From positions 124,001-188,000 of the forward strand of contig VGRF01000005.1 of assembly GCA_016875395.1 (NCBI GenBank): DNA of 64,000 nucleotides. Reading direction: 5' to 3'. The first letter of the stretch is position 1, and each line of letters begins with the position of its first letter. This document shows positions 1-64,000 of the stretch, piece by piece. This stretch comes from Deltaproteobacteria bacterium (GTDB taxonomy: Bacteria; Myxococcota_A; UBA9160; UBA6930). Below the pieces are notes generated by a model, which was given only the letters and a program-made list of their open reading frames with translations, was not told where the DNA came from and did no database searches. Made by a program: the position numbers and the translations under genes.

Positions 1-1
1 A

Positions 2-697
2 GCGATCGGCCCGCTCGCGAGCGTGGGCGCCGGCGCGCGCATCGGCGCTCGCACGATCGTGCACGCAAACGTCGCGATCGGAGACGGCGCCGTGATCGGC
101 GCCGACTGCGAGCTGCACGCGGGCGCGAGCGTGGGCGCGGGCTGCCAGTTGGGGGATCGCGTGATCCTCCAGCCCGGCTGCGCGATCGGCGGCGACGGCT
201 TCGGCTACGAGCAGGGCGAGAGCGGCGCGCTCGAGAAAGTCCCGCAGCTCGGGAACGTCGTGCTCGAGGACGACGTCGAGGTCGGCGCGAACTCGACGAT
301 CGACCGCGCGCGCCTCGGAACGACGCGTGTCGGGCGCGGCTCGAAGATCGACAACCTCGTGCAGATCGCGCACAACGTGGAGATCGGCGCGCACTCCGTC
401 GTCGTCGCGCAGAGCGGCATCGCCGGCAGCACGAAGACGGGCGAGCGTGTGTTCTTCATGGCGCAGTCGGGAGCCTTGGGTCACCTGGAGATCGGCGCGG
501 GCAGCTTCATCGCGGCGCGCGGTGTTGCCGACTCCAACTTGCCGCCGGGCAGCCGCATCTTCGGCTTCCCGCCGCTCGCGGGCCGCGCGTGGCATCGTGC
601 CAACGCGTGGTTCGCGCGCTTGCCGGAGCTCGCGCGCCGCCTGCGCGCGCTCGAGCGCAGGCTCGGCGTGAGCGCGGGCGAGGAGCGCGAGAAGTGA
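2..697 (+). CDS. lpxD: UDP-3-O-acylglucosamine N-acyltransferase LpxD (5' partial)
   Basis: LpxD adds the N-linked 3-hydroxyacyl chain to UDP-3-O-acyl-glucosamine during lipid A synthesis in the cytoplasm. The frame is already open at base 2, so the true start and the N-terminal uridine-binding domain lie upstream. What is visible is a run of hexapeptide repeats (IGxGxx and VGAGxx types) forming the left-handed beta-helix, with the LpxD signatures GDGFGYEQ and [12 protein letters not shown]. The His of QIAHNV matches the family's catalytic base. A charged C-terminal helix follows. The end overlaps the next start as GTGA. In many Gram-negatives lpxD is followed by fabZ-lpxA; here it is joined directly to rnhB. 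Assignment is secure. Confidence 0.95.
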
Positions 698-1488
698 CGC
701 GCGTGGAGGACGAGCCGCTCGCGGCGCTCCGCTTGCGCGCCGCGGCGCTCGACTCTGTCGCGGACCTGCGGCGCTTCGCGGCGCGTCTCGCTCGCGACGA
801 GCGCGCCGGCGCGCAGCAGCTGCGCGCTCTCGCCGCCGCGCGAGCGGACGCACTCGCAGCGGAGCGGCGCCGCATCGCGGGCCTGTTCTCGCGCCGCGCG
901 CGGCTCGAGCGCGCGGGGGCACGGGCGATCGCGGGCGTCGACGAAGTGGGCGTCGGTCCGCTCGCGGGCCCCGTCGTCGCCTGCGCGGTGGTCTTCGCCG
1001 AGCGGCCGTGGCTGCCGGGTCTCGGCGACTCGAAGCAGCTCACGCGCGCGCAGCGCGAGCGCCTCGACGGCGAGATCCGCAAGCAAGCGCACGCGATCGG
1101 CGTCGCGGAGGTGTGGCCCGCGGAGATCGATCGCCTGAACGTGTATCGCGCCGCGCTCGAGGCGATGCGCCGCGCCGTGCTCGCGCTCGGCGTCGCGCCG
1201 GATCACTTGTTAGTGGACGCGCGCGTGGTGCCCGGCCTCGCGATTCCTCAGACGCCGCTCATCGGCGGCGACGCGCGCGACGGCTCGATCGCTGCGGCGT
1301 CGATCGTGGCGAAGGTGCACCGCGACGCGCTGATGCAGCGCCTCGACGCCGGGCATCCGGGCTACGGCTTCGCGCAGAACAAGGGCTACGGCACCGCAGA
1401 TCATCTCGCCGCGTTGCGCCGCCTCGGTCCGACGCCGCTGCATCGCCGCAGCTTCGCGCCGGTATCGCAGCTGAGCTTGTTCAAGTGA
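694..1488 (+). CDS. rnhB: Ribonuclease HII
   Basis: RNase HII nicks RNA-DNA hybrids at misincorporated ribonucleotides and helps remove RNA primers. The catalytic start of the fold is [15 protein letters not shown], with the Asp-Glu metal ligands at about residues 83-84. The C-terminal part carries [14 protein letters not shown] and the [12 protein letters not shown] segment typical of the family. The GTG at 694 overlaps the lpxD stop (GTGA), which suggests translational coupling. That start leaves about 75 extra residues, rich in Arg, Ala and Leu, before the catalytic domain, which is unusual for the family. The gene ends in a GTGA overlap with truD. Confidence 0.93.
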
Positions 1489-2465
1489 AGCTCGGCGCCT
1501 CTCCCGAAGACTTCGTCGTCGACGAGATTCCGCTCTACGCGCCGAGCGGCGAGGGCGCGCACACGTTCGTGCGTATCGAGAAACGGCTGCGCACGACGGA
1601 GGAGGTGGCGCGCCTGCTCGCGCGACACGCAAACGTCTCGCCCGCGGACGTTGGCTACGCGGGGCGCAAGGACAAGGTCGCGGTCACGCGGCAGTGGTTC
1701 TCGGCGCCCGATCTCGATCCGGCTGCCGCGCTCGCGCTCGAAGCCGACGGCGTGCGGGTGCTCGAGGTGGCGCGGCATGCACACCGCCTGCGCGTGGGGC
1801 AGCTGCGCGGCAATCGCTTCGAGCTCGTCGTGCGCGAGCTCGCGCCCGAACAGGTCGCCGGCGCGGCGAGCGCTGCGGAGCGCATCCGCACGCGCGGGCT
1901 CCCCAACAAGTTCGGTGCGCAGCGCTTCGGGCGCGACGGCGACAACGCGGAGCGCGCCCGCGCGCTGCTGGCGGGCGCGAACCCGGGGCGCGATCGGCGC
2001 GCGGCGCGTTTTCTTCTGTCCGCGCTGCAGTCCGAGGTTTTTAACGCGTTCCTCACCGCGCGACCGCTCGCCCTCGACGCGATCGAGGAGGGGGAGGTCG
2101 CCTACCTGCATGCCTCGGGCGGCGCGTTCGTGGTGGAGGACCTCGCGCGCGAGGCGCCTCGCGTCGCGAGCTTCGAGATCAGCGCGAGCGGCCCCATCTT
2201 CGGGACGAAGTTGCTCGCGCCGCGCGGCGCCGCGGCCGAGCGAGAGGCCGCCGCGTTGCGCGCGGCGGGCGTGCCGGAACGGATCGTGCCGCCGCGGGGC
2301 ATCAAGCTGCGAGGGGCCCGGCGGCCCATCCGGGTGCCGGTGCCGGACCTCAGGGCCGAGGCGCTCGCTACCGACGCGGTGCGCCTCGCTTTCACGTTGC
2401 CTGCGGGTAGCTATGCCACGGTGCTCGCAGATGCCCTCTTTACTGAGTCCGCGGCGCGGGCGTAA
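1485..2465 (+). CDS. truD: tRNA pseudouridine(13) synthase TruD
   Basis: TruD makes pseudouridine at position 13 of certain tRNAs. The motif YAGRKDKVAVTRQWF holds the catalytic Asp (about residue 63), and PNKFGAQRFGRDGDN is the second TruD signature. The predicted 326 residues are in the family's range. The start is the GTG at 1485, which overlaps the rnhB stop (TGA 1486-1488), so lpxD, rnhB and truD look co-translated. The sequence is collinear with TruD to its end, where VPVPDLRAEAL and YATVLADALF are visible. Stop is TAA. Confidence 0.93.
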   Translation: MKLGASPEDFVVDEIPLYAPSGEGAHTFVRIEKRLRTTEEVARLLARHANVSPADVGYAGRKDKVAVTRQWFSAPDLDPAAALALEADGVRVLEVARHAHRLRVGQLRGNRFELVVRELAPEQVAGAASAAERIRTRGLPNKFGAQRFGRDGDNAERARALLAGANPGRDRRAARFLLSALQSEVFNAFLTARPLALDAIEEGEVAYLHASGGAFVVEDLAREAPRVASFEISASGPIFGTKLLAPRGAAAEREAAALRAAGVPERIVPPRGIKLRGARRPIRVPVPDLRAEALATDAVRLAFTLPAGSYATVLADALFTESAARA

Positions 2466-2525
2466 CGTTCCGCCTTCCGCGGCGCTGCCCGTCGCGCTGC
2501 GCGCCCGTCATCAGGAGTCCAGTCG

Positions 2526-3479
<954 letters not shown>

Positions 3480-3497
3480 CGCCGCGATGCGGTCGAC

Positions 3498-4118
3498 GTG
3501 ACCGCGACCGAGAGGAAGGCGCAGCAGCGCGCCAAGATCCTCGACGCGGCGCGGCAGGTGTTCTTCCGCGACGGCTTCGTCGCCGCGAACCTCGACGAAG
3601 TCGCGGCGATCGCGGGCGTCGCGAAGGGCACCCTCTACCGCTACTTCGCGAACAAGGCGGACCTCTACGTCGCGCTGCTCTCCGACAACGGCGACAAGTT
3701 CGTGGCGAAGATGCGCGGCGCCGCCGCGACCAAGGGCAGCGCCAGCGACAAGATCCGCGCGCTCGGCAAGTTCTACTACGGCCACTGGGCCGACAACCGG
3801 GACTACTTCCAGATCTTCTGGGCGCTCGATAATCAGGGCCTGATCGGCGTGCTGCCGCCGTCGCTCGTCGGCCAGGTGAAGGATCTCTGGGAGACCTGCC
3901 TGCACGTCCTCTCGGACGTGATCGAGGGTGGCGTGAAGTCCGGCGAGTTCGGCCCCTGCGATCCGTGGGAAGTCGCGAACTTGTTATGGACCGTCTCGAA
4001 CGGCTTGATCCAGACCGAGCACGTGATGACGCGCAAGGAGCTTCGCCACAAGCCGCTCGACGTGATGTTCGACGACGGCTTGGAGTTGTTTCTTAGGGGG
4101 TTGGCGCGCGCGAGCTGA
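3498..4118 (+). CDS. TetR/AcrR family transcriptional regulator
   Basis: DNA-binding repressor-type protein of 206 residues. The N-terminal helix-turn-helix reads AARQVFFRDGF, then LDEVAAIAGVAKGTLYRYF with the typical TetR recognition helix, then NKADLYVAL. The remainder is the variable helical ligand-binding and dimerisation domain. The start is GTG at 3498, 18 bp after cysK. Its target cannot be read from the sequence; cysK upstream is a housekeeping gene and polA downstream is 257 bp away. The intergenic stretch 4119-4375 holds only the tandem repeat listed separately. Confidence 0.88.
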   Translation: MTATERKAQQRAKILDAARQVFFRDGFVAANLDEVAAIAGVAKGTLYRYFANKADLYVALLSDNGDKFVAKMRGAAATKGSASDKIRALGKFYYGHWADNRDYFQIFWALDNQGLIGVLPPSLVGQVKDLWETCLHVLSDVIEGGVKSGEFGPCDPWEVANLLWTVSNGLIQTEHVMTRKELRHKPLDVMFDDGLELFLRGLARAS

Positions 4119-4285
4119 GGGGCTTCGGCGTGGGGCCGAGGTCCACCGTCGTCGAATCTTCCTTGTTGACTTCGCAAAGCGCGTCGAAGACTCCGCGCTT
4201 TGCTGCGCGCTTCGCTTGCGGTCTCGGCCGACGTGCTTGGGAGAAGCGTTCGACTTCGAGGATGGGAGGGCGCGCGGGAGAGCGC

Positions 4286-4327
4286 GTGGCGGTTGAAGCG
4301 CGGCGTTTGAAGCGTGGCGGTTGAAGA
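4286..4327 (+). repeat. Three tandem 14-bp units upstream of polA
   Basis: Three head-to-tail 14-bp units lie at 4286-4299, 4300-4313 and 4314-4327. Units one and three agree at 13 of 14 positions (GTGGCGGTTGAAG plus one base); the middle unit differs at two positions. The block ends 48 bp before the polA start. It could be slippage product or clustered binding sites; nothing in the sequence decides between these. Confidence 0.55.
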
Positions 4328-4375
4328 TGGGGCGGCGCCACTGCGTTGCGTGCGCGCGCGATCTAGTGTGCGCCG

Positions 4376-7099
4376 ATGCCTCGGCTGGTCGTCATCGATG
4401 CGGCGAACGCGCTGTACCGCGCGTTCTTTGCGCTGCCGCCGCTGCGGAGTCCGAGTGGGGTGGCGACGGGGGCGGTGTTCGGGTTCGCGAACATGCTGCG
4501 CAAGCTCGTGCGCGAGGAGAAGCCGGACGCGATTGCGGTGGCGATGGATCCGCGCGGCGGGAGCTTTCGGCGCGAGCTGTATCCCGAGTACAAGGCGACG
4601 CGCGATGCGCAGCCGGAGGATCTGAGCGCGCAGCTGCCGCTCGCGCGCGAGCTGATCGACGCGTGGAAGCTGCCCGTGCTCGAGGTGAAGGGCTTCGAGG
4701 CGGACGACGTGATCGCGACGCTCGCGACGACGGCGCCCGCGGGCTGGGAAGTCGTGATCGTGTCGAGCGACAAGGACTTGATGCAGCTCGTGGGCGGTCG
4801 CGTCGTGCTCTACGACGGCATGAAGGACAAGCGCATCGGCCCGGCCGAGGTGACGGAGCGCTTCGGCGTTGGCCCCGAGAAGCTGCTCGACGTGCGCGCG
4901 CTGGTGGGCGACTCGTCGGACAACATCCCCGGCGTGAAGGGCATCGGCGAGAAGGGCGCCGCAGCCCTCATCACCGAGTACGGAACGCTCGAGAACCTGC
5001 TCGCGCACGCGAGCGACGTGAAGGCGAAGAAGGCGCGCGAAGCGCTGCTCGCGCAGGCCGACGCTGCGCGGCTCTCGAAGCAGCTCGCGACGCTGCGCAC
5101 CGACGTGCCGCTGCCGCTCGGCGTCGACGCGCTCGCGCCGCACGCGCCCGACCGCGCTGCGCTGCGCGAGCTCTACAAGCGGCTCGGCTTCGCGCGGCTG
5201 GTGGAGGAGATCGACGCGGAGCTGGCGGGAGCTGCGCAGAACGGCGCGCGCGCGGACGCGAGCAAGGCTGTGCCTGCGGTCGCGGCGGGCCACGCGCCCG
5301 TGTCGTGCGACGTGCTTCGCGACTTCGCGGCGCTGCGTGCTGCGATCACGTCGCTCGCGAGCGCGGAGCGCGTCGCCATCGTGCTCGTGGGCGACACGGA
5401 GCCCGGCGGGATGCCGGCCGTGCCCGCAGGCATCGCACTGTGCGGTGATCCCTCACGCACGTTCTATCTCCCGCTCGCGCACGATCTCCTCGGCGGCGCG
5501 CAGCTCGCGTGGAGCGAGGCGAGCGCGGAGCTGTTCGCGCTCTTCGCAGGGCCCGCGCCGCGGCCGTGGGTCGCGAGCGACACGAAGCGCGTGCAGTCGC
5601 TGCTCGCCGAAGCGGGCGGCGAGGCGAAGCTGCCCGCGCTCGACGTGCAGCTCGCCGCGTTCCTGCTCGACCCGGCCGGTGCGAGCACGACGCAGGCGCT
5701 CGCGCAGCAGCTGTCGGGGCGCGAGCTGCGAACGTTCGAGGATCTCGCGGGCCGCGGCGCGAAGGCGCGCCCCGCGAGCACGCTCAGCGCCGAGGAAGCC
5801 GGCGGTTGGGCAGCGGAGGAGGCGAGCGCGCTGCTCGCGCTCGCGCCCGTGATCGAGCAGCGCATCCGCGCGGACGAGCTCGAGCCGCTGCTGCGCGACA
5901 TCGAGCTGCCCCTGACGGCCGTGCTGTCCGCGATGGAGCGCGCCGGCGTGCGCATCGACGAGGCGAAGCTCGCGGCGCTCTCGAAGCAGTACGAGGCCGA
6001 CCTCGCGCGCATCGAGGGCGAGATCTACGCGCTCGCCGGCGAGCGCTTCCAGATCAACTCGCCGAAGCAGCTCGCGACGGTGCTGTTCGAGAAGCTGAAG
6101 CTGCCCGCGGTGAAGAAGACGAAGACGGGCTTCTCGACCGACGAGAGCGTCCTGGAGCAGCTCGCACCCCAGCACGCATTGCCCGCCGCGATCCTCGCGT
6201 GGCGCAAGCTCGCGAAGCTGAGGAGCACCTACGTCGATGCGCTCCCACCGCTCGTGAACGCGCGCACCGGCCGCATCCATCCCACGTTCAATCAGATCGG
6301 CGCCGCGACGGGCCGGCTCTCCTCGACGCACCCGAACGTGCAGAACATCCCGATCCGCAGCGAAGAGGGCATCCGCATCCGCGAGGCGTTCATTCCCGCG
6401 GAGGGGATGAAGCTGCTCTCGGCGGACTACTCACAGGTGGAGCTGCGCATCGTCGCGCACTACTCGGGCGACGAGAGCCTGATCGACGCATTCGCGAAGG
6501 GCGAAGACATCCATCGCCGCACGGCGGCCGAAGTCGCGGGCATCGACCCGAGCGAAGTCAGCGCGGACCAGCGCGCGCACGCGAAGGCGATCAACTTCGG
6601 GATCATCTACGGCAGCTCGGCGTTCGGCATCGCAAACCAGTTAGGGATCGCGCAGGCCGAGGCGCAGGACACGATCAACCGTTACTTCGCTCGCTACCGC
6701 GGCGTGCGGCGCTTCCTCGACGAGACGATCGCCGCCGCGAGCGAGGCAGGCTACGTGCGCACCTTGTTAGGGCGCCGCCGCTACCTGCCGGATCTGCGCT
6801 CGCGCAATCGCGCGCTGCGCCAGGCCGCCGAGCGCATGGCGGTGAACACGGTGATCCAGGGCACTGCCGCCGATCTGATCAAGAAGGCGATGGTCGAGGT
6901 GCAGCAGGCGCTGCACGACGCCGGCCTGCGTGCGCGCATGCTGCTGCAGGTGCACGACGAGCTCGTGTTCGAGGCGCCGGAGCGGGAGCTCGGCGAGCTG
7001 ACCGCGCTCGTGAAGAAGCACATGGGGGGCGTCTACGCGCTGAGCGTGCCCCTCGTCGCCGACGTAGGGGTGGGTAAGAACTGGCGCGAGGCCCACTGA
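4376..7099 (+). CDS. polA: DNA polymerase I
   Basis: Family A polymerase of 907 residues for Okazaki-fragment processing and repair. Residues 1 to about 290 form the 5'-3' nuclease (FEADDVIATLA, VSSDKDLMQLV, GDSSDNIPGVKGIGEKGA). The C-terminal polymerase has motif A DYSQVELRIVA (D684), motif B AKAINFGIIYGSSAFG and motif C LLQVHDELVFEAP (D861). The middle 3'-5' exonuclease-like domain looks degenerate: hand alignment with E. coli Klenow keeps a DTE near the first motif but has Val and Ser where the second and third motif Asp residues should be, so proofreading is probably lost. The ATG at 4376 has no strong Shine-Dalgarno sequence. Confidence 0.96.
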   Translation: MPRLVVIDAANALYRAFFALPPLRSPSGVATGAVFGFANMLRKLVREEKPDAIAVAMDPRGGSFRRELYPEYKATRDAQPEDLSAQLPLARELIDAWKLPVLEVKGFEADDVIATLATTAPAGWEVVIVSSDKDLMQLVGGRVVLYDGMKDKRIGPAEVTERFGVGPEKLLDVRALVGDSSDNIPGVKGIGEKGAAALITEYGTLENLLAHASDVKAKKAREALLAQADAARLSKQLATLRTDVPLPLGVDALAPHAPDRAALRELYKRLGFARLVEEIDAELAGAAQNGARADASKAVPAVAAGHAPVSCDVLRDFAALRAAITSLASAERVAIVLVGDTEPGGMPAVPAGIALCGDPSRTFYLPLAHDLLGGAQLAWSEASAELFALFAGPAPRPWVASDTKRVQSLLAEAGGEAKLPALDVQLAAFLLDPAGASTTQALAQQLSGRELRTFEDLAGRGAKARPASTLSAEEAGGWAAEEASALLALAPVIEQRIRADELEPLLRDIELPLTAVLSAMERAGVRIDEAKLAALSKQYEADLARIEGEIYALAGERFQINSPKQLATVLFEKLKLPAVKKTKTGFSTDESVLEQLAPQHALPAAILAWRKLAKLRSTYVDALPPLVNARTGRIHPTFNQIGAATGRLSSTHPNVQNIPIRSEEGIRIREAFIPAEGMKLLSADYSQVELRIVAHYSGDESLIDAFAKGEDIHRRTAAEVAGIDPSEVSADQRAHAKAINFGIIYGSSAFGIANQLGIAQAEAQDTINRYFARYRGVRRFLDETIAAASEAGYVRTLLGRRRYLPDLRSRNRALRQAAERMAVNTVIQGTAADLIKKAMVEVQQALHDAGLRARMLLQVHDELVFEAPERELGELTALVKKHMGGVYALSVPLVADVGVGKNWREAH

Positions 7100-7224
7100 C
7101 CCATGCATCGCTCCGGCAGCGCGGGCGCAGGTCGCCCCCGTGAATGCGGGAGCGCCGCCGGGCGTCGCAGCGAGAGGAACCCGGGGAGCGAGGCGTGCCG
7201 ATTCCAATGCGTAGGGGGCGCGCG

Positions 7225-7872
7225 GTGACGACCGCCGCGAGCCCCAGCGACGACGAGGTGATCGGCGCGATTCGCGCCGGCGACCGCAACGCGTTCCGGA
7301 TCCTGGTCGAGCGCTACCAGGCGCGCGCCTACCGGCTCGCGCTGCGCATCCTGCGCGACGAGGATGCCGCGCGCGGCGCGGTCCAAGACGCATTCGTGAA
7401 GGCCTATAACAACTTGGCGAAGTTCGAGCAGCGCTCGGCGTTCTTCACCTGGCTCTACCGCCTCGTGAAGAACCAGTGCCTCGACATGCTGCGCCGCGAC
7501 CGCTCGGGCCGCGCCGTGGACTGGGAAGAGGGCGGCATCGCCGAGGCGGAGGCCTCCGACGCCGCGACCCCGGAGGTGGACGGCGTCGACTTCGAGCCGG
7601 CAACCGAGATGCAGCGCAAGCAGCTGCGCGAACACATCGACGCCGCGATCGCCAAGCTGCCCGAGGGCGCCCGCGAGACGCTGATCCTGCGCGAGGTGGA
7701 GGGCCTCTCGTACCAGGAGATCGCGGACGCGCAGGGCATTCCGAAGGGCACGGTGATGAGCCGGCTTTTTTACGCCCGAAAGCAAATGCGGAAGCTGCTG
7801 ATTGAATCCGGCGCGGTGGACGCTGCGTCAATGACGGGGACGGAAACGGAACTGGCAGGAGAGAGCGAATGA
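7225..7872 (+). CDS. ECF-type RNA polymerase sigma factor (RpoE-like)
   Basis: Alternative sigma factor with region 2 (AFRILVERYQARAYRLAL, DAFVKAYNNL, FFTWLYRLVKNQCLDMLRR) and region 4 (LPEGARETLILREVEGLSY, GIPKGTVMSRLFYARKQ), joined by a short acidic linker. I chose the GTG at 7225 because AGGGGG lies six bases before it; ATG 7144, GTG 7195 and ATG 7207 are in frame and possible. Its end overlaps the anti-sigma gene as ATGA, so the two are coupled. Such pairs usually respond to envelope or oxidative stress and autoregulate, but I could not pick out a convincing ECF promoter in 7100-7224. Confidence 0.9.
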   Translation: MTTAASPSDDEVIGAIRAGDRNAFRILVERYQARAYRLALRILRDEDAARGAVQDAFVKAYNNLAKFEQRSAFFTWLYRLVKNQCLDMLRRDRSGRAVDWEEGGIAEAEASDAATPEVDGVDFEPATEMQRKQLREHIDAAIAKLPEGARETLILREVEGLSYQEIADAQGIPKGTVMSRLFYARKQMRKLLIESGAVDAASMTGTETELAGESE

Positions 7873-8372
7873 TGAGCGAGCGACTCGTCAAACAGCTCCA
7901 CGCCTATCACGACGGGGAGCTCGGCGGCCTGCGCCGCTGGTGGATCGAACGGCAGATCGCGCGCAACCCCGCGGCGCAGCGCGAGCTGGCGCGGCTGCGC
8001 GGCGTCGCGGAAGCGCTGCGCGCGCAGGCGGAGCAGGTGCCCGCGCCCGATCTGTGGTCGTCGATCGTGCTGCAGCTCCCCGCAGCAGTGCCGTCCGCAG
8101 AGCCCGCGCGCGCACACGACGGGTTCGGTTTCGCCTTGCCGAAATGGGCCGGTGCGGTCGTGGCCGCCGGCGCGGTGGCGCTCGCGATCTACCTCGTGCC
8201 CGGCAGCACCACGCAGCCGCTGCCGCCGGCCGTGCGCGACTCCGCCGTGCAGCTGCTCGACACCGGTCGCCGCCCGGCGGTGATTCTTCAGGACGACGCG
8301 GAGGCGACGATCATTCTGCTGCTCCCGAAGCAGAAGCTCGCCGCGGAGGACACGACGAATGTGGTCGGCTGA
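7869..8372 (+). CDS. Putative membrane anti-sigma factor
   Basis: 167-residue protein with a cytoplasmic N-terminal part (LHAYHDGELGGLRRWWIERQ, the usual opening of anti-sigma domains, then a helical stretch of REL and RGV repeats), one membrane segment around residues 95-112 (WAGAVVAAGAVALAIYLV) and a periplasmic tail of about 55 residues. There is no HxxxCxxC motif, so it is not a zinc-binding anti-sigma factor. ATG 7869 overlaps the sigma stop; GGAG sits just upstream. Assignment rests on architecture and neighbour more than on a sequence signature. Confidence 0.75.
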   Translation: MMSERLVKQLHAYHDGELGGLRRWWIERQIARNPAAQRELARLRGVAEALRAQAEQVPAPDLWSSIVLQLPAAVPSAEPARAHDGFGFALPKWAGAVVAAGAVALAIYLVPGSTTQPLPPAVRDSAVQLLDTGRRPAVILQDDAEATIILLLPKQKLAAEDTTNVVG

Positions 8373-8844
8373 TTCGAGGCGAAAGACTGCGGCCGCACTG
8401 ATCGCGCTCGCCGCGCTGCTCGGCGCGCCGAGCGCGCTCGCGGCGCAAGACCTCATGCCCGCCGCGGCGCAGGGCACGGCGCAGAAGCGGCCCGCGCGCT
8501 TCGAGGCGACGGTGCTCAGCGCGCGCACCGAGCGCGGCGTGATCGACCCCGCCGCCGAGCGCCTGCACAAGCTGCTCGCGCGCCGCGGCATCTCCTACGG
8601 CTCGCTGCGCGTCGTCGCCCAGCAAGAGAGCACACTGATGCTCGGCGACATCGACAGCGTGATGACGCCGAACGGCAAGGCGTTCCGCTTCCGCCCGCTC
8701 GACCGCGGCGACACGGGCTTCCTGGTCGCGGTCGACTGGGGCTCGACGCGCGGCGACTTCCGCATGGAGCCGGGCGTGCCGCTCATCCTCGGCGGTCAGC
8801 CGAAGGACGGGGCGCTGCTGTGGGTGGTGCTGGAGCTGCGCTGA
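8359..8844 (+). CDS. Secreted protein of unknown function, third gene of the sigma/anti-sigma operon
   Basis: 161 residues with a clear signal peptide (basic start, LIALAALLGAPSALAAQ, cleavage after ALA). The mature part contains FEATVLSARTERGVIDPA, a ILGG-like C-terminal beta segment and ends LLWVVLELR. I do not recognise a named family. It overlaps the anti-sigma gene by 14 bp, so it belongs to the same transcript, and as an exported protein it may be a periplasmic partner or sensor of the pathway. That role is inferred only from position. Confidence 0.65.
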   Translation: MWSADSRRKTAAALIALAALLGAPSALAAQDLMPAAAQGTAQKRPARFEATVLSARTERGVIDPAAERLHKLLARRGISYGSLRVVAQQESTLMLGDIDSVMTPNGKAFRFRPLDRGDTGFLVAVDWGSTRGDFRMEPGVPLILGGQPKDGALLWVVLELR

Positions 8845-8963
8845 GCGGCAGCGCGCGCGAGTCGTGCGGCATCGCTCGCATTCGCCTCAGAGCGCGCAAT
8901 CGCGCTGCCACCGACGGGCGCTCGCGACCACTTCAAGGCAAAACAAATACCCCTTCCCAGGGC

Positions 8964-8989
8964 GGCCTGGGGCCGAGAGGCTCCGGGCC
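8964..8989. terminator. Hairpin between convergent genes, likely terminator
   Basis: 11-bp stem (8964-8974 with 8979-8989, two G-T wobbles) and a GAGA loop, followed on the + strand by TTCGTGTTT. It sits between the end of the secreted protein gene (8844) and the end of pdxH on the other strand (9022). The position fits a terminator for one or both transcripts; the T-tract is imperfect. Confidence 0.5.
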
Positions 8990-9021
8990 TTCGTGTTTCA
9001 GGTGGCACTGAGCAGCGACGC

Positions 9022-9669
9022 TCACGGCTGCAGCCGCTGCGCTCTCCATCCGCCAGCCGGCTCGCGCACCCACAGCGCGCGGTCGTGCAGCCGCCCCGGC
9101 CGCGAGCGCCACAGCTCGACGCGCTCGGCGCGGATGCGGTAACCGCCCCAGTGCGGCGGGCGCGGCAGCGCGGCGTCCGTGTCGCCCTCGCGCACGCCGA
9201 AGTGGCCCGCGACGCGCGCGTACAAGGTCTCGAGCTCGGCGCGCGAAGCGATCGGCTCGCTCTGCGCGCTCGCCCACGCGCCCACGCGCGAGTCGAGGGG
9301 ACGCGTCGCGAAGTAGGCGTCGCTCTCGGCGTCGCTCACCTCCGCCACGGGGCCCGAGATGCGCACTTGGCGATCCTGCGGGTCGAAGTGGAACACCGCC
9401 GCGGCGTGAGCGTGCGTGCGCAGCGCGGCGCCCTTCGGGCTGCGCTTGTTCGTGTAGAAGACGAGCGAGCCCGTCTCCGGCTCGAGCGCCTTGCACAGCA
9501 CCATGCGCACTTCGGGGCGGCCTGCTTCGTCGACGGTCGCGAGCGCGATCGCGTGCGGGTTCTTCTGCGCGCGCGCGGCGAATCCTTCGTCGAGCCAGCG
9601 CTGTGCGATGGGGAAGGGGTCGCTCGGGAGCGGATCTTCAGACAGCCACGCGTCGGGCCAATCGCGCAT
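9022..9669 (-). CDS. pdxH: Pyridoxamine 5'-phosphate oxidase
   Basis: FMN enzyme that oxidises pyridoxamine or pyridoxine 5'-phosphate to pyridoxal 5'-phosphate. The 215 residues show the family's blocks in order: DPFPIAQRWLDEGF, ATVDEAGRPEVRMVLCK, VFYTNKRSPKGAAL, VFHFDPQDRQVRISG, DAYFATRPLDSRVGAWAS and the C-terminal PPHWGGYRIRAERVELW with RLHDR. PLP made here is used by cysK and the aminotransferase in this window. The start is ATG 9669; 9670-9881 is a divergent promoter region shared with the next gene in which I see no further gene. Confidence 0.94.
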   Translation of the reverse strand: MRDWPDAWLSEDPLPSDPFPIAQRWLDEGFAARAQKNPHAIALATVDEAGRPEVRMVLCKALEPETGSLVFYTNKRSPKGAALRTHAHAAAVFHFDPQDRQVRISGPVAEVSDAESDAYFATRPLDSRVGAWASAQSEPIASRAELETLYARVAGHFGVREGDTDAALPRPPHWGGYRIRAERVELWRSRPGRLHDRALWVREPAGGWRAQRLQP

Positions 9670-9881
9670 GCCGCCAACTTATCGCGAGCGGGCTTCGCAT
9701 TGTCGCCGACTCTGCGGTTTCATCCCGCGCGAGCGCGCCCACGGCCCGCGTGATGTCAAGCGAATCAGCCGCGACGCGCAGCGTCGCCGGCTGCATTTGC
9801 AGAGCACGGCGACGCGTGACCACGTGGTTCCTGCTCGTACCACCTGACAAGCCCCGAACTCTTGCTGCGAAGGAGCACCCC

Positions 9882-11087
9882 GTGCGTTTCGGAATCTTCT
9901 ACGAGCATCAGCTGCCGCGGCCGTGGACCGAGGGGCTCGAGCACAAGCTGTTCCAGGACGCGCTCGCGCAGGTAGAGCTCGCCGACCAGCTTGGCTTCGA
10001 CTACGCGTGGGAGGTCGAGCACCACTTCCTCGAGGAGTACTCGCACTCGTCGGCGCCCGAGGTGTTTCTCGCGGCGTGCTCGCAGCGCACGAAGAACATC
10101 CGGCTCGGCCACGGCATCGTGCTGATGCCGCCCGGCTACTCGCACCCGGGAAAGATCGCCTCGCGCATCGCGACGCTCGATCTCGTCTCGAACGGGCGCG
10201 TCGACTTCGGCACCGGCGAGAGCGCGTCGCGGCTCGAGCTCGAGGGCTTCGGCGTCGACGTCACGCAGAAGAAGGCGATGTGGCGCGAGGCGACCGAGCA
10301 GGTGTGCAACCTGCTCGCGATGGATCCGTACCCCGGTTATCAGGGCACGTACTTCTCGATGCCGCCGCGCAACTTGGTGCCCAAGCCGCTGCAGAAGCCG
10401 CATCCGCCGCTGTGGGTCGCCTGCTCGAATCGCCAGACGATTCTCGAAGCCGCGCGGCTCGGCATCGGCGCGCTCACCTTCGCGTTCATCAGCGAGGACG
10501 AGGCGCGGCAGTGGGTGCACGACTACTACGAGACGTTCAAGCGCGAGTGCGTGCCGATCGGGCACGTGGTGAATCCCAACGTCGCGATGGTCTCCGGCTT
10601 CTCGGTGCACGCGGATCACGCCGAGGCGGAGCGGCGAGGGCTCGAGGGATTCCGCTTCTTCGGCTTCGCTCTCGGCCACCACTACGCGTTCGGCGAGCAG
10701 CGCGTCGGGCGCACGAACATCTGGGACGCGTTCCAAAAGATGGGCTCGATGTTCCCCGGCCCCGAGGGCCGCTCGATCGGCACGCCCGACGAAGTGCGCG
10801 CGCATCTGGGGCGGATGGAGGAGGCGGGCGTCGATCAGACCGTGTTCATCCAGCAAGCCGGCCGTAACGAGCACGAGCACATCTGCGAGAGCATGTCGCT
10901 GTTCGCGCGCGAGGTGATGCCGGAGTTCGCGGCACGCCGGGTCATGCGCGAAGAGAAGAAGGCTGCGGAGCTCGCGCCCTACGTCGAAGCCGCGCTGAAG
11001 CGCAAGGCGTGGATGAAGCCGCTCGCCGAGAGCGAGATCCCCGTCGTGGTCTCCTACGGGCGCACCGACGTGCACAACGCGCCGTGA
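9882..11087 (+). CDS. Luciferase-like flavin-dependent monooxygenase
   Basis: Member of the luciferase-like TIM-barrel family (LLM class), which uses FMNH2 or F420. Visible blocks are FGIFYEHQLPRPW at the start, AEQLGF-type ADQLGFDYAWEVEHHFLEEYSHSSAPE, IRLGHGIVLMPPGYSHP, ATLDLVSNGRVDFGTGES and GTPDEVRAHLGRMEEAGVDQ. The HH pair in EVEHHF is typical of the bacterial-luciferase alkanal monooxygenase branch. The GTG at 9882 is chosen because AAGGAG lies six bases upstream, although the frame is open further. Substrate unknown; 401 residues is slightly long for the family. Confidence 0.85.
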   Translation: MRFGIFYEHQLPRPWTEGLEHKLFQDALAQVELADQLGFDYAWEVEHHFLEEYSHSSAPEVFLAACSQRTKNIRLGHGIVLMPPGYSHPGKIASRIATLDLVSNGRVDFGTGESASRLELEGFGVDVTQKKAMWREATEQVCNLLAMDPYPGYQGTYFSMPPRNLVPKPLQKPHPPLWVACSNRQTILEAARLGIGALTFAFISEDEARQWVHDYYETFKRECVPIGHVVNPNVAMVSGFSVHADHAEAERRGLEGFRFFGFALGHHYAFGEQRVGRTNIWDAFQKMGSMFPGPEGRSIGTPDEVRAHLGRMEEAGVDQTVFIQQAGRNEHEHICESMSLFAREVMPEFAARRVMREEKKAAELAPYVEAALKRKAWMKPLAESEIPVVVSYGRTDVHNAP

Positions 11088-11177
11088 TCGGCTGGCCGCG
11101 CCTGACTCGGAGCCGCGCGACTCGGCTTGATCGCGCGGGCAGGACTGGTAGCACTACCTGAACTCAAAGGAGGCCCC

Positions 11178-12011
11178 ATGCCCATCGCCACACGTCTCGC
11201 CGCCAGCGCGCTCGCCGCGCTCGCACTGCTCGGTTCGCCGAGCGCCTCGCTCGCGCAGGAGGAAGCCGAGAGCCGCTTCTCCGGCGTCGCGCAGCTCGAT
11301 CTCACCAACGCCTACTACTTCCGCGGAATCCTGAACGAGAAGCGCGGCCTGATCGCGCAGCCGTGGGGCGAGGTCTACGCGAACCTCTACTCGTCCGAGA
11401 CGGGCCTCATCCGCGACGTCACCGTCGGCTTCGGCGTGTGGCTCAGCATTCACAGCGAAGAGACGCTCGCCGCGAACAGCCCGCATTCGCTTTACGAGGC
11501 GGACTACTACCCGCTGATCTCGATGGATCTCGCGGGCGGCTTCAACCTGCTCACGACTTATTACTTCTACGACAGCCCGAACGGCGCCTGGGACGAGGCG
11601 GTGCAGGAGCTGAACTTCAAGCTCAGCTACGACGACAGCGAGTCGCTCGGCCTCTCGCCTTGGGTGAACCTCGCGATCGAGACGTTCAGCAGCTCGAGCC
11701 CTTCCACGTCGGGCAGCGCGATGCAGTTCGGCATCGCGCCGACGCTCTTCGAGAACGACACCTTCTCGCTGACCGGGAGCGCCGAAGTCGGCATCACGTT
11801 CGACGACTACTACGACGGCCTCAGCTCCGACACGAACGAGAACACCTTCGGCTACGCGAACCTCGGCGTCGCGGTCGGCGTGCCGATCACGGACACGTGG
11901 TCGACGAGCCTCGGCTTCAAGTACTTCCTGTTCGGCGACGACTTGCAGGAAGTGAACGGGGGCCACGGCGGACACGGCGTCGTGACGGCGAGCCTCAGCG
12001 CCTCGTTCTGA
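11178..12011 (+). CDS. Outer-membrane beta-barrel protein (TorF/porin-like)
   Basis: 277 residues with a signal peptide (AASALAALALLGSPSASLAQ). The mature protein alternates hydrophobic and polar residues, with aromatic girdle segments such as LTNAYYFRGILNE, FNLLTTYYFYDSP and SLGFKYFLFGDD, and ends in Phe, as outer-membrane barrels do. SRFSGVAQLDLTNAYYFRGI resembles the opening of the TIGR02001 / Gcw_chp group of putative porins. ATG 11178 follows a strong AAAGGAGG. It is separated from the preceding monooxygenase by 90 bp. The transported substrate is unknown. Confidence 0.72.
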   Translation: MPIATRLAASALAALALLGSPSASLAQEEAESRFSGVAQLDLTNAYYFRGILNEKRGLIAQPWGEVYANLYSSETGLIRDVTVGFGVWLSIHSEETLAANSPHSLYEADYYPLISMDLAGGFNLLTTYYFYDSPNGAWDEAVQELNFKLSYDDSESLGLSPWVNLAIETFSSSSPSTSGSAMQFGIAPTLFENDTFSLTGSAEVGITFDDYYDGLSSDTNENTFGYANLGVAVGVPITDTWSTSLGFKYFLFGDDLQEVNGGHGGHGVVTASLSASF

Positions 12012-12045
12012 TCCCGCGACGGTTTGGGCTCCGCGCGGCGGCTGC

Positions 12046-13140
12046 TCACTCGTCCGGGTAGAGCAGCCGCGCGGACGCCGGCTCCCAGTAGAGCCACAGC
12101 GCAGCGCCCGGCTTCGCAGCGGCGACCGGCTTGTCGCTCTCGATGTGCGCGACGATCTCGTCGCCCGTCGGCGTGCGCAGGGCGCAGCGTTCGACCGCGC
12201 CCTGGAACAGCACGTCGATGCAGGTCACGGGCATGCACGGCACGCCGGCCGCGGGCTCGCCCGCGCACACTTCGAGCCGCTCTGGGCGCACCATCAGCAG
12301 CGCCTTCGCGCCCGCGCTGAAGCTGCGGCCACGCGTCGCGATGCCGCAGCGGCGCCCGCCGGGCAGCGCGATCGTCGCTTCGCCGTTCGCCGCGCTCTCG
12401 ATGCTCACGCCGAGCAAGTTCGCGTGGCCGATGAAGCGCGCGACGAAGGCGGTCTCGGGCTCCTCGTAGATGCCCTCCGGCGTGCCGACTTGCTCGAGCT
12501 TGCCCGCGCGCATCACGGCGATGCGGTCCGACATCGTGAGCGCCTCTTCCTGATCGTGCGTCACGAACACGAACGCGATGCCGACGTCGCGCTGAATGCG
12601 CTTCAGCTCGATCTGCATCTGGCGGCGCAGCTCGAGATCGAGCGCGGAGAGCGGCTCGTCGAGCAGCAGCGCCTTCGGGCCGTTCACGAGCGCGCGCGCG
12701 AGGGCGACACGCTGGCGCTGCCCGCCTGACAACTGCGCAGGCTTTCGCTGCGCGAGGTCGCCGAGCCGCACGATCTCGATCATCTCGCGCACGCGCTTCT
12801 CGACCTCGGCCTTGTCGTCGCCGCGCATGCGCGGCCCGAACGCGACGTTGTCGAACACGCTGAGGTGAGGGAACAGCGCGTAGTTCTGGAACACGGTGTT
12901 CACCGGCCGGCGATACGGCGGGACGCCGGTCATGTCCTGGCCATCGAGGCGAATCACGCCGCTCGTCGGCTCTTCAAAGCCGGCGATCATGCGCAGCATC
13001 GTGGTCTTGCCGCAGCCCGACGGCCCGAGCATCGCGAAGAACTCGCCCTTGCCGATCGCAAAAGTCATCTCGCGCGTGGCGACGAAATCGCCGAAGCGCT
13101 TCGTGACGTTCTCGACGCTGACGAGGGGCGCGGCGCTCAA
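12046..13140 (-). CDS. potA: Polyamine-type ABC transporter ATP-binding protein (PotA-like)
   Basis: ATPase of a spermidine/putrescine importer. It has Walker A GPSGCGKTT, signature LSGGQRQRVALARAL, Walker B ALLLDEPLSALD, the H-loop VTHDQEEA, and a C-terminal TOBE-like domain (LMVRPERLEV onward). VPPYRRPVNTVFQNYALFPH is the Q-loop region characteristic of PotA-type proteins. The start is TTG 13140, which overlaps the stop of the upstream GNAT-like gene (TTGA), showing coupling. The permeases and binding protein lie 6.5 kb away at 19.6-22.4 kb on the other strand. It ends 34 bp from the convergent barrel gene. Confidence 0.9.
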   Translation of the reverse strand: MSAAPLVSVENVTKRFGDFVATREMTFAIGKGEFFAMLGPSGCGKTTMLRMIAGFEEPTSGVIRLDGQDMTGVPPYRRPVNTVFQNYALFPHLSVFDNVAFGPRMRGDDKAEVEKRVREMIEIVRLGDLAQRKPAQLSGGQRQRVALARALVNGPKALLLDEPLSALDLELRRQMQIELKRIQRDVGIAFVFVTHDQEEALTMSDRIAVMRAGKLEQVGTPEGIYEEPETAFVARFIGHANLLGVSIESAANGEATIALPGGRRCGIATRGRSFSAGAKALLMVRPERLEVCAGEPAAGVPCMPVTCIDVLFQGAVERCALRTPTGDEIVAHIESDKPVAAAKPGAALWLYWEPASARLLYPDE

Positions 13141-14324
13141 GCGTGGACTCCAGGCACTGGCGTCGCCGGGGGCTCGGCGGGCGCATCGGGATCGAAGCCT
13201 TTTTCGCGGCTCGCGTAAACCCAGCGCGGCGTCTTCACCATCTCCGCCGCCGCGGCCGCGAGCTGCGCGTCGATCCAGTGCGGGTCCGCCGCTGCCGCTC
13301 GCGCGACCGGGCCGGCGAGATAGCCGTCGGTCGCTGGGCCCGGGCCATAGTGCTTTCGGTAGACGTCGTAGCGGAAGAGATCCTTCAGGCGCTTCAAGTC
13401 GGCCGCGCCACTCGGTAGCGGCAGCAGGCGCACGTCGGTCTTGCCGCGCGCCTCGCGATCGTCGAGGCGCCTCATCACCACGTCGAGACTCGTCGCGAGG
13501 TTCGCGGGCTCGCAGAACGTCGCGAAGTCGTCGTAGAGCAGGCGCATCACCGCCCGCGCCTCTTGCAGCGGCAGGCGCGCCTCGCGCTCGCGGCCGACGC
13601 GCCGTAACAACAGCGCGAACGGGTGCGGGCGATCTCCGGTCGCGGCGATCTCGGCGGCCGGACGAAAGTCCGGCTGGCGGTACGGGAAGTGGCGCGGGTC
13701 GACCGCGTCGAAGCCGCCGCGGCCATAGAAGAGCAGGCGCTGCAGCGAGAGCTTCTCGTCCGGGCTGTAGAACTCGACCTCGGCCGCGAGGTCGATGCGC
13801 ATGCCGAAGTGCTTGTGCGGCGCGTCGGGCGCGGGCAGCACGATCTTCCCGCGCTGATGCAAGAGGTGCAGGTACGAGATCGCGAGATCCATCGGCGCGA
13901 TGCGCAGCCAGTACGTGAGCACCGTGCCGCGCGCCTCGGGCGCCATGAAGATGTGCGAGAGGTAGATCACGCACTGGTCGTCGTCGTAGTCCTGGTTCAC
14001 CAGCACGCGCCCGTCGCGCACGCCGCGGATCGCGCCCGTCGCGCGATCGCGCGCCACGAGCAAGAAGAAGCGCGCGTAGCTGCCACCCGGCATCGGCACG
14101 GTCGGATCCTCGAGCATCATCTCGCGGATCACTTCCTCGGATTCCATCTCGCCCGCGGGTCCGAACGCGTCCCACAGCATCTGGAACGCGCGCTTGAAGT
14201 CCGGGTGATCGGGGTGCTCGATCGACTCGACCTCGTAGCGCCGCGTCTCGCGCTCGATCATCTCCACCACGTCCTGCGCGTAGAGATCCTTGATGCACAG
14301 ACGGACGTGGGTGCCCTGCGCCAT
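13137..14324 (-). CDS. GNAT-like protein coupled to potA (paralogue of the gene at 17.6 kb)
   Basis: 395 residues, no close named family recognised. The middle resembles an acetyltransferase: MLWDAFGPAGEMESEEVI, RDRATGAIRGVRDGRVLVN, VIYLSHIFMAPEARG, then a strand-helix module FGMRIDLAAEVEF, FYGRGGFDAVDPRHFPY, RQPDFR and LLLRRVGRERE. The same blocks occur in the same order in the protein at 17598-18407, so the two are paralogues. The acetyl-CoA loop is degenerate here (EARGTVLTYW versus QRGSGLAGWL in the paralogue), so it may not be an active acetyltransferase. It has about 120 extra C-terminal residues. Start and stop codons overlap potA, which ties its job to polyamine handling. Confidence 0.7.
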   Translation of the reverse strand: MAQGTHVRLCIKDLYAQDVVEMIERETRRYEVESIEHPDHPDFKRAFQMLWDAFGPAGEMESEEVIREMMLEDPTVPMPGGSYARFFLLVARDRATGAIRGVRDGRVLVNQDYDDDQCVIYLSHIFMAPEARGTVLTYWLRIAPMDLAISYLHLLHQRGKIVLPAPDAPHKHFGMRIDLAAEVEFYSPDEKLSLQRLLFYGRGGFDAVDPRHFPYRQPDFRPAAEIAATGDRPHPFALLLRRVGREREARLPLQEARAVMRLLYDDFATFCEPANLATSLDVVMRRLDDREARGKTDVRLLPLPSGAADLKRLKDLFRYDVYRKHYGPGPATDGYLAGPVARAAAADPHWIDAQLAAAAAEMVKTPRWVYASREKGFDPDAPAEPPATPVPGVHA

Positions 14325-14352
14325 GGTCGATGCAGATTAAGCTGCGCGCGTA

Positions 14353-15663
14353 ATGACTGACCAGTACGAAGACGAGAACCGCTCGGTGTGGGTGGCCGAA
14401 TGCGAGCCCGCGCAGCCGGCGCCGCCGCTCGTGGCGCGCGTCACCAGCGACGTCGCGATCATCGGCGGCGGCTTCACGGGCGTTTCGACCGCGCTGCACC
14501 TGCGCGCGCTGCGGCCCGAGCTCGGCATCGCGCTCGTCGAGGCGGGCGTGCTGGGGCAGGGCGCGAGTGGGCGCAACGGCGGGCAGGCGCTGCACTGGAT
14601 CAACGGCGTCAGCGCGAAGAACGACGACGAGCTGCGCCGGCTGCACTCGGTCACGGGCATGGGCATCGACATCGCCGAGCAGCTCGCCGCCGCGCACGCG
14701 CCGCACGCCTTCCGCCGCGCAGGCGCGCTCGAAGTGTTCACCGATGCGAAGCGCGCCGAGGAAGCGCACGCGCGCGCCGAGCGCTGGAGCGCGGCGTGCG
14801 TGCCCGCGGAGTTCATCGCGCGCGAGAAGCTCGGCATCGGCGGCGCGCACGGCGCGGTGCGCAACCCGCTCGCGGGGCGCCTCCACGGCTACGCGCTCTT
14901 GCAGGCGCTGCGCCCCGTGCTGCTCGCGCGCGGAATCGCGCTCTACGAGCACACGCGCGTGGCGCGCGTGAGCGGCGGCAGCGAGGTCGTGCTCGAGACG
15001 CCGCGCGGCGAAGTGCGCGCGAAAACGCTCGTGCTCGCGACGAACGGCTACACGCCCGCGCTCGGGTTCTTCCGCAACACGGTGCTGCCGCTTCACAGTC
15101 ACGCGCTCGCGACCGCGCAGCTCGACGACGCGACGTGGCAGCGGCTCGCGTGGGGCAACTGGGACGGCTTCAGCGACGACCTCGACCGCATCGCCTACGC
15201 GATGCGCACGCCGGGCGGCCGCTTGTTGTTAGGTGGCGGCGGCAACCCCGCCTACTCGTACCACTACGGCAGCCGCGTCGTGACCACACCCGAAGCGATC
15301 GCCCGCTCTCAGCCCTTCATGCAGGGCATCCTGCACCGCTACTTCCCCGCCGCCGCGCACGTGCCGATCGAGCACCGCTGGTCCGGCGTCCTCGGCATCA
15401 CGCTCGACCGCCAGCCCAGCATCGGCCGCGGCCAAGTCGGCCCGAACGTGCTGCACGCCCTCGGCTACAGCGGCCACGGCGTCTCGCTCGCCCTACTCGC
15501 CGGCAAAGTGCTCGCCGACCTCTACGTCGGCAACGATGCACCCTGGCGCGACCTCCCGTTCCACAACAAGCGCCTCCTCCCGATCCCCCCCGAGCCCCTG
15601 CGCTGGCTCGGCTATCAGGCCTTCACGCGCCTAACAGGAAAGAGCCCCCGCAAGCAGAGCTGA
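14353..15663 (+). CDS. FAD-dependent oxidoreductase, gamma-glutamylputrescine oxidase-like (PuuB/DAO family)
   Basis: Amine oxidase of the D-amino-acid-oxidase fold. The N-terminal FAD dinucleotide loop is VAIIGGGFTGVSTALHL, with an acidic end of strand two (LVEAG) and ASGRNGGQALHWING, the flavin loop found in PuuB-like enzymes. The C-terminal substrate and FAD part shows HRWSGVLGITLDRQPSIG and ALGYSGHGVSLALLAGKVLADL. 436 residues is normal. In the putrescine pathway this enzyme would oxidise gamma-glutamyl-putrescine or a free polyamine to an aldehyde; no PuuA glutamine-synthetase homologue is in the window, so the substrate is uncertain. It is divergent from the potA operon with only 28 bp between starts. 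Confidence 0.82.
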   Translation: MTDQYEDENRSVWVAECEPAQPAPPLVARVTSDVAIIGGGFTGVSTALHLRALRPELGIALVEAGVLGQGASGRNGGQALHWINGVSAKNDDELRRLHSVTGMGIDIAEQLAAAHAPHAFRRAGALEVFTDAKRAEEAHARAERWSAACVPAEFIAREKLGIGGAHGAVRNPLAGRLHGYALLQALRPVLLARGIALYEHTRVARVSGGSEVVLETPRGEVRAKTLVLATNGYTPALGFFRNTVLPLHSHALATAQLDDATWQRLAWGNWDGFSDDLDRIAYAMRTPGGRLLLGGGGNPAYSYHYGSRVVTTPEAIARSQPFMQGILHRYFPAAAHVPIEHRWSGVLGITLDRQPSIGRGQVGPNVLHALGYSGHGVSLALLAGKVLADLYVGNDAPWRDLPFHNKRLLPIPPEPLRWLGYQAFTRLTGKSPRKQS

Positions 15664-16101
15664 CTCCGACCACGATCTCGGCGTCGAGACCGCAAGCCGT
15701 GCGACCGCCAGGGCCATGAAGCGAATGCGCCTCCACGGCGCCCGAGCTTCACCCGAAGCAACGAGCACGAACGAGCACCGCACCCGCCGTCGCACTCAGG
15801 CCGAGAACGCGCGCAGCGCGAATCGGAGGCGCCTCAACGGCGCCGAGGATTCGCCCCCAATTCCGTCATGCCCTGCGCGGCATCCCGTCGCGCGCGCCGT
15901 GAACCGAGTCGCCACGCAGGCGCGGGCGGCGGGCGGCCGGCTGCGCCGAGGTAAAGCGCAGGCGCGGCCCCTGAGAATGCCCGCCTTCAGGAAACGCGCG
16001 CGCCACGACGAGGGCCGCTTCCCTCCCAAGGCCGCGACGAGCCACGAGGAGCAGCCGGCCGCCCGCCGCCCGCGCCCGAGCAACCAGGGCGGCACACGTC
16101 T
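15664..16101. other. 438-bp gap between convergent genes holding an inverted repeat
   Basis: The gap lies between the ends of the oxidoreductase and aminotransferase genes. It contains the long inverted repeat listed separately. A 99-codon minus-strand reading frame (15796-16095) spans the same DNA but has no ribosome-binding site, is Arg/Ala-rich and covers both repeat arms, so I do not call it a gene. No tRNA or other RNA gene was recognised. Confidence 0.5.
15920..16075. repeat. 25-bp perfect inverted repeat with 106-bp spacer
   Basis: The arms at 15920-15944 and 16051-16075 are perfect reverse complements over 25 bp, all GC-rich, enclosing 106 bp. RNA from either strand would form a very stable long hairpin, and the place between two convergent gene ends suits a bidirectional terminator. 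The size and shape would also fit a small non-autonomous element, but I see no target-site duplication at the outer ends. Confidence 0.75.
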
Positions 16102-17466
16102 TCACCCCTTCGCCACTTCCCCCGCCCACAACCGATCGAGCGCCCGCGTCGTCCGTGCGAACATCTCGTCGAGCTCCGCGTGCGTCACCACGAACGGCGG
16201 CGACATCGCGCCGAGGTCGCGGATGCCGCGCACGATCACGCCCTCTTCGCGGGCGAGTGCGTGCAGCGCGGGGCCGAGCGTGTTCGGCGTCTTGTTCGCG
16301 AGGGGGCCGCGCGGCGGCTTCTTCATCTCGAAGGCGCCGATCAGCGCGAAGCCGCGCGTCTCGGCGACCGCGGGATGCGCGCGCAGCTTCGCGAGGTGCG
16401 CCTGGAAGCGCGGGCCGATGTCGTCGCGCACACGCTCGACGAGCTTCTCGCGCGTGAGAATCTCGAGGTTCGCGAGCGCCGCCGCGCAGGCGGTCGGGTG
16501 GCCCGTGTAGGTGAAGCCGTGCGCGAGGTAGCCGCCCGTCGAGAGCGTGTGCGCGATCTCGTCGCGCGCGAAGGTGCCGCCGAGCGGGATGTATCCACTC
16601 GTGATGCCCTTCGCGACGGTCATTAGGTCGGGGTCGAGCTTCCAGAGCTCGGAGGCGAACCACGCGCCGAGTCGGCCGAAGCCAGTAATCACTTCGTCCG
16701 CGACGAACAGGATCTCGTTGCGGCGACAGATCTCGCGCAGCTGCGCGAGGTAGCCCTCGGGCGGAACGATCACGCCGCCCGCGCCTTGGATCGGCTCCGC
16801 GAACATCACGCCGATCGTGCTCGCGCCCTCGCGCGCGATCAGCTTCTCCGTCTCCTGCAGGCACCACTTCCCATGATCGCTCGGGCTGAGCTCGGTGCCG
16901 TATGAGAGCGGTCCCGGCGCGTGGAAGAAGCCGGGCAGCGGCAGGTCGAACGGATCGAGGCAGCTCGGCAGGCCGGTGAGCGACGTCGTGGCGAGGCCGA
17001 CCCCGTGATACGCGAACGTGCGCGACAGCACCTTCTTCTTCTCGGGCTTGCCGCGCAGCTTCCAGTACGCGCGCGCGAGCTTGATCGCGGTCTCGTTCGC
17101 CTCGCTGCCCGAGTTCGAGAAGATCACGTGGCCGAGCCCGCGCGGGACGAGCTCGGCGAGACGCGCGGCGAGGCGAATGGTCGGCTCGGTCGAGGTGTTG
17201 AAGAACGAGGGGTAGAAGGCGACCTGTCGCATCTGCTCCGCGACGGCGCGCGCGATCTCTTCGCGCCCATAGCCGACGTTCGTACACCAGAGGCCCGCGA
17301 GGCCGTCGAGCAGCTCGCGGCCCGTCTCGTCGACGAGCGTGCAGCCGCGCGCGGAGCGGATCACGTGCGTGCCCTGGGCGTGCAGCGCGGCGTGATCGGT
17401 GAAGGGGTGAAGGTGATGCGCGGCGTCGAGCCGGCGCAGCTGGGCGAGATCGAATGCGGTGCTCAT
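16102..17466 (-). CDS. Class III aminotransferase (putrescine/omega-amino acid type)
   Basis: PLP enzyme that transfers a terminal amino group, probably from putrescine or a related omega-amine to pyruvate or another keto acid. Blocks in order: LDGLAGLWCTNVGYGREEI, FSNSGSEANETAIKLAR, TFAYHG, FAEPIQGAGGVIVPPEGY, FVADEVITGFGRLGAWF (PLP-binding Asp) and VAKGITSGYIPLGG with the Schiff-base Lys at residue 286. The protein is 454 residues long. LWCTNVGYGREEIA and the overall length match the pyruvate-dependent omega-transaminase branch (SpuC-like). Start ATG 17466 is chosen because the domain begins there. It is divergent from the second GNAT-like gene. Confidence 0.88.
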   Translation of the reverse strand: MSTAFDLAQLRRLDAAHHLHPFTDHAALHAQGTHVIRSARGCTLVDETGRELLDGLAGLWCTNVGYGREEIARAVAEQMRQVAFYPSFFNTSTEPTIRLAARLAELVPRGLGHVIFSNSGSEANETAIKLARAYWKLRGKPEKKKVLSRTFAYHGVGLATTSLTGLPSCLDPFDLPLPGFFHAPGPLSYGTELSPSDHGKWCLQETEKLIAREGASTIGVMFAEPIQGAGGVIVPPEGYLAQLREICRRNEILFVADEVITGFGRLGAWFASELWKLDPDLMTVAKGITSGYIPLGGTFARDEIAHTLSTGGYLAHGFTYTGHPTACAAALANLEILTREKLVERVRDDIGPRFQAHLAKLRAHPAVAETRGFALIGAFEMKKPPRGPLANKTPNTLGPALHALAREEGVIVRGIRDLGAMSPPFVVTHAELDEMFARTTRALDRLWAGEVAKG

Positions 17467-17597
17467 GCCCGGAACATCAGCACGCGCGCGCGGGCGGCGC
17501 CAGCGCGCACGCGCCGCGGCGGAGCGTCGGACACCCGGGTTGCGCCGGCGTGTGGGTCTTGCCGCTGCACGGGGCGCCCGGTACTTCGCCGCGCACC

Positions 17598-18407
17598 GTG
17601 GACGCCGCGCTGTGCGCCGATGATCTCGCTCCCGGCGATCGGGAGATCGCGCGGCGCCACTGGGACGCGCTGCGTGTGCATCGCGTCGCCGGCGCGAGCG
17701 ACGCCGAGTTCGCGCGCGGGTACGAGCGCCTCTGGGCGGAGTTTGGGAACGACGGCGCGATGGAGCGGCGCGAGGTGATCGCGGAGCGGCTCGCTTGGGA
17801 TCCCGCCCGCGCGGTCGGCTCGGCGCGGCTCGCGTACGAGATGCTCGTGCTGCGCGTCGCGGGCGAGATCGCGGCGGTCCGCGATCACAGCGCGGTGGTG
17901 CGCCTCGCCGCGGACGGCGCGGCCGCGCCCGGCCCTGTCGTGGTGCATCTCTCGCACGTGCTCGTCGACCCCGCCCAGCGCGGCAGCGGGCTCGCGGGCT
18001 GGCTGCGCGCACTGCCGCTGGCGCTCGCGCGCCGAAGCGCGCAGGCCGCGGGTCTCGGCGCGAGTGCGCGCTTCGTGCTCGTGGCGGAGATGGAGCCGGG
18101 CGGTGCGGCGCAGCGCTCGTACGAGCGCGCGGGCTTCCTGAAGATCGACCCCACGGTGGCGCCGTATCACCAGCCGGACTTTCGGGACCCCACGCTGCCG
18201 CCGCTTCCGTTCGAGCTCGTGATCCGCCGCGTCGGGAGCGAGGCCGAGCGCGAGCTTCCCGCGGCCGAGGCGGCAGCGATCGTCGACTCGATCTACGCGG
18301 TCTACGGCGCGCACACACCAGAGGCCGCGCTCGCTCCGCTGCGTCGCGACGCCGCGGGCTGGCTCGCCGCACGCGAGCGCTTCGCATTGCTCCCGCCGAC
18401 GGCCTGA
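17598..18407 (+). CDS. GNAT-like protein (paralogue of the potA-coupled gene)
   Basis: About 269 residues. It shares the ordered blocks of the 13137-14324 protein: LWAEFGNDGAMERREVI, EIAAVRDHSAVV, VVHLSHVLVDPAQRGSGLA with a proper RGxGxA acetyl-CoA loop, VLVAEMEPG, RAGFLKIDPTVAPYHQPDFR and ELVIRRVGSEAERELP. The loop suggests it can bind acetyl-CoA, unlike its relative. The GTG at 17598 aligns with the paralogue's start region; GTG 17550 is the alternative and neither has a strong ribosome-binding site. Lying next to an aminotransferase and an HDAC-family amidohydrolase, it may acetylate a polyamine or its product; this is inference. Confidence 0.68.
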   Translation: MDAALCADDLAPGDREIARRHWDALRVHRVAGASDAEFARGYERLWAEFGNDGAMERREVIAERLAWDPARAVGSARLAYEMLVLRVAGEIAAVRDHSAVVRLAADGAAAPGPVVVHLSHVLVDPAQRGSGLAGWLRALPLALARRSAQAAGLGASARFVLVAEMEPGGAAQRSYERAGFLKIDPTVAPYHQPDFRDPTLPPLPFELVIRRVGSEAERELPAAEAAAIVDSIYAVYGAHTPEAALAPLRRDAAGWLAARERFALLPPTA

Positions 18408-18457
18408 CGCGCGCTTCGCTCTTTACTCCGCACACGCGTCTCTGCCACGCTGCGCGC

Positions 18458-19378
18458 GTGATCGTCGCCTACCACCACCCGGGCTTCGCCGCCGACATCG
18501 GCGAGCACGTGATGCCCATGCGCAAGTTCCAGCTCGTCGCCGACGCCGTCGCGAGTTGGCCCGGAGTGCGCGTCGAGGCGCCAGCAGCGCTCGATCCTGC
18601 GCTGCTCCGGCGCGTGCACACCGATGCGTACATCGAGGCCGTGCGCACCGGCGCCCCGCGCGATCTCGCCGAGTCGCAGAAGTTCCCGTGGTCCGCGGCG
18701 CTGTGGCCTTCGGTGTTGCTGACGAATGGCGGCGCGCTCGCGGCGGCCGAGCGCGCGCTCGCGGACGGCGTCGCCGCGGCGGTGGCGAGTGGCTTCCATC
18801 ACTCGCACGCCGATCACGGCGAGGGCTTCTGCACGTTCAACGGCCTGGTCGTCGCGGCGGAGGCGCTGCGCGCCGCAGGTCGCGTGAAGAAAGTCGCCGT
18901 GCTCGATCTCGATCTTCACTACGGCAACGGCACGGCCTCGATGTGCGTCGGCCGCCCCTGGCTCTTCAACTGCTCGATCTACGGAAACGACTACTGGCAC
19001 AACAAGGCCTATCTCGACGTCGAGCACCGCCGGCACGCCGACGGCCCGAACCACGTCTCGTTCGCGCTCGCGAACGGCAGCGGCCGCGCCGAGATGCTCG
19101 AAGCGCTGGGGCGCGGCATGCAAGCGATCCTCGCCTGGGATCGCCCCGATCTGCTGCTCTACCAAGCCGGCGCCGATCCGTTCCGCGAAGACCCGTACTC
19201 CCCGCTGAACCTCGATCACGCCGATCTGCGCGAGCGCGACCGCACCGTCTTCGCCTGGGCGAAGCGCGAACGCCTGCCCACCGCGTGGGTGCTCGCCGGC
19301 GGCTACACGCCCGACGTGAAGAAAGTCGTCGACGTGCACGTAGGCACGTTCGACGCCGCTGCGAGCGTGTATGTCTGA
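18458..19378 (+). CDS. Histone deacetylase/acetylpolyamine amidohydrolase family protein
   Basis: Zinc hydrolase of the arginase/deacetylase fold, 306 residues. The active-site His pair and surrounding loop are GFHHSHADHGEGFCTFNG; the zinc ligands are in VLDLDLHYGNGTA (Asp-x-His) and YQAGADPFREDPY (Asp). YIEAVRTG and LAGGYTPDVKKVV are also typical. Bacterial members remove acetyl groups from acetylated polyamines or related amides. Here it stands 50 bp after a GNAT-like gene and upstream of a polyamine ABC operon, which supports acetylpolyamine as substrate over protein lysines. The start is GTG 18458, from domain alignment; no strong ribosome-binding site. Confidence 0.85.
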   Translation: MIVAYHHPGFAADIGEHVMPMRKFQLVADAVASWPGVRVEAPAALDPALLRRVHTDAYIEAVRTGAPRDLAESQKFPWSAALWPSVLLTNGGALAAAERALADGVAAAVASGFHHSHADHGEGFCTFNGLVVAAEALRAAGRVKKVAVLDLDLHYGNGTASMCVGRPWLFNCSIYGNDYWHNKAYLDVEHRRHADGPNHVSFALANGSGRAEMLEALGRGMQAILAWDRPDLLLYQAGADPFREDPYSPLNLDHADLRERDRTVFAWAKRERLPTAWVLAGGYTPDVKKVVDVHVGTFDAAASVYV

Positions 19379-19508
19379 CGCAAACCGCGATGCCCCGACT
19401 TCTCTGCGGCAGCCGCACACCTCGCCGCATTGGCGCGCTGAGGAAACAGTCGCTGCTGCCTCGATGACGAACTCACCGCGCTGCGGGTCGGCCGAGGCCG
19501 CAAGCGAA

Positions 19509-19545
19509 GCGCGCAGCGAGCCGGAGTCCGCGGAGGCGAGCGAAG
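19509..19545 (+). repeat. Dispersed 37-bp intergenic repeat, copy 1
   Basis: This 37-bp stretch matches 40914-40950 on the opposite strand at 36 of 37 positions (one C/T difference). It lies in the 225-bp gap 19379-19603 between the amidohydrolase gene and the permease operon. The rest of the gap shows no gene, and AAGGAGAGAG just after the repeat is too far from the next start to be its ribosome-binding site. Confidence 0.7.
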
Positions 19546-19603
19546 TAAACAAGGAGAGAGCGCAAACCTCGACGGATCGACAAGCCCACACGAGCGCACG
19601 CCC

Positions 19604-20377
19604 GTGAGCTGGCTCCTCCGCGCCTTCACCGGCTGGACCGTCCTCGTCCTGATCTTCTTCTACGTGCCCATCGCCATCCTGATCGCGTTCTCGTTCAACG
19701 AGTCTCGGCTCAACATCGAGTGGACCGGATTCACCACCGAGTGGTACGCGAAGATGTGGAACGACCGCGTGCTGATGCGCGCGGCGCAGAACAGCGTGAT
19801 CGTGGCGGCGGCGTCGACGACGCTGTCGGTGTTGTTAGGGACGGCGGGCGCGTGGCTCTTGTATCGCTACCGCTACAAGGCGGCTGGCTTGATCGAGACG
19901 CTCGTGTTCCTGCCGATGATCGTGCCCGAAGTGATCCTCGGCGTGAGCCTCCTGATCCTGTTCGTCACGCTCGAGATGCAGCTCGGCTACACGACGATCG
20001 TGATCTCGCACGTCACGTTCTGCTTCCCGTTCGTGATGGCCGCGGTGCAGGCGCGCCTCGCGGGCCTCGATCCTTCGCTCGAGGAGGCCGCGCTCGACCT
20101 CGGCGCGACGCCGCTGCAGGCCTTCTTCAAGGTGCTCGTGCCGTTCCTGATGCCCGCGATCCTGTCGGGCGCGCTGATGGCGTTCACGCTCTCGCTCGAC
20201 GACCTGATCGTCACCTACTTCACGGCGAGCGCGCGCACCCAGACCCTGCCGATCGTGATCTTCGGCAAAGTGAAGAAGGGGCTCGACCCGTCCCTGAACG
20301 CGATCTCGACGGTGCTGATCCTGATCACGGTGATGGCGCTGTTCCTCACGGAAGCGCTGCGCAGACGGAATCCATGA
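19604..20377 (+). CDS. potC: Polyamine ABC transporter permease (PotC-like)
   Basis: Inner-membrane permease of 257 residues with about six hydrophobic segments, the first being WTVLVLIFFYVPIAILIAFSF. The cytoplasmic EAA loop reads LEEAALDLGATPLQAFFKV, the site that contacts the ATPase. SFNESRLNIEWTGFTTEWYAKMW is typical of the PotC/PotI group. The start is GTG 19604. Its stop overlaps an in-frame upstream ATG of the binding-protein gene. The operon order permease, binding protein, permease, with the ATPase elsewhere, differs from E. coli potABCD. Confidence 0.9.
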   Translation: MSWLLRAFTGWTVLVLIFFYVPIAILIAFSFNESRLNIEWTGFTTEWYAKMWNDRVLMRAAQNSVIVAAASTTLSVLLGTAGAWLLYRYRYKAAGLIETLVFLPMIVPEVILGVSLLILFVTLEMQLGYTTIVISHVTFCFPFVMAAVQARLAGLDPSLEEAALDLGATPLQAFFKVLVPFLMPAILSGALMAFTLSLDDLIVTYFTASARTQTLPIVIFGKVKKGLDPSLNAISTVLILITVMALFLTEALRRRNP

Positions 20378-20403
20378 GTACCCCGCGAGGGGAGGAGGGA
20401 CGC

Positions 20404-21495
20404 ATGCGAGCTCGGAGTAACGACTGGAAGCGAGTTGTTGGGGCGCTCGCGCTCGCCACGGCGCTGGCGTGCGGTGGCGGCGAGGAGGAAGCCGCGGCGC
20501 CGGCGGCGGCTCCCGCTGCGGACGAGGCGCGCGAGCTGAATCTGTTCGCGTGGTCGGAGTATCTGCCGCAAGGCGTGATCGACGAGTTCACGGCCGAGAC
20601 CGGCATCCAGGTGAACTACGAGAGATACGGCTCGAACGAAGAGATGCTCGCGAAGCTCACGGCCGGCGGAACGCCCTACGACCTCGTGCAGCCGTCCGAG
20701 TACACGGTCGAGGCGATGGTCAAGGAGGGTTTGTTAGTGCCCCTCGACAAGTCCCTGATTCCGAACTTGAAGAACATCGGGCCGGAATACATGGGGCTGC
20801 AGCACGACCCCGAGCTCGCCTACAGCGTGCCGTACATGCAGGGCACCGTCGGCATCGCGGTGAACACGGAGAAGATCACGGAGCCGGTCGACAGCTACGC
20901 CGCAGTGTTCCAGGAGAAGTACAAGGGCCGCATCGTCGTGCTCGACGACTCGCGCGAGGTCGTGTCGTGGGCACTCGAGTCGCTCGGCCTCTCGGCGAAC
21001 GACGTCACGCCCGAGACCCTCGAGAAGGTGAAGCCCGTGCTCGCGAAGTGGCTGCCGCTCGTGAAGATCTACGACTCGGACAGCCCGAAGACGTCGCTGC
21101 TGAGCGGCGACGTCGATCTCGGCATCGTGTGGTCGGGCGAGGGCGCCATCCTGATCAACGAGGGCGGCGGGCAATTCGCGTACGTGCTGCCGAAGGAAGG
21201 CGCGCACATGTTCATCGACAGCTTCGCGATCCCGAAGGGCGCGCAGAACTTCGCCGGTGCGCACAAGTTCATCGACTACATCCTGCGGCCCGAAGTCAGC
21301 GTGAAGATCTCGGCGGACTTCCCGTACACGAACCCGAACGTCGAAGCGCGCAAGCTGCTTTCGGAGAAGGAGCTTGCGAATGGCGCGAGCTACCCGCCCG
21401 GCAGCCCGAAGCTCGAGACCTTCGTCGACATCGGCGCAGCCGCCGCGACGGTGGACGCGCTGTTCACCAACGCGAAGGCGCAGGCGGGCTCGTGA
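20404..21495 (+). CDS. potD: Polyamine-binding periplasmic lipoprotein (PotD/PotF-like)
   Basis: Substrate-binding protein of the importer, 363 residues. The signal ends in a lipobox LATALACGGG, so the mature protein is likely lipid-anchored rather than free as in E. coli. The mature part starts ELNLFAWSEYLPQGVIDEF and contains GGTPYDLVQPSEYTVEAM and SVPYMQGTVGIAVN, matching the PotD family, including the aromatic and acidic residues that usually hold polyamine amines. I prefer ATG 20404, three bases after GGAGGAGGGA, over ATG 20374. It lies between the two permease genes. Confidence 0.9.
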   Translation: MRARSNDWKRVVGALALATALACGGGEEEAAAPAAAPAADEARELNLFAWSEYLPQGVIDEFTAETGIQVNYERYGSNEEMLAKLTAGGTPYDLVQPSEYTVEAMVKEGLLVPLDKSLIPNLKNIGPEYMGLQHDPELAYSVPYMQGTVGIAVNTEKITEPVDSYAAVFQEKYKGRIVVLDDSREVVSWALESLGLSANDVTPETLEKVKPVLAKWLPLVKIYDSDSPKTSLLSGDVDLGIVWSGEGAILINEGGGQFAYVLPKEGAHMFIDSFAIPKGAQNFAGAHKFIDYILRPEVSVKISADFPYTNPNVEARKLLSEKELANGASYPPGSPKLETFVDIGAAAATVDALFTNAKAQAGS

Positions 21496-21531
21496 GGCCG
21501 GCGCGCAGGTGATTCAGGAGGCCTGCGTCTC

Positions 21532-22428
21532 ATGAGGCAGGGCGCAGCGCGATTCGCCGCGGCGACGGGAGCACAGCGCGAGCCGACTCGGATCGGCTCG
21601 CTGCTGCTCCTGCCGATCGTGCTCTGGGCGGCGGCGTTCGTGGTCGCGCCCGCGGCGATCATGCTCACGTACAGCTTCCTCGAGCGCGGCACGCTCGGCG
21701 GAGTTCAGTGGGGAACCTTCACGTTCGACAACTACGCGAACGTGGGGAACCCGATCTACCTGCGCATCGTCGTGCGCTCGATTCTCTACGCGGGCCTCAC
21801 GACGCTGATTTGCCTCGCGGCCGGCTACCCCGTCGCGTACCTGATCGGCCGCTTCGACGCGCGCTGGCGCAACTTGTTACTGATGGCCGTGATGGTGCCG
21901 TTCTGGACGAGCTTCCTGATCCGCACGTACGCGTGGGTCACGATCCTGAAGACGCAGGGCATCCTCAACTCGCTGCTGCTCGGCATCGGCGTCATCAGCG
22001 AGCCGCTCGACATGCTCTACACGCCGGGCGCCGTCGTCGTCGGCCTCGTCTACACGTTCCTGCCGTTCATGATTCTCCCGATCTTCACGAGCGTGGAGAA
22101 GCTCGACGGTGCGCTGATCGAGGCCGCGCTCGATCTCGGCGCAGGCCCGGTGCGCGCGTTCTCGCGCGTGATCGTGCCGCTCACCGCGCCGGGCATCAGC
22201 GCGGGCGTGCTGCTGGTGTTCGTGCCGGCGCTCGGCATCTACGCCGTGAACGACATCCTCGGCGGCGGTCGCGTGGACATGATCGGGAACATCATCGAGA
22301 ACCAGATCAAGGGAAACGCGCGCAATCAGCCTTTCGGCGCAGCGCTCGGGACGGCGCTCCTGTTCACGTTCGGTGTCGCGTACTACTTCGTGAATCAGCG
22401 GCAGCGGACCGCGGAGGGGCGGGGGTAG
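21532..22428 (+). CDS. potB: Polyamine ABC transporter permease (PotB-like)
   Basis: Second inner-membrane permease, 298 residues, with six hydrophobic segments starting LLLLPIVLWAAAFVVAPAAI. The EAA loop is IEAALDLGAGPVRAFSRVI. FWTSFLIRTYAWVTILK and ALGIYAVNDILGGG are characteristic of PotB/PotH. It follows the binding-protein gene by 36 bp and ends the operon with a TAG stop. In 22429-22653 I see no gene; a short GC hairpin at about 22441-22456 could stop transcription but lacks a T-tract. Confidence 0.9.
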   Translation: MRQGAARFAAATGAQREPTRIGSLLLLPIVLWAAAFVVAPAAIMLTYSFLERGTLGGVQWGTFTFDNYANVGNPIYLRIVVRSILYAGLTTLICLAAGYPVAYLIGRFDARWRNLLLMAVMVPFWTSFLIRTYAWVTILKTQGILNSLLLGIGVISEPLDMLYTPGAVVVGLVYTFLPFMILPIFTSVEKLDGALIEAALDLGAGPVRAFSRVIVPLTAPGISAGVLLVFVPALGIYAVNDILGGGRVDMIGNIIENQIKGNARNQPFGAALGTALLFTFGVAYYFVNQRQRTAEGRG

Positions 22429-22653
22429 GGGGACGCCGCGCGCGGTCCGGGCCGCGGTTGTTAAGGCACGTTCGGCTCGCCCGGCGCTGCCCTCCCCGCA
22501 GCGCCCTGCTCGGTTCACCCGAGTGCGGGACAACCTCTCGGGACCGGCGATGCAGCGGAGGCCGACGCCTCGGCGACTTCGAGCCGCCTCGGCGCTGCTG
22601 CGCGCCCTCCGTTCTCGCGCGGGTTTCAAGGGGCGGTCGCGGCGCTGGTTCGG

Positions 22654-23578
22654 TCAGAAGCGGGCGAGGAGTGCGCTGAGGATGCGCTCGTAGCCGTTTG
22701 CCGCGAAGGCGATGTTGGCGTCGGGGTCGAGGATGTGGACGAGCGCGGGGTGGTCGACTTGGCCGGTGGATTCGTTGCGATTGCGGGGGCGTTCCAGCGG
22801 TCGAGGGCGGCGTTGACTTCGGCAGGGGCGCCGGAGAGAACGATGGCGTCGTCGGGGAGCTGCCAGCTCCTGGCGAGCGCGGGGAGGCGCGATGGCGTGT
22901 CGCGCCAAGGATCGAGCGTGATGATCGCGACGCGCGGATGGGAATCGGGTGCCGCGTTGCGCTGCGCGGCAAGCGCCTGCGAGACGAGGGCCGGACAGAC
23001 GGTCTCGCAATGAGCGAAGGCAAAAGTGATTAGGGTGGGGTGCCCGCGGAGCGCTGCGACGTCGACGCGGGCGCCGTGTTGGTCGACGAGGCCGAGCGGC
23101 GGCGCGGGGCGATCGAGGCGCGGGTATGTGTCGGGCACGGGCGCGGCGCTCTCGATGCTCGCGGGTGTGGTGCCTGCGGTGAGGCGGACGATGCGTGCGG
23201 CGGCGTGGGTGGCGCGAGCATCAGGAGCGCGGCGACGGTGGCGATGAGGAATTGGCCGCCCTCGCTCGAGCGCAGCGTGCGCAGGCCGCTGCGCAGCGAG
23301 GTCTTGAACGTGATGACGAGCGCGGCGCCCAGGCCGAGGGGCTCGCCGATCAGTAGCAACCAGCCTGCTGCGCTCGGGAGGCCGCTGTCGCCGACGTTGA
23401 AGCACACCCAGCGCGCGCGGGAGAGCCAGTCCGGCGGATCGCCGGGTGCCGGCCAGAGCGCGAGCGCCCACCATGCGGCGGTCGCGGCGAGCAGGAACGC
23501 GAGCGCCGAGAGCGCGGCGAGCTCGCGCGTCTCGAGGCGCGCTCGGCGCACGTCTCCCGGAACGATTACGGCCGCCAT
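22654..23578 (-). pseudogene. SCO1/SenC copper chaperone with N-terminal membrane domain, two frameshifts
   Basis: SCO proteins deliver copper to the CuA site of cytochrome oxidase. From ATG 23578 the first frame gives a membrane part (LAFLLAATAAWWALALWP, GWLLLIGEPLGLG, FLIATVAALLMLAP). The thioredoxin-like domain then continues in a second frame (LGLVDQHGARVDVAALRGHP, FAFAHCETVCPALV with the CxxxC copper ligands) and ends in a third (GQVDHPALVHILDPD, with the conserved His). The shifts fall at G runs 23207-23209 and 22785-22789; one added base at each restores a single frame of 309 codons. It is either a recent pseudogene or a sequence with homopolymer errors. Confidence 0.8.
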
Positions 23579-23763
23579 CAGCCCACCTTCCACACGACCG
23601 AGAGCAGCTTCCAATTCACGAAGTAGTACGTGATGAACGCGGCGAGGAAGACGCCGACCAGCACCATCGTGCCCGGCGCGACGCCGAGCGCGTGCGGCGC
23701 GAGCGCCGCCTCGTCGCCGGCAACCAGCGCGCGCGGCGGCGAGATCAGACCGAGCGGGAGGCC
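23578..23763 (-). pseudogene. C-terminal fragment of a membrane protein, possibly oxidase-linked
   Basis: An open stretch of 62 codons ends in TGATG overlap with the SCO1-like start. It reads like the tail of a membrane protein: ALAPHALGVAPGTM, MVLVGVFLAAFITYYF, VNWKLLSVVWKVG. The only usual start in frame is ATG 23667, which would leave a 29-residue peptide, yet the codons before it also look coding, so I think the front is missing. Next to a SCO gene it could be the end of a cytochrome oxidase subunit or a small oxidase-associated protein. I cannot name the family. Confidence 0.4.
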
Positions 23764-24212
23764 TCAGCGCTCGCGCAGCGTTCGGGCCGAGGAAGCGGCC
23801 CACGATGAACAGATTGTCGAGGCGCCGCGAACGGATGCGCCAGCCTCGTGCGGCTCGCGTCCACTCGTCGACGTACACGCCGTGCTGTCAGCACGCTCAT
23901 CGCGCCGTCGAGCTTCTCCTGCGCGTGGGCGAGGATTCCGTACGTCGTCGATCGCGCCGCATCACCGGCGAGATCGACGCGCGGCGTGGACATGTTGTGC
24001 TGCGTCACGCGATGAATGCGCAGCGACGCCTCGAGCCACGGCTTCGTGTCAGCGTACGCACGCGGCTTCAGCCCGAAGAAGTTGTAGTGGATCGTGGCAT
24101 CCGCCAGAAAAATCGAGTCGAGCAAGTCGAGCTCGCGCTGATCGATGGCCGACGCGTAGCGGTAGATCGCCTGCGTGATCTCGGCGATGTCGGCAGCTTC
24201 GGCAGGCGTCAC
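23764..24212 (-). pseudogene. SnoaL-like (NTF2-fold) protein, frameshifted
   Basis: NTF2-fold proteins act as small polyketide cyclases, isomerases or ring-hydroxylating dioxygenase small subunits. GTG 24212 overlaps the stop of the SDR gene (GTGA). The first frame gives AAEAADI-type AEITQAIYRYASAIDQRELD, FLADATIHYNFFG and STTYGILAHAQEK. The C-terminal part VYVDEWTRAARGWRIRSRRL is in another frame, with a shift at about 23887-23893, and a stop at 23764 is reached if the G run 23784-23786 is also short by one base. With both corrections it is 148 residues. Function unknown; the coupled SDR suggests work on the same small molecule. Confidence 0.7.
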
Positions 24213-24958
24213 GCCAGAGTTCCTCCGTCCATGCGGATCGACTCGCCGTTGATGTGGATGCCGTCGTCCGAGCACAGCATCGCGACCACGCTCGCGACCA
24301 CCTCGGGGCCGCGTGCGCTGTCGAGCGGAATCGCGCGCGCGACGAGCTTCCAATCCGCGTCCTTCGGGAGCAGGCCGCCGCCGCTCATCGCCGTGGTGAT
24401 CGAGCCCGGGCAGATCGCGTTGCAGCGCACGCCTTTCTTGCCGAACTCGACCGCGAGCGTGCGCGTGAGTGCGAGCACGCCGCCTTTGCTCGTGCCGTAG
24501 GCGGCGCCATACGGCATGCCGGCGAGCGCCGACGTCGAGCTCGTGTTCACGATCGCGCCCTTCGTCAGTAACAAGTGCGGCATCGCCGCCTTGCACATCA
24601 GGAACGAGCCCGTGAGGTTGATGCGGATCACCCGCTCGAACTCGGCGAGCGAGATGTCGGCGAGATGCTTCAGCAGGAGCACGCCGGCGACGTTCACGAG
24701 CGCGTCGAGCTTGCCGAAGCGGTCGACGCAGGCCTGCACCGTCGTCTGCACCTGCGCCTCGTCGCCCACGTCGCAGGTCCGCGTAGCCACCGCCGCGCCG
24801 AGCGCGCTGCAGCGCTGTGCCGTCTCCTCCAGCCCCTCGCGCGCGACGTCGCACAGGAACAAGCTCGCGCCCTCGCTCGCGAGCCGCTCCGCGCACGCGC
24901 GCCCGATCCCGGCCGAGGCGCCCGTGATCAGCGCGACCTTGCCGTCGAATCGCCGCAC
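24209..24958 (-). CDS. SDR family oxidoreductase
   Basis: Classical short-chain dehydrogenase of 249 residues. NAD(P) loop GASAGIGRA, adenine-ring motif DVGD, NVAG, catalytic Ser in VNTSSTSALAG, YGTSK-type catalytic Tyr-Lys in YGAAYGTSKGG, and CPGSITTAM after it. GTG 24958 is chosen because GGAGAAGAG precedes it closely; ATG 24991 would add 11 residues and overlap the divergent gene. Its stop overlaps the SnoaL-like start, so the two are co-translated. Substrate unknown. Confidence 0.88.
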   Translation of the reverse strand: MRRFDGKVALITGASAGIGRACAERLASEGASLFLCDVAREGLEETAQRCSALGAAVATRTCDVGDEAQVQTTVQACVDRFGKLDALVNVAGVLLLKHLADISLAEFERVIRINLTGSFLMCKAAMPHLLLTKGAIVNTSSTSALAGMPYGAAYGTSKGGVLALTRTLAVEFGKKGVRCNAICPGSITTAMSGGGLLPKDADWKLVARAIPLDSARGPEVVASVVAMLCSDDGIHINGESIRMDGGTLA

Positions 24959-25007
24959 CTCTTCTCCTCTAGCAGAAAAGGCGGGCAGCATGGCACACTG
25001 CTTCGTG

Positions 25008-27416
25008 ATGGAGATGCCGCTCGCGAAGCTGCGCGTGCTCGATCTCACGACGGAGATCGCGGGCGCGTATGCGACCAAGCTACTGCGCGACGCCGGTGCG
25101 CACGTGATCAAGCTCGAAGACGGGGCTGCGCCCGATCCGCTGCGCGCATGGAGCGCGTCGCACGCGCCGCTCGCGCGAGGTGAAGACGGCGCGCTGTTTC
25201 GCTTCCTCGCGGGCGGGAAGCAGAGCGTCGCGGTGGAGCTCGCGAGCGGCGCGGGGCGCGCGCGGATCCTCGGGCTCGCGCGCGCTGCCGACGTGCTCGT
25301 CGAGTCGCGCGGACCGGGCGGCCTCGACGCGCTCGGCGGAGTCGCTGCGCTGCGCGAGGCGAACCCGCGCCTCAGCGTCGTCTCGCTCTCGCCGTACGGC
25401 CTAACAGGTCCGTGGGCGCGCGCGCCGCGGCCCACGACCGAGATGACGATGCAGGCGCAGTGCGGCGCCACGGGCTATCGCGGTCTCCCCGAGCGCGGGC
25501 CCGTGAGCGCGGGCGGGCGCATCGGCGAGTGGATGGCGGGGCCGTACGTCGCCCTCGCTGCGCTCTTCACGTGGCAAGCTGCGCGCATCACGGGCCGCGG
25601 CCAGCACGCGGACGTGAGCCAGTTCGAGAGCCTGCTGGCGACGCTCACCACGCTGCACGACTTGCAGGGTCAGTTCCTGCAGATGCCCGCGGCGATCTCG
25701 ATCGATACGCCCTCGATCGAGCCCACTCGCGACGGTTGGGTCGGCCTCACGGCGTACACGGGCCAGCAGTGGAAGGATTTCTGCCTGCTGATCGAGCGCC
25801 CCGAACTCGGTGAGGACGAGCGCCTCTACGAAGCGCGCGTGCGCATGCAGCACCTCCGCGAGGTGCAGGACGCGATGCACGCGTGGACGAAGCGGCACAC
25901 CGTGGCGGAAATCATCGAGCGCGCGAACGAGCTGCGCATTCCCGCGGCACCGATCGGCGACGGCAAGCGGGTGCTTGAGCTCGACCACCTGCGCGAGCGC
26001 GGCGTGTTCGTGCGCTCGCCGCACGGCGACTTCATGCAGCCGCGCGTGCCGTATCGCCTCTCCGCGTGCGCGCCGCGCCCTTTCGAGCGCGCGCCGAAGC
26101 TCGGCGAGCACAGCGTGAGCGCGCGCTTCGAGGCGCACGCGCCCGAGGCGGCGCCAGAGTGGTCGCGGCGCGCCACGAGCAATCTCCCGCTCTCGGGCCT
26201 GCGCGTCGTCGACCTCACCGCGTTCTGGGCGGGCCCGATCGTCACGAGCGTGTTCGCCGATCTCGGCGCGGACGTGATCAAGGTCGAGTCGATCCAGCGC
26301 CCCGACGGCATGCGCTTCGCCGGCGCGATCCGCAAAGACCCGCTCTGGGAGCGCGGCGCCGTCTTCCACGGCGTGAACTGCAACAAGCGCGGCATCACGC
26401 TGAACCTCGACGCGCCCGAGGGCCGAGAGTTGTTGTTGCGCCTGGTCGATCGCGCCGACGTGCTGATCGAGAACTTCTCGGTGCGCGTGATGGAGCACTT
26501 CGGGCTCAGCTGGGACGCGCTGCACGCGCGCAATCCGCGCCTCGTGCTGACGCGCATGCCGGCGTGGGGGCTCGATGGGCCGTGGCGCGATCGCGTCGGC
26601 TTCGCGCCGAACGTCGAGCAGGTGAGCGGGCTCGCGTGGCTCACGGGCTACGAGGACATGCCGCTCGTCGTGCGCGGCGCGTGCGATCCGTTCGGCGGCA
26701 TGCACGCCGCGTTCGCGACGCTGCTCGCGCTCGAGCAGAGGAGTCACACGGGCGAAGGCCAGCTCGTCGAGCTGCCACTCGTCGAGCCCGCGCTGAACGC
26801 CGCGGCGGAGCAGGTGATCGAGTGGACGAAGCACGGCGTGCTGCTCGAGCGGCAGGGCAACCGCGGCCCGTATGCGGTGCCGCAGGGCGTGTATCGCTGC
26901 GCGGAGGAGACGGGGCGCGCGCCGCAAGAGCAGTTCATCGCGATCGCGGTGGCGAGCGATGCGCAGTGGCAGGCGCTGCGCCACGTGCTCGGCGATCCGC
27001 GCGCGCTGCGCGACGCCGCGCTCGCGAGCGCGGCCGGCCGCCGCGCCGCGCACGATGTGATCGACGCAGCGATTGGGGCGTGGTGCGCCGCGCGCACGAG
27101 TCGCGACGCCGAGGCCGCGCTGCTCCCCGCCGGTGTGCCCGCGTCCGTGTGCATCGACGCGCACGCGCTGCTGCCGAACGCGCAGCTCGACGCGCGCGCG
27201 GCGTACACGACGCTCGCGCATCCCGTCACCGGCGCGACGCGTTACCCCGAGTTGCCGATGCGCTTCGAGTCGTGGCCGCGCCCGCTGCGCGTCGCGCCGC
27301 CGCCGACGCTCGGGCAGCACAACGAGGAGTTGTTACGGGAGCTCGGGCTGCGCGAGGAAGAGATCGCGGAGCTGCGCGCGAAGAGAGTGATTGGGGAGCG
27401 GCCCGCGTGGCTGTGA
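25008..27416 (+). CDS. Tandem CaiB/BaiF family (class III) CoA transferase, two domains fused
   Basis: About 802 residues, twice the length of a normal class III CoA transferase. Domain one starts LAKLRVLDLTTEIAGAYATK and has GAHVIKLED and GLTGPWARA; domain two starts at about residue 392 with LSGLRVVDLTAFWAGPIVTS and has GADVIKVESIQRPDGMRF, FHGVNCNKRGITLNLD and NPRLVLTRMPAWGLDGPW. Each has the GxGQ strand before the active site (GRGQHADVSQFES and GEGQLVELPLVE). Family members work as dimers of interlocked chains, so the fusion could be a tied dimer. Starts 24990, 25005, 25008 and 25014 are all possible. CoA donor and acceptor unknown. Confidence 0.87.
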   Translation: MEMPLAKLRVLDLTTEIAGAYATKLLRDAGAHVIKLEDGAAPDPLRAWSASHAPLARGEDGALFRFLAGGKQSVAVELASGAGRARILGLARAADVLVESRGPGGLDALGGVAALREANPRLSVVSLSPYGLTGPWARAPRPTTEMTMQAQCGATGYRGLPERGPVSAGGRIGEWMAGPYVALAALFTWQAARITGRGQHADVSQFESLLATLTTLHDLQGQFLQMPAAISIDTPSIEPTRDGWVGLTAYTGQQWKDFCLLIERPELGEDERLYEARVRMQHLREVQDAMHAWTKRHTVAEIIERANELRIPAAPIGDGKRVLELDHLRERGVFVRSPHGDFMQPRVPYRLSACAPRPFERAPKLGEHSVSARFEAHAPEAAPEWSRRATSNLPLSGLRVVDLTAFWAGPIVTSVFADLGADVIKVESIQRPDGMRFAGAIRKDPLWERGAVFHGVNCNKRGITLNLDAPEGRELLLRLVDRADVLIENFSVRVMEHFGLSWDALHARNPRLVLTRMPAWGLDGPWRDRVGFAPNVEQVSGLAWLTGYEDMPLVVRGACDPFGGMHAAFATLLALEQRSHTGEGQLVELPLVEPALNAAAEQVIEWTKHGVLLERQGNRGPYAVPQGVYRCAEETGRAPQEQFIAIAVASDAQWQALRHVLGDPRALRDAALASAAGRRAAHDVIDAAIGAWCAARTSRDAEAALLPAGVPASVCIDAHALLPNAQLDARAAYTTLAHPVTGATRYPELPMRFESWPRPLRVAPPPTLGQHNEELLRELGLREEEIAELRAKRVIGERPAWL

Positions 27417-27420
27417 GCGC

Positions 27421-27833
27421 TCAGCGCGGCCGGCTCTCCGTCCCCGGACACGGCGTGATGTAGATCGCGCGCATCGACTTGCGCACGTTCGCGGCGTGCC
27501 ACACGCCGGCTGGGTTGATGAACGTGCTGCCCGGGCCGAACGGGGAGACGCGCGCGCCTCCAGCCAGCTCTTGCACGAGCTCTCCCTCGCCTTCGAGCAC
27601 GATCACGATCTCGTCGCCCTCGGTGTGGCGCTCCCACGCCGGGCCAGTCCTTCGGCGTCGTCTCGATCATCATCAGCCGCCCCGGCGCGCCCGGCGTGCA
27701 GTGCTTCGCCATGTACGCCTCGAACGCGGGGCCGTCGAAGCCGAAGCCGTGCTGCGGTGCCGCGGGCGCGCGCTCGCTCAGGTGGATCGGCGATTTGTTG
27801 AGGTCGAAGGGTCCCCGTGTCGCAGTCGTTCAT
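27421..27833 (-). pseudogene. Cupin-domain protein, two frameshifts
   Basis: Small beta-barrel protein. ATG 27833 follows AAGGAGA and overlaps the VOC gene stop as ATGA. The middle frame reads DLNKSPIHLSE, GFGFDGPAFEAYMAKHC and RLMMIETTPKDW; the last frame gives HTEGDEIVIVLEGEGE, the cupin motif, then FINPAGVWHAANV. The shifts fall at a C run (27813-27816) and a G run (27641-27643). Removing one base from each gives one frame of 137 codons. Either a homopolymer artefact or a fresh pseudogene. Likely a small-molecule binding or dioxygenase-type cupin. Confidence 0.75.
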
Positions 27834-28270
27834 GTGATCTCTCCTTTGCTCATCGCCGCGTGGAAGCGCCGGACGATCTCGTCGGGCGCAAGCTCTTCTC
27901 GCCGCGTGGCGAGGAGCCAAACGTGGCCGAACAGATCGACGATCGAGCTGCGCCGCTCGCCGTCGACCTGATTCTCGGGCGCGCTCTTCTCCGTTGCGCC
28001 GGCAGCGCACGCGCGCGCGTGGGTCGCATCCACGTCGGGCACGAGCAGGTGCAGCTCCACCGGCGATCCGCCGAGCCGCTTTGGGCTCGCGAAGCCTTGC
28101 TCGGGGAACTCGTAGGCGAGCATCAGCGTGCCATCCCGGATGGAGAGATCGGCGTGGCCGATCCTGCCGTCGGGCATCGCGAGGCGAATGTGCTCCCGCG
28201 CGCCGAACACGCGCGCGTAGAAGTCGATCGCTTCGCTCGCGGGGCTCGCAATCAAGTACGGCGTCGGCAT
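27830..28270 (-). CDS. VOC family (glyoxalase/PhnB-like) protein
   Basis: 146 residues in the vicinal-oxygen-chelate fold. It starts MPTPYLIASPASEAIDFYARVFGA, the common PhnB/YcgJ-like opening, followed by LAMPDGRIGHADLSIRDGTLML, LHLLVPDVDATHARACAAGA and SSIVDLFGHVWLLATRREEL. Start ATG 28270 has GAGGAGA before it. Its end overlaps the cupin gene. With the AraC regulator upstream on the same strand it forms a small operon. The enzymatic activity, if any, cannot be read. Confidence 0.82.
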   Translation of the reverse strand: MPTPYLIASPASEAIDFYARVFGAREHIRLAMPDGRIGHADLSIRDGTLMLAYEFPEQGFASPKRLGGSPVELHLLVPDVDATHARACAAGATEKSAPENQVDGERRSSIVDLFGHVWLLATRREELAPDEIVRRFHAAMSKGEIT

Positions 28271-28346
28271 GCGTCTCCTCGTTTGCGCGTGAACCTCGCC
28301 CGCCGCTTCCCGCGAGTCTTGAAGGAATCCGACACGTGCGCCGCGT

Positions 28347-29201
28347 TCAGGCCACGGCCGTGCGCCCCACACCGAGCGTCTGCGCCTCGGCGAGCGTTGG
28401 CGGCACGCCCGCGAACTGACGCACGTCGCGCACGAGGTGCGACTGGTCGGCGTAGCCGAGCGCGAGCGCCGCATCTGCCCAGTTCGCGCTCGCACCGCTG
28501 TGCACGTGCGCCATCAGCGCTTCGAAGCGCGCGAGGCGTGCGAACAGCTTCGGCGAGACGCCCACGTTCTCCGCGAAGGCGCGCTCGAGGCGGCGCTCGC
28601 TCCAGCCGAGCTCGCGCGCGAGCGCCGCGATGCGCACGCGGCCGGCATGGCGCTCGATCTCAGCGACGGCCCACGCGAGCTCGCGCAGAGCCGCGGGTGG
28701 CTTCGCTCTCCGCGCGTTCGCGACGAAGCGCTCGACCGCGTCGAGGCGATCGTCCCAGCTGGCGAGCTCGCCGAGCCGCACCGGCAGATCGCGCTGCTCG
28801 CGCGGGAGCAGGTCGCTTGCCGAAACGACCCGCTGCGCGAGATCCGCCGGCGGCACGCCGAATACGAAGTGCGCGGCGAGCGGGCTGAGCAGCAGCTCGA
28901 CGCCGAGCTGATGTCCCGAGAACGCCGTGCGCGTGGGGCGTTCGTGGATGCGCGCGACGAATCCGCCCACTCGGCGCGCCGCCTGCGCGCCCTCGCCGAC
29001 TTCGATCGGCGTCCCGATCTCGAAAATCACGACGACGCTGGTGTTCGCGAACTCGTGCTTGACGAGCGGGGCCGCCGCGCGCTCCTCGTATCCGAAACAA
29101 GCGCGCACCCAAGGCGCGCAGCTCGGATCCGGCGCGCGCTCGACCACGCACAGCACCGACCTCGGGAGGCGATGCTCGACGACGCGCGCCGCACGCTCCA
29201 T
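28347..29201 (-). CDS. AraC family transcriptional regulator
   Basis: 284 residues. The C-terminal AraC double helix-turn-helix is visible as VRIAALARELGWSERRLERAF, VGVSPKLFARLARFEALM and WADAALALGYADQSHLVRDV with the usual QSHL and F/GVPP ending. The N-terminal part resembles the sensory half of the DUF6597-type AraC proteins. It begins one base after the stop of the lipocalin-like gene, and the VOC and cupin genes follow, so it probably controls this group. Effector unknown. Confidence 0.85.
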   Translation of the reverse strand: MERAARVVEHRLPRSVLCVVERAPDPSCAPWVRACFGYEERAAAPLVKHEFANTSVVVIFEIGTPIEVGEGAQAARRVGGFVARIHERPTRTAFSGHQLGVELLLSPLAAHFVFGVPPADLAQRVVSASDLLPREQRDLPVRLGELASWDDRLDAVERFVANARRAKPPAALRELAWAVAEIERHAGRVRIAALARELGWSERRLERAFAENVGVSPKLFARLARFEALMAHVHSGASANWADAALALGYADQSHLVRDVRQFAGVPPTLAEAQTLGVGRTAVA

Positions 29202-29202
29202 C

Positions 29203-30324
29203 TCAGCGCGCTGGATCCAGCACTTCCTTGAACCCGTACTTCACGTGCGGGCCGATCGCGATTTGCTCCAGCACACCGATGCCGGTCTGGCTCCCCATGC
29301 GCACCTTCATCACCTGTTGGATGTGCTGGTTCTCCATCGCCATCTCGTTCACGCCCGCGAGCTTCCAGCTCTCGCCTCCGATCGCGAGCTCGCCCTTCCA
29401 GCGGCCGTGGCCCCACTCGGGGTGCGAGTAGCCGATGCCCTTCATGCGGAAGCACAGGGTCGGCTCCATCGCGATCTCGAGGCGCTCGCCCGTCTTCTTG
29501 AAGAGTCTCAGCTCGGCGCGCGCGGCGCGGCGCGTGCCGGGCACGTAGACGAGGCGGTGCTCAGCGGCGGCGAGCAGCTCGGTGCCGGGGTCTTCGACGC
29601 CGGGGATTTTCTTCGGGTCGTCATAGACGGGGCACACCATGCCGTCGAAGTGCCAAGGCTGGCCGTACGAGTCTTCGAACAGGCACATGTGGGTGCACTT
29701 ATCAGGCCAGTGCAGCGGCGCCCACAGGAAGAAGAACTGCGGCGCGGTCTGCGGCGGCGCGCCGGCGGGGTCGCCCTCTCCCACCGGGCGGATGCCCCAC
29801 GAGCGATCCTTCGTTCCGTAGTTCCTGCGCGGGTCGAGACGCAGCGTCTTGCCCGCGTAGCGCAGCTCGCCCTGCCAGTGGCCGAACTGGTTGAAGCGCG
29901 TGGCGTCCATGATGCCCTTGCCGCGCCCGTGCGTCTGCCGGCCTTCCTCGATGTTCGCGGTGCGCGGAATCCAGAGCAGCTCGCCGCTGATGCCAGTCGT
30001 GTTGTCGTCGACCGTCACGCGCAGCGACATCATCGGCTCGAGGATCTCGATGCGGAAAGGCCCGATCGTCAGGTCGCTCGGCTCGCGCGGCGCGCGGCGC
30101 GACGCGTGGAAGGCGTGCTGCTTGCCGTCGATCACGAGCGAGAGGCCGCAGTCCATGATGCCGAGGTTCGGATACAACGCGGCGCCGATGCCGAGGTACC
30201 AGCTGCCGTCGTCGGCGTAGCCGTTGAACCAGTAGCGGTCGTAGGCGTTCCGGCTGGCGGTGGCGACGTGAAGGACGGGCTCGGGTGTTTGATGGATGGG
30301 GTAGTCGTCGAACTTGCTGAGCAT
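29203..30324 (-). CDS. Lipocalin-like protein of unknown function (CrtC/DUF7064-type)
   Basis: 373 residues, Trp- and Gly-rich beta protein: YDRYWFNGYADDGSWYLG, NLGIMDCGLSLVIDGKQHAF, FRIEILEPMMSLRVTVDDN, GHWQGELRYAGKTLRLDP, RNYGTKDRSWGIRPVG, FFFLWAPLHWPDKCTHMC and WGHGRWKGELAIGGE. The paired barrel-like halves recall the hydroxyneurosporene-synthase/tocopherol-cyclase-like fold used for large hydrophobic ligands. DRSWGxRP is shared with the protein at 53209-54111 as DRSWSVRR. No signal peptide. First gene of the minus-strand group with araC, VOC and cupin; ATG 30324 has AAGGAGCG upstream. Function not known. Confidence 0.62.
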   Translation of the reverse strand: MLSKFDDYPIHQTPEPVLHVATASRNAYDRYWFNGYADDGSWYLGIGAALYPNLGIMDCGLSLVIDGKQHAFHASRRAPREPSDLTIGPFRIEILEPMMSLRVTVDDNTTGISGELLWIPRTANIEEGRQTHGRGKGIMDATRFNQFGHWQGELRYAGKTLRLDPRRNYGTKDRSWGIRPVGEGDPAGAPPQTAPQFFFLWAPLHWPDKCTHMCLFEDSYGQPWHFDGMVCPVYDDPKKIPGVEDPGTELLAAAEHRLVYVPGTRRAARAELRLFKKTGERLEIAMEPTLCFRMKGIGYSHPEWGHGRWKGELAIGGESWKLAGVNEMAMENQHIQQVMKVRMGSQTGIGVLEQIAIGPHVKYGFKEVLDPAR

Positions 30325-30531
30325 GCGGAGCGCTCCTTGTTTGCGCGAGTCCGAGGCTTGCGGTCGGCGAGCTTATGACAGGCCGAGAGGTGGCGTCAGC
30401 GCGCAGCTCGCAGGGCGAATGCAGCAGGCGGCGCTTCGCGCCGCGGCGGGTCCTCCCTGCATGGGAACGGCGACATCTCGGTGCGCTTGCGTGCGATGCT
30501 GCTCCCCTTCGCTCCAGAGGAGAGGCCGCGC

Positions 30532-31424
30532 ATGCTCACGGCCACGCGACGCGAGTTGTTGCGGACGAGCCTCGGCGCGAGCGCTGCCTTCGCCTTCGCG
30601 TGCGGAGGTGGCGCGGAGTCGCAGGCGCCGCAGATCGAGCCGCTGCGCCTGTCGTACGGCGGCTTCGCGATGGGGATCCAGAGCTTCTCGCTGCGCCACT
30701 ACACGCTCGAGGCGGCGCTCGACATCACGCGTGCGCTCGGGCTCGCGCGCATCGAGCTGATTCCCACGACCGCGCTCGGGCCAATTTGTTCGGCGAGCAC
30801 TTCGCCGTGACGAGCGATGGTGCCGCGATTGACACCGTACTCGCGACGTGCTCCCAACGCGGCGTCGCGATCGCGGCGCATGGCGTGAATGCCGTCGCCA
30901 GCGAAGCGGAGGCGCGCTCGCTGTTCGCGTTCGCGAAGCGAGCGCGAGTTCCAGTGCTTTCGATCGCGCCCGACGCGGAGGTGTTGGGAGCGCTCGATGC
31001 GCTGTGCGCGGAGCACGCGGAGGTGCGGCTCGCGATTCACAATCACGGGCCGGGCATGGCATGGGAGACGATCGAGGAGATCGAGGCGGCGCTCTCGGAG
31101 AGGCATCCGAGCTTCGGCGCTTGCGTCGACACGGGGCACTTCATTCGCAGCGGCATCGATCCCACCCTGGCGCTGCGGCGTTTCGGTGCGCGCGTGCACG
31201 GCGTGCACCTCAAGGACTTCGTCAGCGAAGGTGCGTTCGCGGAGGGCTGCATCCTCGGCGCGGGCAAGCTCGATCTCGACGCGGTGTTTCGCGCGCTGCG
31301 CGAGATCGAGTTCCGCGGCGCGCTCTCGCTCGAGTACGAGCGCAGTCCCGAGAACGTCGTGCCAGGTCTCGTCGCGTGTCTGCGCGCCGCGTCGGAGGCG
31401 GCGGAGCGCGTTTCGCGCAGCTGA
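30532..31424 (+). pseudogene. Tat-exported sugar phosphate isomerase/epimerase-like TIM barrel, one frameshift
   Basis: ATG 30532 follows AGAGGAGAGG. The start has a twin-arginine signal (RRELLRTSLGASAAFAFACGGG), possibly with a lipobox Cys. The barrel begins YGGFAMGIQSFSLRHYTLEA, then shifts frame at the G run 30778-30780; one added G joins TTALG to ANLFGEHFAV and gives one frame of 298 codons. Downstream: LAIHNHGPGM, FGACVDTGHFIRSG and VHGVHLKDF, the metal-binding His/Asp/Glu blocks of xylose-isomerase-like enzymes, and SLEYERSPEN. Either recent decay or a sequence error. Substrate probably a sugar or inositol derivative. Confidence 0.8.
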
Positions 31425-31433
31425 GCTCGGGCC

Positions 31434-32554
31434 TCAGGCCGCCCGCTGCGTGCGCCAACGCGCGAGGGCGGCGCGCGTCGCCGCGAGCCTCAGCGCCGAG
31501 TCGGCGTCGAGCGCTTCTCTCGGCAGCGCGGCGATGCCGAAGGTCAGCGCGAGGGCGATCGGCTCGCGCTGGCCATCCTTCACCAGCGCGATCGTGGAGA
31601 GTTCGTCACGCAGCTGCTCGAAGCGGCGCGCGAGGTCGGGATGATCGGCATCGACGAGGCCCATCGCGAAGGCGTCGGCGTGCACGCGACCCAACAAGTC
31701 GGTCGTGCGGAAGCGGTCCTCGATCATGCGCGCGAGCCAGCGTGTGAGCGCGCTCGCGAACGCCTCGCCGTGTGTTTGCCGGATCTCGTGCAGCGATGTG
31801 AGCTCGATGCGCACGACGCTGAGCGGCCGCTGTGCCGCGCGCGCTCGCTCGCAGGACGCGGCGAGGCAGCGCGCGAATGCGGCTTCATGCAGCGCGCCGC
31901 TCGCGGGGGTCGCGAATCGCGAGGCGCGCGAGGCTGCGCCGGCGGCGCGCGGCGAGCGTGCTCGCGACGCCTGCAGAGCTCACGATCGCGAGGTCGGGTG
32001 TGAGTGCCAGCAGCGAGAGTTCGCCGCGATGGCTCGCGAATCCGCCGAGCGCCGCGGCGAAGGCGCAGGCGCGCGGGTCGCCGCGCACGGACAGCGCCGC
32101 GAGCGCCAGCACCACGAGCGCGAGTGCGTGTCGCGCGTCGACAAGCGAGAGCGCAGCTCGCACGGCGAGCAGGAGCACGCCGACGAGCGCGAGCGCGAGC
32201 AGCAGCGCTCCCAGGAACTCGACGATCGGCCGCGGGCGCTCGTGAACGCCCTCGAGTCGCGCCGCGAGCGCGACGCCGCCGACGACCGGGAGCAGCAAAG
32301 CGAGGCGCGCGAGCGCGGTTCCCGCGTTGCTCGCGGGCATCCGCGAGCACGAGCGGAAGCGTGAGCAGCGCGACGATCGTGAGGTGCGCCATGCCCCGGC
32401 GCGGCGCCGCCATCGCGACCAGCTCGTCTTCCGGCGCGCCGAGCACGAAACGCTTCAGCGCGAGCCGCGCGCGCGCCGGCCAGGCGCGCACGCGCAGCGG
32501 CGCACCGAGTGCGAACTCGTAGGGCGCGATCGCAGCGAACGCGGGCGGCACCAT
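31434..32554 (-). pseudogene. Membrane protein with degenerate GGDEF domain, two frameshifts
   Basis: From ATG 32554: a soluble start (FAAIAPYEFALGAPLRVRAW, residues to about 45), then hydrophobic segments (LTIVALLTLPLVLAD; ALARLALLLPVVGGVALAA; LGALLLALALVGVLLLAV; HALALVVLALAAL), then a GGDEF-like domain (DPASGALHEAAF, LSVVRIELTSLHEIRQTHGE, TTDLLGRVHADAFAMGL). The catalytic GGDEF position reads HADAF, so it should not make c-di-GMP. Extra bases in G runs 32335-32337 and 31905-31909 break the frame; removing one from each gives 373 codons including stop. It ends 9 bp from the convergent TIM-barrel gene. Confidence 0.72.
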
Positions 32555-32630
32555 CCGCGATTTCTCGGCGCTGCGGCCCGCGGGCTTGATCGCGTTGCGT
32601 GTAGGCTGCGCGCGCTCGGGAGGGGTGCGC

Positions 32631-34901
32631 GTGAAGAGAATCCTCGGCGTGTTCGGGCTCCTGCTGCTCGCGGCGGCAGGCCTCGTGTTCGCGGGCGGCG
32701 AAGGCTGGCTCGGCGACACCGAGACGCCCGGCACGATTCGCGGGCCGGCACGAAGTGCGACTCGCGTCGCGAACGAAGCGAGCACGCAGCTTCTCGCCGC
32801 ACGCGCGCTCGCCGTGGACGCGCCGAAGCAGGTTCTGTTCGGCGACCTGCACGTGCACACCTCGTTCTCGTTCGACGCATTCATGCTCAGCCTGCCCGCC
32901 GCGGTCGGGGAGGGCGCGCATCCGCCCGCCGATGCTTGCGACTTCGCGCGCCACTGCTCGGCGCTCGACTTCTGGTCGATCAACGACCACGCCGAGGGCC
33001 TGACGAGCGCGAACTGGCTCGACACGGTCGAGTCCGTGCGCCAGTGCAACGCCGTCGCGGGCGACGCGACGAATCCCGACACCGTCGCGTTCCTCGGCTG
33101 GGAGTGGACGCAGATCGGCGCCACGCCCGCCGACCACTTCGGGCACAAGAACATCGTGCTGCGGGGCCTCGACGACGCCGACGTGCCCGCGCGCCCGATC
33201 GCGGCCGGCGGCGCGGCTCTCCGGATCCGCGAGAGCGGCGGCCCCAACTTCTTCGTGCGGGCTTACGCCTCGCTGCTGGGCGGCCACGAGCGCTACCGCG
33301 ATCTGGCCCGCTACTTCGCGGAGCGCGATCCCACGCAGCGCTGCGCCGAGGGCGTGCCGGTGCGCGAGCTGCCCGCCGACTGCCTCGAAGTGGCGGAAAC
33401 ACCAGCGGTGCTGTTCGACAAGCTCGACGACTGGGGCGTCGACTCGTTCGTGATCCCGCACGGGACGACGTGGGGCATGTACACGCCGCCGGGCTCGACG
33501 TGGGACAAGCAGCTCGCGGGGCGCATGCAAGACGACGATCGCCAGACTCTGCTCGAGGTGTTCTCGGGCCACGGCGACTCCGAGCAGTACCGCGACTTCC
33601 GCGACGTCGAATTCGACGCCGAGGGGAAGCCGTCGTGTCCGCCGCCGCAGCCCGACTACTTGCCCTCGTGCTGGCGCGCGGGCGAGATCATTCGCGAGCG
33701 CTGCCTCGCAGAGAACACGAGCGCCGAGGAGTGCGACGAGCGCGCCGCGCGCACGCGGCAGCTGGCGGCGGACGCAGGCGTGCCTGGGCATCTCGTCGTC
33801 GACGGCGAGAGCGCCGCGGATTGGCTCGATGCCGGGCAGTGCCGCGACTGCGATCAACCCGCGTTCAACTACCGGCCCGGCGGCAGCGCGCAGTACATCG
33901 CGGCGCTCGGCAGCTGGGACGACGAGGCGAAGCCGCCGCGCCGCTTCCGCTTCGGCTTCGTCGCCGCGAGCGACAACCACTTCGCGCGCCCCGGCACGGG
34001 CTTCAAGCAGAAGAACCGGCGAGGCAACACCGAGTCGAACGGCGAGCCGGCGACCGGCCTGCTCGCACGCTGGCAGAGTGCGCAGCAGATGCCGCCGTCG
34101 TCGCAGCCGCGCCCCTTCGATCCCGCGCAGTTCTCAGGCTTTCAGCTGACCGAGACCGAGCGGCAGGGCTCGTTCTTCATGATGGGCGGGCTCACCGCGG
34201 TACACGCGAGCGGGCGCGATCGCGACTCGATCTGGAGCGCGTTCGAGCGACGCGAGGTGTACGGCACCACCGGTCAGCGCACGCTGCTCTGGTTCGATCT
34301 CGTGAACGCGCCCGGCGGCCCGGCGCCGATGGGCGCGCAGCTCGCACTGTCGGAGGCGCCGGTGTTTCGCGTGCGCGCGCAGGGTGCGTTCGAGCAGCAG
34401 CCGGGCTGCCCCGACGAGTCGTCTCGTGCGCTCGGCCCCGACGGAATCGAGCGGCTGTGCAAAGGCGAGTGCCACAACCCGAGCGACGTGCGCCGCCCGA
34501 TCACACGCATCGAGATCGTGCGCATTCGCCCGCAGCAAGCGCCCGGCGAAGCCATCGCGGAGCTGATCGACGATCCGTTCCTCGTGCACGCCTGCGCGCC
34601 CGACAGCGCGGGCTGCACCTTCGAGTTCACCGACGCGGAGTTCCCGACGCTCGGCCGCGAGGCGCTCTACTACGCGCGCGTTTACGAAGCGCCGGATCGA
34701 GCGATCAACGCCGGCGGGATTCAGTGCGAGCGCGATGAAGCGGGCAACTGCGTGAAGGCGCAGCTGTGCCCCGGTGCAGGCGGAGTCGCCGACGACTGCC
34801 TCGCCGAGCGTGAGCCGCGCGCGTGGTCGTCACCGATCTACTTGAATTGGCGCGCGCCGGCGGGCCAGCCCGCTGCAACGGCGGTGGCTTCGCGTGAGTG
34901 A
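32631..34901 (+). CDS. DUF3604 domain protein, copy 1
   Basis: 756 residues: an N-terminal signal or anchor (RILGVFGLLLLAAAGLVFAGG) and a long DUF3604 domain. LFGDLHVHTSFSFDAF and LDFWSINDHAE look like metal-binding Asp-His-x-His and Asp-His motifs of the PHP type; FLGWEWTQIG, IPHGTTWGMYTP, LIEVFSGHGDSE-like EVFSGHGDSEQYRD and FVAASDNHFARPGTG are further conserved blocks. Many Cys residues (ACDFARHCSALDF, CRDCDQPAFNYRP) fit an exported, disulfide-bonded protein. The family's activity is not established. GTG 32631 follows GGGAGGGG. It is closely related to 37793-40021, and the TonB receptor lies between them. Confidence 0.85.
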   Translation: MKRILGVFGLLLLAAAGLVFAGGEGWLGDTETPGTIRGPARSATRVANEASTQLLAARALAVDAPKQVLFGDLHVHTSFSFDAFMLSLPAAVGEGAHPPADACDFARHCSALDFWSINDHAEGLTSANWLDTVESVRQCNAVAGDATNPDTVAFLGWEWTQIGATPADHFGHKNIVLRGLDDADVPARPIAAGGAALRIRESGGPNFFVRAYASLLGGHERYRDLARYFAERDPTQRCAEGVPVRELPADCLEVAETPAVLFDKLDDWGVDSFVIPHGTTWGMYTPPGSTWDKQLAGRMQDDDRQTLLEVFSGHGDSEQYRDFRDVEFDAEGKPSCPPPQPDYLPSCWRAGEIIRERCLAENTSAEECDERAARTRQLAADAGVPGHLVVDGESAADWLDAGQCRDCDQPAFNYRPGGSAQYIAALGSWDDEAKPPRRFRFGFVAASDNHFARPGTGFKQKNRRGNTESNGEPATGLLARWQSAQQMPPSSQPRPFDPAQFSGFQLTETERQGSFFMMGGLTAVHASGRDRDSIWSAFERREVYGTTGQRTLLWFDLVNAPGGPAPMGAQLALSEAPVFRVRAQGAFEQQPGCPDESSRALGPDGIERLCKGECHNPSDVRRPITRIEIVRIRPQQAPGEAIAELIDDPFLVHACAPDSAGCTFEFTDAEFPTLGREALYYARVYEAPDRAINAGGIQCERDEAGNCVKAQLCPGAGGVADDCLAEREPRAWSSPIYLNWRAPAGQPAATAVASRE

Positions 34902-35032
34902 CGCCTAGTCAGCGCCTGAACTGAGCGTTTTCCCCCTTCCGCGGCGCGAGAGCAGCGTTCAGAATGCGCACCCTTTGGGGCGCGCGTCGCGTGCGCGCCC
35001 GAGTTGGTGCCAGCTCACACAGGAGACTCTGC

Positions 35033-37690
35033 ATGTTCGCGCCCATCACCCCCGTGCGCGCGCTCGCCGCGCTCGCGCTGACCCTCTCGCTCGCGATTCC
35101 GCTCGCCGCGCAAGAAGAGGCCGCGCCCGCCGAGGCGCCCGCCGCGGAAGAGGCCGCGCCCGACTACGGCGTGGAAGAGATCACGATCACGGCGACGCGC
35201 CGCACGCAGAGCGTGCAGGAAGTGCCGATCGCGGTCACCGCGATCACGGCCGAAGGCCTTGAGGCGCGCGGCATCGCCGACGTGAAGGACCTCCAGCAAG
35301 TCGCGCCGAGTCTCGTGATCACCTCGTCGAACAGCAGCACGAACGGCGGCGTGATCCGCATCCGCGGCGTCGGCACCTCGGGCAACAATCCCGGCCTCGA
35401 GTCCGCGGTGGGCTAGTTCATCGACGGCGTCTACCGCAGCCGCGCCGGTCTCGCGCTGCAGGACCTGATCGATGTCGAGCGCGTCGAGATTCTGCGCGGC
35501 CCGCAGGGCACGCTGTTCGGCAAGAACACCTCCGCGGGCCTCGTGCACGTCATCACGAAGCGCCCCGAGTTCGATTGGGACGGCCACGTGCAGGCGACCG
35601 TCGGCAACTACGACATGCGCAAGGTTCAGGGCAGCGTGACGGGTCCGGTCTTCGAGGAGAAGCTCGCCTTCCGCCTCGCCGGGATTTACCACCTGCGCGA
35701 CGGCTTCTACGACGACATCGACACGAGCGACACCTTCGAGGACCGCGATCGCTGGTCGCTCAAGGGCCAGCTGCTGTTCGCGCCGACCGAGAGCTTCGAC
35801 GTTCGCTTCATCGCGGACTACACGAAGATGCGCGAGCACTGCTGCCCCGCGGTGCAGACGCTCGTGGGAGCGAACGGCGTCCTGCTGCAGAGCGACCCGA
35901 GCGCGGGCCTCGACGCGAGCTTCCCGGGTGCGGTCGTCACGACCACGGATCGAGATCTCCGGCCGGAGTCCGGGGGGAACCTCAAGGTGGGGACCAACTC
36001 GGATCCCTTCGAGTTCGTCGACGATTGGGGCCTGTCGGCGGAAGCGAACTGGGATCTCGACGTGGTGAAAGTGAAATCGATCCTCGCGCACCGTCAGTCC
36101 GACATCTCGCGCGGGCAGGACATCGACTTCACCAACGTCGACGTGCTCGCACCCGGCGACACCAACGAGAAGTGGAAGAACTGGAGCCTCGAGTTTCAGG
36201 TGGGCGGGACTGTCGAAGCGCTGCTCAACGTCGATTGGTTGGTCGGTTGGTACGGGTACTCCGAGGATCTGCGGAACTCGGGCGAGGTGAAGGTCGCGAG
36301 CGCCGCTGGCCGGTACATCGAGCTCCAGGTTTATCGCGCCGGGGTCCCACAGATCTTCGACTTCGAGAGTCGTTTCAACGCTGGCGAAGGGCGCGAGTCG
36401 GTCTTCAGCCAAGACACCAAGGGCTGGTCGCTCTTCACTCACAACATCTTTCACCCGGCCGATCGACTCACCTTCACGATCGGCGCGCGCTACGGCTGGG
36501 AGCGCAAGGAGGGCTCGGCCATCCACGGGAGCGCCGCGCCCGGGCAGCTCGCGAGCGCTCCGTTCTGCGACCGCGTGACCACGTTCGGACCCACGCCGGC
36601 GGGCGGCGCATTCGCCCTCGCGCTGGCGACGTCGTTGCGGCAGAACCTCACGAACACGTGTGACAACTTCAGCTGGGAAGATTCGTTCGTGAGACGCAAC
36701 TGGAGCGGCACCGTGCAGCTCGGTTACGCGTTCACGGACGACATCAACTCGTACGTGAGCGTCTCGCGCGGCTACAAGGCGGGCGGCTTCAACCTCGATG
36801 GTGACGCGTTCAACTGCGCGGTCGTCGACATCGCGCGCAACGCGCAACCGACTGCCACCGCGGTCCTCTCGGGGTCGGCGCAGCACGGCGTATGGTGCGA
36901 GCCGGAGAACAACACGAAGTTCGGCCCCGAGGAATCGCTGAACTACGAGCTCGGCCTGAAGTCGCAGCTGTTCGACGGACGGATCACAGCGAACCTCGCG
37001 CTCTTCTGGACCGACTTCGAAGACTTCCAGCTCAACACCTTCACGGGGCTCGGCTTCATCATCAGCAACATCAACAAGGTCCGTTCCCGCGGCGTCGAGC
37101 TCGAGGTCAGCGCGTATCCGATCGAGGGCATGATCGCGACGGCGTCTGTGACCTTCGCGGACACCCGCTACGGCAACCTCGGTCCGGAGGGGTGCTTCGA
37201 GACGCAGTACCCCGATCTGTCGGTCAATCGCTGCCCGAACAACGTCGGCACGGGCGGCCTCGATACGCTGCCGTTCCCGCCGGGGGGCACGGGAAACTTC
37301 TTCCCGAGCGACAACCTCGCCGACGGCAGCCGCATCCCGCAGGCGTCCGACTGGACCGCGAGCTTCAGCCTCGCGTACCAGCACCCGCTCTTCGACACCG
37401 GCTGGTCGTGGTATGGCGGCGGCAACCTCTACTACCGCGGCGACTACTCCTCGAGCTCGGACCTCGACCCGCGCAAGGCGGTCGACGCCTACGTGAAGCT
37501 GAACCTCCAGGCTGGTTTCCGCTCGCCGGGCGAGCGCTTCGACATCCAGCTGTGGGCGAACAACGTGACGGACGAGATCACCACGATCGGCTACTTCGAC
37601 TCCGTGTTCCAAGGCGGCAGCATCAGCGCGTTCCGCCAGGCGCCGCGCATGTACGGCGTGACGGCGACGTACAACTTCGGCGCGGAGTAA
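35033..37690 (+). pseudogene. TonB-dependent receptor interrupted by one in-frame TAG
   Basis: Outer-membrane active importer, about 885 codons. Signal peptide ALALTLSLAIPLAAQ, then a TonB-box-like region, plug domain (VEEITITATRRTQSVQEVPI, LQQVAPSLVI, VIRIRGVGTSG, DVERVEILRGPQGTLFGKN) and a barrel ending VTATYNFGAE. The frame is open throughout except for TAG at 35414-35416, between ESAVG and FIDGVYRSR, where homologues normally have a hydrophobic residue. Only a point change is needed to repair it. It is flanked by two DUF3604 genes, implying one uptake and processing unit. ATG 35033 has AGGAGA upstream. No SusD-like partner is present. Confidence 0.88.
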
Positions 37691-37709
37691 ACCCGCACGC
37701 TTCAACGCG

Positions 37710-37743
37710 GAGGCCGGCGATCGCGCACGCGGTCGCCGGCCTC
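37710..37743 (+). terminator. Terminator hairpin after the TonB receptor gene
   Basis: Perfect 11-bp stem (37710-37720 with 37733-37743) that can extend inward by several more pairs, starting 20 bp after the receptor stop and followed by TCGCATTT. It separates the receptor from the second DUF3604 gene, which has its own ribosome-binding site. Confidence 0.65.
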
Positions 37744-37792
37744 TCGCATTTCGGCACGCGCGCGTGGCACGCTCCGCGCGCTCGGAGGAGCC

Positions 37793-40021
37793 ATGAAGAA
37801 GCTGGGCACTGCGCTCGCAGCGTTGTTGTTACTGGCGGGCGCCGCTTACCTCGTCACGAGCGAGGCCGGCCGTGGGCGCTTCGGCGCGCACGAGGAGCCG
37901 GGCACACCCCGCACGACTGCGCGCAGCTTTGCGCCCGCAGCTGCCGGCGCGAAGCAGATCCTGTACGGCGACCTGCACGTGCACACCACGTTCTCCGACG
38001 ACGCATTCAGCTTCAGCTTGCCGGCGCTCGGCGGCGAAGGCGCGCATCCCCCGGCGGACGCGTGCGACTTCGCGCGCTTCTGCTCGGCGCTCGACTTCTG
38101 GTCGATCAACGACCACGCGGAGCGCCTCACGCCGCGGCATTGGAGCGAGATCGTCGAGTCCGTGCGGCAGTGCAACGCGGTGACCGACGAGGCGAATCCG
38201 GACACGGTCGCGTTTCTCGGCTGGGAGTGGACGCAGATCGGCGACACGCCCGAGAACCACTACGGCCACAAGAACGTCGTGCTCGCGCACACGGACGACG
38301 CGCGCATTCCCGCGCGTCCGATCGGCGCCGAGCGCCCTGCGACGCGCAACTTGGTGGCCGTGCCGGTGCTCGGACGCGGCTTCATCGCGTTGACCGAAGG
38401 CGGTCGGTACCACGACTTCGCGCGGTTCCAGGCCGACAGCGACGCGGCGCCGATCTGCGCGAAGGGGGTGCCCGCGCGCGATCTCTCGAAGGACTGCATC
38501 GAGCTCGCGGCCACGCCCGCAGAGCTGTTCGCGAAGCTCGACGACTGGGGCCACGACTCGATCGTGATCCCGCACGGCACCACGTGGGGCATGTACACGC
38601 CGATGGGATCGGCGTGGGACAAGCAGCTGGTGGGCGACATGCACGACGAGGATCGCCAGACGCTGATCGAGGTGATGTCGGGCCACGGCGACAGCGAGGT
38701 CTATCGCGACTGGGAAGACATCGCGTGGGACGCGGACGGCAAGCCCGTGTGCCCCGCGCCGAAGCCTGATTACTTGCCGTCGTGCTGGCGCGCGGGTGAG
38801 ATCATTCGTGAGCGCTGCGCCGTAGTGGGCGAAAGTGCCGAGGAGTGCGAGGCGCGCGCAGTCCAAGCGCGCGCGAACTACGTCGCGATCGGGCTGCCCG
38901 GGCACCTCAGCGTGCCCGGCGCGCGCGCCGAGGACTGGCTCGACTCGGGGCAGTGCCGCGACTGCAAGACGCCCGCGTTCAACTACCGCCCGCGCGGCGC
39001 GATGCAGTACATCTTCGCGCTCGGCAACTTCGACGGCGGCGGCGCGCCACGCCGCTTCCGCTTCGGCGTGATGGCCGCGAGCGACAACCACTTCGCGCGG
39101 CCGGGCACGGGCTACAAGCCGCTGCGCGAAGGCCACAGCGAATCGATGAATCGCGCGGCGCTGCCGGCCGCGGACAGCCCGATCGCGCGCACCATGGCGC
39201 CGCCCCCGGTTGAGCCGCAGCCGCGCTCGGTGAAGGAGCTGCCGCCGGGACTCTCGGGCTTCCAGCTGTTCGAGACCGAGCGCCAGCAGTCGTACCTGAC
39301 AACCGGCGGCCTCACCGCGGTGCACGCCGACGGCCGCGACCGCGGCGCGATCTGGCGCGCGCTCCAGCGCCGCGAGGTCTACGGCACGAGCGGCCACCGC
39401 ATGCAGCTCTGGTTCGACCTCGTGAATCCGCCCGGCGCAGAACCGGGCGAGACGCTGCCGATGGGCAGCGAGGTCGCGATGAGCGAAGCGCCCACGTTCC
39501 AAGTGCGCGCGCTCGGCTCCTTCGAGCAGAAGCCCGGCTGCCCCGACGAGAGCGTGGATGCGCTCGGTCCGGGCGACGTGCAGCGCATTTGCCGCGGCGA
39601 GTGCCACAACCCGAGCGACGTGCGGCGCCCGATCACGCGCATCGAGATCGTGCGCATTCGGCCCCAACGAGTCGCTGGGGAGAACATCGCGCAGCTGATC
39701 GAGGACGCGTGGATGACGGTCCCGTGTTCTCCAAGCTCGGAAGGTTGCACTGTGACACTGAGCGATCCCGAGTTCGCGAGCGCGGGCCGCGAGACGCTCT
39801 ACTACGCGCGCGCCTTCGAGGCGCCCATCGACACCGTGAACGCTGGCGGCGTGCGCTGCGAGCGCGACGCGAACGGCAACTGCACGAGCGTGAACCTGTG
39901 TGCGCGCAACGACCCGAGCGAGCACTGCCTCACGCCCGAGGAGCCGCGCGCGTGGTCGTCTCCGATCTGGGTCATGCCCGCAGCGCCGCCCGCGACCGCG
40001 GAGGCGGTCGCAGCGCGCTGA
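37793..40021 (+). CDS. DUF3604 domain protein, copy 2
   Basis: 742 residues, with the same layout as copy 1: anchor or signal (LAALLLLAGAAYLVTS), LYGDLHVHTTFSDDAF, LDFWSINDHAERL, FLGWEWTQIGDTPENHYGHK, IPHGTTWGMYTPMG, EVMSGHGDSEVYRDW, CRDCKTPAFNYRPRGAMQYI and MAASDNHFARPGTGYKP. Long stretches agree with copy 1 nearly word for word, so the pair arose by duplication around the receptor gene. The Cys pattern is conserved. ATG 37793 follows GGAGGAG. The enzymatic role is unknown; a periplasmic or surface metal-hydrolase working on the receptor's ligand is an inference. Confidence 0.86.
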   Translation: MKKLGTALAALLLLAGAAYLVTSEAGRGRFGAHEEPGTPRTTARSFAPAAAGAKQILYGDLHVHTTFSDDAFSFSLPALGGEGAHPPADACDFARFCSALDFWSINDHAERLTPRHWSEIVESVRQCNAVTDEANPDTVAFLGWEWTQIGDTPENHYGHKNVVLAHTDDARIPARPIGAERPATRNLVAVPVLGRGFIALTEGGRYHDFARFQADSDAAPICAKGVPARDLSKDCIELAATPAELFAKLDDWGHDSIVIPHGTTWGMYTPMGSAWDKQLVGDMHDEDRQTLIEVMSGHGDSEVYRDWEDIAWDADGKPVCPAPKPDYLPSCWRAGEIIRERCAVVGESAEECEARAVQARANYVAIGLPGHLSVPGARAEDWLDSGQCRDCKTPAFNYRPRGAMQYIFALGNFDGGGAPRRFRFGVMAASDNHFARPGTGYKPLREGHSESMNRAALPAADSPIARTMAPPPVEPQPRSVKELPPGLSGFQLFETERQQSYLTTGGLTAVHADGRDRGAIWRALQRREVYGTSGHRMQLWFDLVNPPGAEPGETLPMGSEVAMSEAPTFQVRALGSFEQKPGCPDESVDALGPGDVQRICRGECHNPSDVRRPITRIEIVRIRPQRVAGENIAQLIEDAWMTVPCSPSSEGCTVTLSDPEFASAGRETLYYARAFEAPIDTVNAGGVRCERDANGNCTSVNLCARNDPSEHCLTPEEPRAWSSPIWVMPAAPPATAEAVAAR

Positions 40022-40050
40022 GTCCGTAACGACTCGAACGAGGAGCCCCG

Positions 40051-40830
40051 ATGAGCGCGATTCTCTACGACGTGACTGATGGCATCGCGACGATCACGAT
40101 CAACCGCCCCGAGAAGCGCAACGCGATGTCGTTCGTGGTGCTGGGCGAGTTCATCGAGGCGACGAAGCGCGCGGGCACGGACGACGCCGCGCGCGTCGTG
40201 ATCGTGACCGGCGCGGGCGGCGCGTTCTGCGCGGGCACCGATCTCTCGGATCTGGCGAGCCGCCCTCCCGAGAACCGTGGCCTGCGCGGCCGCGCGGACG
40301 AGACCGATCGCTGGTGGCCGCTCGTGACATGCCCGAAGCCCGTGATCGCGGCAGTCGACGGCGCGGCGGTCGGCATGGGCGCGGAGTTCACGAGCCAGTG
40401 CGACGTGCGCATCGCTTCGACTCGCGCGCGCTTCGCCTGGAACTTCGCGCATCGCGGCCTCGTGCCCGACACGGGCGCCGGGACGTGGATCCTGCCGCGC
40501 TTGTTAGGGCACTCGCGCGCGCTCGAGCTGCTCTACTCGGGCCGCTTCGTGGACGCGCAGGAGGCGCTCGCGATCGGCTACGTGCTGAAGGTCGTGGAGC
40601 CCGAGAAGCTGCTGGACGAGGCGCGCTCGCTGGCGGTGAGCTTTCTCGCGGGCTCGCCGCTCTCGCACCGGCTACTGAAGGACCTCGTCTATCAGGGCGA
40701 GTCGCGCGACTTCGGCGCGCACATGGATGCGCACACCGGCGCGATGAAGACGTGCTTTTCGTCCGATGACCACCGCGAGGGCGTCGCGTCGTTCCTCGAG
40801 CGCCGGCCCGCGAAGTTCACGGGGCGCTAG
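40051..40830 (+). CDS. Enoyl-CoA hydratase/isomerase family protein
   Basis: Crotonase-fold protein of 259 residues that acts on acyl-CoA thioesters. Visible are VTDGIATITINRPEKRNAM, the first oxyanion loop GAFCAGTDLSDL and the second CPKPVIAAVDGAAVGMGAEF, followed by SQCDVRIASTRARFAWNFAHRGLVPDTGAG. The usual first catalytic Glu region has GAEFTSQ, while the position normally holding the second Glu reads LVPDTGAG, so reaction type cannot be fixed. It starts 29 bp after the DUF3604 gene with GAGGAG upstream and may be co-transcribed. Stop is TAG. Confidence 0.88.
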   Translation: MSAILYDVTDGIATITINRPEKRNAMSFVVLGEFIEATKRAGTDDAARVVIVTGAGGAFCAGTDLSDLASRPPENRGLRGRADETDRWWPLVTCPKPVIAAVDGAAVGMGAEFTSQCDVRIASTRARFAWNFAHRGLVPDTGAGTWILPRLLGHSRALELLYSGRFVDAQEALAIGYVLKVVEPEKLLDEARSLAVSFLAGSPLSHRLLKDLVYQGESRDFGAHMDAHTGAMKTCFSSDDHREGVASFLERRPAKFTGR

Positions 40831-40913
40831 GTCTGCATCGGTCGGGGATGTCCCGGGGCGCTTCGTAGTGCGCAGTTCGAGGTGCTGCGTGGCAGCGCCC
40901 CGGTTTCCTTGTG

Positions 40914-40950
40914 CTTCGCTCGCCTCCGCAGACTCCGGCTCGCTGCGCGC
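40914..40950 (-). repeat. Dispersed 37-bp intergenic repeat, copy 2
   Basis: Reverse-strand copy of the 19509-19545 repeat, 36 of 37 bases identical. It lies in the 289-bp gap 40831-41119 between the enoyl-CoA hydratase and DoxX genes, in which no gene could be supported. Confidence 0.7.
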
Positions 40951-41119
40951 CGCGCCACGCATCGAGCACGAACCTGCAGGGCGCTCGCGGCTTGCGGTTC
41001 ACATCGAGCCCGCGTTTCGTCGTCATTGGCGCAGCGGCGGCGCGGGTCGCCGCTTCGCTTCTTCCTTCGCTCGGGATCACGCGCTGCGGTAGAAAGCGCG
41101 CTTCGCACTCGGAGACCCC

Positions 41120-41563
41120 ATGGACCTCGCCTCGCTGCTCACCGGCCCGCTGTTCGCGGGCGCGCTCGACCTTGCGCTGCTCGTCGGGCGCGTCGCGATC
41201 GGCGTGTGCTTCGTGATTCACGCGCTCGGCAAGCTCGGGCTCGTGGGCACGGGCAACATGCAGGGCTTCACGGACTGGCTGCGCAGCCTCGGCGTGCCGA
41301 TGCCCGAGCTCAACGCGCGCATGGCGATGCTCTCCGAGCTGCTCGGCGGCAGCGCGCTCGCGCTCGGCCTGATGACTCGCCCAGCGTGCGCGGTGCTGAT
41401 CGGCACGATGGCCGTCGCGGGCGTGCTCGGGCACAAAGGCGCGGGCTACCTGATCACGAACAACCCGCCCGGCGCCGAGTACACGATCAACCTCGCGGTG
41501 ATCTGCGCGATGTTCTTCCTGCTCGGCCCCGGCGCGTACTCGCTCGACGCGCTGCTGTTCTGA
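41120..41563 (+). CDS. DoxX family membrane protein
   Basis: 147 residues with four hydrophobic segments: ALLVGRVAIGVCFVIHALGK, SELLGGSALALGLM, AVLIGTMAVAGVLG and INLAVICAMFFLLGPG. The opening, GFTDWLRSLGVPMPEL and the GAEYTINLAVI segment are usual for DoxX/DoxD-type proteins such as YphA, whose cellular roles are mostly unclear, with links to redox and sulfur metabolism. It ends seven bases before the SDR gene and is probably in one operon with the SDR and the flavoprotein. Confidence 0.85.
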   Translation: MDLASLLTGPLFAGALDLALLVGRVAIGVCFVIHALGKLGLVGTGNMQGFTDWLRSLGVPMPELNARMAMLSELLGGSALALGLMTRPACAVLIGTMAVAGVLGHKGAGYLITNNPPGAEYTINLAVICAMFFLLGPGAYSLDALLF

Positions 41564-41570
41564 GCCTTCG

Positions 41571-42350
41571 ATGCGACTCGCGAACAAGATCGCCCTGATC
41601 ACTGGCGCGGCGCGCGGAACGGGTGAGCAGACCGCGCGACTGTTCGCGGCGGAGGGAGCGCGCGTCGTGATCGGCGACGTGCTCGAGGCCGAGGGGCGCG
41701 CGGTGGCGCAGTCGCTCGGGGCGGCAGCGCACTTCGTGAAGCTCGACGTCACGAGCGAGGCGAGCTGGGCGGGCGCGGTGGAGGAGACGCGCGCTCGCTT
41801 CGGCGGGCTGAACGTGCTCGTGAACAACGCGGGCCTCTTGCACCGCGCGCCGCTGGAGGAGACGAGCGTCGATACGTACGAGCGCTTGTTTCGCGTGAAC
41901 CAGCTGGGCCCGTTCCTCGGCATCAAGGCCGTTACGCCCGCGCTGAAGGCCGCAGGCGGCGGCTCGATCGTGAACATCTCCTCGATCGACGGCCTCATGG
42001 CCCACAACAACCTCGTCGCCTACGCCTCGACCAAGTGGGCGCTGCGCGGCATCACGCGCGTCGCGGCGCTCGAGCTCGGCGTGCACGGCATCCGCGTCAA
42101 CGCGGTGTGCCCCGAGGTCGGTGGCCCCGCGATGCGCGCGCCCTACGTGCCCGCGGGCATCGACCCCGAGAAGATTCTCGCGATCGCGCACGAAATCATT
42201 CCGTACAACCGCAAGCGCGAGCCCGTCGAGCTGATCCGCGATGTCGCGCGCATGGTGCTGTTCCTCGCGTCGGACGAGTCGCTCTCGTGCACCGGGGCGG
42301 ACTACGCGGTGGATGCGGGCGGCAGCGCCGGCGTGCGCACCAAGTACTGA
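41571..42350 (+). CDS. SDR family oxidoreductase (hydroxysteroid dehydrogenase-like)
   Basis: 259-residue classical SDR. NAD(P) loop TGAARGTGEQTA, LDVTSEASW, NNAGLLHRAP, catalytic Ser in VNISSIDGLMAH, catalytic Tyr-Lys in YASTKWALRG, and NAVCPEVGGP. The spelling with GARGTGEQTAR and SSIDGL is common in the 3-alpha/20-beta-hydroxysteroid dehydrogenase-like group. Followed 13 bp later by a flavoprotein that resembles ketosteroid dehydrogenases, so steroid or other alicyclic ketone metabolism is possible but not shown. Confidence 0.88.
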   Translation: MRLANKIALITGAARGTGEQTARLFAAEGARVVIGDVLEAEGRAVAQSLGAAAHFVKLDVTSEASWAGAVEETRARFGGLNVLVNNAGLLHRAPLEETSVDTYERLFRVNQLGPFLGIKAVTPALKAAGGGSIVNISSIDGLMAHNNLVAYASTKWALRGITRVAALELGVHGIRVNAVCPEVGGPAMRAPYVPAGIDPEKILAIAHEIIPYNRKREPVELIRDVARMVLFLASDESLSCTGADYAVDAGGSAGVRTKY

Positions 42351-42363
42351 GCGGGAGGCGACG

Positions 42364-43809
42364 TTGCTTCGCACAGGAATTCGCGCGCTCTCCGAGATTC
42401 CGCGTTTCGACGAGGAGTGCGACGTGCTCGTCGTCGGCCTCGGCTGCGCGGGCGCGAGCGCGGCGATCGAGGGGCGCGAGGGCGGCGCCGACGTGATCGC
42501 GCTCGAGCGCTCGAGCGGCGGCGGCGGCACCTCCGCGATGTCGGGCGGCGTGCTCTATCTCGGCGGCGGCACCAAGCTGCAGCGCGCGTGCGGCTTCGAG
42601 GATTCGCCCGAGGAGATGTTCAAGTACTTGATGGCTTCGGTCGGCAAGTCGCCCGACGAGGCGAAGATCCGCCCCTACTGCGAAGAGAGCCCTGCGCACT
42701 ACGACTGGATCTGCGCGCAGGGCGTGCCGTTCAAGGAGACGTTCTATTACGGCTGCTCGGGTGAGCCGCCGACCGACGACGGCCTCGTGTGGTCCGGGTC
42801 GGAGAAGACGCACCCGTTCAAGGATCTCGCAAAGCCGGCGCCGCGTGGCCACGTGCCGAAGCATCCGCACCAGACCGGCCACGTGATCATGAAGCACATG
42901 ATCGCGAGCGCTCGCGCGCGCGGCGCGCGGATCCAGGGCGACTCGCGCGTGACGGCGCTCGTGCTCGCGGCGGATGGCGCGGTCGTGGGCGCGGTCGCCG
43001 AGAGCTACGGCAAGGAGCGCACGCTGCGCGCGCGCGGCGGCGTGGTGATCGCGACGGGCGGCTTCGTGCTGAACGACGAGATGCTGCGCACGTGGGTGCC
43101 CGACGGCCTGCGCTGCTCGATGCGCGTCGCGGCCGACGGCGACGACGGCAGCGGCATTCGCCTCGGCATGGCGGCGGGCGCCGACGTCGCGCACATGGAC
43201 AAGGCCTCGGTCTCGCTGCCGGTCACGCAGCCGTGGGGTCTCAAGCGCGGCGTGATCGTCAACGCGCAGGGCCAGCGCTTCATCAACGAGGACACCTATT
43301 ACGGACGGCTGGGTGAGTGGGCGCTCTTCCACCACGGCGGCCGCGCGTGGATGATCGTCGACGACGAGATCTTCGAGAAGAACGAGTACCCGAACACCGG
43401 CAACGTCGCGGCGGCGGGCGAGACGATCGCGGAGCTCGAAGCCGAGCTCGGCTTCGCGAAGGGCACGCTCGAGCGCACCGTCGCGCTCTACAACGAGTAC
43501 GCCGCGAGAGGCGAGGATCCGCTGTTCGGGAAGCAGGCGGAGTGGCTGAAACCGCTCACGAAGCCGCCCTTCGGCGCGCTGCACTGCTCCACCGAGAACT
43601 GTCTCTACGCGGTGTTCACGCTCGGCGGACTCGTCACGGACGCCGAGGGACGCGTGCTCGATCCGGGCCGCCGCGTCATCGCCGGCCTCTACGCCGCCGG
43701 CCGCGCGAGCGCGGGCATCGCGGTGGGCAGCTACTCGAGCGGCCTGTCATTAGGGGACGGCACGTTCTTCGGGCGACGCGCGGGCAGGGCGGCGGCGAAG
43801 GGGCGGTGA
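42364..43809 (+). CDS. FAD-dependent oxidoreductase (fumarate reductase/3-ketosteroid dehydrogenase family)
   Basis: 481 residues. FAD loop CDVLVVGLGCAGASAAI, ERSSGGGGTSAMSGGVLYLGGG, and the C-terminal flavin-binding GLYAAGRASAGIAVGSYSSGLSLGDGTFFGRRAG. The middle cap domain has VIATGGFVLNDEML and RFINEDTYYGRLGEWA. The family includes fumarate reductase-like and delta-1 or delta-4 ketosteroid dehydrogenases; the SDR partner favours a steroid-type substrate. The start is TTG 42364 with GGGAGG six bases upstream, which I prefer because the reading frame further up overlaps the SDR gene. Confidence 0.85.
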   Translation: MLRTGIRALSEIPRFDEECDVLVVGLGCAGASAAIEGREGGADVIALERSSGGGGTSAMSGGVLYLGGGTKLQRACGFEDSPEEMFKYLMASVGKSPDEAKIRPYCEESPAHYDWICAQGVPFKETFYYGCSGEPPTDDGLVWSGSEKTHPFKDLAKPAPRGHVPKHPHQTGHVIMKHMIASARARGARIQGDSRVTALVLAADGAVVGAVAESYGKERTLRARGGVVIATGGFVLNDEMLRTWVPDGLRCSMRVAADGDDGSGIRLGMAAGADVAHMDKASVSLPVTQPWGLKRGVIVNAQGQRFINEDTYYGRLGEWALFHHGGRAWMIVDDEIFEKNEYPNTGNVAAAGETIAELEAELGFAKGTLERTVALYNEYAARGEDPLFGKQAEWLKPLTKPPFGALHCSTENCLYAVFTLGGLVTDAEGRVLDPGRRVIAGLYAAGRASAGIAVGSYSSGLSLGDGTFFGRRAGRAAAKGR

Positions 43810-43811
43810 GA

Positions 43812-44147
43812 TCAGCGCATGGGCCGGCGCGCGAATGGGCCAGGCCCGCGGCTCGTGTGCCAGATCGCAAGGACCTCGATTCGCCTCCGTGCCTCGTCGA
43901 CCCGGTAGTAAACGAAGTACCCCGCGCGAGGCAGAAGCACTCGCCGCACTCCACGCAAGTGGGGTTGAGCGCGCTGGCCGATGCTCGGGTGGTCCGTGAT
44001 CAGGCGCAGCGCAACCGTCAGCTCGACGCGAAACGCGTGCGGAGCCGCGCGCCGATTGCGTCGCTACCACCCGGAGATTCGGCGGAGCTCGACTCGTGCG
44101 CGCGGAGTGAAGGCGAAGCCGAAGGGTCGCTCACTTGATTCGTTCAA
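43812..44147 (-). pseudogene. ParE/RelE-family toxin with in-frame TAG
   Basis: Toxin of a type II module. The frame from TTG 44147 (inside the end of the antitoxin gene) to TGA 43812 has 111 codons and one internal TAG at 44064-44066, codon 28. Before it: FAFTPRARVELRRISGW; after it: RRNRRAAPHAFRVELTVAL, LITDHPSIGQR, RVLLPRAGYFVYYRVDE and IEVLAIWHTSRGPGP, the normal ParE order. At the TAG relatives usually carry Trp (WW pair), and TGG to TAG is a single change. As written the toxin would be cut to 27 residues and inactive. Confidence 0.78.
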
Positions 44148-44349
44148 GTTCCCGCATCACCGCGGGACCGTCGATCAGCCGCCCCTCGTCCGCCTCACGA
44201 ACGGACAGAAGCAGCAGCTGTTCTTGCTCTGGGGTGAGCTCAAATGCGCTCTCGTCGGCGAGGCCAACGACTACCTCGGCGCCGTCGCAGAGTTGTTCGC
44301 CCTCGACGACGATCTTGCCGGCCTTCACCTTGCCTTTGACGAAGCGCAT
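44131..44349 (-). CDS. Antitoxin of a ParE/RelE-type module
   Basis: 72 residues: VKGKVKAGKIVVEGE, LCDGAEVVVGLADE, FELTPEQEQLLLLSVREAD and VMRELERIK. A short beta N-terminus followed by a helical acidic C-terminus is the pattern of small antitoxins coded just before ParE-like toxins. Its stop overlaps the toxin frame by 17 bp, a typical arrangement. As the toxin frame is broken, the antitoxin may be a leftover or serve another toxin. The DNA-binding half would autoregulate the pair. Confidence 0.72.
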   Translation of the reverse strand: MRFVKGKVKAGKIVVEGEQLCDGAEVVVGLADESAFELTPEQEQLLLLSVREADEGRLIDGPAVMRELERIK

Positions 44350-44427
44350 GCCCGCGAACCTATCCCCGCCCCGCGCCCCCGTCGACGACGAACATCGTCA
44401 AAGTGCGTCCGCTCGCGTTCGTTTCGC

Positions 44428-45066
44428 TCAGAGCAGCGCGTCGAGCGCTGCGAGCGCGTCCGCGAGATCGCTCTTCACGAGCACGCCGCGAATGCCGAGC
44501 GCCTCGGCGGCGGCGACGTTGCTCGCCGCGTCGTCGAGGAACAGGCACTCCTCGGGCGCGACCTCACCTAACAACGCGAGCGTGTGCTGGAAGATCGCGG
44601 GGTTCGGCTTGCGCATGCGCACCTCGCTCGAGTCGACGATCACCTGAAAAAGCTCGCCTGTGGGGAGCATTTTCCGCCACGACTCGCGGAACTCCACGAT
44701 GTTGTTCGTGACGAGCGCGGTGCGATAGCCGCGTTCCACCACGGCGCGCGCGCGCGCGACCATCGCGTCGTAGGCGCCGCGCGGGCCGTTCGCCATCGAC
44801 GCGAAGAGCTTGAACGGATCCGCGTCGACGCCCTCCGCACGCCCGAGCTCGAGGATCGCGTTGCGTGCATCCATCAGCGCGATCTCGCCGCGTTCGAGGC
44901 GATGCCACGGGTGGTCCGTGTCTTCGTGATACGGCCCGAACACCAGCTCGAGCACGCGCTCGGGGCTCGCGCCGATCTGCGCGCCGTAGCTCCTCGCACC
45001 GTCGAAGGGGCTCGGCGTGAAGACGCCGCCGAAGTCGAAGAGCACTGCGCGCGTGCGGGTGGTCAT
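44428..45066 (-). CDS. HAD superfamily phosphatase
   Basis: 212-residue HAD-IA hydrolase. Motif I is AVLFDFGGVFTPSPF, with Asp nucleophile; the second Asp of DxDx is replaced by Gly, as in the group related to the soluble epoxide hydrolase N-terminal phosphatase. Motif II is TALVTNNIVEF, motif III Lys in MRKPNPAIFQ, and motif IV EECLFLDDAASNVAAAEALG. Start ATG 45066. Substrate unknown. The 169 bp between it and the monooxygenase upstream hold nothing I can identify. Confidence 0.87.
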   Translation of the reverse strand: MTTRTRAVLFDFGGVFTPSPFDGARSYGAQIGASPERVLELVFGPYHEDTDHPWHRLERGEIALMDARNAILELGRAEGVDADPFKLFASMANGPRGAYDAMVARARAVVERGYRTALVTNNIVEFRESWRKMLPTGELFQVIVDSSEVRMRKPNPAIFQHTLALLGEVAPEECLFLDDAASNVAAAEALGIRGVLVKSDLADALAALDALL

Positions 45067-45235
45067 GAGGCGCGAGGCGCGCCTGCGCAGCGGCTCCGGC
45101 GGGCGGAAGCCCGGTCGTCGCGCGCGGGTTGCTCGGCGGATGCTGCGGGCGGCGCTGCGCGCCGCCGCTGATCCGCTCGTCTCGGTGTGGCGTGGGGTGC
45201 GCGGGTTCGCTCGTGCGGGCGTGGCTGGCAGCGCG

Positions 45236-46285
45236 TCACAGCGGCTTCAGCTCCGCCACTTCCGCCATCACCTCGAGCGCGCGCTCCTGCTCCGTGTGCA
45301 GCGTGAGCCCCGTCAGGCCCTCGAGGTCGCGCCACGCGCGGAAGCGCTCGCGGATGCGTGCGGGCGGCCCGATCAGCGCGCCCTGATCCACGTACTCGTC
45401 GGGCACCGCGGCGAACGCCTCGGCCTTCTTGCCCGCGAGGAAAAGCTCCTGAATCCGCTCCGCCGCCTCGGGAAAGCCGCGCAGCTTCATAATCTCCTTG
45501 TGGAAGTTCTTGCTCTTCGCGCCCATGCCGCCGACGTAGAGGCCGATGAACGGCTTCTGCTTGTCGATCGCGCCGCGCACGTCGTCGGTCACGTTGACCT
45601 GGCAGCCGCCCTGGATCTCGAAGCCGCGCCCGAGTCCTTTGCCGCCGCCCGCCTTCGCGAAGCCGTTCTCGAGCCACGGCTTGAAGATCTGCTTCGTCTC
45701 CGGGTTGTATCCCATCGGCAGCCAGCCATCGGCGAGCTCAGCTGTTAGGGCGACGTTCGCAGGCTGGCCGGTGCCGAGAAAAATCTTCGTCGCCGGGTCG
45801 GTGTGCAGCACGCTCTTCAGCGGCTTGCCGAGGCCCGACGAACCGGGGCCGCGATACGGCAGCTGAATCTCGGGGCCGTCGTGCGACACGGGTCCCTCGC
45901 GCCGTAACACCTTGCGCACGATCTCCACGTAGTCGCGCAGCCGCGCGTTCGGCTTGCCCCACGGCGTGCCGTACCAGCCCTCGACGATCTGCGGACCCGA
46001 GAGACCGAGGCCGATGATCACGCGGCCTCCTCCCGCGAGCTGATCGACCGTCGCCATCGCGAGCGCCGTCGCGGCCGGCGTGCGCGCCGCGGTCTGGATC
46101 ACCGCCGTGCCGAGGCGGATGCGCTTCGTGTGTGCGGCGATGTAGGCGAGCGGCGTGATCGCGTCCTGCCCGTAGATCTCCGCCGTCCACACCGAGTCGA
46201 AGCCGAGCTGCTCGGCCTTCACGACGCGCTCGATGGGCACCTTCACCTGCGGGTTCGCCCACTGCAGTGCGAGTCCGAGCTTCAC
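45236..46285 (-). CDS. Luciferase-like F420-dependent oxidoreductase (Rv3520c-like)
   Basis: 349-residue TIM-barrel oxidoreductase. It opens VKLGLALQWANP and has AEQLGFDSVWTAEIYGQDA, LGTAVIQTAARTPAATAL, VDQLAGGGRVIIGLGLSGPQ and VEGWYGTPWGKP, which mark the TIGR03559 group whose type is Rv3520c. Such proteins use F420 in Mycobacterium; whether this organism makes F420 cannot be seen here. GTG 46285 has AAGGAGG five bases upstream. ELADGWLPMGYNPET is the usual C-terminal domain link. Divergent from the methyltransferase gene. Confidence 0.87.
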   Translation of the reverse strand: MKLGLALQWANPQVKVPIERVVKAEQLGFDSVWTAEIYGQDAITPLAYIAAHTKRIRLGTAVIQTAARTPAATALAMATVDQLAGGGRVIIGLGLSGPQIVEGWYGTPWGKPNARLRDYVEIVRKVLRREGPVSHDGPEIQLPYRGPGSSGLGKPLKSVLHTDPATKIFLGTGQPANVALTAELADGWLPMGYNPETKQIFKPWLENGFAKAGGGKGLGRGFEIQGGCQVNVTDDVRGAIDKQKPFIGLYVGGMGAKSKNFHKEIMKLRGFPEAAERIQELFLAGKKAEAFAAVPDEYVDQGALIGPPARIRERFRAWRDLEGLTGLTLHTEQERALEVMAEVAELKPL

Positions 46286-46384
46286 GTGCGCCTCCTTCGC
46301 GAGAGCGAGTGGGTAGCGCGCCGCGCAGTCGAAGCGATGCACGCGAGTTGACTCGCGCGCCGCCCCGGCGCGAGCATCGCGCCG

Positions 46385-47092
46385 ATGTCCGCGCAGCCCA
46401 CTGCGATGCTCGCGAACGAAGTGCCCGAGACGCGCTTCGGCACGTGGTTCCAGGGCACCGAGATCTGGCGGCGCTACGTCGTCGCGGAGACGCTCGCAGT
46501 GCTGGCCGAGCTCGCGCCGCAGCGCGAGCGCTTCGCGCGCGTGCTCGACGCCGGCTGCGGCCACGGCTTCGCGCTCGCGAGCCTCGACGAGCGTTTTGCG
46601 CCCGAGGAGATCGTGGCGCTCGATGCGGATGCGAGCGTGCTGGCGCGCGCCGCGACCGAAGCGGCGCGCTGCCGTGCGAAGGTGGACGTGCGCACGGGCG
46701 ATGTCGCGGCGCTCGCGTTCGTGGATGGGAGCATCGATCTCGTGCTCTGCCACCAGACCCTCCACCACACGCAGCGCCAGCAAGAAGCGCTCGCCGAGCT
46801 GCACCGCGTGCTGCGCCCCGGTGGAGTGCTGCTGCTAGCCGAGTCGTGCCGCGCGTTCGTGCGGCGCCTCTGGGTGCGCGCGTTGTTCCGCCACGCGATG
46901 CACGCGCAGCACGGCGCGGACGAATACGTCGCGCTCGTACGCGACGCGGGCTTCGAGCTGCTCGCGCACGCGACGCCGGATCCCTGGTGGTCGCTGCGCG
47001 ATCTCGGCGCGCGCGACTGGTTGTTGGGACGCACAGCGCGGACGTCCGCCGAGCACACGCTTGTGTGCATCGCCGCGCGCAGGCCGGCTTGA
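46385..47092 (+). CDS. Class I SAM-dependent methyltransferase
   Basis: 235 residues. Motif I VLDAGCGHGFAL, acidic strand-two end IVALDADASVLARAA, motif II VDGSIDLVLCHQTLHHT and motif III VLRPGGVLLLAES give a complete Rossmann methyltransferase of the Methyltransf_11 type. The substrate is not indicated. It overlaps the sulfatase start by three bases (TGATG), so the two are translated together, an unusual pairing. Confidence 0.87.
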   Translation: MSAQPTAMLANEVPETRFGTWFQGTEIWRRYVVAETLAVLAELAPQRERFARVLDAGCGHGFALASLDERFAPEEIVALDADASVLARAATEAARCRAKVDVRTGDVAALAFVDGSIDLVLCHQTLHHTQRQQEALAELHRVLRPGGVLLLAESCRAFVRRLWVRALFRHAMHAQHGADEYVALVRDAGFELLAHATPDPWWSLRDLGARDWLLGRTARTSAEHTLVCIAARRPA

Positions 47093-48558
47093 TGCTGCGC
47101 TTCCTGCGCTTCTTGCTGCGGGGCGCCCTCGCGCTCGTCGTCGTGCTCGGGCTCGGCGCGCTCGGCTTCGCCGCGTGGTTCGCGCTGCGCAGCGCTGGCT
47201 ACGAGCAGCGCGACGACGAGGTTGCGCTCGCGAGCAAGCAGCGCGAGCTCGCGTGGATGCAGGAGCACGCCGGCGGGAGTGCCGCGCGGCCGAACATCGT
47301 GCTGATCCTGTTCGACGATCTCGGCTACGCCGACCTCGGCGCCTACGGCAGCCGTGCGCTCGCAACGCCGCGCATCGACGCGCTCGCCGCCGAGAGTGCG
47401 GTGTTCGAGTCCTTCTACGCGCCCGCGCCCTACTGCACGCCCTCGCGCGCCGGCTTCCTCACCGGCCGCTGGCCGATTCGCACGACGCTCACGCACATCC
47501 TGTTTCCCGAGGACCACGCGATTCAGCACCTGCACCGCGTCAACGGGCGCTCGATCCGCTTGCCCGCGGACGAGATTCTCTTGCCGGAGGCGCTGAAGGC
47601 CGCTGGCTACGCGACGGCGATGGTGGGCAAGTGGCACCTCGGCGACGAAGCGCCCGGTCGGCCTAATGACTTCGGCTTCGACCACTACTTCGGCGTCCTG
47701 CACAGCAACGACATGACGCCGCTGCCGCTCTGGCGGAACCGCGAGGTCGCCGAGCCCGATCCCGTCGATCAGCGCTTTCTCACGCCGCGCTACACGGACG
47801 AAGCGATCGCGTGGATCGAGCAGCAGCGCGCGCCGTTCTTCCTGCACTTCGCGCACAACTTCCCGCACATCCCCCTCTTCGCGACACCGGAGCAGCAGGG
47901 CAAGAGCGACGCCGGGCTATACGGCGACGTGATCGCCGACCTCGACGCGAGCGTGGGTGGGCTCGTCGACGCGCTCGCGCGCATGGGCAAGGCGCAGAAC
48001 ACGCTCGTGCTGATCACGAGCGACAACGGCCCGTGGTACGAGGGCAGCCCCGGCAGCGCGCGCGGGCGCAAGAACGACACGTTCGAGGGCGGCATGCGCG
48101 TGCCCTTCATCGCGTGGTGGCCGGGGCAGATCGCGCCGCAGCGCGTCGCTGCGCCCGCCGCGGGCATCGACGTGCTGCCCACGGCGCTCGCACTCGCGGG
48201 CGTGCCGCTCCCGCGCGACCGCGCGATCGACGGCCGCGACCTAACAAGCACGCTGCTGCGCGGCGAGGCGCTCCCCGACGCACCCGTCCTCTACTACTCG
48301 GACCGCGTGCTCGAAGCCGTGCGCCTCGGGCCGTGGAAGCTGCACGCGCGCCACGGCGTCTACGGCGGCGGCGCCTGGTCGTTCCCGCTCGTGCCCCGCG
48401 TACCGCAGGGCCCGTGGCTGTTCGACCTGCGCCGCGACCCCGACGAGTCCTATGACGTGCACGCGCGATTCCCTGATGACTTCGCGCGGCTCGATGCGGT
48501 GCGCGAGAAGTGGGAACGCGAGATCGAGGCGAACCCGCGCGGGTGGAAGAAGCGCTGA
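47092..48558 (+). CDS. Arylsulfatase-type sulfatase, membrane-anchored
   Basis: 488 residues. N-terminal membrane anchor ALALVVVLGLGALGFAAWFAL, then metal-binding PNIVLILFDDLGYADLG, formylglycine site PYCTPSRAGFLTGRW with Cys115, GKWHLGDEAPG, FDHYFGVL, LITSDNGPWYE and FEGGMRVPFIAWWPG. It hydrolyses sulfate esters in the periplasm if Cys115 is matured by an anaerobic or FGE-type maturase, neither of which is in the window. The C-terminal LFDLRRDPDESYD block is typical of arylsulfatases. Converges with the GNAT gene, 4 bp between ends. Confidence 0.92.
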   Translation: MLRFLRFLLRGALALVVVLGLGALGFAAWFALRSAGYEQRDDEVALASKQRELAWMQEHAGGSAARPNIVLILFDDLGYADLGAYGSRALATPRIDALAAESAVFESFYAPAPYCTPSRAGFLTGRWPIRTTLTHILFPEDHAIQHLHRVNGRSIRLPADEILLPEALKAAGYATAMVGKWHLGDEAPGRPNDFGFDHYFGVLHSNDMTPLPLWRNREVAEPDPVDQRFLTPRYTDEAIAWIEQQRAPFFLHFAHNFPHIPLFATPEQQGKSDAGLYGDVIADLDASVGGLVDALARMGKAQNTLVLITSDNGPWYEGSPGSARGRKNDTFEGGMRVPFIAWWPGQIAPQRVAAPAAGIDVLPTALALAGVPLPRDRAIDGRDLTSTLLRGEALPDAPVLYYSDRVLEAVRLGPWKLHARHGVYGGGAWSFPLVPRVPQGPWLFDLRRDPDESYDVHARFPDDFARLDAVREKWEREIEANPRGWKKR

Positions 48559-48562
48559 TCGC

Positions 48563-49003
48563 TCAGCGCGCCGGGGCGAGCGACTGGCGCATCTCGGTGC
48601 CGACCGCGACGAAGCCGTACTTGGTGTAGAAGGGGCGGTTCCTCTCGGTGCTCTCGATCAGGTACAGCCCGGCCTCGGCGCAGCCTCGCGCGCGGGCGGC
48701 AGCGAGCATCGCCTCGACGAGCAGCCCACCGACATTCTTCCCGCGCGCGGCAGGATCGACGATCAGCTCCTCGAGCTGTGCGTACTCGCCGGCGTATCGA
48801 ATCGCGAGGTTGTAGGAGACCGTCGCGACTCCGAGCAGCGCTCCACCTTCCTCGGCCACGTGGACTGCGCCGCGCTCGCCGCCGAGCAACCGGCGATACA
48901 CGTCGCGCCAAGCGGGCGCGGCTGCTTGGCCGGTGAGCGACTCGATCAGCGCGAGGCAGCGCGCTTCGTCCGAGGCGGTCGCGGCGCGGATCACGACGGC
49001 CAT
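48563..49003 (-). CDS. GNAT family N-acetyltransferase
   Basis: 146 residues. VVIRAATASDEARCL at the start, IVDPAARGKNVGGLLVEAM as the acetyl-CoA binding loop, GLYLIESTERNRPFYTKYGF as the C-terminal GNAT strand-helix and a short tail. Acceptor unknown. ATG 49003. It is not related to the two large GNAT-like proteins of the polyamine island beyond the general fold. Confidence 0.88.
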   Translation of the reverse strand: MAVVIRAATASDEARCLALIESLTGQAAAPAWRDVYRRLLGGERGAVHVAEEGGALLGVATVSYNLAIRYAGEYAQLEELIVDPAARGKNVGGLLVEAMLAAARARGCAEAGLYLIESTERNRPFYTKYGFVAVGTEMRQSLAPAR

Positions 49004-49034
49004 GCGCTTCCTTTCTCCGCAGTGCGGGTCGCGC

Positions 49035-50012
49035 TCACGGCACGAGCACGATCTTCCCCACCGCCACTCGCCCTAACAGCTCGCCGAGCACTGCGCCCGC
49101 TTCCTCGAGCTTGCGCTCGAACGGCGCCACCGGCTTCAGCTCGCCGCGCGCGATCGCGGCGACGATCTCGCCGATCATTGCCCGGTTGCGCTCTGGATTG
49201 CGCGGAACCCAGCCGCCCCACTCGACGCCGACGAGCGTGCGGTTGTTCAGCAGCACGAGGTTCATCGGGATCTTCGCGATGCCGGCGGTGAAGCCGATCA
49301 CGCAGTAGCGGCCGTCGAAGCCGAGCGCGCGAAGGGCCTGCTCCGCGACGGGGCCCCCCGTGACGTCGTAGACGACATCGAGGCCGCGGCCTTCGGTGAG
49401 CTCGCGCGCGCGCGTCTTCACGTCCTCGCCGGGATCGAGCGCGGCGAACGCGCCCGCGGCGAGCGCGAGCTTGCGCTTCTCGTCGCTCGATGCGACTGCG
49501 ATCACGCGCGCGCCGAGCGAGCGCGCGACGTCGATCGCCGCGAGCCCGACGCCGCCGCCCGCGCCCGTCACGAGTACGGTCTCGCCGGCGGCGACGCGCG
49601 TGCGGATCTTCAGCGCGAACCACGCGGTGCCGTACACCTGCAAGAAGCTTGCGCCGCGCGCGAAGTCCACCGAGCCGGGCAGGCGCGTCAGCTGGCGCGA
49701 CTTCGCGATGAGCGTGTCGGCGAACGCGCCCACGCCCGTCGAAGCGAACACGCGATCGCCGCGCGCGAATTCGCTGACGCCATCGCCTACCGCGTCGACG
49801 ACACCCGCGCACTCGCCGCCTGGCGTGTAGGGCGGCTTCAGCGGGAACTGGTACTTGCCCGCGGCTGTTAGGGCGTCGACGAAGCTCGCGCCGGCAGCCT
49901 TCACGGCGACGCGGACCTCGCCGGGGCCGGGCGCGGGCGTGGGGAGCTCCTCGATCGCGAGGCGAAGGGCGGGGCCGAGCTCGTGGCAACGGATGGCTCT
50001 CATGCCGCGCAC
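49035..50012 (-). CDS. Zinc-free medium-chain NADPH:quinone oxidoreductase family protein
   Basis: 325 residues of the MDR superfamily. N-terminal GroES-like part AGASFVDALTAAGKYQFP and PYTPGGECAGVVDAVGDGV; cofactor loop VLVTGAGGGVGLAAIDVARSLGA; IPMNLVLLNNRTLVGVEWG and a C-terminal GELLGRVAVGKIVL. No zinc-ligand Cys or His cluster is present, so it belongs to the quinone-oxidoreductase/acryloyl-CoA reductase-like group. ATG 50012 is used; ATG 50003 is possible. It precedes a flavin reductase gene on the same strand in the opposite operon order (37 bp apart). Confidence 0.88.
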   Translation of the reverse strand: MRGMRAIRCHELGPALRLAIEELPTPAPGPGEVRVAVKAAGASFVDALTAAGKYQFPLKPPYTPGGECAGVVDAVGDGVSEFARGDRVFASTGVGAFADTLIAKSRQLTRLPGSVDFARGASFLQVYGTAWFALKIRTRVAAGETVLVTGAGGGVGLAAIDVARSLGARVIAVASSDEKRKLALAAGAFAALDPGEDVKTRARELTEGRGLDVVYDVTGGPVAEQALRALGFDGRYCVIGFTAGIAKIPMNLVLLNNRTLVGVEWGGWVPRNPERNRAMIGEIVAAIARGELKPVAPFERKLEEAGAVLGELLGRVAVGKIVLVP

Positions 50013-50049
50013 CGTAGGAGACCGAAGCGGGCGACGCGATTCGCCCGGC

Positions 50050-52182
50050 TCAGAGCGGCGGCACCGCCGCTGTGCCGAGCACGGCGCGCGCCGCGCCGCG
50101 CATCGCGCCTTCGAGGTAGCCCACGCCCGTGCAGTCGCCGGCTTCGCGCACGACGAAGCCCGCGGCGCGCAGCGAGGCGGCGAAACTCGAGTCGCCGCGC
50201 GCGCCTTGCGCCACGATCACGTGGTCTGCCGCAACGCGCTGTGCAGCTCCATCGCTCGCCGTGAAGGAGACGGCGTCCGCGGCGATGCGCAGATCCTTCG
50301 TACCCGCGAACAGCGCGACGCCGTGCTCGCGCAGCTCGGGGATGAGGCGCATGCGCAGCACCACGCTGAGCCAGCGCCCGAGCTGCGCGCTCTCCTCGAT
50401 CACCGTCACGCTGCGGCCGCGCTCGGCGAGAAACTCCGCGAGCTCGAGGCCGACCAGCTCGCCGCCGAGGATCGCGATGCGCTTGCCGAGCGGCATCCAC
50501 TGGCGCGTCGCGCGCCGCACGAGCTCCGGGCTCGCGGTCACGCCGGTCGCCGCGCCCACGCGCGTGGCGAGCCGCGTCGCGAGGCCAGTCTTGCGCTTCA
50601 GCGCGTCCGAGCTTTCGCCGAGCATCAGCGCGCGCAGGTCGTCCCCGCTGAGCACGTGATCCTGCTCCGCGCCAGGGATCGGCGGAAGCGCACGCACGGC
50701 GCCCGTCGCGACCACGACTTCGTCGGGCGCGAGCGTCCGTAACAACTCCGGCGTCGCCTCCGTGCGCAGCCGCACCTCGACGCGCGAGCGCGCCAGCTCG
50801 CGTTCGAGCCACGCGAGCAGGCGCTCGTTCGCTTCGTACGAGAGCGACGCGAAGCGCAGCGTGCCGCCGAGCCGATCGCTGCGCTCGAGCAGCACGACGC
50901 GATTGCCTTCCGCGTCGAGGCGCCGCGCCGCTTCCATGCCCGCCGGGCCGGCGCCGATCACGACGAAGCGCTTGCCCTTCGGCGCCGCTGCGCGCGTTTG
51001 CAGGTGGTCGAAGCCGAGCGCGGGATTGACCGCGCAGCGCGTCGGCTTGCGCAGGTAGATGTTGCTGACGCACGTGTAGCAGTAGATGCACGGGCGAATT
51101 TCTTCGGGTTTGCCCGCGGCGAGCTTGTTAGGGAGTTGCGGGTCGGCGAGCAGCTTGCGGCCCATCGCGAGTAAGTCGAAGGCGCCCGCGGCGATCAGCG
51201 CGTCCGCGCGCTCCGGCTCGACGCGACCCGAGGCGATCACGGGGATCCGCACGCGCGCCTTGATCGCGCTGGCGTTGGGAATGTTCAGCTCGGGCTGATG
51301 CGGGATGTTCGAGCCCGAGTGCAGCTTCGGCTGCGCGGTGTCGTGATACGAAGTGACGGTGATCGCGTCGACGCCCGCGCGCTCGAGCATGCCGGCGACG
51401 GCGAGCGCGTCCTCGAGCGTGGTGCCCACCGCTTTGCCGTGCTCCGCGGAGTCGAGCTTCATCCAGAGCGGGAAGTCCGCGCCGACGGCCGCGCGAATCG
51501 CAGCGACGACTTCGAGCATGAAGCGCGCGCGGTTCTCGAGTGAGCCGCCGTATTCGTCCGTGCGCGTGTTCGACGACGGCGAGAGGAACGACGAGATCAG
51601 GTAGCCGTGACCGCCGTGCACTTCGCAGCCGTCGAAGCCCGCCTCGCGCGCTCGGCGCGCGGCCGCGCCGAACTGCGATGCAACGAGCGCGATGTTGCTC
51701 TTCTCGAGCACGTTCACGCGCGGCATCGATCCACCTGCGAACGCGGCGAGCTCTTCACGAAGAAAGTAGGCGACGAACTCCGCCGAGGTCGCCTTCGGGG
51801 GCGAAGGCGCCCACAGCGGGTGGCCGTCGAGCGCGGCGTAGCCGGCGACCAGACCGCCGTGATGGAGCTGCGCCGCGATCTTCGCTCCGTGCGCATGCAC
51901 CGCCTTCGCGACGCGGCGCAGGCCCGGCAAGAAACGATCGTCCGAGATCGCGAGTTGGTTCGGGATCACCGCGCCGACCGGCCACGCGACGCCGGTGACT
52001 CCCATGAGCACGAGCCCCGCGCCGCCGCGCGCTTGCTCTTCGTGGTACGCGACGATGCGGTCGCCCGCGCTGCCGTCGTCCTCGGCGAGGCACACGCCCA
52101 TCGACGTGACGATGATGCGGTTGCGCAGCTCGAGCCGGCCGATGCGGCCCGGCGACATCAGCTTCGAGTAGGCGGCACCCAT
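50050..52182 (-). CDS. NADH:flavin oxidoreductase/2,4-dienoyl-CoA reductase-like enzyme
   Basis: 710 residues. OYE-type FMN barrel (ELRNRIIVTSMGVCLAEDDG, IAAQLHHGGLVAGYA, DGCEVHGGHGYLISSFLSP), then a 4Fe-4S site CIYCYTCVSNIYLR with the fourth Cys in TRCAVNPALG, then an FAD domain (VIGAGPAGMEAARRLDAEGN) and an NAD(P) domain (IAILGGELVGLELAEFLAERG). This is the FadH/trimethylamine dehydrogenase architecture. It could reduce 2,4-dienoyl-CoA or another enone. ATG 52182. The downstream MDR gene suggests a set of enoyl or quinone reductases. Confidence 0.9.
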   Translation of the reverse strand: MGAAYSKLMSPGRIGRLELRNRIIVTSMGVCLAEDDGSAGDRIVAYHEEQARGGAGLVLMGVTGVAWPVGAVIPNQLAISDDRFLPGLRRVAKAVHAHGAKIAAQLHHGGLVAGYAALDGHPLWAPSPPKATSAEFVAYFLREELAAFAGGSMPRVNVLEKSNIALVASQFGAAARRAREAGFDGCEVHGGHGYLISSFLSPSSNTRTDEYGGSLENRARFMLEVVAAIRAAVGADFPLWMKLDSAEHGKAVGTTLEDALAVAGMLERAGVDAITVTSYHDTAQPKLHSGSNIPHQPELNIPNASAIKARVRIPVIASGRVEPERADALIAAGAFDLLAMGRKLLADPQLPNKLAAGKPEEIRPCIYCYTCVSNIYLRKPTRCAVNPALGFDHLQTRAAAPKGKRFVVIGAGPAGMEAARRLDAEGNRVVLLERSDRLGGTLRFASLSYEANERLLAWLERELARSRVEVRLRTEATPELLRTLAPDEVVVATGAVRALPPIPGAEQDHVLSGDDLRALMLGESSDALKRKTGLATRLATRVGAATGVTASPELVRRATRQWMPLGKRIAILGGELVGLELAEFLAERGRSVTVIEESAQLGRWLSVVLRMRLIPELREHGVALFAGTKDLRIAADAVSFTASDGAAQRVAADHVIVAQGARGDSSFAASLRAAGFVVREAGDCTGVGYLEGAMRGAARAVLGTAAVPPL

Positions 52183-52280
52183 CGCGTCTCTCCTCTCGAG
52201 CGCAGCGCCGGTCTACCACACGCGCCGCGATGGCAGCGCCTCGGCGAGCGCGGAATCATGGCCCGAGCAAGGAGGCCGCC

Positions 52281-53171
52281 ATGAAAATCGGCTGCGTGTT
52301 TCCCACCTGCGAGATCGGCAACGACCCCATCGCGATTCGCGACTTCGCGCAGGCCGCCGAGGCGCTCGGCTACTCGCACCTGATCACGTACGACCACGTG
52401 CTCGGCGCCGTGCACGCGGGCCGCGAGCCGAAGCTCGGCGGGCCCTACACGGAGCAGAATGCGTTTCACGAGCCGTTAGTGCTGTTCGGCTACCTCGCGG
52501 CGCTCACCAAGAAGCTCGAGCTGGTGACGGGCGTGATCATCCTCCCGCAGCGCCAGACCGCGCTCGTGGCGAAGCAATGCGCGGAGCTCGCGATCTTGTC
52601 GGGCAACCGCCTGAAGCTCGGCGTCGGCACGGGCTGGAACTACGTGGAGTACGAGGCGCTCAACGAGAGCTTCGCCACGCGCGGCAAGCGCTTCGACGAG
52701 CAGGTGGAGTTGTTACGGAAGCTCTGGGCGACGCCGGTGCTCGACTATCAGGGCCGCTACCACCGCGTCGACCGCGCGGGAATTCTGCCGCTGCCGACGA
52801 AGCCGATCCCGATCTGGTTCGGCGGCTTCTCCGCTCCCGCGCTGAAGCGCGCCGCGCGCACCGGCGACGGTTTCCTGTTTGGCGCCGCGAACGCGACGAT
52901 GCTGAACTTCAACACGCAGCTGCGCGCCGAGCTCGAGAAGACCGGGCGCGCGAAGGGCTTCGAGATCGACGCGATCGTCGGTTACGGCGACGGGCCCGAC
53001 GGCTGGCGCAAGAGCGCGGAGACCTGGAAGGCCGCGGGCGCGACGCACTTCTCGATGCGCGCGATGAGCACCGGCGCCTCGCTGATCGGCGACAAGGATC
53101 CGGGCTTCACCTCGCCGCAGCAGCACATCGATGCGCTCGCGAAGTTCATGGCGGTGGTAAAGGACGTCTAG
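52281..53171 (+). CDS. Luciferase-like F420-dependent oxidoreductase (TIGR03619-like)
   Basis: 296 residues. MKIGCVFPTCEIGNDP, AEALGYSHLITYDHVLGAVH, VTGVIILPQRQTALVAKQCAEL and NRLKLGVGTGWNYVEYEAL are the TIGR03619 (Rv2161c-like) signature; GGFSAPALKRAARTGDGF closes the core. ATG 52281 follows AGGAGGCCGCC. Third luciferase-like protein of the window. It is transcribed away from the flavin reductase, 98 bp between starts. Substrate unknown. Stop is TAG. Confidence 0.87.
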   Translation: MKIGCVFPTCEIGNDPIAIRDFAQAAEALGYSHLITYDHVLGAVHAGREPKLGGPYTEQNAFHEPLVLFGYLAALTKKLELVTGVIILPQRQTALVAKQCAELAILSGNRLKLGVGTGWNYVEYEALNESFATRGKRFDEQVELLRKLWATPVLDYQGRYHRVDRAGILPLPTKPIPIWFGGFSAPALKRAARTGDGFLFGAANATMLNFNTQLRAELEKTGRAKGFEIDAIVGYGDGPDGWRKSAETWKAAGATHFSMRAMSTGASLIGDKDPGFTSPQQHIDALAKFMAVVKDV

Positions 53172-53208
53172 CCAGCGCAGCGCGCAGCGAGGCGAAGCCG
53201 CGCGACGA

Positions 53209-54111
53209 TCAGGAGATCGGAAGAACGTCCGGCGACCAGATGTCCTGGTCTTGGCCGTAACACCCGCCCGCAAAGTCCCAGTGCGTGAGGCTCATCCACG
53301 CGAACATCGCGGGCGTCGCCTGATTGGCGAAGCGGTTCACGGTGACGCCGCTCGCGCGCAGCTCGCGGCCGAGCGCGTCGCGCGCCTCGAGCACGACCCG
53401 CGCCGGCCAGGCGTGTCCATCGCGCTCGATCGTGCGCGTGCCGGCGACGAGCCCGGACTTCTCGCCGTCGCGCACCAGGTAGCCCGTGACGATCGGCTGT
53501 ACGTCGCCGCGGCCGCCGAGGCCGGGCGACGCGATCGCCATCGCGAGAAAGTTCTCGCGCTCGCTCGCGATGCCGTAGCTGTAAGCGGCGCGCGTCGGGC
53601 GGTCGTCGCGGCGCACGCTCCAGCTGCGGTCGCGCATGTCGGCGTGATCGATCGCGATGCGGCGCCCGCGCAGCGTGATCTCGCCGCGCACGCGGCAGGG
53701 CTGGTCGATGTGTCCGTGGCCGTCGCGCACGCCCGCCTCGTGTGCAGGAATCAGTCCCTCGTACTCGAGCTCGGCGCGCAGCGAGTCGGCGTCCTGATAA
53801 CTCACGCGGTAACGGCGCAGCGGCTCGAGCACCTCGTAGCGCAGGCCGGCGAGCTCGAGTCGATCGAGGTTCGTGAGCGGGAGCGGCAGGTGCCAGCTCG
53901 CGCGGTGGTAGAGCACGCGCCACGGCTCGTGCGCGGTGTGGTCCCACACCGTGACGGCGAGCGAGACGACGCCTTGGTTCGGGCGGAAGAGGGGATAGAA
54001 GCAGCCCGACATTCGCTCTTCCGGGTGGGCGAAGGAGAACCAGCAGGTTTCGCTCCACCAGGGGTCGTTCGATGCGGGGGAGTGGAAGCGATCGTCGTCG
54101 GGCGTGAGCAC
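53209..54111 (-). CDS. Lipocalin-like protein of unknown function (DUF7064/7065-type)
   Basis: 300 residues, Trp-rich beta protein: SNDPWWSETCWFSFAHPEER, SGCFYPLFRPNQGVVSLAVT, WDHTAHEPWRVLYHRA, VLEPLRRYRVSYQD, ITLRGRRIAIDHADMRDRSW and GDVQPIVTGYLVRDGE. The order of strands and the DRSW motif resemble the 29203-30324 protein, and both look like paired-barrel hydrophobic-ligand proteins. No signal peptide. It ends 19 bp before the kinase-fold gene below on the same strand, so the two may be co-transcribed from the kinase-side promoter region at 54112-54129. Function not known. Confidence 0.62.
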   Translation of the reverse strand: MLTPDDDRFHSPASNDPWWSETCWFSFAHPEERMSGCFYPLFRPNQGVVSLAVTVWDHTAHEPWRVLYHRASWHLPLPLTNLDRLELAGLRYEVLEPLRRYRVSYQDADSLRAELEYEGLIPAHEAGVRDGHGHIDQPCRVRGEITLRGRRIAIDHADMRDRSWSVRRDDRPTRAAYSYGIASERENFLAMAIASPGLGGRGDVQPIVTGYLVRDGEKSGLVAGTRTIERDGHAWPARVVLEARDALGRELRASGVTVNRFANQATPAMFAWMSLTHWDFAGGCYGQDQDIWSPDVLPIS

Positions 54112-54129
54112 GCGGCCTCCGCTGGCTTG

Positions 54130-55479
54130 TTATGGGTTCGTCACAACTGGAATGTCCGCGAGCGGTCGCTTCGCGAGGTTCGCGACCATCGGCCAGAGCA
54201 CGAGGCGCGCTTCGCCCACGCGCGCCAGCCACGCGAGCCACGCGGCGTCTTCGCTCGCGGGTGCGGCGGCAGTGAGCGCGTCGACTGCGAGGCGCCCTTC
54301 CGTGAGCGAGGTCGGCGCGCGGCCCGACCGCTCGCGCAGCGCCTCGCGCTCCGCAGCGTTCGCGGTCTCGCCGAAGCGCGCGAGCGCGGCGGCGTGCATC
54401 GCGAGCAGCAACGCGCCCCGCGCGCGGCGCTGCGCCTCGCCCGTGAGCGCGGGCATGAGCACCGTCGCGATGTCGCTCACGAGTGCGTCCATCGCTTCCG
54501 CGCTGTCGCGATCACTCGCAGCAGGCGCCGGCGCGAACGCCGGCAGCGCGATGCCCGCGAGCTGCGCGAGTGCGCGAGGGAGCAGCGCGTCGACGAGTGC
54601 GATGAGTGAGAAGTACACCGAGCGGTCGAGGGACTTCGCGCCGTTGTCGAGCGCCGCGAGACACGAGACGAGCCAGCGCAGCATCACGAAGGCGCGGTAG
54701 TAGGCGACGCGCGCAGGACTCACCGGCCACCCGGTGCGCGAGGACCAGCGCGCGAGCTGCGCGCCGAGATCGCCGATGTCGGCCTGCATGTGATGGCCGC
54801 GGAAGGCGAGCCAGCCGAGATCGTCCATCGGGTCGCCGACGTGCGCGAACTCCCAGTCGAGCAGGGCCGTCACGCGCGCGCCGTCGTGGAGGAAGTTGCC
54901 GGGGCCCACGTCCCCGTGACACAGGACGGTGTCGCTCGCTTCGGGCGCATTGCGCTCCAGCCACGCGAACGCGAAGCGCGCGAGCGGCGCCGGCCGCTTC
55001 ACGCGCGACTCGAAGATGCGACGCCAGAGCGCAAGCTCGTTCAGGGCGTGATCTCGTGGCGCACGCGGGCGCGCGAAGCCCGGCAGCTCGAGCTTCCGGG
55101 CATCGACGAGGTGCAGCTCGGCGAGCGACTCGGCGAAATCCAGCATCAGCGCCGCGCGCTGCTCGGAGCTGAGCGCATCGAGCTCGGGCGAGCCGCCCGC
55201 GCGCTCGACGAGCAGCGCATCGTCGCGCGATGCGATCAGCGCCGGGATGCGCACGCGCGCGCCGCGCAGCGCGCGATACGCCGCGGCTTCGCGCGCGAGC
55301 GAGAGCTCCGTGCCCGCGACGGGGCCGTCGCCCGTGTCGAGGCGCAGCACGACCTCCCGCTGCGCGGTGCGCACGAGCCACGTCGCGCGCGAAGCGCCGG
55401 CGCCGACGCGCTCCGTGCTCGCGAGCGGCGCGCGCAGCTCGGCCTCGATCCACGCTCGCAGCTCGTCGGGCAGCGACAT
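54130..55479 (-). CDS. Aminoglycoside phosphotransferase-fold protein (ACAD10-like kinase)
   Basis: 449 residues. N-lobe VGAGASRATWLVRTAQREVVLRLD with nucleotide-binding Gly loop and the Lys/Arg strand, LAREAAAYRALR; catalytic loop DTVLCHGDVGPGNFLHDG with HGD and Asn, then metal-binding VTALLDWEFAHVGDPMDDLGWL. This is the APH/choline-kinase fold. Relatives fused or next to acyl-CoA dehydrogenases phosphorylate hydroxyacyl compounds, so a lipid-type substrate is possible. The C-terminal 150 residues are helical and Ala-rich. ATG 55479. Transcribed away from the histone-fold gene. Confidence 0.85.
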   Translation of the reverse strand: MSLPDELRAWIEAELRAPLASTERVGAGASRATWLVRTAQREVVLRLDTGDGPVAGTELSLAREAAAYRALRGARVRIPALIASRDDALLVERAGGSPELDALSSEQRAALMLDFAESLAELHLVDARKLELPGFARPRAPRDHALNELALWRRIFESRVKRPAPLARFAFAWLERNAPEASDTVLCHGDVGPGNFLHDGARVTALLDWEFAHVGDPMDDLGWLAFRGHHMQADIGDLGAQLARWSSRTGWPVSPARVAYYRAFVMLRWLVSCLAALDNGAKSLDRSVYFSLIALVDALLPRALAQLAGIALPAFAPAPAASDRDSAEAMDALVSDIATVLMPALTGEAQRRARGALLLAMHAAALARFGETANAAEREALRERSGRAPTSLTEGRLAVDALTAAAPASEDAAWLAWLARVGEARLVLWPMVANLAKRPLADIPVVTNP

Positions 55480-55565
55480 CGCTCGGCACGATAGATGCGA
55501 GCGCGTGCGGCTTGCGACTCACGCGCGCTGCGCGGCACCGTGCTCGCCTTCGACAGGAGAGACGC

Positions 55566-56042
55566 GTGACCGAGGCCGCACACTGGCGCCGCTGCAGCGC
55601 ATGCAAAACGTCGATCGCGCTCGGGGCGATTCATCAGGTGTGCAGCGTTTCCACGTGCAATCGCCCGCGCACGGGCCTCGTGTTCTGTTCCGTGAGTTGT
55701 TGGGAGGTGCACCTCCCCGACGCCAATCACCGAGAGGCGTGGGCGGTCGAGAAGCGCGCGCCTGCATCGCTCGATCCGGACGCGAACGCGTCGCCCGGCG
55801 GGCAGCGCCGCCTCGTGCGGCCCGCCGCTGCGGCGCCCGCGAAGCCCGCGGCGCCGGAGGAAGTGCTGATCATCGCGAGCCGCCTCAAGGACTACGTGCG
55901 CGCGAAGGCGGGGTACAACACGAGCGACAAGGTGCTCGAGCCGCTCTCGGAGATCGTGCGCCGCGTGTGCGATCAGGCGATCGAGAACGCGCGCCGCGAC
56001 GGCCGCATGACGGTGCTCGATCGCGACATTCCCGAGGTGTGA
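55566..56042 (+). CDS. Zinc-finger plus histone-fold DNA-binding protein
   Basis: 158 residues. The N-terminus has six Cys in pairs (C10/C13, C26/C31, C41/C45: CSACK, VCSVSTC, FCSVSC) plus His residues, which fits a two-zinc module. A Pro/Ala linker (about 58-95) leads to a C-terminal histone-fold segment: VLIIASRLKDYVRAK (helix 1), AGYNTSDKVLEPLSEIVRR and VCDQAIENARRDG (helix 2), RMTVLDRDIPEV, matching the GRxTV..xDI of archaeal histones; helix 3 is cut short. Bacterial histones with N-terminal zinc modules (called ZZ histones) are a described class. GTG 55566 has AGGAGAG before it. Chromatin role is inference. Confidence 0.8.
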   Translation: MTEAAHWRRCSACKTSIALGAIHQVCSVSTCNRPRTGLVFCSVSCWEVHLPDANHREAWAVEKRAPASLDPDANASPGGQRRLVRPAAAAPAKPAAPEEVLIIASRLKDYVRAKAGYNTSDKVLEPLSEIVRRVCDQAIENARRDGRMTVLDRDIPEV

Positions 56043-56102
56043 TCCGGTTCATATCGAACGGGGCGTTTTGCGCGCAGCTTCGAGTGCGAGAAGAGAGGCG
56101 AG

Positions 56103-57143
56103 ATGCCCGTCGAGGTTGCCGGCGCCACGAAGAGGATCGGACTCGCGCTCTCCGGGGGCGGCTTTCGCGCGGCTGCGTTCCATCTGGGCGTGTTCCGAAG
56201 GCTGCTCGCGCTCGGCCTGCTCTGGAAGCTGGATCGCCTCAGCTGCGTGAGCGGGGGCAGCATCGCCGGCGCATTCCTCGCCCTTCACTGGGGCGACGCC
56301 GCGGCTCTCGACGAGCTCGACGAGTTTCTCGCGTCCGAGTCGCTCGCAGGGAAGGCGTTCTTCTTCGGGCTGTTCGATCCACTTGATTCGCGGCTCGACA
56401 AGCTCGCCGGCATGTACGACGCGCATCTGTTCCGCAAGGCGAGACTCGGAGCGCTTCGCGCCGGGCCGACGCTTCACCTCAACGCGACGAACCTCGCCAC
56501 CGGTAATCGCTTCGCCTTCGTGTGCGGGGCGAACCGCGATTCGGTGATGGGCGATCACGAGACCGGCTACGCAGCAGCCGACGACTTCTCGCTGGCGCGC
56601 GCCGTCGCGGCCTCGTCCGCGTTCCCCCCGGTATTCGCACCGATGAAGATCAAGCACGACGTGTTCTCGAATGCGGGTTTCGAGTTCGTCTCGCTCACGG
56701 ATGGCGGCGTTTACGACAACCTCGGCGTCAACCCGTTGTTGCGATGGGGAACCAGGAGCGAAGAGGAGAAAGCCAAGGATCTCGACTACGCGATCGTGAG
56801 CGATGCCGGGAAGCCGTTCGACCTGGACGAGACGCCGACGCGCTTCGGCTCGAAGACGGTGTTCAAGTCGATCGACATCCTGATGGAACAGGTGCGCGGG
56901 ATGCAGTTCAGCCGGCTACGCCTGCAGCACGCGGCGAACGGAAGGCCGCAGCCGATGTGGTTTTCGATCGACAGCAACGTGGACCCGAGCAAGAAGGCAC
57001 ATGACGCCGACGCGATTGCGGCCTCCAAGATCAAGACCAACTTGAAGAAGCTCTCGGACGCGGATCGAGCCTTGCTTGCGCGCCACGGCGGCAACCTCGT
57101 CGAAGCGCGCATTCGCGCATGGGCGCCTGATCTCATCCGCTGA
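56103..57143 (+). CDS. Patatin-like phospholipase
   Basis: 346 residues. Oxyanion loop LALSGGGFRAAAFHLGV, nucleophile Ser in SCVSGGSIAGAFLA (GxSxG-type elbow), catalytic Asp in SLTDGGVYDNLG. AASSAFPPVFAPMKI is the usual patatin segment. It hydrolyses acyl esters of lipids by a Ser-Asp dyad. No signal peptide, so it acts inside unless exported by other means. The start ATG 56103 has GAGAGG upstream. It follows the histone-fold gene by 60 bp. Confidence 0.9.
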   Translation: MPVEVAGATKRIGLALSGGGFRAAAFHLGVFRRLLALGLLWKLDRLSCVSGGSIAGAFLALHWGDAAALDELDEFLASESLAGKAFFFGLFDPLDSRLDKLAGMYDAHLFRKARLGALRAGPTLHLNATNLATGNRFAFVCGANRDSVMGDHETGYAAADDFSLARAVAASSAFPPVFAPMKIKHDVFSNAGFEFVSLTDGGVYDNLGVNPLLRWGTRSEEEKAKDLDYAIVSDAGKPFDLDETPTRFGSKTVFKSIDILMEQVRGMQFSRLRLQHAANGRPQPMWFSIDSNVDPSKKAHDADAIAASKIKTNLKKLSDADRALLARHGGNLVEARIRAWAPDLIR

Positions 57144-57209
57144 CCCGCGCCGAGCGCCGCCGCGCGGGGCGTTGTGCCAGAATGCTTCGCCTTGCTTGGA
57201 GGGCGGGCA

Positions 57210-58070
57210 GTGGCCGGCGTGCGCAGCAAAGGTGGGCTCGAGGGGAAGGCCGTACTTGTTACGGGTGGCGGCACCGGGATCGGGCGCGCCTGCGCGGCGC
57301 AGCTCGCGGCGGACGGCGCGGCGGTCACGATCGTGGGCCGCACCGCGAGCAAGCTCGAGGACGCGGCGAAGCGAATCGAGGCGGTCGCGGCGTTCGGCGG
57401 CAGCGTGCGCTTCGCGACTGCGGACGTGACGAGCGAAGACGACGTGCAGCGCGCGCTCGCGAAGACGCTGGAAGCGACCGGCAAGCTCGACGGTGTCGTC
57501 GCGAACGCGGGCGGCGGCGGCGCGCTGATGCCGCTGCACCTCCAGGACACGAAGGAGTTCCTGCGCGTGCTGCACTTGAACGTGCTGAGCACGTTCCTGT
57601 GCGTGAAGCACGCGGTGCCGCTGATGGTCGCTGCGGGCGGCGGCTCGTTCGTCGGCATGTCCTCGATCGCCGGCGGCCAGACGCATCCGTACTTCGGCGC
57701 CTACACCGCGGGCAAAGCGGGCGTCGAGGCGCTGATGCGCAACGCCGCCGACGAGTTCGGCCAGAGCGGGCTGCGCTTCAACGCGGTGCGCCCCGGCTTC
57801 ATCTCGACCGAGATCATGGAAGGCGTGCCGCGCAGCAGCGCGACGTATCAGAGCTACATCGAGAACACGCCGATGAACGACGTCGGCGAACCCGAGCAGG
57901 TCGGCGAGCTCGTGCGCTTCTTGATCGGCCCCGAGTCGAGCTGGGTGACGGGACAAATCATCCACGTCGACGGCGGGCACGGCCTCCGGCGCGGCCCGAA
58001 CTTCGGCCACTTCATCGCGCCCGTTCTCGGTGAAGCGGCGATGCGCGGCAACCTGCCCGGGAGGAAGTAG
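57210..58070 (+). CDS. SDR family oxidoreductase
   Basis: 286 residues. Loop VLVTGGGTGIGRACA, ADVTSEDDV, NAGGGGAL, catalytic Ser in VGMSSIAGGQTHPYFG, Tyr-Lys in YTAGKAGVEALM and NAVRPGFISTEIM. GTG 57210 is preceded by GGAGGG; an earlier GTG at 57174 would add 12 residues. The stop TAG is three bases before the acyl-CoA ligase start, so the two are one operon. A role in fatty-acyl or terpenoid-CoA oxidation is suggested by the partner. Confidence 0.88.
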   Translation: MAGVRSKGGLEGKAVLVTGGGTGIGRACAAQLAADGAAVTIVGRTASKLEDAAKRIEAVAAFGGSVRFATADVTSEDDVQRALAKTLEATGKLDGVVANAGGGGALMPLHLQDTKEFLRVLHLNVLSTFLCVKHAVPLMVAAGGGSFVGMSSIAGGQTHPYFGAYTAGKAGVEALMRNAADEFGQSGLRFNAVRPGFISTEIMEGVPRSSATYQSYIENTPMNDVGEPEQVGELVRFLIGPESSWVTGQIIHVDGGHGLRRGPNFGHFIAPVLGEAAMRGNLPGRK

Positions 58071-58073
58071 GCG

Positions 58074-59756
58074 GTGTCGGAGCAGGTTCGGCTCGGCGTG
58101 CGCGCGAGACTCACGGGCCCCGGGGGCCCGTTCGAGATCGTCGAAGAGGACGTGCTCGGCGAGCGAATGCGCGTGTTCAAGAACCGCCCGCGCTCGCTCC
58201 GCGACTTGTTACGGGCGTCGGCAGCGCACGGCGACAAGGAGTACCTCGTCCACGACGCGCGGCGCATCACGTACGCGCAGCACCTCGCGCACGTGGCGAG
58301 CGTCGCGGCGGCGCTGCGCGAGCGGTACGGCATCGCGCGCGGCGACCGCGTGGCGATTCTCGCCGCGAACTGTGCGGAGTGGCCCCTCGCGTTCTGGGCG
58401 ACGGTGAGCCTCGGCGGCATCGTCGCCGCGCTGAACGGCTGGTGGACGCCGGACGAGATCGCGTACGGCGTGTCGGACAGCGCGCCCAAGCTGCTGATCG
58501 GCGATCGCGCGCGGCTCGCGCGGGCACGCGGCCTCGGGCTCGAGATCCCCGTCGTCGAGATCGAGTCGCAGTTCGAGGAGTTGTTACGGCACGCGCCCGG
58601 CGCGGCGCTGCCGGAGGAGCCGATCGCCGAGGACGACGCCGCGGTGATCCTCTACACGAGCGGCACCACGGGGCGTCCGAAGGGCGCCGTCGGCTCGCAT
58701 CGCGGAATCGCCGGCTTCGTCTCGACCGCCACCTACTCGGGCGCAGAGAATGCGGTGACCGACATGACTCTCGCCGGCGGCGGCGCGCCGGCGGCGGCGC
58801 CGAAGCAGGGCGTGACGCTCGCGATGTCTCCGATGTTCCACCTGTCGGGGCTCTACGCGACGATCGTGCTGCAGCTCGCGCTCGGCGGGAAGCTCGTGAT
58901 GCGCTCCGGACGCTTCGACGAGGCGGAGACGATTCGCCTGATGGCGCGAGAGCGCGTCACGACGTTCGCCGCGCTCGGCTCGATGGGCCCGCGCATCGCG
59001 CGCCACCCGGAGCTCGCTCGGCACGACCTCTCGTGCGTCGAGAACGTCGGCTTCGGCGGCGCGCCGGTGAGCCCCGCCGTGCAGGAGTTGTTACGCGCCG
59101 CGTTCCCGAACGCGAGCTCGCAGCAGGGCATCGGCTACGGAAGCAGCGAGAGCGTCTCCGCGCCGACGACGATCCGCGGCGCCGAGTACGTGCGGCATCC
59201 CACCTCCGCCGGGCGCGTGATCCCCACGCACGAGCTCGAGATCCGAGACGAGCATGGGAAGGCGCTGCCCGAGGGCGTCGAGGGCGAGATCCACATCCGC
59301 AGCCCGTACCTGATGCTCGGTTATTGGGGAAAGCCGGACGCGACCGCGAAGACGATCAAGCCGGGCCGCTGGCTCGCGACCGGCGACATCGGCCGCTTCG
59401 AGAACGGGCTCCTCTACATCAACTCGCGCGCGCGCGACATGATCCTGCGCAACGCCGAGAACGTGTACCCCGTCGAGATCGAGTATCGGCTCGAGCAGCA
59501 CGCCCTCGTGCGCGAGGCGGCGGTGTTCGGAGTCGACCACGAGGAGTGGGGCCAAGCGGTGAAGGCGGTCGTGGTGCCGGAAGCCGACGCCACGCTCGAC
59601 AGCGCCGAGCTCGCGCGCTGGTGCGGCGAGACGCTCGCGGCATACAAGGTGCCGACGGCGTGGGAGGTGCGCAGCGAGCCACTGCCGCGCAACCCGAGCG
59701 GCAAGGTGCTGAAAGATGTCCTGCGCGGCGGCACGAACTCGTTCATGGAGGGCTAA
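58074..59756 (+). CDS. Acyl-CoA synthetase (AMP-binding family)
   Basis: 560-residue adenylate-forming ligase that makes acyl-CoA from a carboxylic acid, ATP and CoA. P-loop LYTSGTTGRPKGA, A5-like GYGSSESVSAP, A7 GRWLATGDIGRF, A8 hinge NAENVYPVEIEYRLEQH and the C-terminal catalytic Lys in PLPRNPSGKVLK. Acid specificity cannot be read; with the SDR it could serve degradation of a branched or ring acid. GTG 58074 lies three bases after the SDR stop; GAGG in the SDR end is the likely ribosome-binding site. Confidence 0.93.
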   Translation: MSEQVRLGVRARLTGPGGPFEIVEEDVLGERMRVFKNRPRSLRDLLRASAAHGDKEYLVHDARRITYAQHLAHVASVAAALRERYGIARGDRVAILAANCAEWPLAFWATVSLGGIVAALNGWWTPDEIAYGVSDSAPKLLIGDRARLARARGLGLEIPVVEIESQFEELLRHAPGAALPEEPIAEDDAAVILYTSGTTGRPKGAVGSHRGIAGFVSTATYSGAENAVTDMTLAGGGAPAAAPKQGVTLAMSPMFHLSGLYATIVLQLALGGKLVMRSGRFDEAETIRLMARERVTTFAALGSMGPRIARHPELARHDLSCVENVGFGGAPVSPAVQELLRAAFPNASSQQGIGYGSSESVSAPTTIRGAEYVRHPTSAGRVIPTHELEIRDEHGKALPEGVEGEIHIRSPYLMLGYWGKPDATAKTIKPGRWLATGDIGRFENGLLYINSRARDMILRNAENVYPVEIEYRLEQHALVREAAVFGVDHEEWGQAVKAVVVPEADATLDSAELARWCGETLAAYKVPTAWEVRSEPLPRNPSGKVLKDVLRGGTNSFMEG

Positions 59757-59802
59757 CCTGCGAGCCGGCGATGGGCCATCGCCGAGATTTGCCGAGGAAA
59801 TC

Positions 59803-61863
59803 GTGAAGGCGTTACGCCGGCTGGCGCCGCTGCTGCTCGACGAGCCCGACCAACAACGCCTCGCGTTCAACGTCCGTCGCATCTGCATCTCGAACGGCCT
59901 CGCGCTTCTGGTCTGGGCATTGGTCGCGGCTGCCGTGCTTCAGCGTCCCCGCAACGCGTTGCTCGGCGGCGTCGCTGCAGCGGGCTTGTTTGGCCTCGCT
60001 GCGCTCGCTCGCAGCCGGCCAATCGGCGCCGGCGCTGGCGTTTCCGCGTGGATCTGGACGATGGGTCTGCTCAGTCAGCTCGCCGCGGGCGGCATGGCGG
60101 CGATCTCGACGGCGCCGTACCTGATCGCGATCGCGTCTGCCGGGCTTCTACTCGGCATTCGCCCTGCGATCCTCACGAGTCTGCTCACGGCGGTCGTCAG
60201 CGGCGGCGCCGCCTTGGCGGGCGAAGCGGGCATGCTCTCGTCGCTTCTCCCGCCGACGACTCGAGTCGGCATGTGGTGGTTCTCGCTGACGGGGATCGTC
60301 GCGATGCCGATCCTGATGAGCGAGGTCCTGACGCGCATGCGCGCGACGTTGCACCAGGTGCAAGGCGTGGAGCGCCGCTATCGCCTCGTCGCGGAGAACT
60401 CGCGCGACTTGATCTGGCTGATCGAGAACGGAGAGCTTCGCTACGTGAGTCCCGCCTCGGAGCGATTGCTCGGATTCACGCCGGAAGAGCAGATCGCTCG
60501 CGGAGTGAGTCGACTCTTCCTGACTCCTGATTCCGCGCAGATCGCGCAGAGCGCGTTCGCACGCGCGGTTTCCGACGGTGAGCGCTTCATACGCTACGAG
60601 GCCGAGCACGTCCGGAAGGACGGCAGCACCGTGATGTGCGAGGTGGACGTCAGCTTGATTCGGGACTCGGGTGGTGACGTTCGTGCCGTGCTCGGAGTGA
60701 CACGCGACATCAGTGAGCGGCGGCGGGCGGAGCGGGACCGCGAGTTGCTTTCCGCCGAGCTCATCCAAGCACAGAAGATGGAAGTCGTCGGACGCTTTGC
60801 GGCCTGCGTCGCGCACGATCTCAACAACCAGCTGACCGTGATTCTCGGCAGCATCGAGGTGATGGCGGATCTTCCCCAACACCTGCGCGCCGAGGCGCAC
60901 AAGGACATCGAGGAGGCAGCGCAAAGCGCCGCCGCGCTCACGCGCCAGCTCCAGCTCTTCAGCCGGCGTGGCCACCGCACGCCGACTCGATTCGACTTGA
61001 ACGGGATGGTCCGGCGCCTGCAGCGCACGCTCGCGCGCATCCTCGGAGTCGACATCGAGGTCGTGGTCGGCCTTGCGCCCGTTCCTGCGGTCGTGTTCGC
61101 CGACGAACAGCAAGTCGAACAGGCGTTGCTGAACCTCGTGATGAACGCGCGTGATGCGATGCCTGCGGGCGGGCGACTCGGGATCGACGTGGCGGCCGTC
61201 GAGAGCCCGAGTGCGTGCTGGCGACTGAGCGTCTCGGACACGGGCACGGGGATCGACGAAGCTTCCAAGCCGCACGTGTTCGAGGCGTTCTTCACGACGA
61301 AACCCCCCGAGCTCGGGACCGGCTTGGGTCTCTCGATGGTTCGACGGGTCGTGGAGGAGAGTGGCGGGCGAGTGAGTTTCGAGAGCGCGCTCGGAAAAGG
61401 GACGACGTTCCACGTCGATCTTCCGCGACACCTGGGATCGGCGTCGGAGGCGCGCGACGAAGAGGCGGACGATTCGTCGAAGGGCGAACAGGCGACGGTG
61501 CTCGTCGTCGACGACTCTGCGGAAGTGCGGGAGCTGCTCACCCGAGCGATCTCTGCTGCCGGCCATCGCGTGCTGCAAGCGGCGAGCGCGGCGCAGGCCA
61601 TCTCGCAGATTCGGGGGGATCCCCTGGACCTGCTCGTCACCGACATCGCGATGCCGGGGACGCGGGGGCCCCAGTTGGCCGCGCTGCTCCGCAGCAGTCG
61701 CCCGCGGCTGCGCGTCCTCTACGTCACCGGATATGCGTCCGACGACCTCGAGCTCGCTAAGGATCCGCTCTCGGCAGTGCTTTGGAAGCCGTTCGGGATG
61801 AAGCAACTGCGCAATGCGGTGCGCCGGGCGCTCGACGCTGCGGCAGACGAGAGACTCGAATGA
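59803..61863 (+). CDS. Hybrid sensor histidine kinase with PAS and receiver domains
   Basis: 686 residues. Four or five membrane segments (GLALLVWALVAAAVLQ onward) to about residue 185, a PAS domain (YRLVAENSRDLIWLIENGE, EHVRKDGSTVMCEVDVSL), HisKA with H338 in ACVAHDLNNQLTVILGSI, ATPase boxes NLVMNARDAMPAGG, SDTGTGIDE and GTGLGLSMVRR, and a receiver with LVVDDSAEVREL, phospho-acceptor D614 in LVTDIAMPG and Lys in LWKPFGMK. No DNA-binding output, so a separate partner must act downstream. GTG 59803 has GAGGA before it. It overlaps the isomerase gene by four bases. Confidence 0.93.
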   Translation: MKALRRLAPLLLDEPDQQRLAFNVRRICISNGLALLVWALVAAAVLQRPRNALLGGVAAAGLFGLAALARSRPIGAGAGVSAWIWTMGLLSQLAAGGMAAISTAPYLIAIASAGLLLGIRPAILTSLLTAVVSGGAALAGEAGMLSSLLPPTTRVGMWWFSLTGIVAMPILMSEVLTRMRATLHQVQGVERRYRLVAENSRDLIWLIENGELRYVSPASERLLGFTPEEQIARGVSRLFLTPDSAQIAQSAFARAVSDGERFIRYEAEHVRKDGSTVMCEVDVSLIRDSGGDVRAVLGVTRDISERRRAERDRELLSAELIQAQKMEVVGRFAACVAHDLNNQLTVILGSIEVMADLPQHLRAEAHKDIEEAAQSAAALTRQLQLFSRRGHRTPTRFDLNGMVRRLQRTLARILGVDIEVVVGLAPVPAVVFADEQQVEQALLNLVMNARDAMPAGGRLGIDVAAVESPSACWRLSVSDTGTGIDEASKPHVFEAFFTTKPPELGTGLGLSMVRRVVEESGGRVSFESALGKGTTFHVDLPRHLGSASEARDEEADDSSKGEQATVLVVDDSAEVRELLTRAISAAGHRVLQAASAAQAISQIRGDPLDLLVTDIAMPGTRGPQLAALLRSSRPRLRVLYVTGYASDDLELAKDPLSAVLWKPFGMKQLRNAVRRALDAAADERLE

Positions 61864-62453
61864 GCGCCGAGCTCGTGAAGCTCTACTTCGACTACAAGAG
61901 CCCATTCGCCTATCTCGCCGCGGAGCCGGCCTTCGCGCTGCCGGCGAGTTATCAGGTTTCCGTGCGCTGGATCCCGTTCACGCTGCGCATCAAGGGCAAG
62001 GGCGAGCGCTCGCAGTACTCGGAATGGAAGGCGCGCTACTCGTACGTCGATGCCCGGCGCTGGGCGAATCGCCGCGGCGGTTTTCCGATTCGCGGGCCGA
62101 AGAAGGTCTACGACACCGCGCCCGCTCTGATCGGCGGCCTCTACGCGCAGCGCGCCGGCGTGTTCCGCGAGTACACGCTGCAGGCATACGCGCGCTTCTT
62201 CGATCATCGCCTCGAGCTCGACGTCGCGGACCAGATCGCAGCGCTCCTCGCCGAGTGCGGCGCGAGCGCCGACGATTACCGCGCGTTCCTCGCGGGCGAG
62301 GGCCCGAAGCTGCTCGACGCGTGCATCGAAGAAGCCCATGCCGATCACGTGTTCGGCGTGCCGCTGTTCTTCTTCCGCGGCGAGCCGTTCTGGGGCAACG
62401 ACCGCATCCCGCTGCTCGAAGAACGCCTGCGCGAAGCCGGGCTGGCGCGCTGA
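61860..62453 (+). CDS. DsbA-fold 2-hydroxychromene-2-carboxylate isomerase-like protein
   Basis: 197 residues. LYFDYKSPFAYLAAEP holds the Ser that replaces the DsbA Cys in HCCA isomerase/GST-kappa relatives; FGVPLFFFRGEPFWGNDRI is the closing cis-Pro and strand segment. Such proteins isomerise aromatic ring-cleavage products or conjugate glutathione. The start ATG 61860 overlaps the kinase stop and its end overlaps the aldolase start, so all three are coupled. Substrate unknown. Confidence 0.87.
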   Translation: MSAELVKLYFDYKSPFAYLAAEPAFALPASYQVSVRWIPFTLRIKGKGERSQYSEWKARYSYVDARRWANRRGGFPIRGPKKVYDTAPALIGGLYAQRAGVFREYTLQAYARFFDHRLELDVADQIAALLAECGASADDYRAFLAGEGPKLLDACIEEAHADHVFGVPLFFFRGEPFWGNDRIPLLEERLREAGLAR

Positions 62454-63100
62454 TGCCGAGCGATCTCCAGCTGCGCGTCGATCTGATCGAGACCGCGCGG
62501 GCGCTGCTGCGCGCGGGTCTCGTCGAAGGCACCGCGGGGAATCTCTCGGTGCGCAGCGAGCGCGGGCTCGTGCTGATGACGCCGACTTCGCTCGCGTACG
62601 AGACGATGACGCCCGACGACATCGCGCTCTGCGACCTCGCCGGCAACGTGCTCGAAGGCGCGCGCAAGCCGACCACCGAGAAGGCGCTCCACCTCGCCGT
62701 GCTGCGCGCGTACCCCGAGCTCGGCGCGGTGATCCACTCGCACGCGAAGTTCGCCTCGATGTTCGCCGTCGCGCGCCAGCCGATCCCTTGCGTGATCGAG
62801 GAGTTCCAGATCTACGTCGGCGGCGAAGTGCCCGTCGCCGATTACCGGCTCACGGGCTCCGACGCGCTCGGCGAAGAGTGCGCCCGTCATCTCGCCGAGC
62901 GCGCCGCGGTGCTGATGGCGAACCACGGCTTGCTCGCGGCCGGTCGCGATCTCGCGCAGGCGCATCACGTCACCGCGCTCGTGGAGCGCACGGCCGAGAT
63001 CGTGGCGGGCGCGCGCTCGCTGGGGCGCGTGGAGCCGCTGCCGGCGGAGACGCTCGCGAGGTTCGCGCCGGTGTACTCGGCGCTGAGGAAGCGGCGGTGA
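62453..63100 (+). CDS. Class II aldolase/adducin family protein
   Basis: 215 residues. Zinc-binding VIHSHAKFASMFA and LMANHGLLAAGRDL supply three His; EFQIYVGGEVPVADYRL and the catalytic Glu region KPTTEKALHLA complete the fuculose-phosphate aldolase or ribulose-phosphate epimerase-type fold. GNLSVRSERG near the N-terminus is the phosphate-binding part. It may split or shuffle a sugar phosphate or a hydroxy acid. Coupled to the isomerase and PhyH genes by overlaps (TGATG and GTGA). Confidence 0.88.
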   Translation: MPSDLQLRVDLIETARALLRAGLVEGTAGNLSVRSERGLVLMTPTSLAYETMTPDDIALCDLAGNVLEGARKPTTEKALHLAVLRAYPELGAVIHSHAKFASMFAVARQPIPCVIEEFQIYVGGEVPVADYRLTGSDALGEECARHLAERAAVLMANHGLLAAGRDLAQAHHVTALVERTAEIVAGARSLGRVEPLPAETLARFAPVYSALRKRR

Positions 63101-63894
63101 CGCCGAACGCCGACCTCGTCCGCACCCACGGCTACGCGATCGTGCGGGGCGCGCTCTCGGCGCACGAAGTCGCGGCGCTCTCGAGTGCGGTCGACCGCGC
63201 GCTCGCGGATTTCGCGATTCCGTTCGGCACGAACGAGTTCCTCGGCTTCCGCACGCGGCGCGTCTTCAACCTGCTCGCGCGCAGCGAGGCGTTCGAGGCG
63301 CTGCCGGTGCATGCGGCGCTGCTGCCGCTCGCGGAAGAGCTGTTAGGCCCGGACTGCTTGCTATCCTCGCTCACCGCGATCGAGATGAATCCCGGCGAAA
63401 CGTCGCAGCCGCTGCACGCCGACGACGGCACCCTGCCGCTACCGCGCCCGCATCCGCCCTACACCTGCACCGCGATCGTCGCGCTCACGGACTTCACGGC
63501 GGAGAACGGTGCGACGCACTTCGTGCCGGGCTCGCACGAACGCGACCGTCGCCCGCGGCCGAGCGAGCGCGCCGAGACGCAGCAGGCGCTGATGCCCGCG
63601 GGCAGCGCGCTCGTCTACCACGGCTCGCTGTGGCACGGCGGCGGCGCCAACGACAGCGCTGCGCGGCGGCTCGCGATCATCGTGAACTACTGCGCCGGCT
63701 TTCTGCGCCAGGAGGAGTGTCAGCTGCTCGCAGTTCCGCGCGAGCGCGTCGCGAAGATGGCGCCGCGCCTGCAGGCGCTCGTCGGCTACTCCACGTACAA
63801 GGGGCTGCTCGGTCACGTCGACCAGCGCAGTCCGGCTGAGCTGGTGAACCCGAACGCCGCGACCGACATGGTGTGGCACCGCATGCGCGGCTGA
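63097..63894 (+). CDS. Phytanoyl-CoA dioxygenase family protein
   Basis: 265-residue Fe(II)/2-oxoglutarate oxygenase. HGYAIVRGALSAHEV opens the domain; the iron ligands are in QPLHADDGTLPLP (His-x-Asp) and YHGSLWHGGGANDS (distal His); Arg in ARRLAIIVNY binds 2-oxoglutarate. Such enzymes hydroxylate lipid or other small substrates. GTG 63097 overlaps the aldolase stop (GTGA). Stop TGA 63892-63894. It is the last gene of the overlapping group. 63913-64000 shows no gene that can be supported; AGGAG near 63989 may belong to the next one. Confidence 0.88.
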   Translation: MTPNADLVRTHGYAIVRGALSAHEVAALSSAVDRALADFAIPFGTNEFLGFRTRRVFNLLARSEAFEALPVHAALLPLAEELLGPDCLLSSLTAIEMNPGETSQPLHADDGTLPLPRPHPPYTCTAIVALTDFTAENGATHFVPGSHERDRRPRPSERAETQQALMPAGSALVYHGSLWHGGGANDSAARRLAIIVNYCAGFLRQEECQLLAVPRERVAKMAPRLQALVGYSTYKGLLGHVDQRSPAELVNPNAATDMVWHRMRG

Positions 63895-63912
63895 CGGCGG
63901 TCGCGGTTTTTT
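63886..63912 (+). terminator. Weak terminator-like hairpin after the PhyH gene
   Basis: A six-pair stem (63886-63891 with 63900-63905, one G-T wobble) spans the stop codon and is followed by GTTTTTT at 63906-63912. The stem is short but the T-run is clear. It may end the 57.2-63.9 kb transcripts. Confidence 0.4.
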
Positions 63913-64000
63913 GCAACCCGAGCTTCATGTCGCGCTCACTTCCGCGGGCCGGCGCGCGGCGTAGCGGGGTATCTTGCGCGCTTCCCAGGAGCGCCGCTTT

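What the first reader, a model, noticed from the sequence alone, without database searches (positions are those of the whole stretch)
55566..56042. Bacterial histone-fold protein with an N-terminal zinc module
The C-terminal 60 residues carry the histone-fold pattern of archaeal histones (LKDYVRAKAGYNTSD, helix 2, then RMTVLDRDI), including the Arg-Thr pair before the last helix, which is cut short. Six paired Cys near the N-terminus suggest a double zinc site. Histones with zinc modules have been described in bacteria but are little studied.
Basis: partly seen in the sequence, partly recalled or inferred. Interest (0 to 1): 0.75.

Follow-up and report, generated by a model that had tools for sequence, protein, structure and literature searches.

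The report
Bacterial zinc-finger ("ZZ") histone protein
This gene encodes a real bacterial histone-fold protein with a two-zinc module at its front end. It belongs to the recently named but functionally untested "ZZ histones", and its zinc module also turns up alone, without any histone, in related bacteria, which gives a new way to find out what it does.

Summary
Window 55566-56042 (GTG start, 158 aa) encodes a C-terminal histone fold (residues 98-155) that matches the solved Bdellovibrio histone HBb (E 5e-9; family profile 1.7e-17; Foldseek top hits). The N-terminal module has eight zinc ligands, C10/C13/C41/C45 and C26/C31/H49/H55, invariant in 100 homologous modules. Architecture and ligand spacing are those of the "ZZ histones" named by Schwab et al. 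2024 (PMC11390915): a new member of a known, functionally uncharacterised family. HBb's DNA-contact residues are largely kept (8 of 10 here), so non-specific DNA bending by a dimer is the likely activity.

Three further results:
- The same zinc module exists as a free-standing 60-100 aa protein in 18 genomes of the phylum, most in a conserved locus with rimO, coaX and tlpA-like genes. Eight of the 18 have no detectable α3 histone, so the module works without the histone.
- The disordered linker carries a conserved basic motif, RRx[IVL][IVLA].
- Two lineages fuse the module to two tandem histone folds.

Sequence does not support a strict "ZZ" (PF00569) assignment; the module looks like a ZZ/MYND/HIT-type cross-brace finger. 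Its function and partner remain untested.

The parts
55566..56042 (+). ZZ-histone gene, 158 aa, GTG start, stop TGA at 56040-56042
   Evidence: homologues
55555..55559 (+). AGGAG ribosome-binding site, 6 nt before the GTG
   Evidence: read directly from the sequence
55584..55745 (+). N-terminal cross-brace zinc module (residues 7-60): C10, C13, C41, C45 (C4 site) and C26, C31, H49, H55 (C2H2 site); basic loop N32-F40 with near-invariant R35
   Evidence: invariant ligands in 100 modules; AF2 model; spacing as in D0LYE7. Pairing of ligands into two sites follows PMC11390915
55761..55856 (+). Low-complexity Pro/Ala linker (residues 66-97), predicted disordered
   Evidence: pLDDT about 50 in residues 71-100
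55806..55820 (+). Conserved basic linker motif RRLVR (residues 81-85)
   Evidence: RRx?[IVL][IVLA] in 51 of 67 held-out linkers against a mean of 2.1 in shuffles
55857..56030 (+). alpha3 (bacterial-dimer type) histone fold, residues 98-155, helices 102-115, 121-144 and a short third; RxTxxxxD at R147-D154

Best explanation
This is a ZZ histone: a DNA-binding histone-fold dimer of the HBb type that carries on each subunit a two-zinc cross-brace module on a flexible basic linker. Shown here: the domain content, the invariant zinc ligands, the retained DNA-contact and dimer residues, and the independent existence of the zinc module. Inferred: the histone dimer binds and bends DNA through backbone contacts without sequence preference, as HBb does. 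Also inferred: the zinc module, through its conserved basic loop (N32-x-x-R35) and invariant surface, docks a conserved cellular partner (protein or nucleic acid) and brings it to bent DNA. I therefore expect a low-abundance accessory or regulatory chromatin protein working beside HU/IHF, not the bulk genome packager. Confidence is about 0.95 for the identity, 0.75 for DNA binding as a dimer, and 0.4 for the docking role of the zinc module.
For: Histone fold. HBb contacts kept in this protein: S105, R106, K108, R112, N118, S120, T149, R153 (changed: A104, M148). Across 82 homologues the R51/T53/R57/D58 equivalents are 100% and K12 and S9 at least 94%, against the contact list of PMC11317129. 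Architecture and ligand spacing as in ZZ histones of PMC11390915. Module autonomy: standalone copies, eight in genomes without a detectable alpha3 histone. Loop 32-40 has net charge +1 to +4 in every module. Two HU/IHF-family loci are also present, so this is not the only architectural protein. Low expression of the B. bacteriovorus member is reported in PMC11390915.
Against: No dimer was modelled, and no DNA-binding or zinc measurement was found for this protein or for any ZZ histone in the papers read. K52 of HBb, a DNA contact, is Met here. The zinc module's partner is a guess: flanking genes of the fused gene are not conserved. A purely structural zinc module would fit the fused forms, though less well the standalone ones. 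One review states that deletion of bd3044, probably the ZZ histone of B. bacteriovorus, is lethal, which would suggest more than an accessory role there.
Confidence: 0.6

Rival explanations
1. The zinc module is itself a nucleic-acid-binding element. The basic loop and the linker motif RRLVR contact DNA, so the protein is simply a higher-affinity or bridging DNA-bending histone with no protein partner.
For: Loop 32-40 is always net positive; standalone modules are strongly basic (mean net +6.8 over residues 10-60). The linker basic motif is conserved.
Against: Cross-brace ZZ/MYND-type fingers are mostly protein-interaction domains (established knowledge). The fused modules are only mildly basic (+3.0).
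Confidence: 0.3
2. The zinc module reads tails of other histones, as eukaryotic ZZ domains read H3.
For: Foldseek places p62/BIG ZZ domains at the top; the authors of PMC11390915 raised this idea.
Against: No second alpha3 histone was detected in this genome. Standalone modules occur in genomes without a detectable alpha3 histone. The loop is basic, while holding a basic tail would call for an acidic pocket. The same authors thought it unlikely and report that the pocket residues are not conserved.
Confidence: 0.06
3. The histone domain is a heterodimerisation or assembly unit, TAF- or NF-Y-like, and not a DNA binder.
For: Low reported abundance of the B. bacteriovorus member; histone folds have been co-opted for other roles elsewhere (PMC11390915 discussion).
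Against: DNA-contact residues are conserved across 82 homologues. No partner histone is detectable in this genome.
Confidence: 0.12
4. Chance ORF or mis-called gene in high-GC DNA.
For: High-GC DNA is full of open frames.
Against: Conserved at 37-67% identity over the full length in 13 independent loci, with matches in 60 of 72 genomes of the class.
Confidence: 0.001

Closest known systems
ZZ histones (Schwab et al. 2024, PMC11390915; example D0LYE7 of Haliangium ochraceum)
   Same: N-terminal double-zinc module (C4 + C2H2), C-terminal bacterial-dimer-like alpha3 histone fold; seven of eight ligand positions coincide in their profile numbering (10, 13, 26, 31, 41, 49, 55).
   Different: The paper prints the eighth ligand as C53 (profile C43); in all 100 modules here it is four residues after C41 (C45), so either the print or that protein differs (not tested). 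The K52 equivalent of HBb is Met here.
HBb / Bd0055, Bdellovibrio bacteriovorus (PDB 8CMP, 8FVX, 9EZZ, 9F0E; PMC11317129, PMC10627809)
   Same: Histone fold with a one-turn third helix, RxTxxxxD, DNA-contact and dimer residues; top sequence and fold match.
   Different: HBb has no zinc module or linker and is an abundant nucleoid protein.
Face-to-face alpha3 histones such as HLp (PDB 9QT0)
   Same: alpha3 histone fold, next sequence match after HBb (E 0.001; profile 2e-9).
   Different: HLp is a DNA-wrapping tetramer (PMC12701072); no zinc module.
Eukaryotic ZZ, MYND and HIT cross-brace zinc fingers (p62, DEAF1, ZNHIT3)
   Same: Two interleaved zinc sites in ligand order 1-2-5-6 / 3-4-7-8; first half resembles ZZ, second half (FCSxxCWxxH) resembles HIT/MYND.
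   Different: No significant sequence match to any of them; longer basic loop between ligands 4 and 5; the last ligand is His, where MYND and HIT have Cys.

Membership tests
ZZ histone (PMC11390915) | N-terminal module with a C4 and a C2H2 zinc site | tested here: met
   C10/C13/C41/C45 and C26/C31/H49/H55, invariant in 100 modules; zinc itself not measured
ZZ histone (PMC11390915) | C-terminal bacterial-dimer-like alpha3 histone fold | tested here: met
   HBb is the best match by sequence and fold
ZZ histone (PMC11390915) | RxTxxxxD motif in the histone domain | tested here: met
   R147-M-T149-VLDR-D154; R, T and D equivalents 82/82
Bacterial-dimer histone (HBb-like) | Forms dimers and bends DNA | not testable with these tools
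   No multimer prediction or assay; dimer-interface positions L127, V131, V134 are hydrophobic
Bacterial-dimer histone (HBb-like) | Single-domain histone without added domains | tested here: not met
   Zinc module and linker present, so it is filed as a ZZ histone
ZZ-type zinc finger, Pfam PF00569 | Match to the ZZ sequence profile | tested here: not met
   No PF00569 match in 14 members at E up to 10 nor in 4 standalone proteins
ZZ-type zinc finger, Pfam PF00569 | ZZ-like three-dimensional fold | tested here: inconclusive
   Foldseek top hits are p62 ZZ (prob 0.91, E 0.16), followed by BIG ZZ and MYND domains
MYND / HIT zinc finger | Match to MYND or HIT profile | tested here: inconclusive
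   zf-MYND E 0.027 for one standalone protein, zf-HIT E 1.5 for members; all below cut-off
Archaeal nucleosomal histone | Full-length third helix and a profile match above cut-off | tested here: not met
   NCBIfam archaea_histone 21.9 bits against cut-off 50; third helix is very short

The most novel reading that the evidence does not exclude
The zinc module is an independent, ancient bacterial protein family with its own conserved partner. Fusing it to one (or two) histone folds creates a targeted DNA-bending adaptor, so ZZ histones are recruiters, not genome packagers, and the standalone proteins do the same docking without DNA.
Probability: 0.35. Interest if true: 0.65.

Novelty: new member of a known kind. 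Interest (0 to 1): 0.42.

Why it matters
Histones in bacteria are a young field, and no ZZ histone has a tested function in the papers found. Showing that the zinc module lives alone in genomes without a detectable α3 histone makes it possible to study the module's partner apart from DNA packaging. It also argues against the idea that the module exists to read other histones. The broad conservation in this class (60 of 72 genomes with a match) makes it a core chromatin-associated gene of these lineages.

Tried and rejected
Conserved gene neighbourhood of the fused gene: none found in 33 loci (some from the same genomes); the patatin, SDR and AMP-ligase genes downstream are not shared. Viral contigs: no relative. 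A second histone in the same genome: none at the sensitivity used; the E 0.037 hit on contig C26 did not recur with the profile. Assignment of the zinc module to one known finger class by Pfam, PDB sequence, Foldseek and hhalign: inconclusive. Promoter/terminator scan: nothing.

Full report
WHAT IS THERE. The ORF at 55566-56042 (+) starts with GTG, has AGGAG six bases upstream and encodes 158 aa. It lies between a divergent APH-family phosphotransferase gene (54130-55479, -) and a patatin-like phospholipase gene (56103-57143, +).

HISTONE DOMAIN. A plain phmmer search of the PDB hits Bdellovibrio histone HBb (8cmp, 8fvx) over residues 99-155 at E 5e-9, then Leptospira HLp (E 0.001). A profile of 14 relatives raises this to 1.7e-17, followed by HLp and the archaeal histones HTkC and HmvA. 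The NCBIfam archaeal-histone model matches at E 1.7e-4 but below its cut-off. The AlphaFold2 model (mean pLDDT 80; histone helices 102-115 and 121-144, then a very short third helix) has HBb at ranks 1-5 in Foldseek.

DNA CONTACTS. Of the ten residues that PMC11317129 lists as HBb's important DNA contacts, eight are kept identically or as Arg for Lys (S105, R106, K108, R112, N118, S120, T149, R153); T8 is Ala and K52 is Met. Across 82 fused homologues the equivalents of R51, T53, R57 and D58 are unchanged in all, K12 in 80 and S9 in 77. Position 52 is Lys in 53, Arg in 14 and Met in 7, so Met is a minority state. DNA binding is therefore inferred with fair confidence; it has not been measured.

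ZINC MODULE. Six Cys and two His (C10, C13, C26, C31, C41, C45, H49, H55) are invariant in 82 fused and 18 standalone modules. The module models confidently alone (mean pLDDT 87). The spacing fits the 'ZZ histone' description of PMC11390915: D0LYE7 C20, C23, C36, C41, C51, H59 and H65 are each exactly ten higher than here. Their printed C53 would be C55 by the spacing seen here. By Foldseek the best matches are ZZ domains (p62 prob 0.91 but E 0.16), then MYND domains. By sequence no Pfam ZZ match exists; weak sub-threshold matches are to zf-HIT, zf-FCS, zf-MYND and DUF7576. I read it as a ZZ/MYND/HIT-type cross-brace finger whose exact class is unsettled. The loop between ligands 4 and 5 is always net basic and holds a near-invariant R/K35, unlike the acidic pocket of eukaryotic ZZ readers (the latter from general knowledge).

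THE MODULE ALONE. Searching 285 genomes of the phylum with the module profile found modules that end in a stop codon directly after the domain in 18 genomes. Eight of those 18 genomes had no α3-histone match in a dedicated search; assemblies are incomplete, so single absences could be gaps. In a tree of 100 modules the standalone forms need two origins: 15 in one well-supported group (100/97), and three (family f47) nested among fused forms, as expected if their histone part was lost. Few columns make the tree coarse. Many members of the first group share a conserved neighbourhood whose genes I recognise from sequence as rimO, coaX and a TlpA-like thioredoxin (not checked against a profile library). 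A standalone protein is 39-62% identical to the other modules, fused and standalone.

LINKER AND DOUBLETS. The disordered linker carries RRx?[IVL][IVLA] in 51 of 67 linkers not used to define it, against a mean of 2.1 (maximum 8 in 500 rounds) in shuffled linkers. Related sequences are included, so this is not a formal probability. Two loci, L131 and L139, encode the module followed by two histone folds in one frame.

DISTRIBUTION. 60 of 72 genomes of the class and 117 of 285 of the phylum have a match; some of these matches are histone-only or module-only. Named relatives are labelled Myxococcota/Deltaproteobacteria and a few Bdellovibrionota. This genome has one histone gene and two HU/IHF-family loci.

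HOW IT MOST LIKELY WORKS. An HBb-like dimer bends DNA; the zinc module on its basic tether docks something. The standalone copies imply that the module has a job without the histone, so reading other histones is unlikely to be its main role. The reported low expression of the Bdellovibrio member points to an accessory protein. The partner is unknown and the docking step is inference.

LITERATURE. The term ZZ histone occurs in two papers of the library searched. One review states that deletion of bd3044, the second Bdellovibrio histone gene, is lethal (PMC11318664), while the passages read of the primary paper report deletion attempts only for bd0055 (PMC10627809). That Bd3044 is the ZZ histone of that strain is my inference from the two-histone count.

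Noticed in passing
L082-L099 (18 genomes): Free-standing 60-100 aa proteins consisting only of the same eight-ligand zinc module; the four scanned match no Pfam or NCBIfam family above cut-off. Eight of these genomes have no detectable alpha3 histone.
   Followed up: yes
L085, L087, L089, L090, L091, L093-L099: Standalone zinc-module genes sit in a conserved locus with genes resembling rimO, coaX, a TlpA-like thioredoxin and an uncharacterised protein.
   Followed up: partly
L131 and L139: Zinc module fused to two tandem alpha3 histone folds in one frame, apparent ZZ-histone doublets.
   Followed up: partly
Family f4 genomes, e.g. G035 C38:174601-174801: A second, short histone-only gene beside the ZZ histone in the genome, not found in the window's genome.
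   Followed up: no
window 55806-55820: Short conserved basic motif RRLVR inside the otherwise poorly conserved disordered linker.
   Followed up: partly
PMC11390915, Fig. 4 legend: The eighth zinc ligand is printed as C53 (profile C43), whereas all modules here have it four residues after the first Cys of the pair; possible misprint.
   Followed up: no
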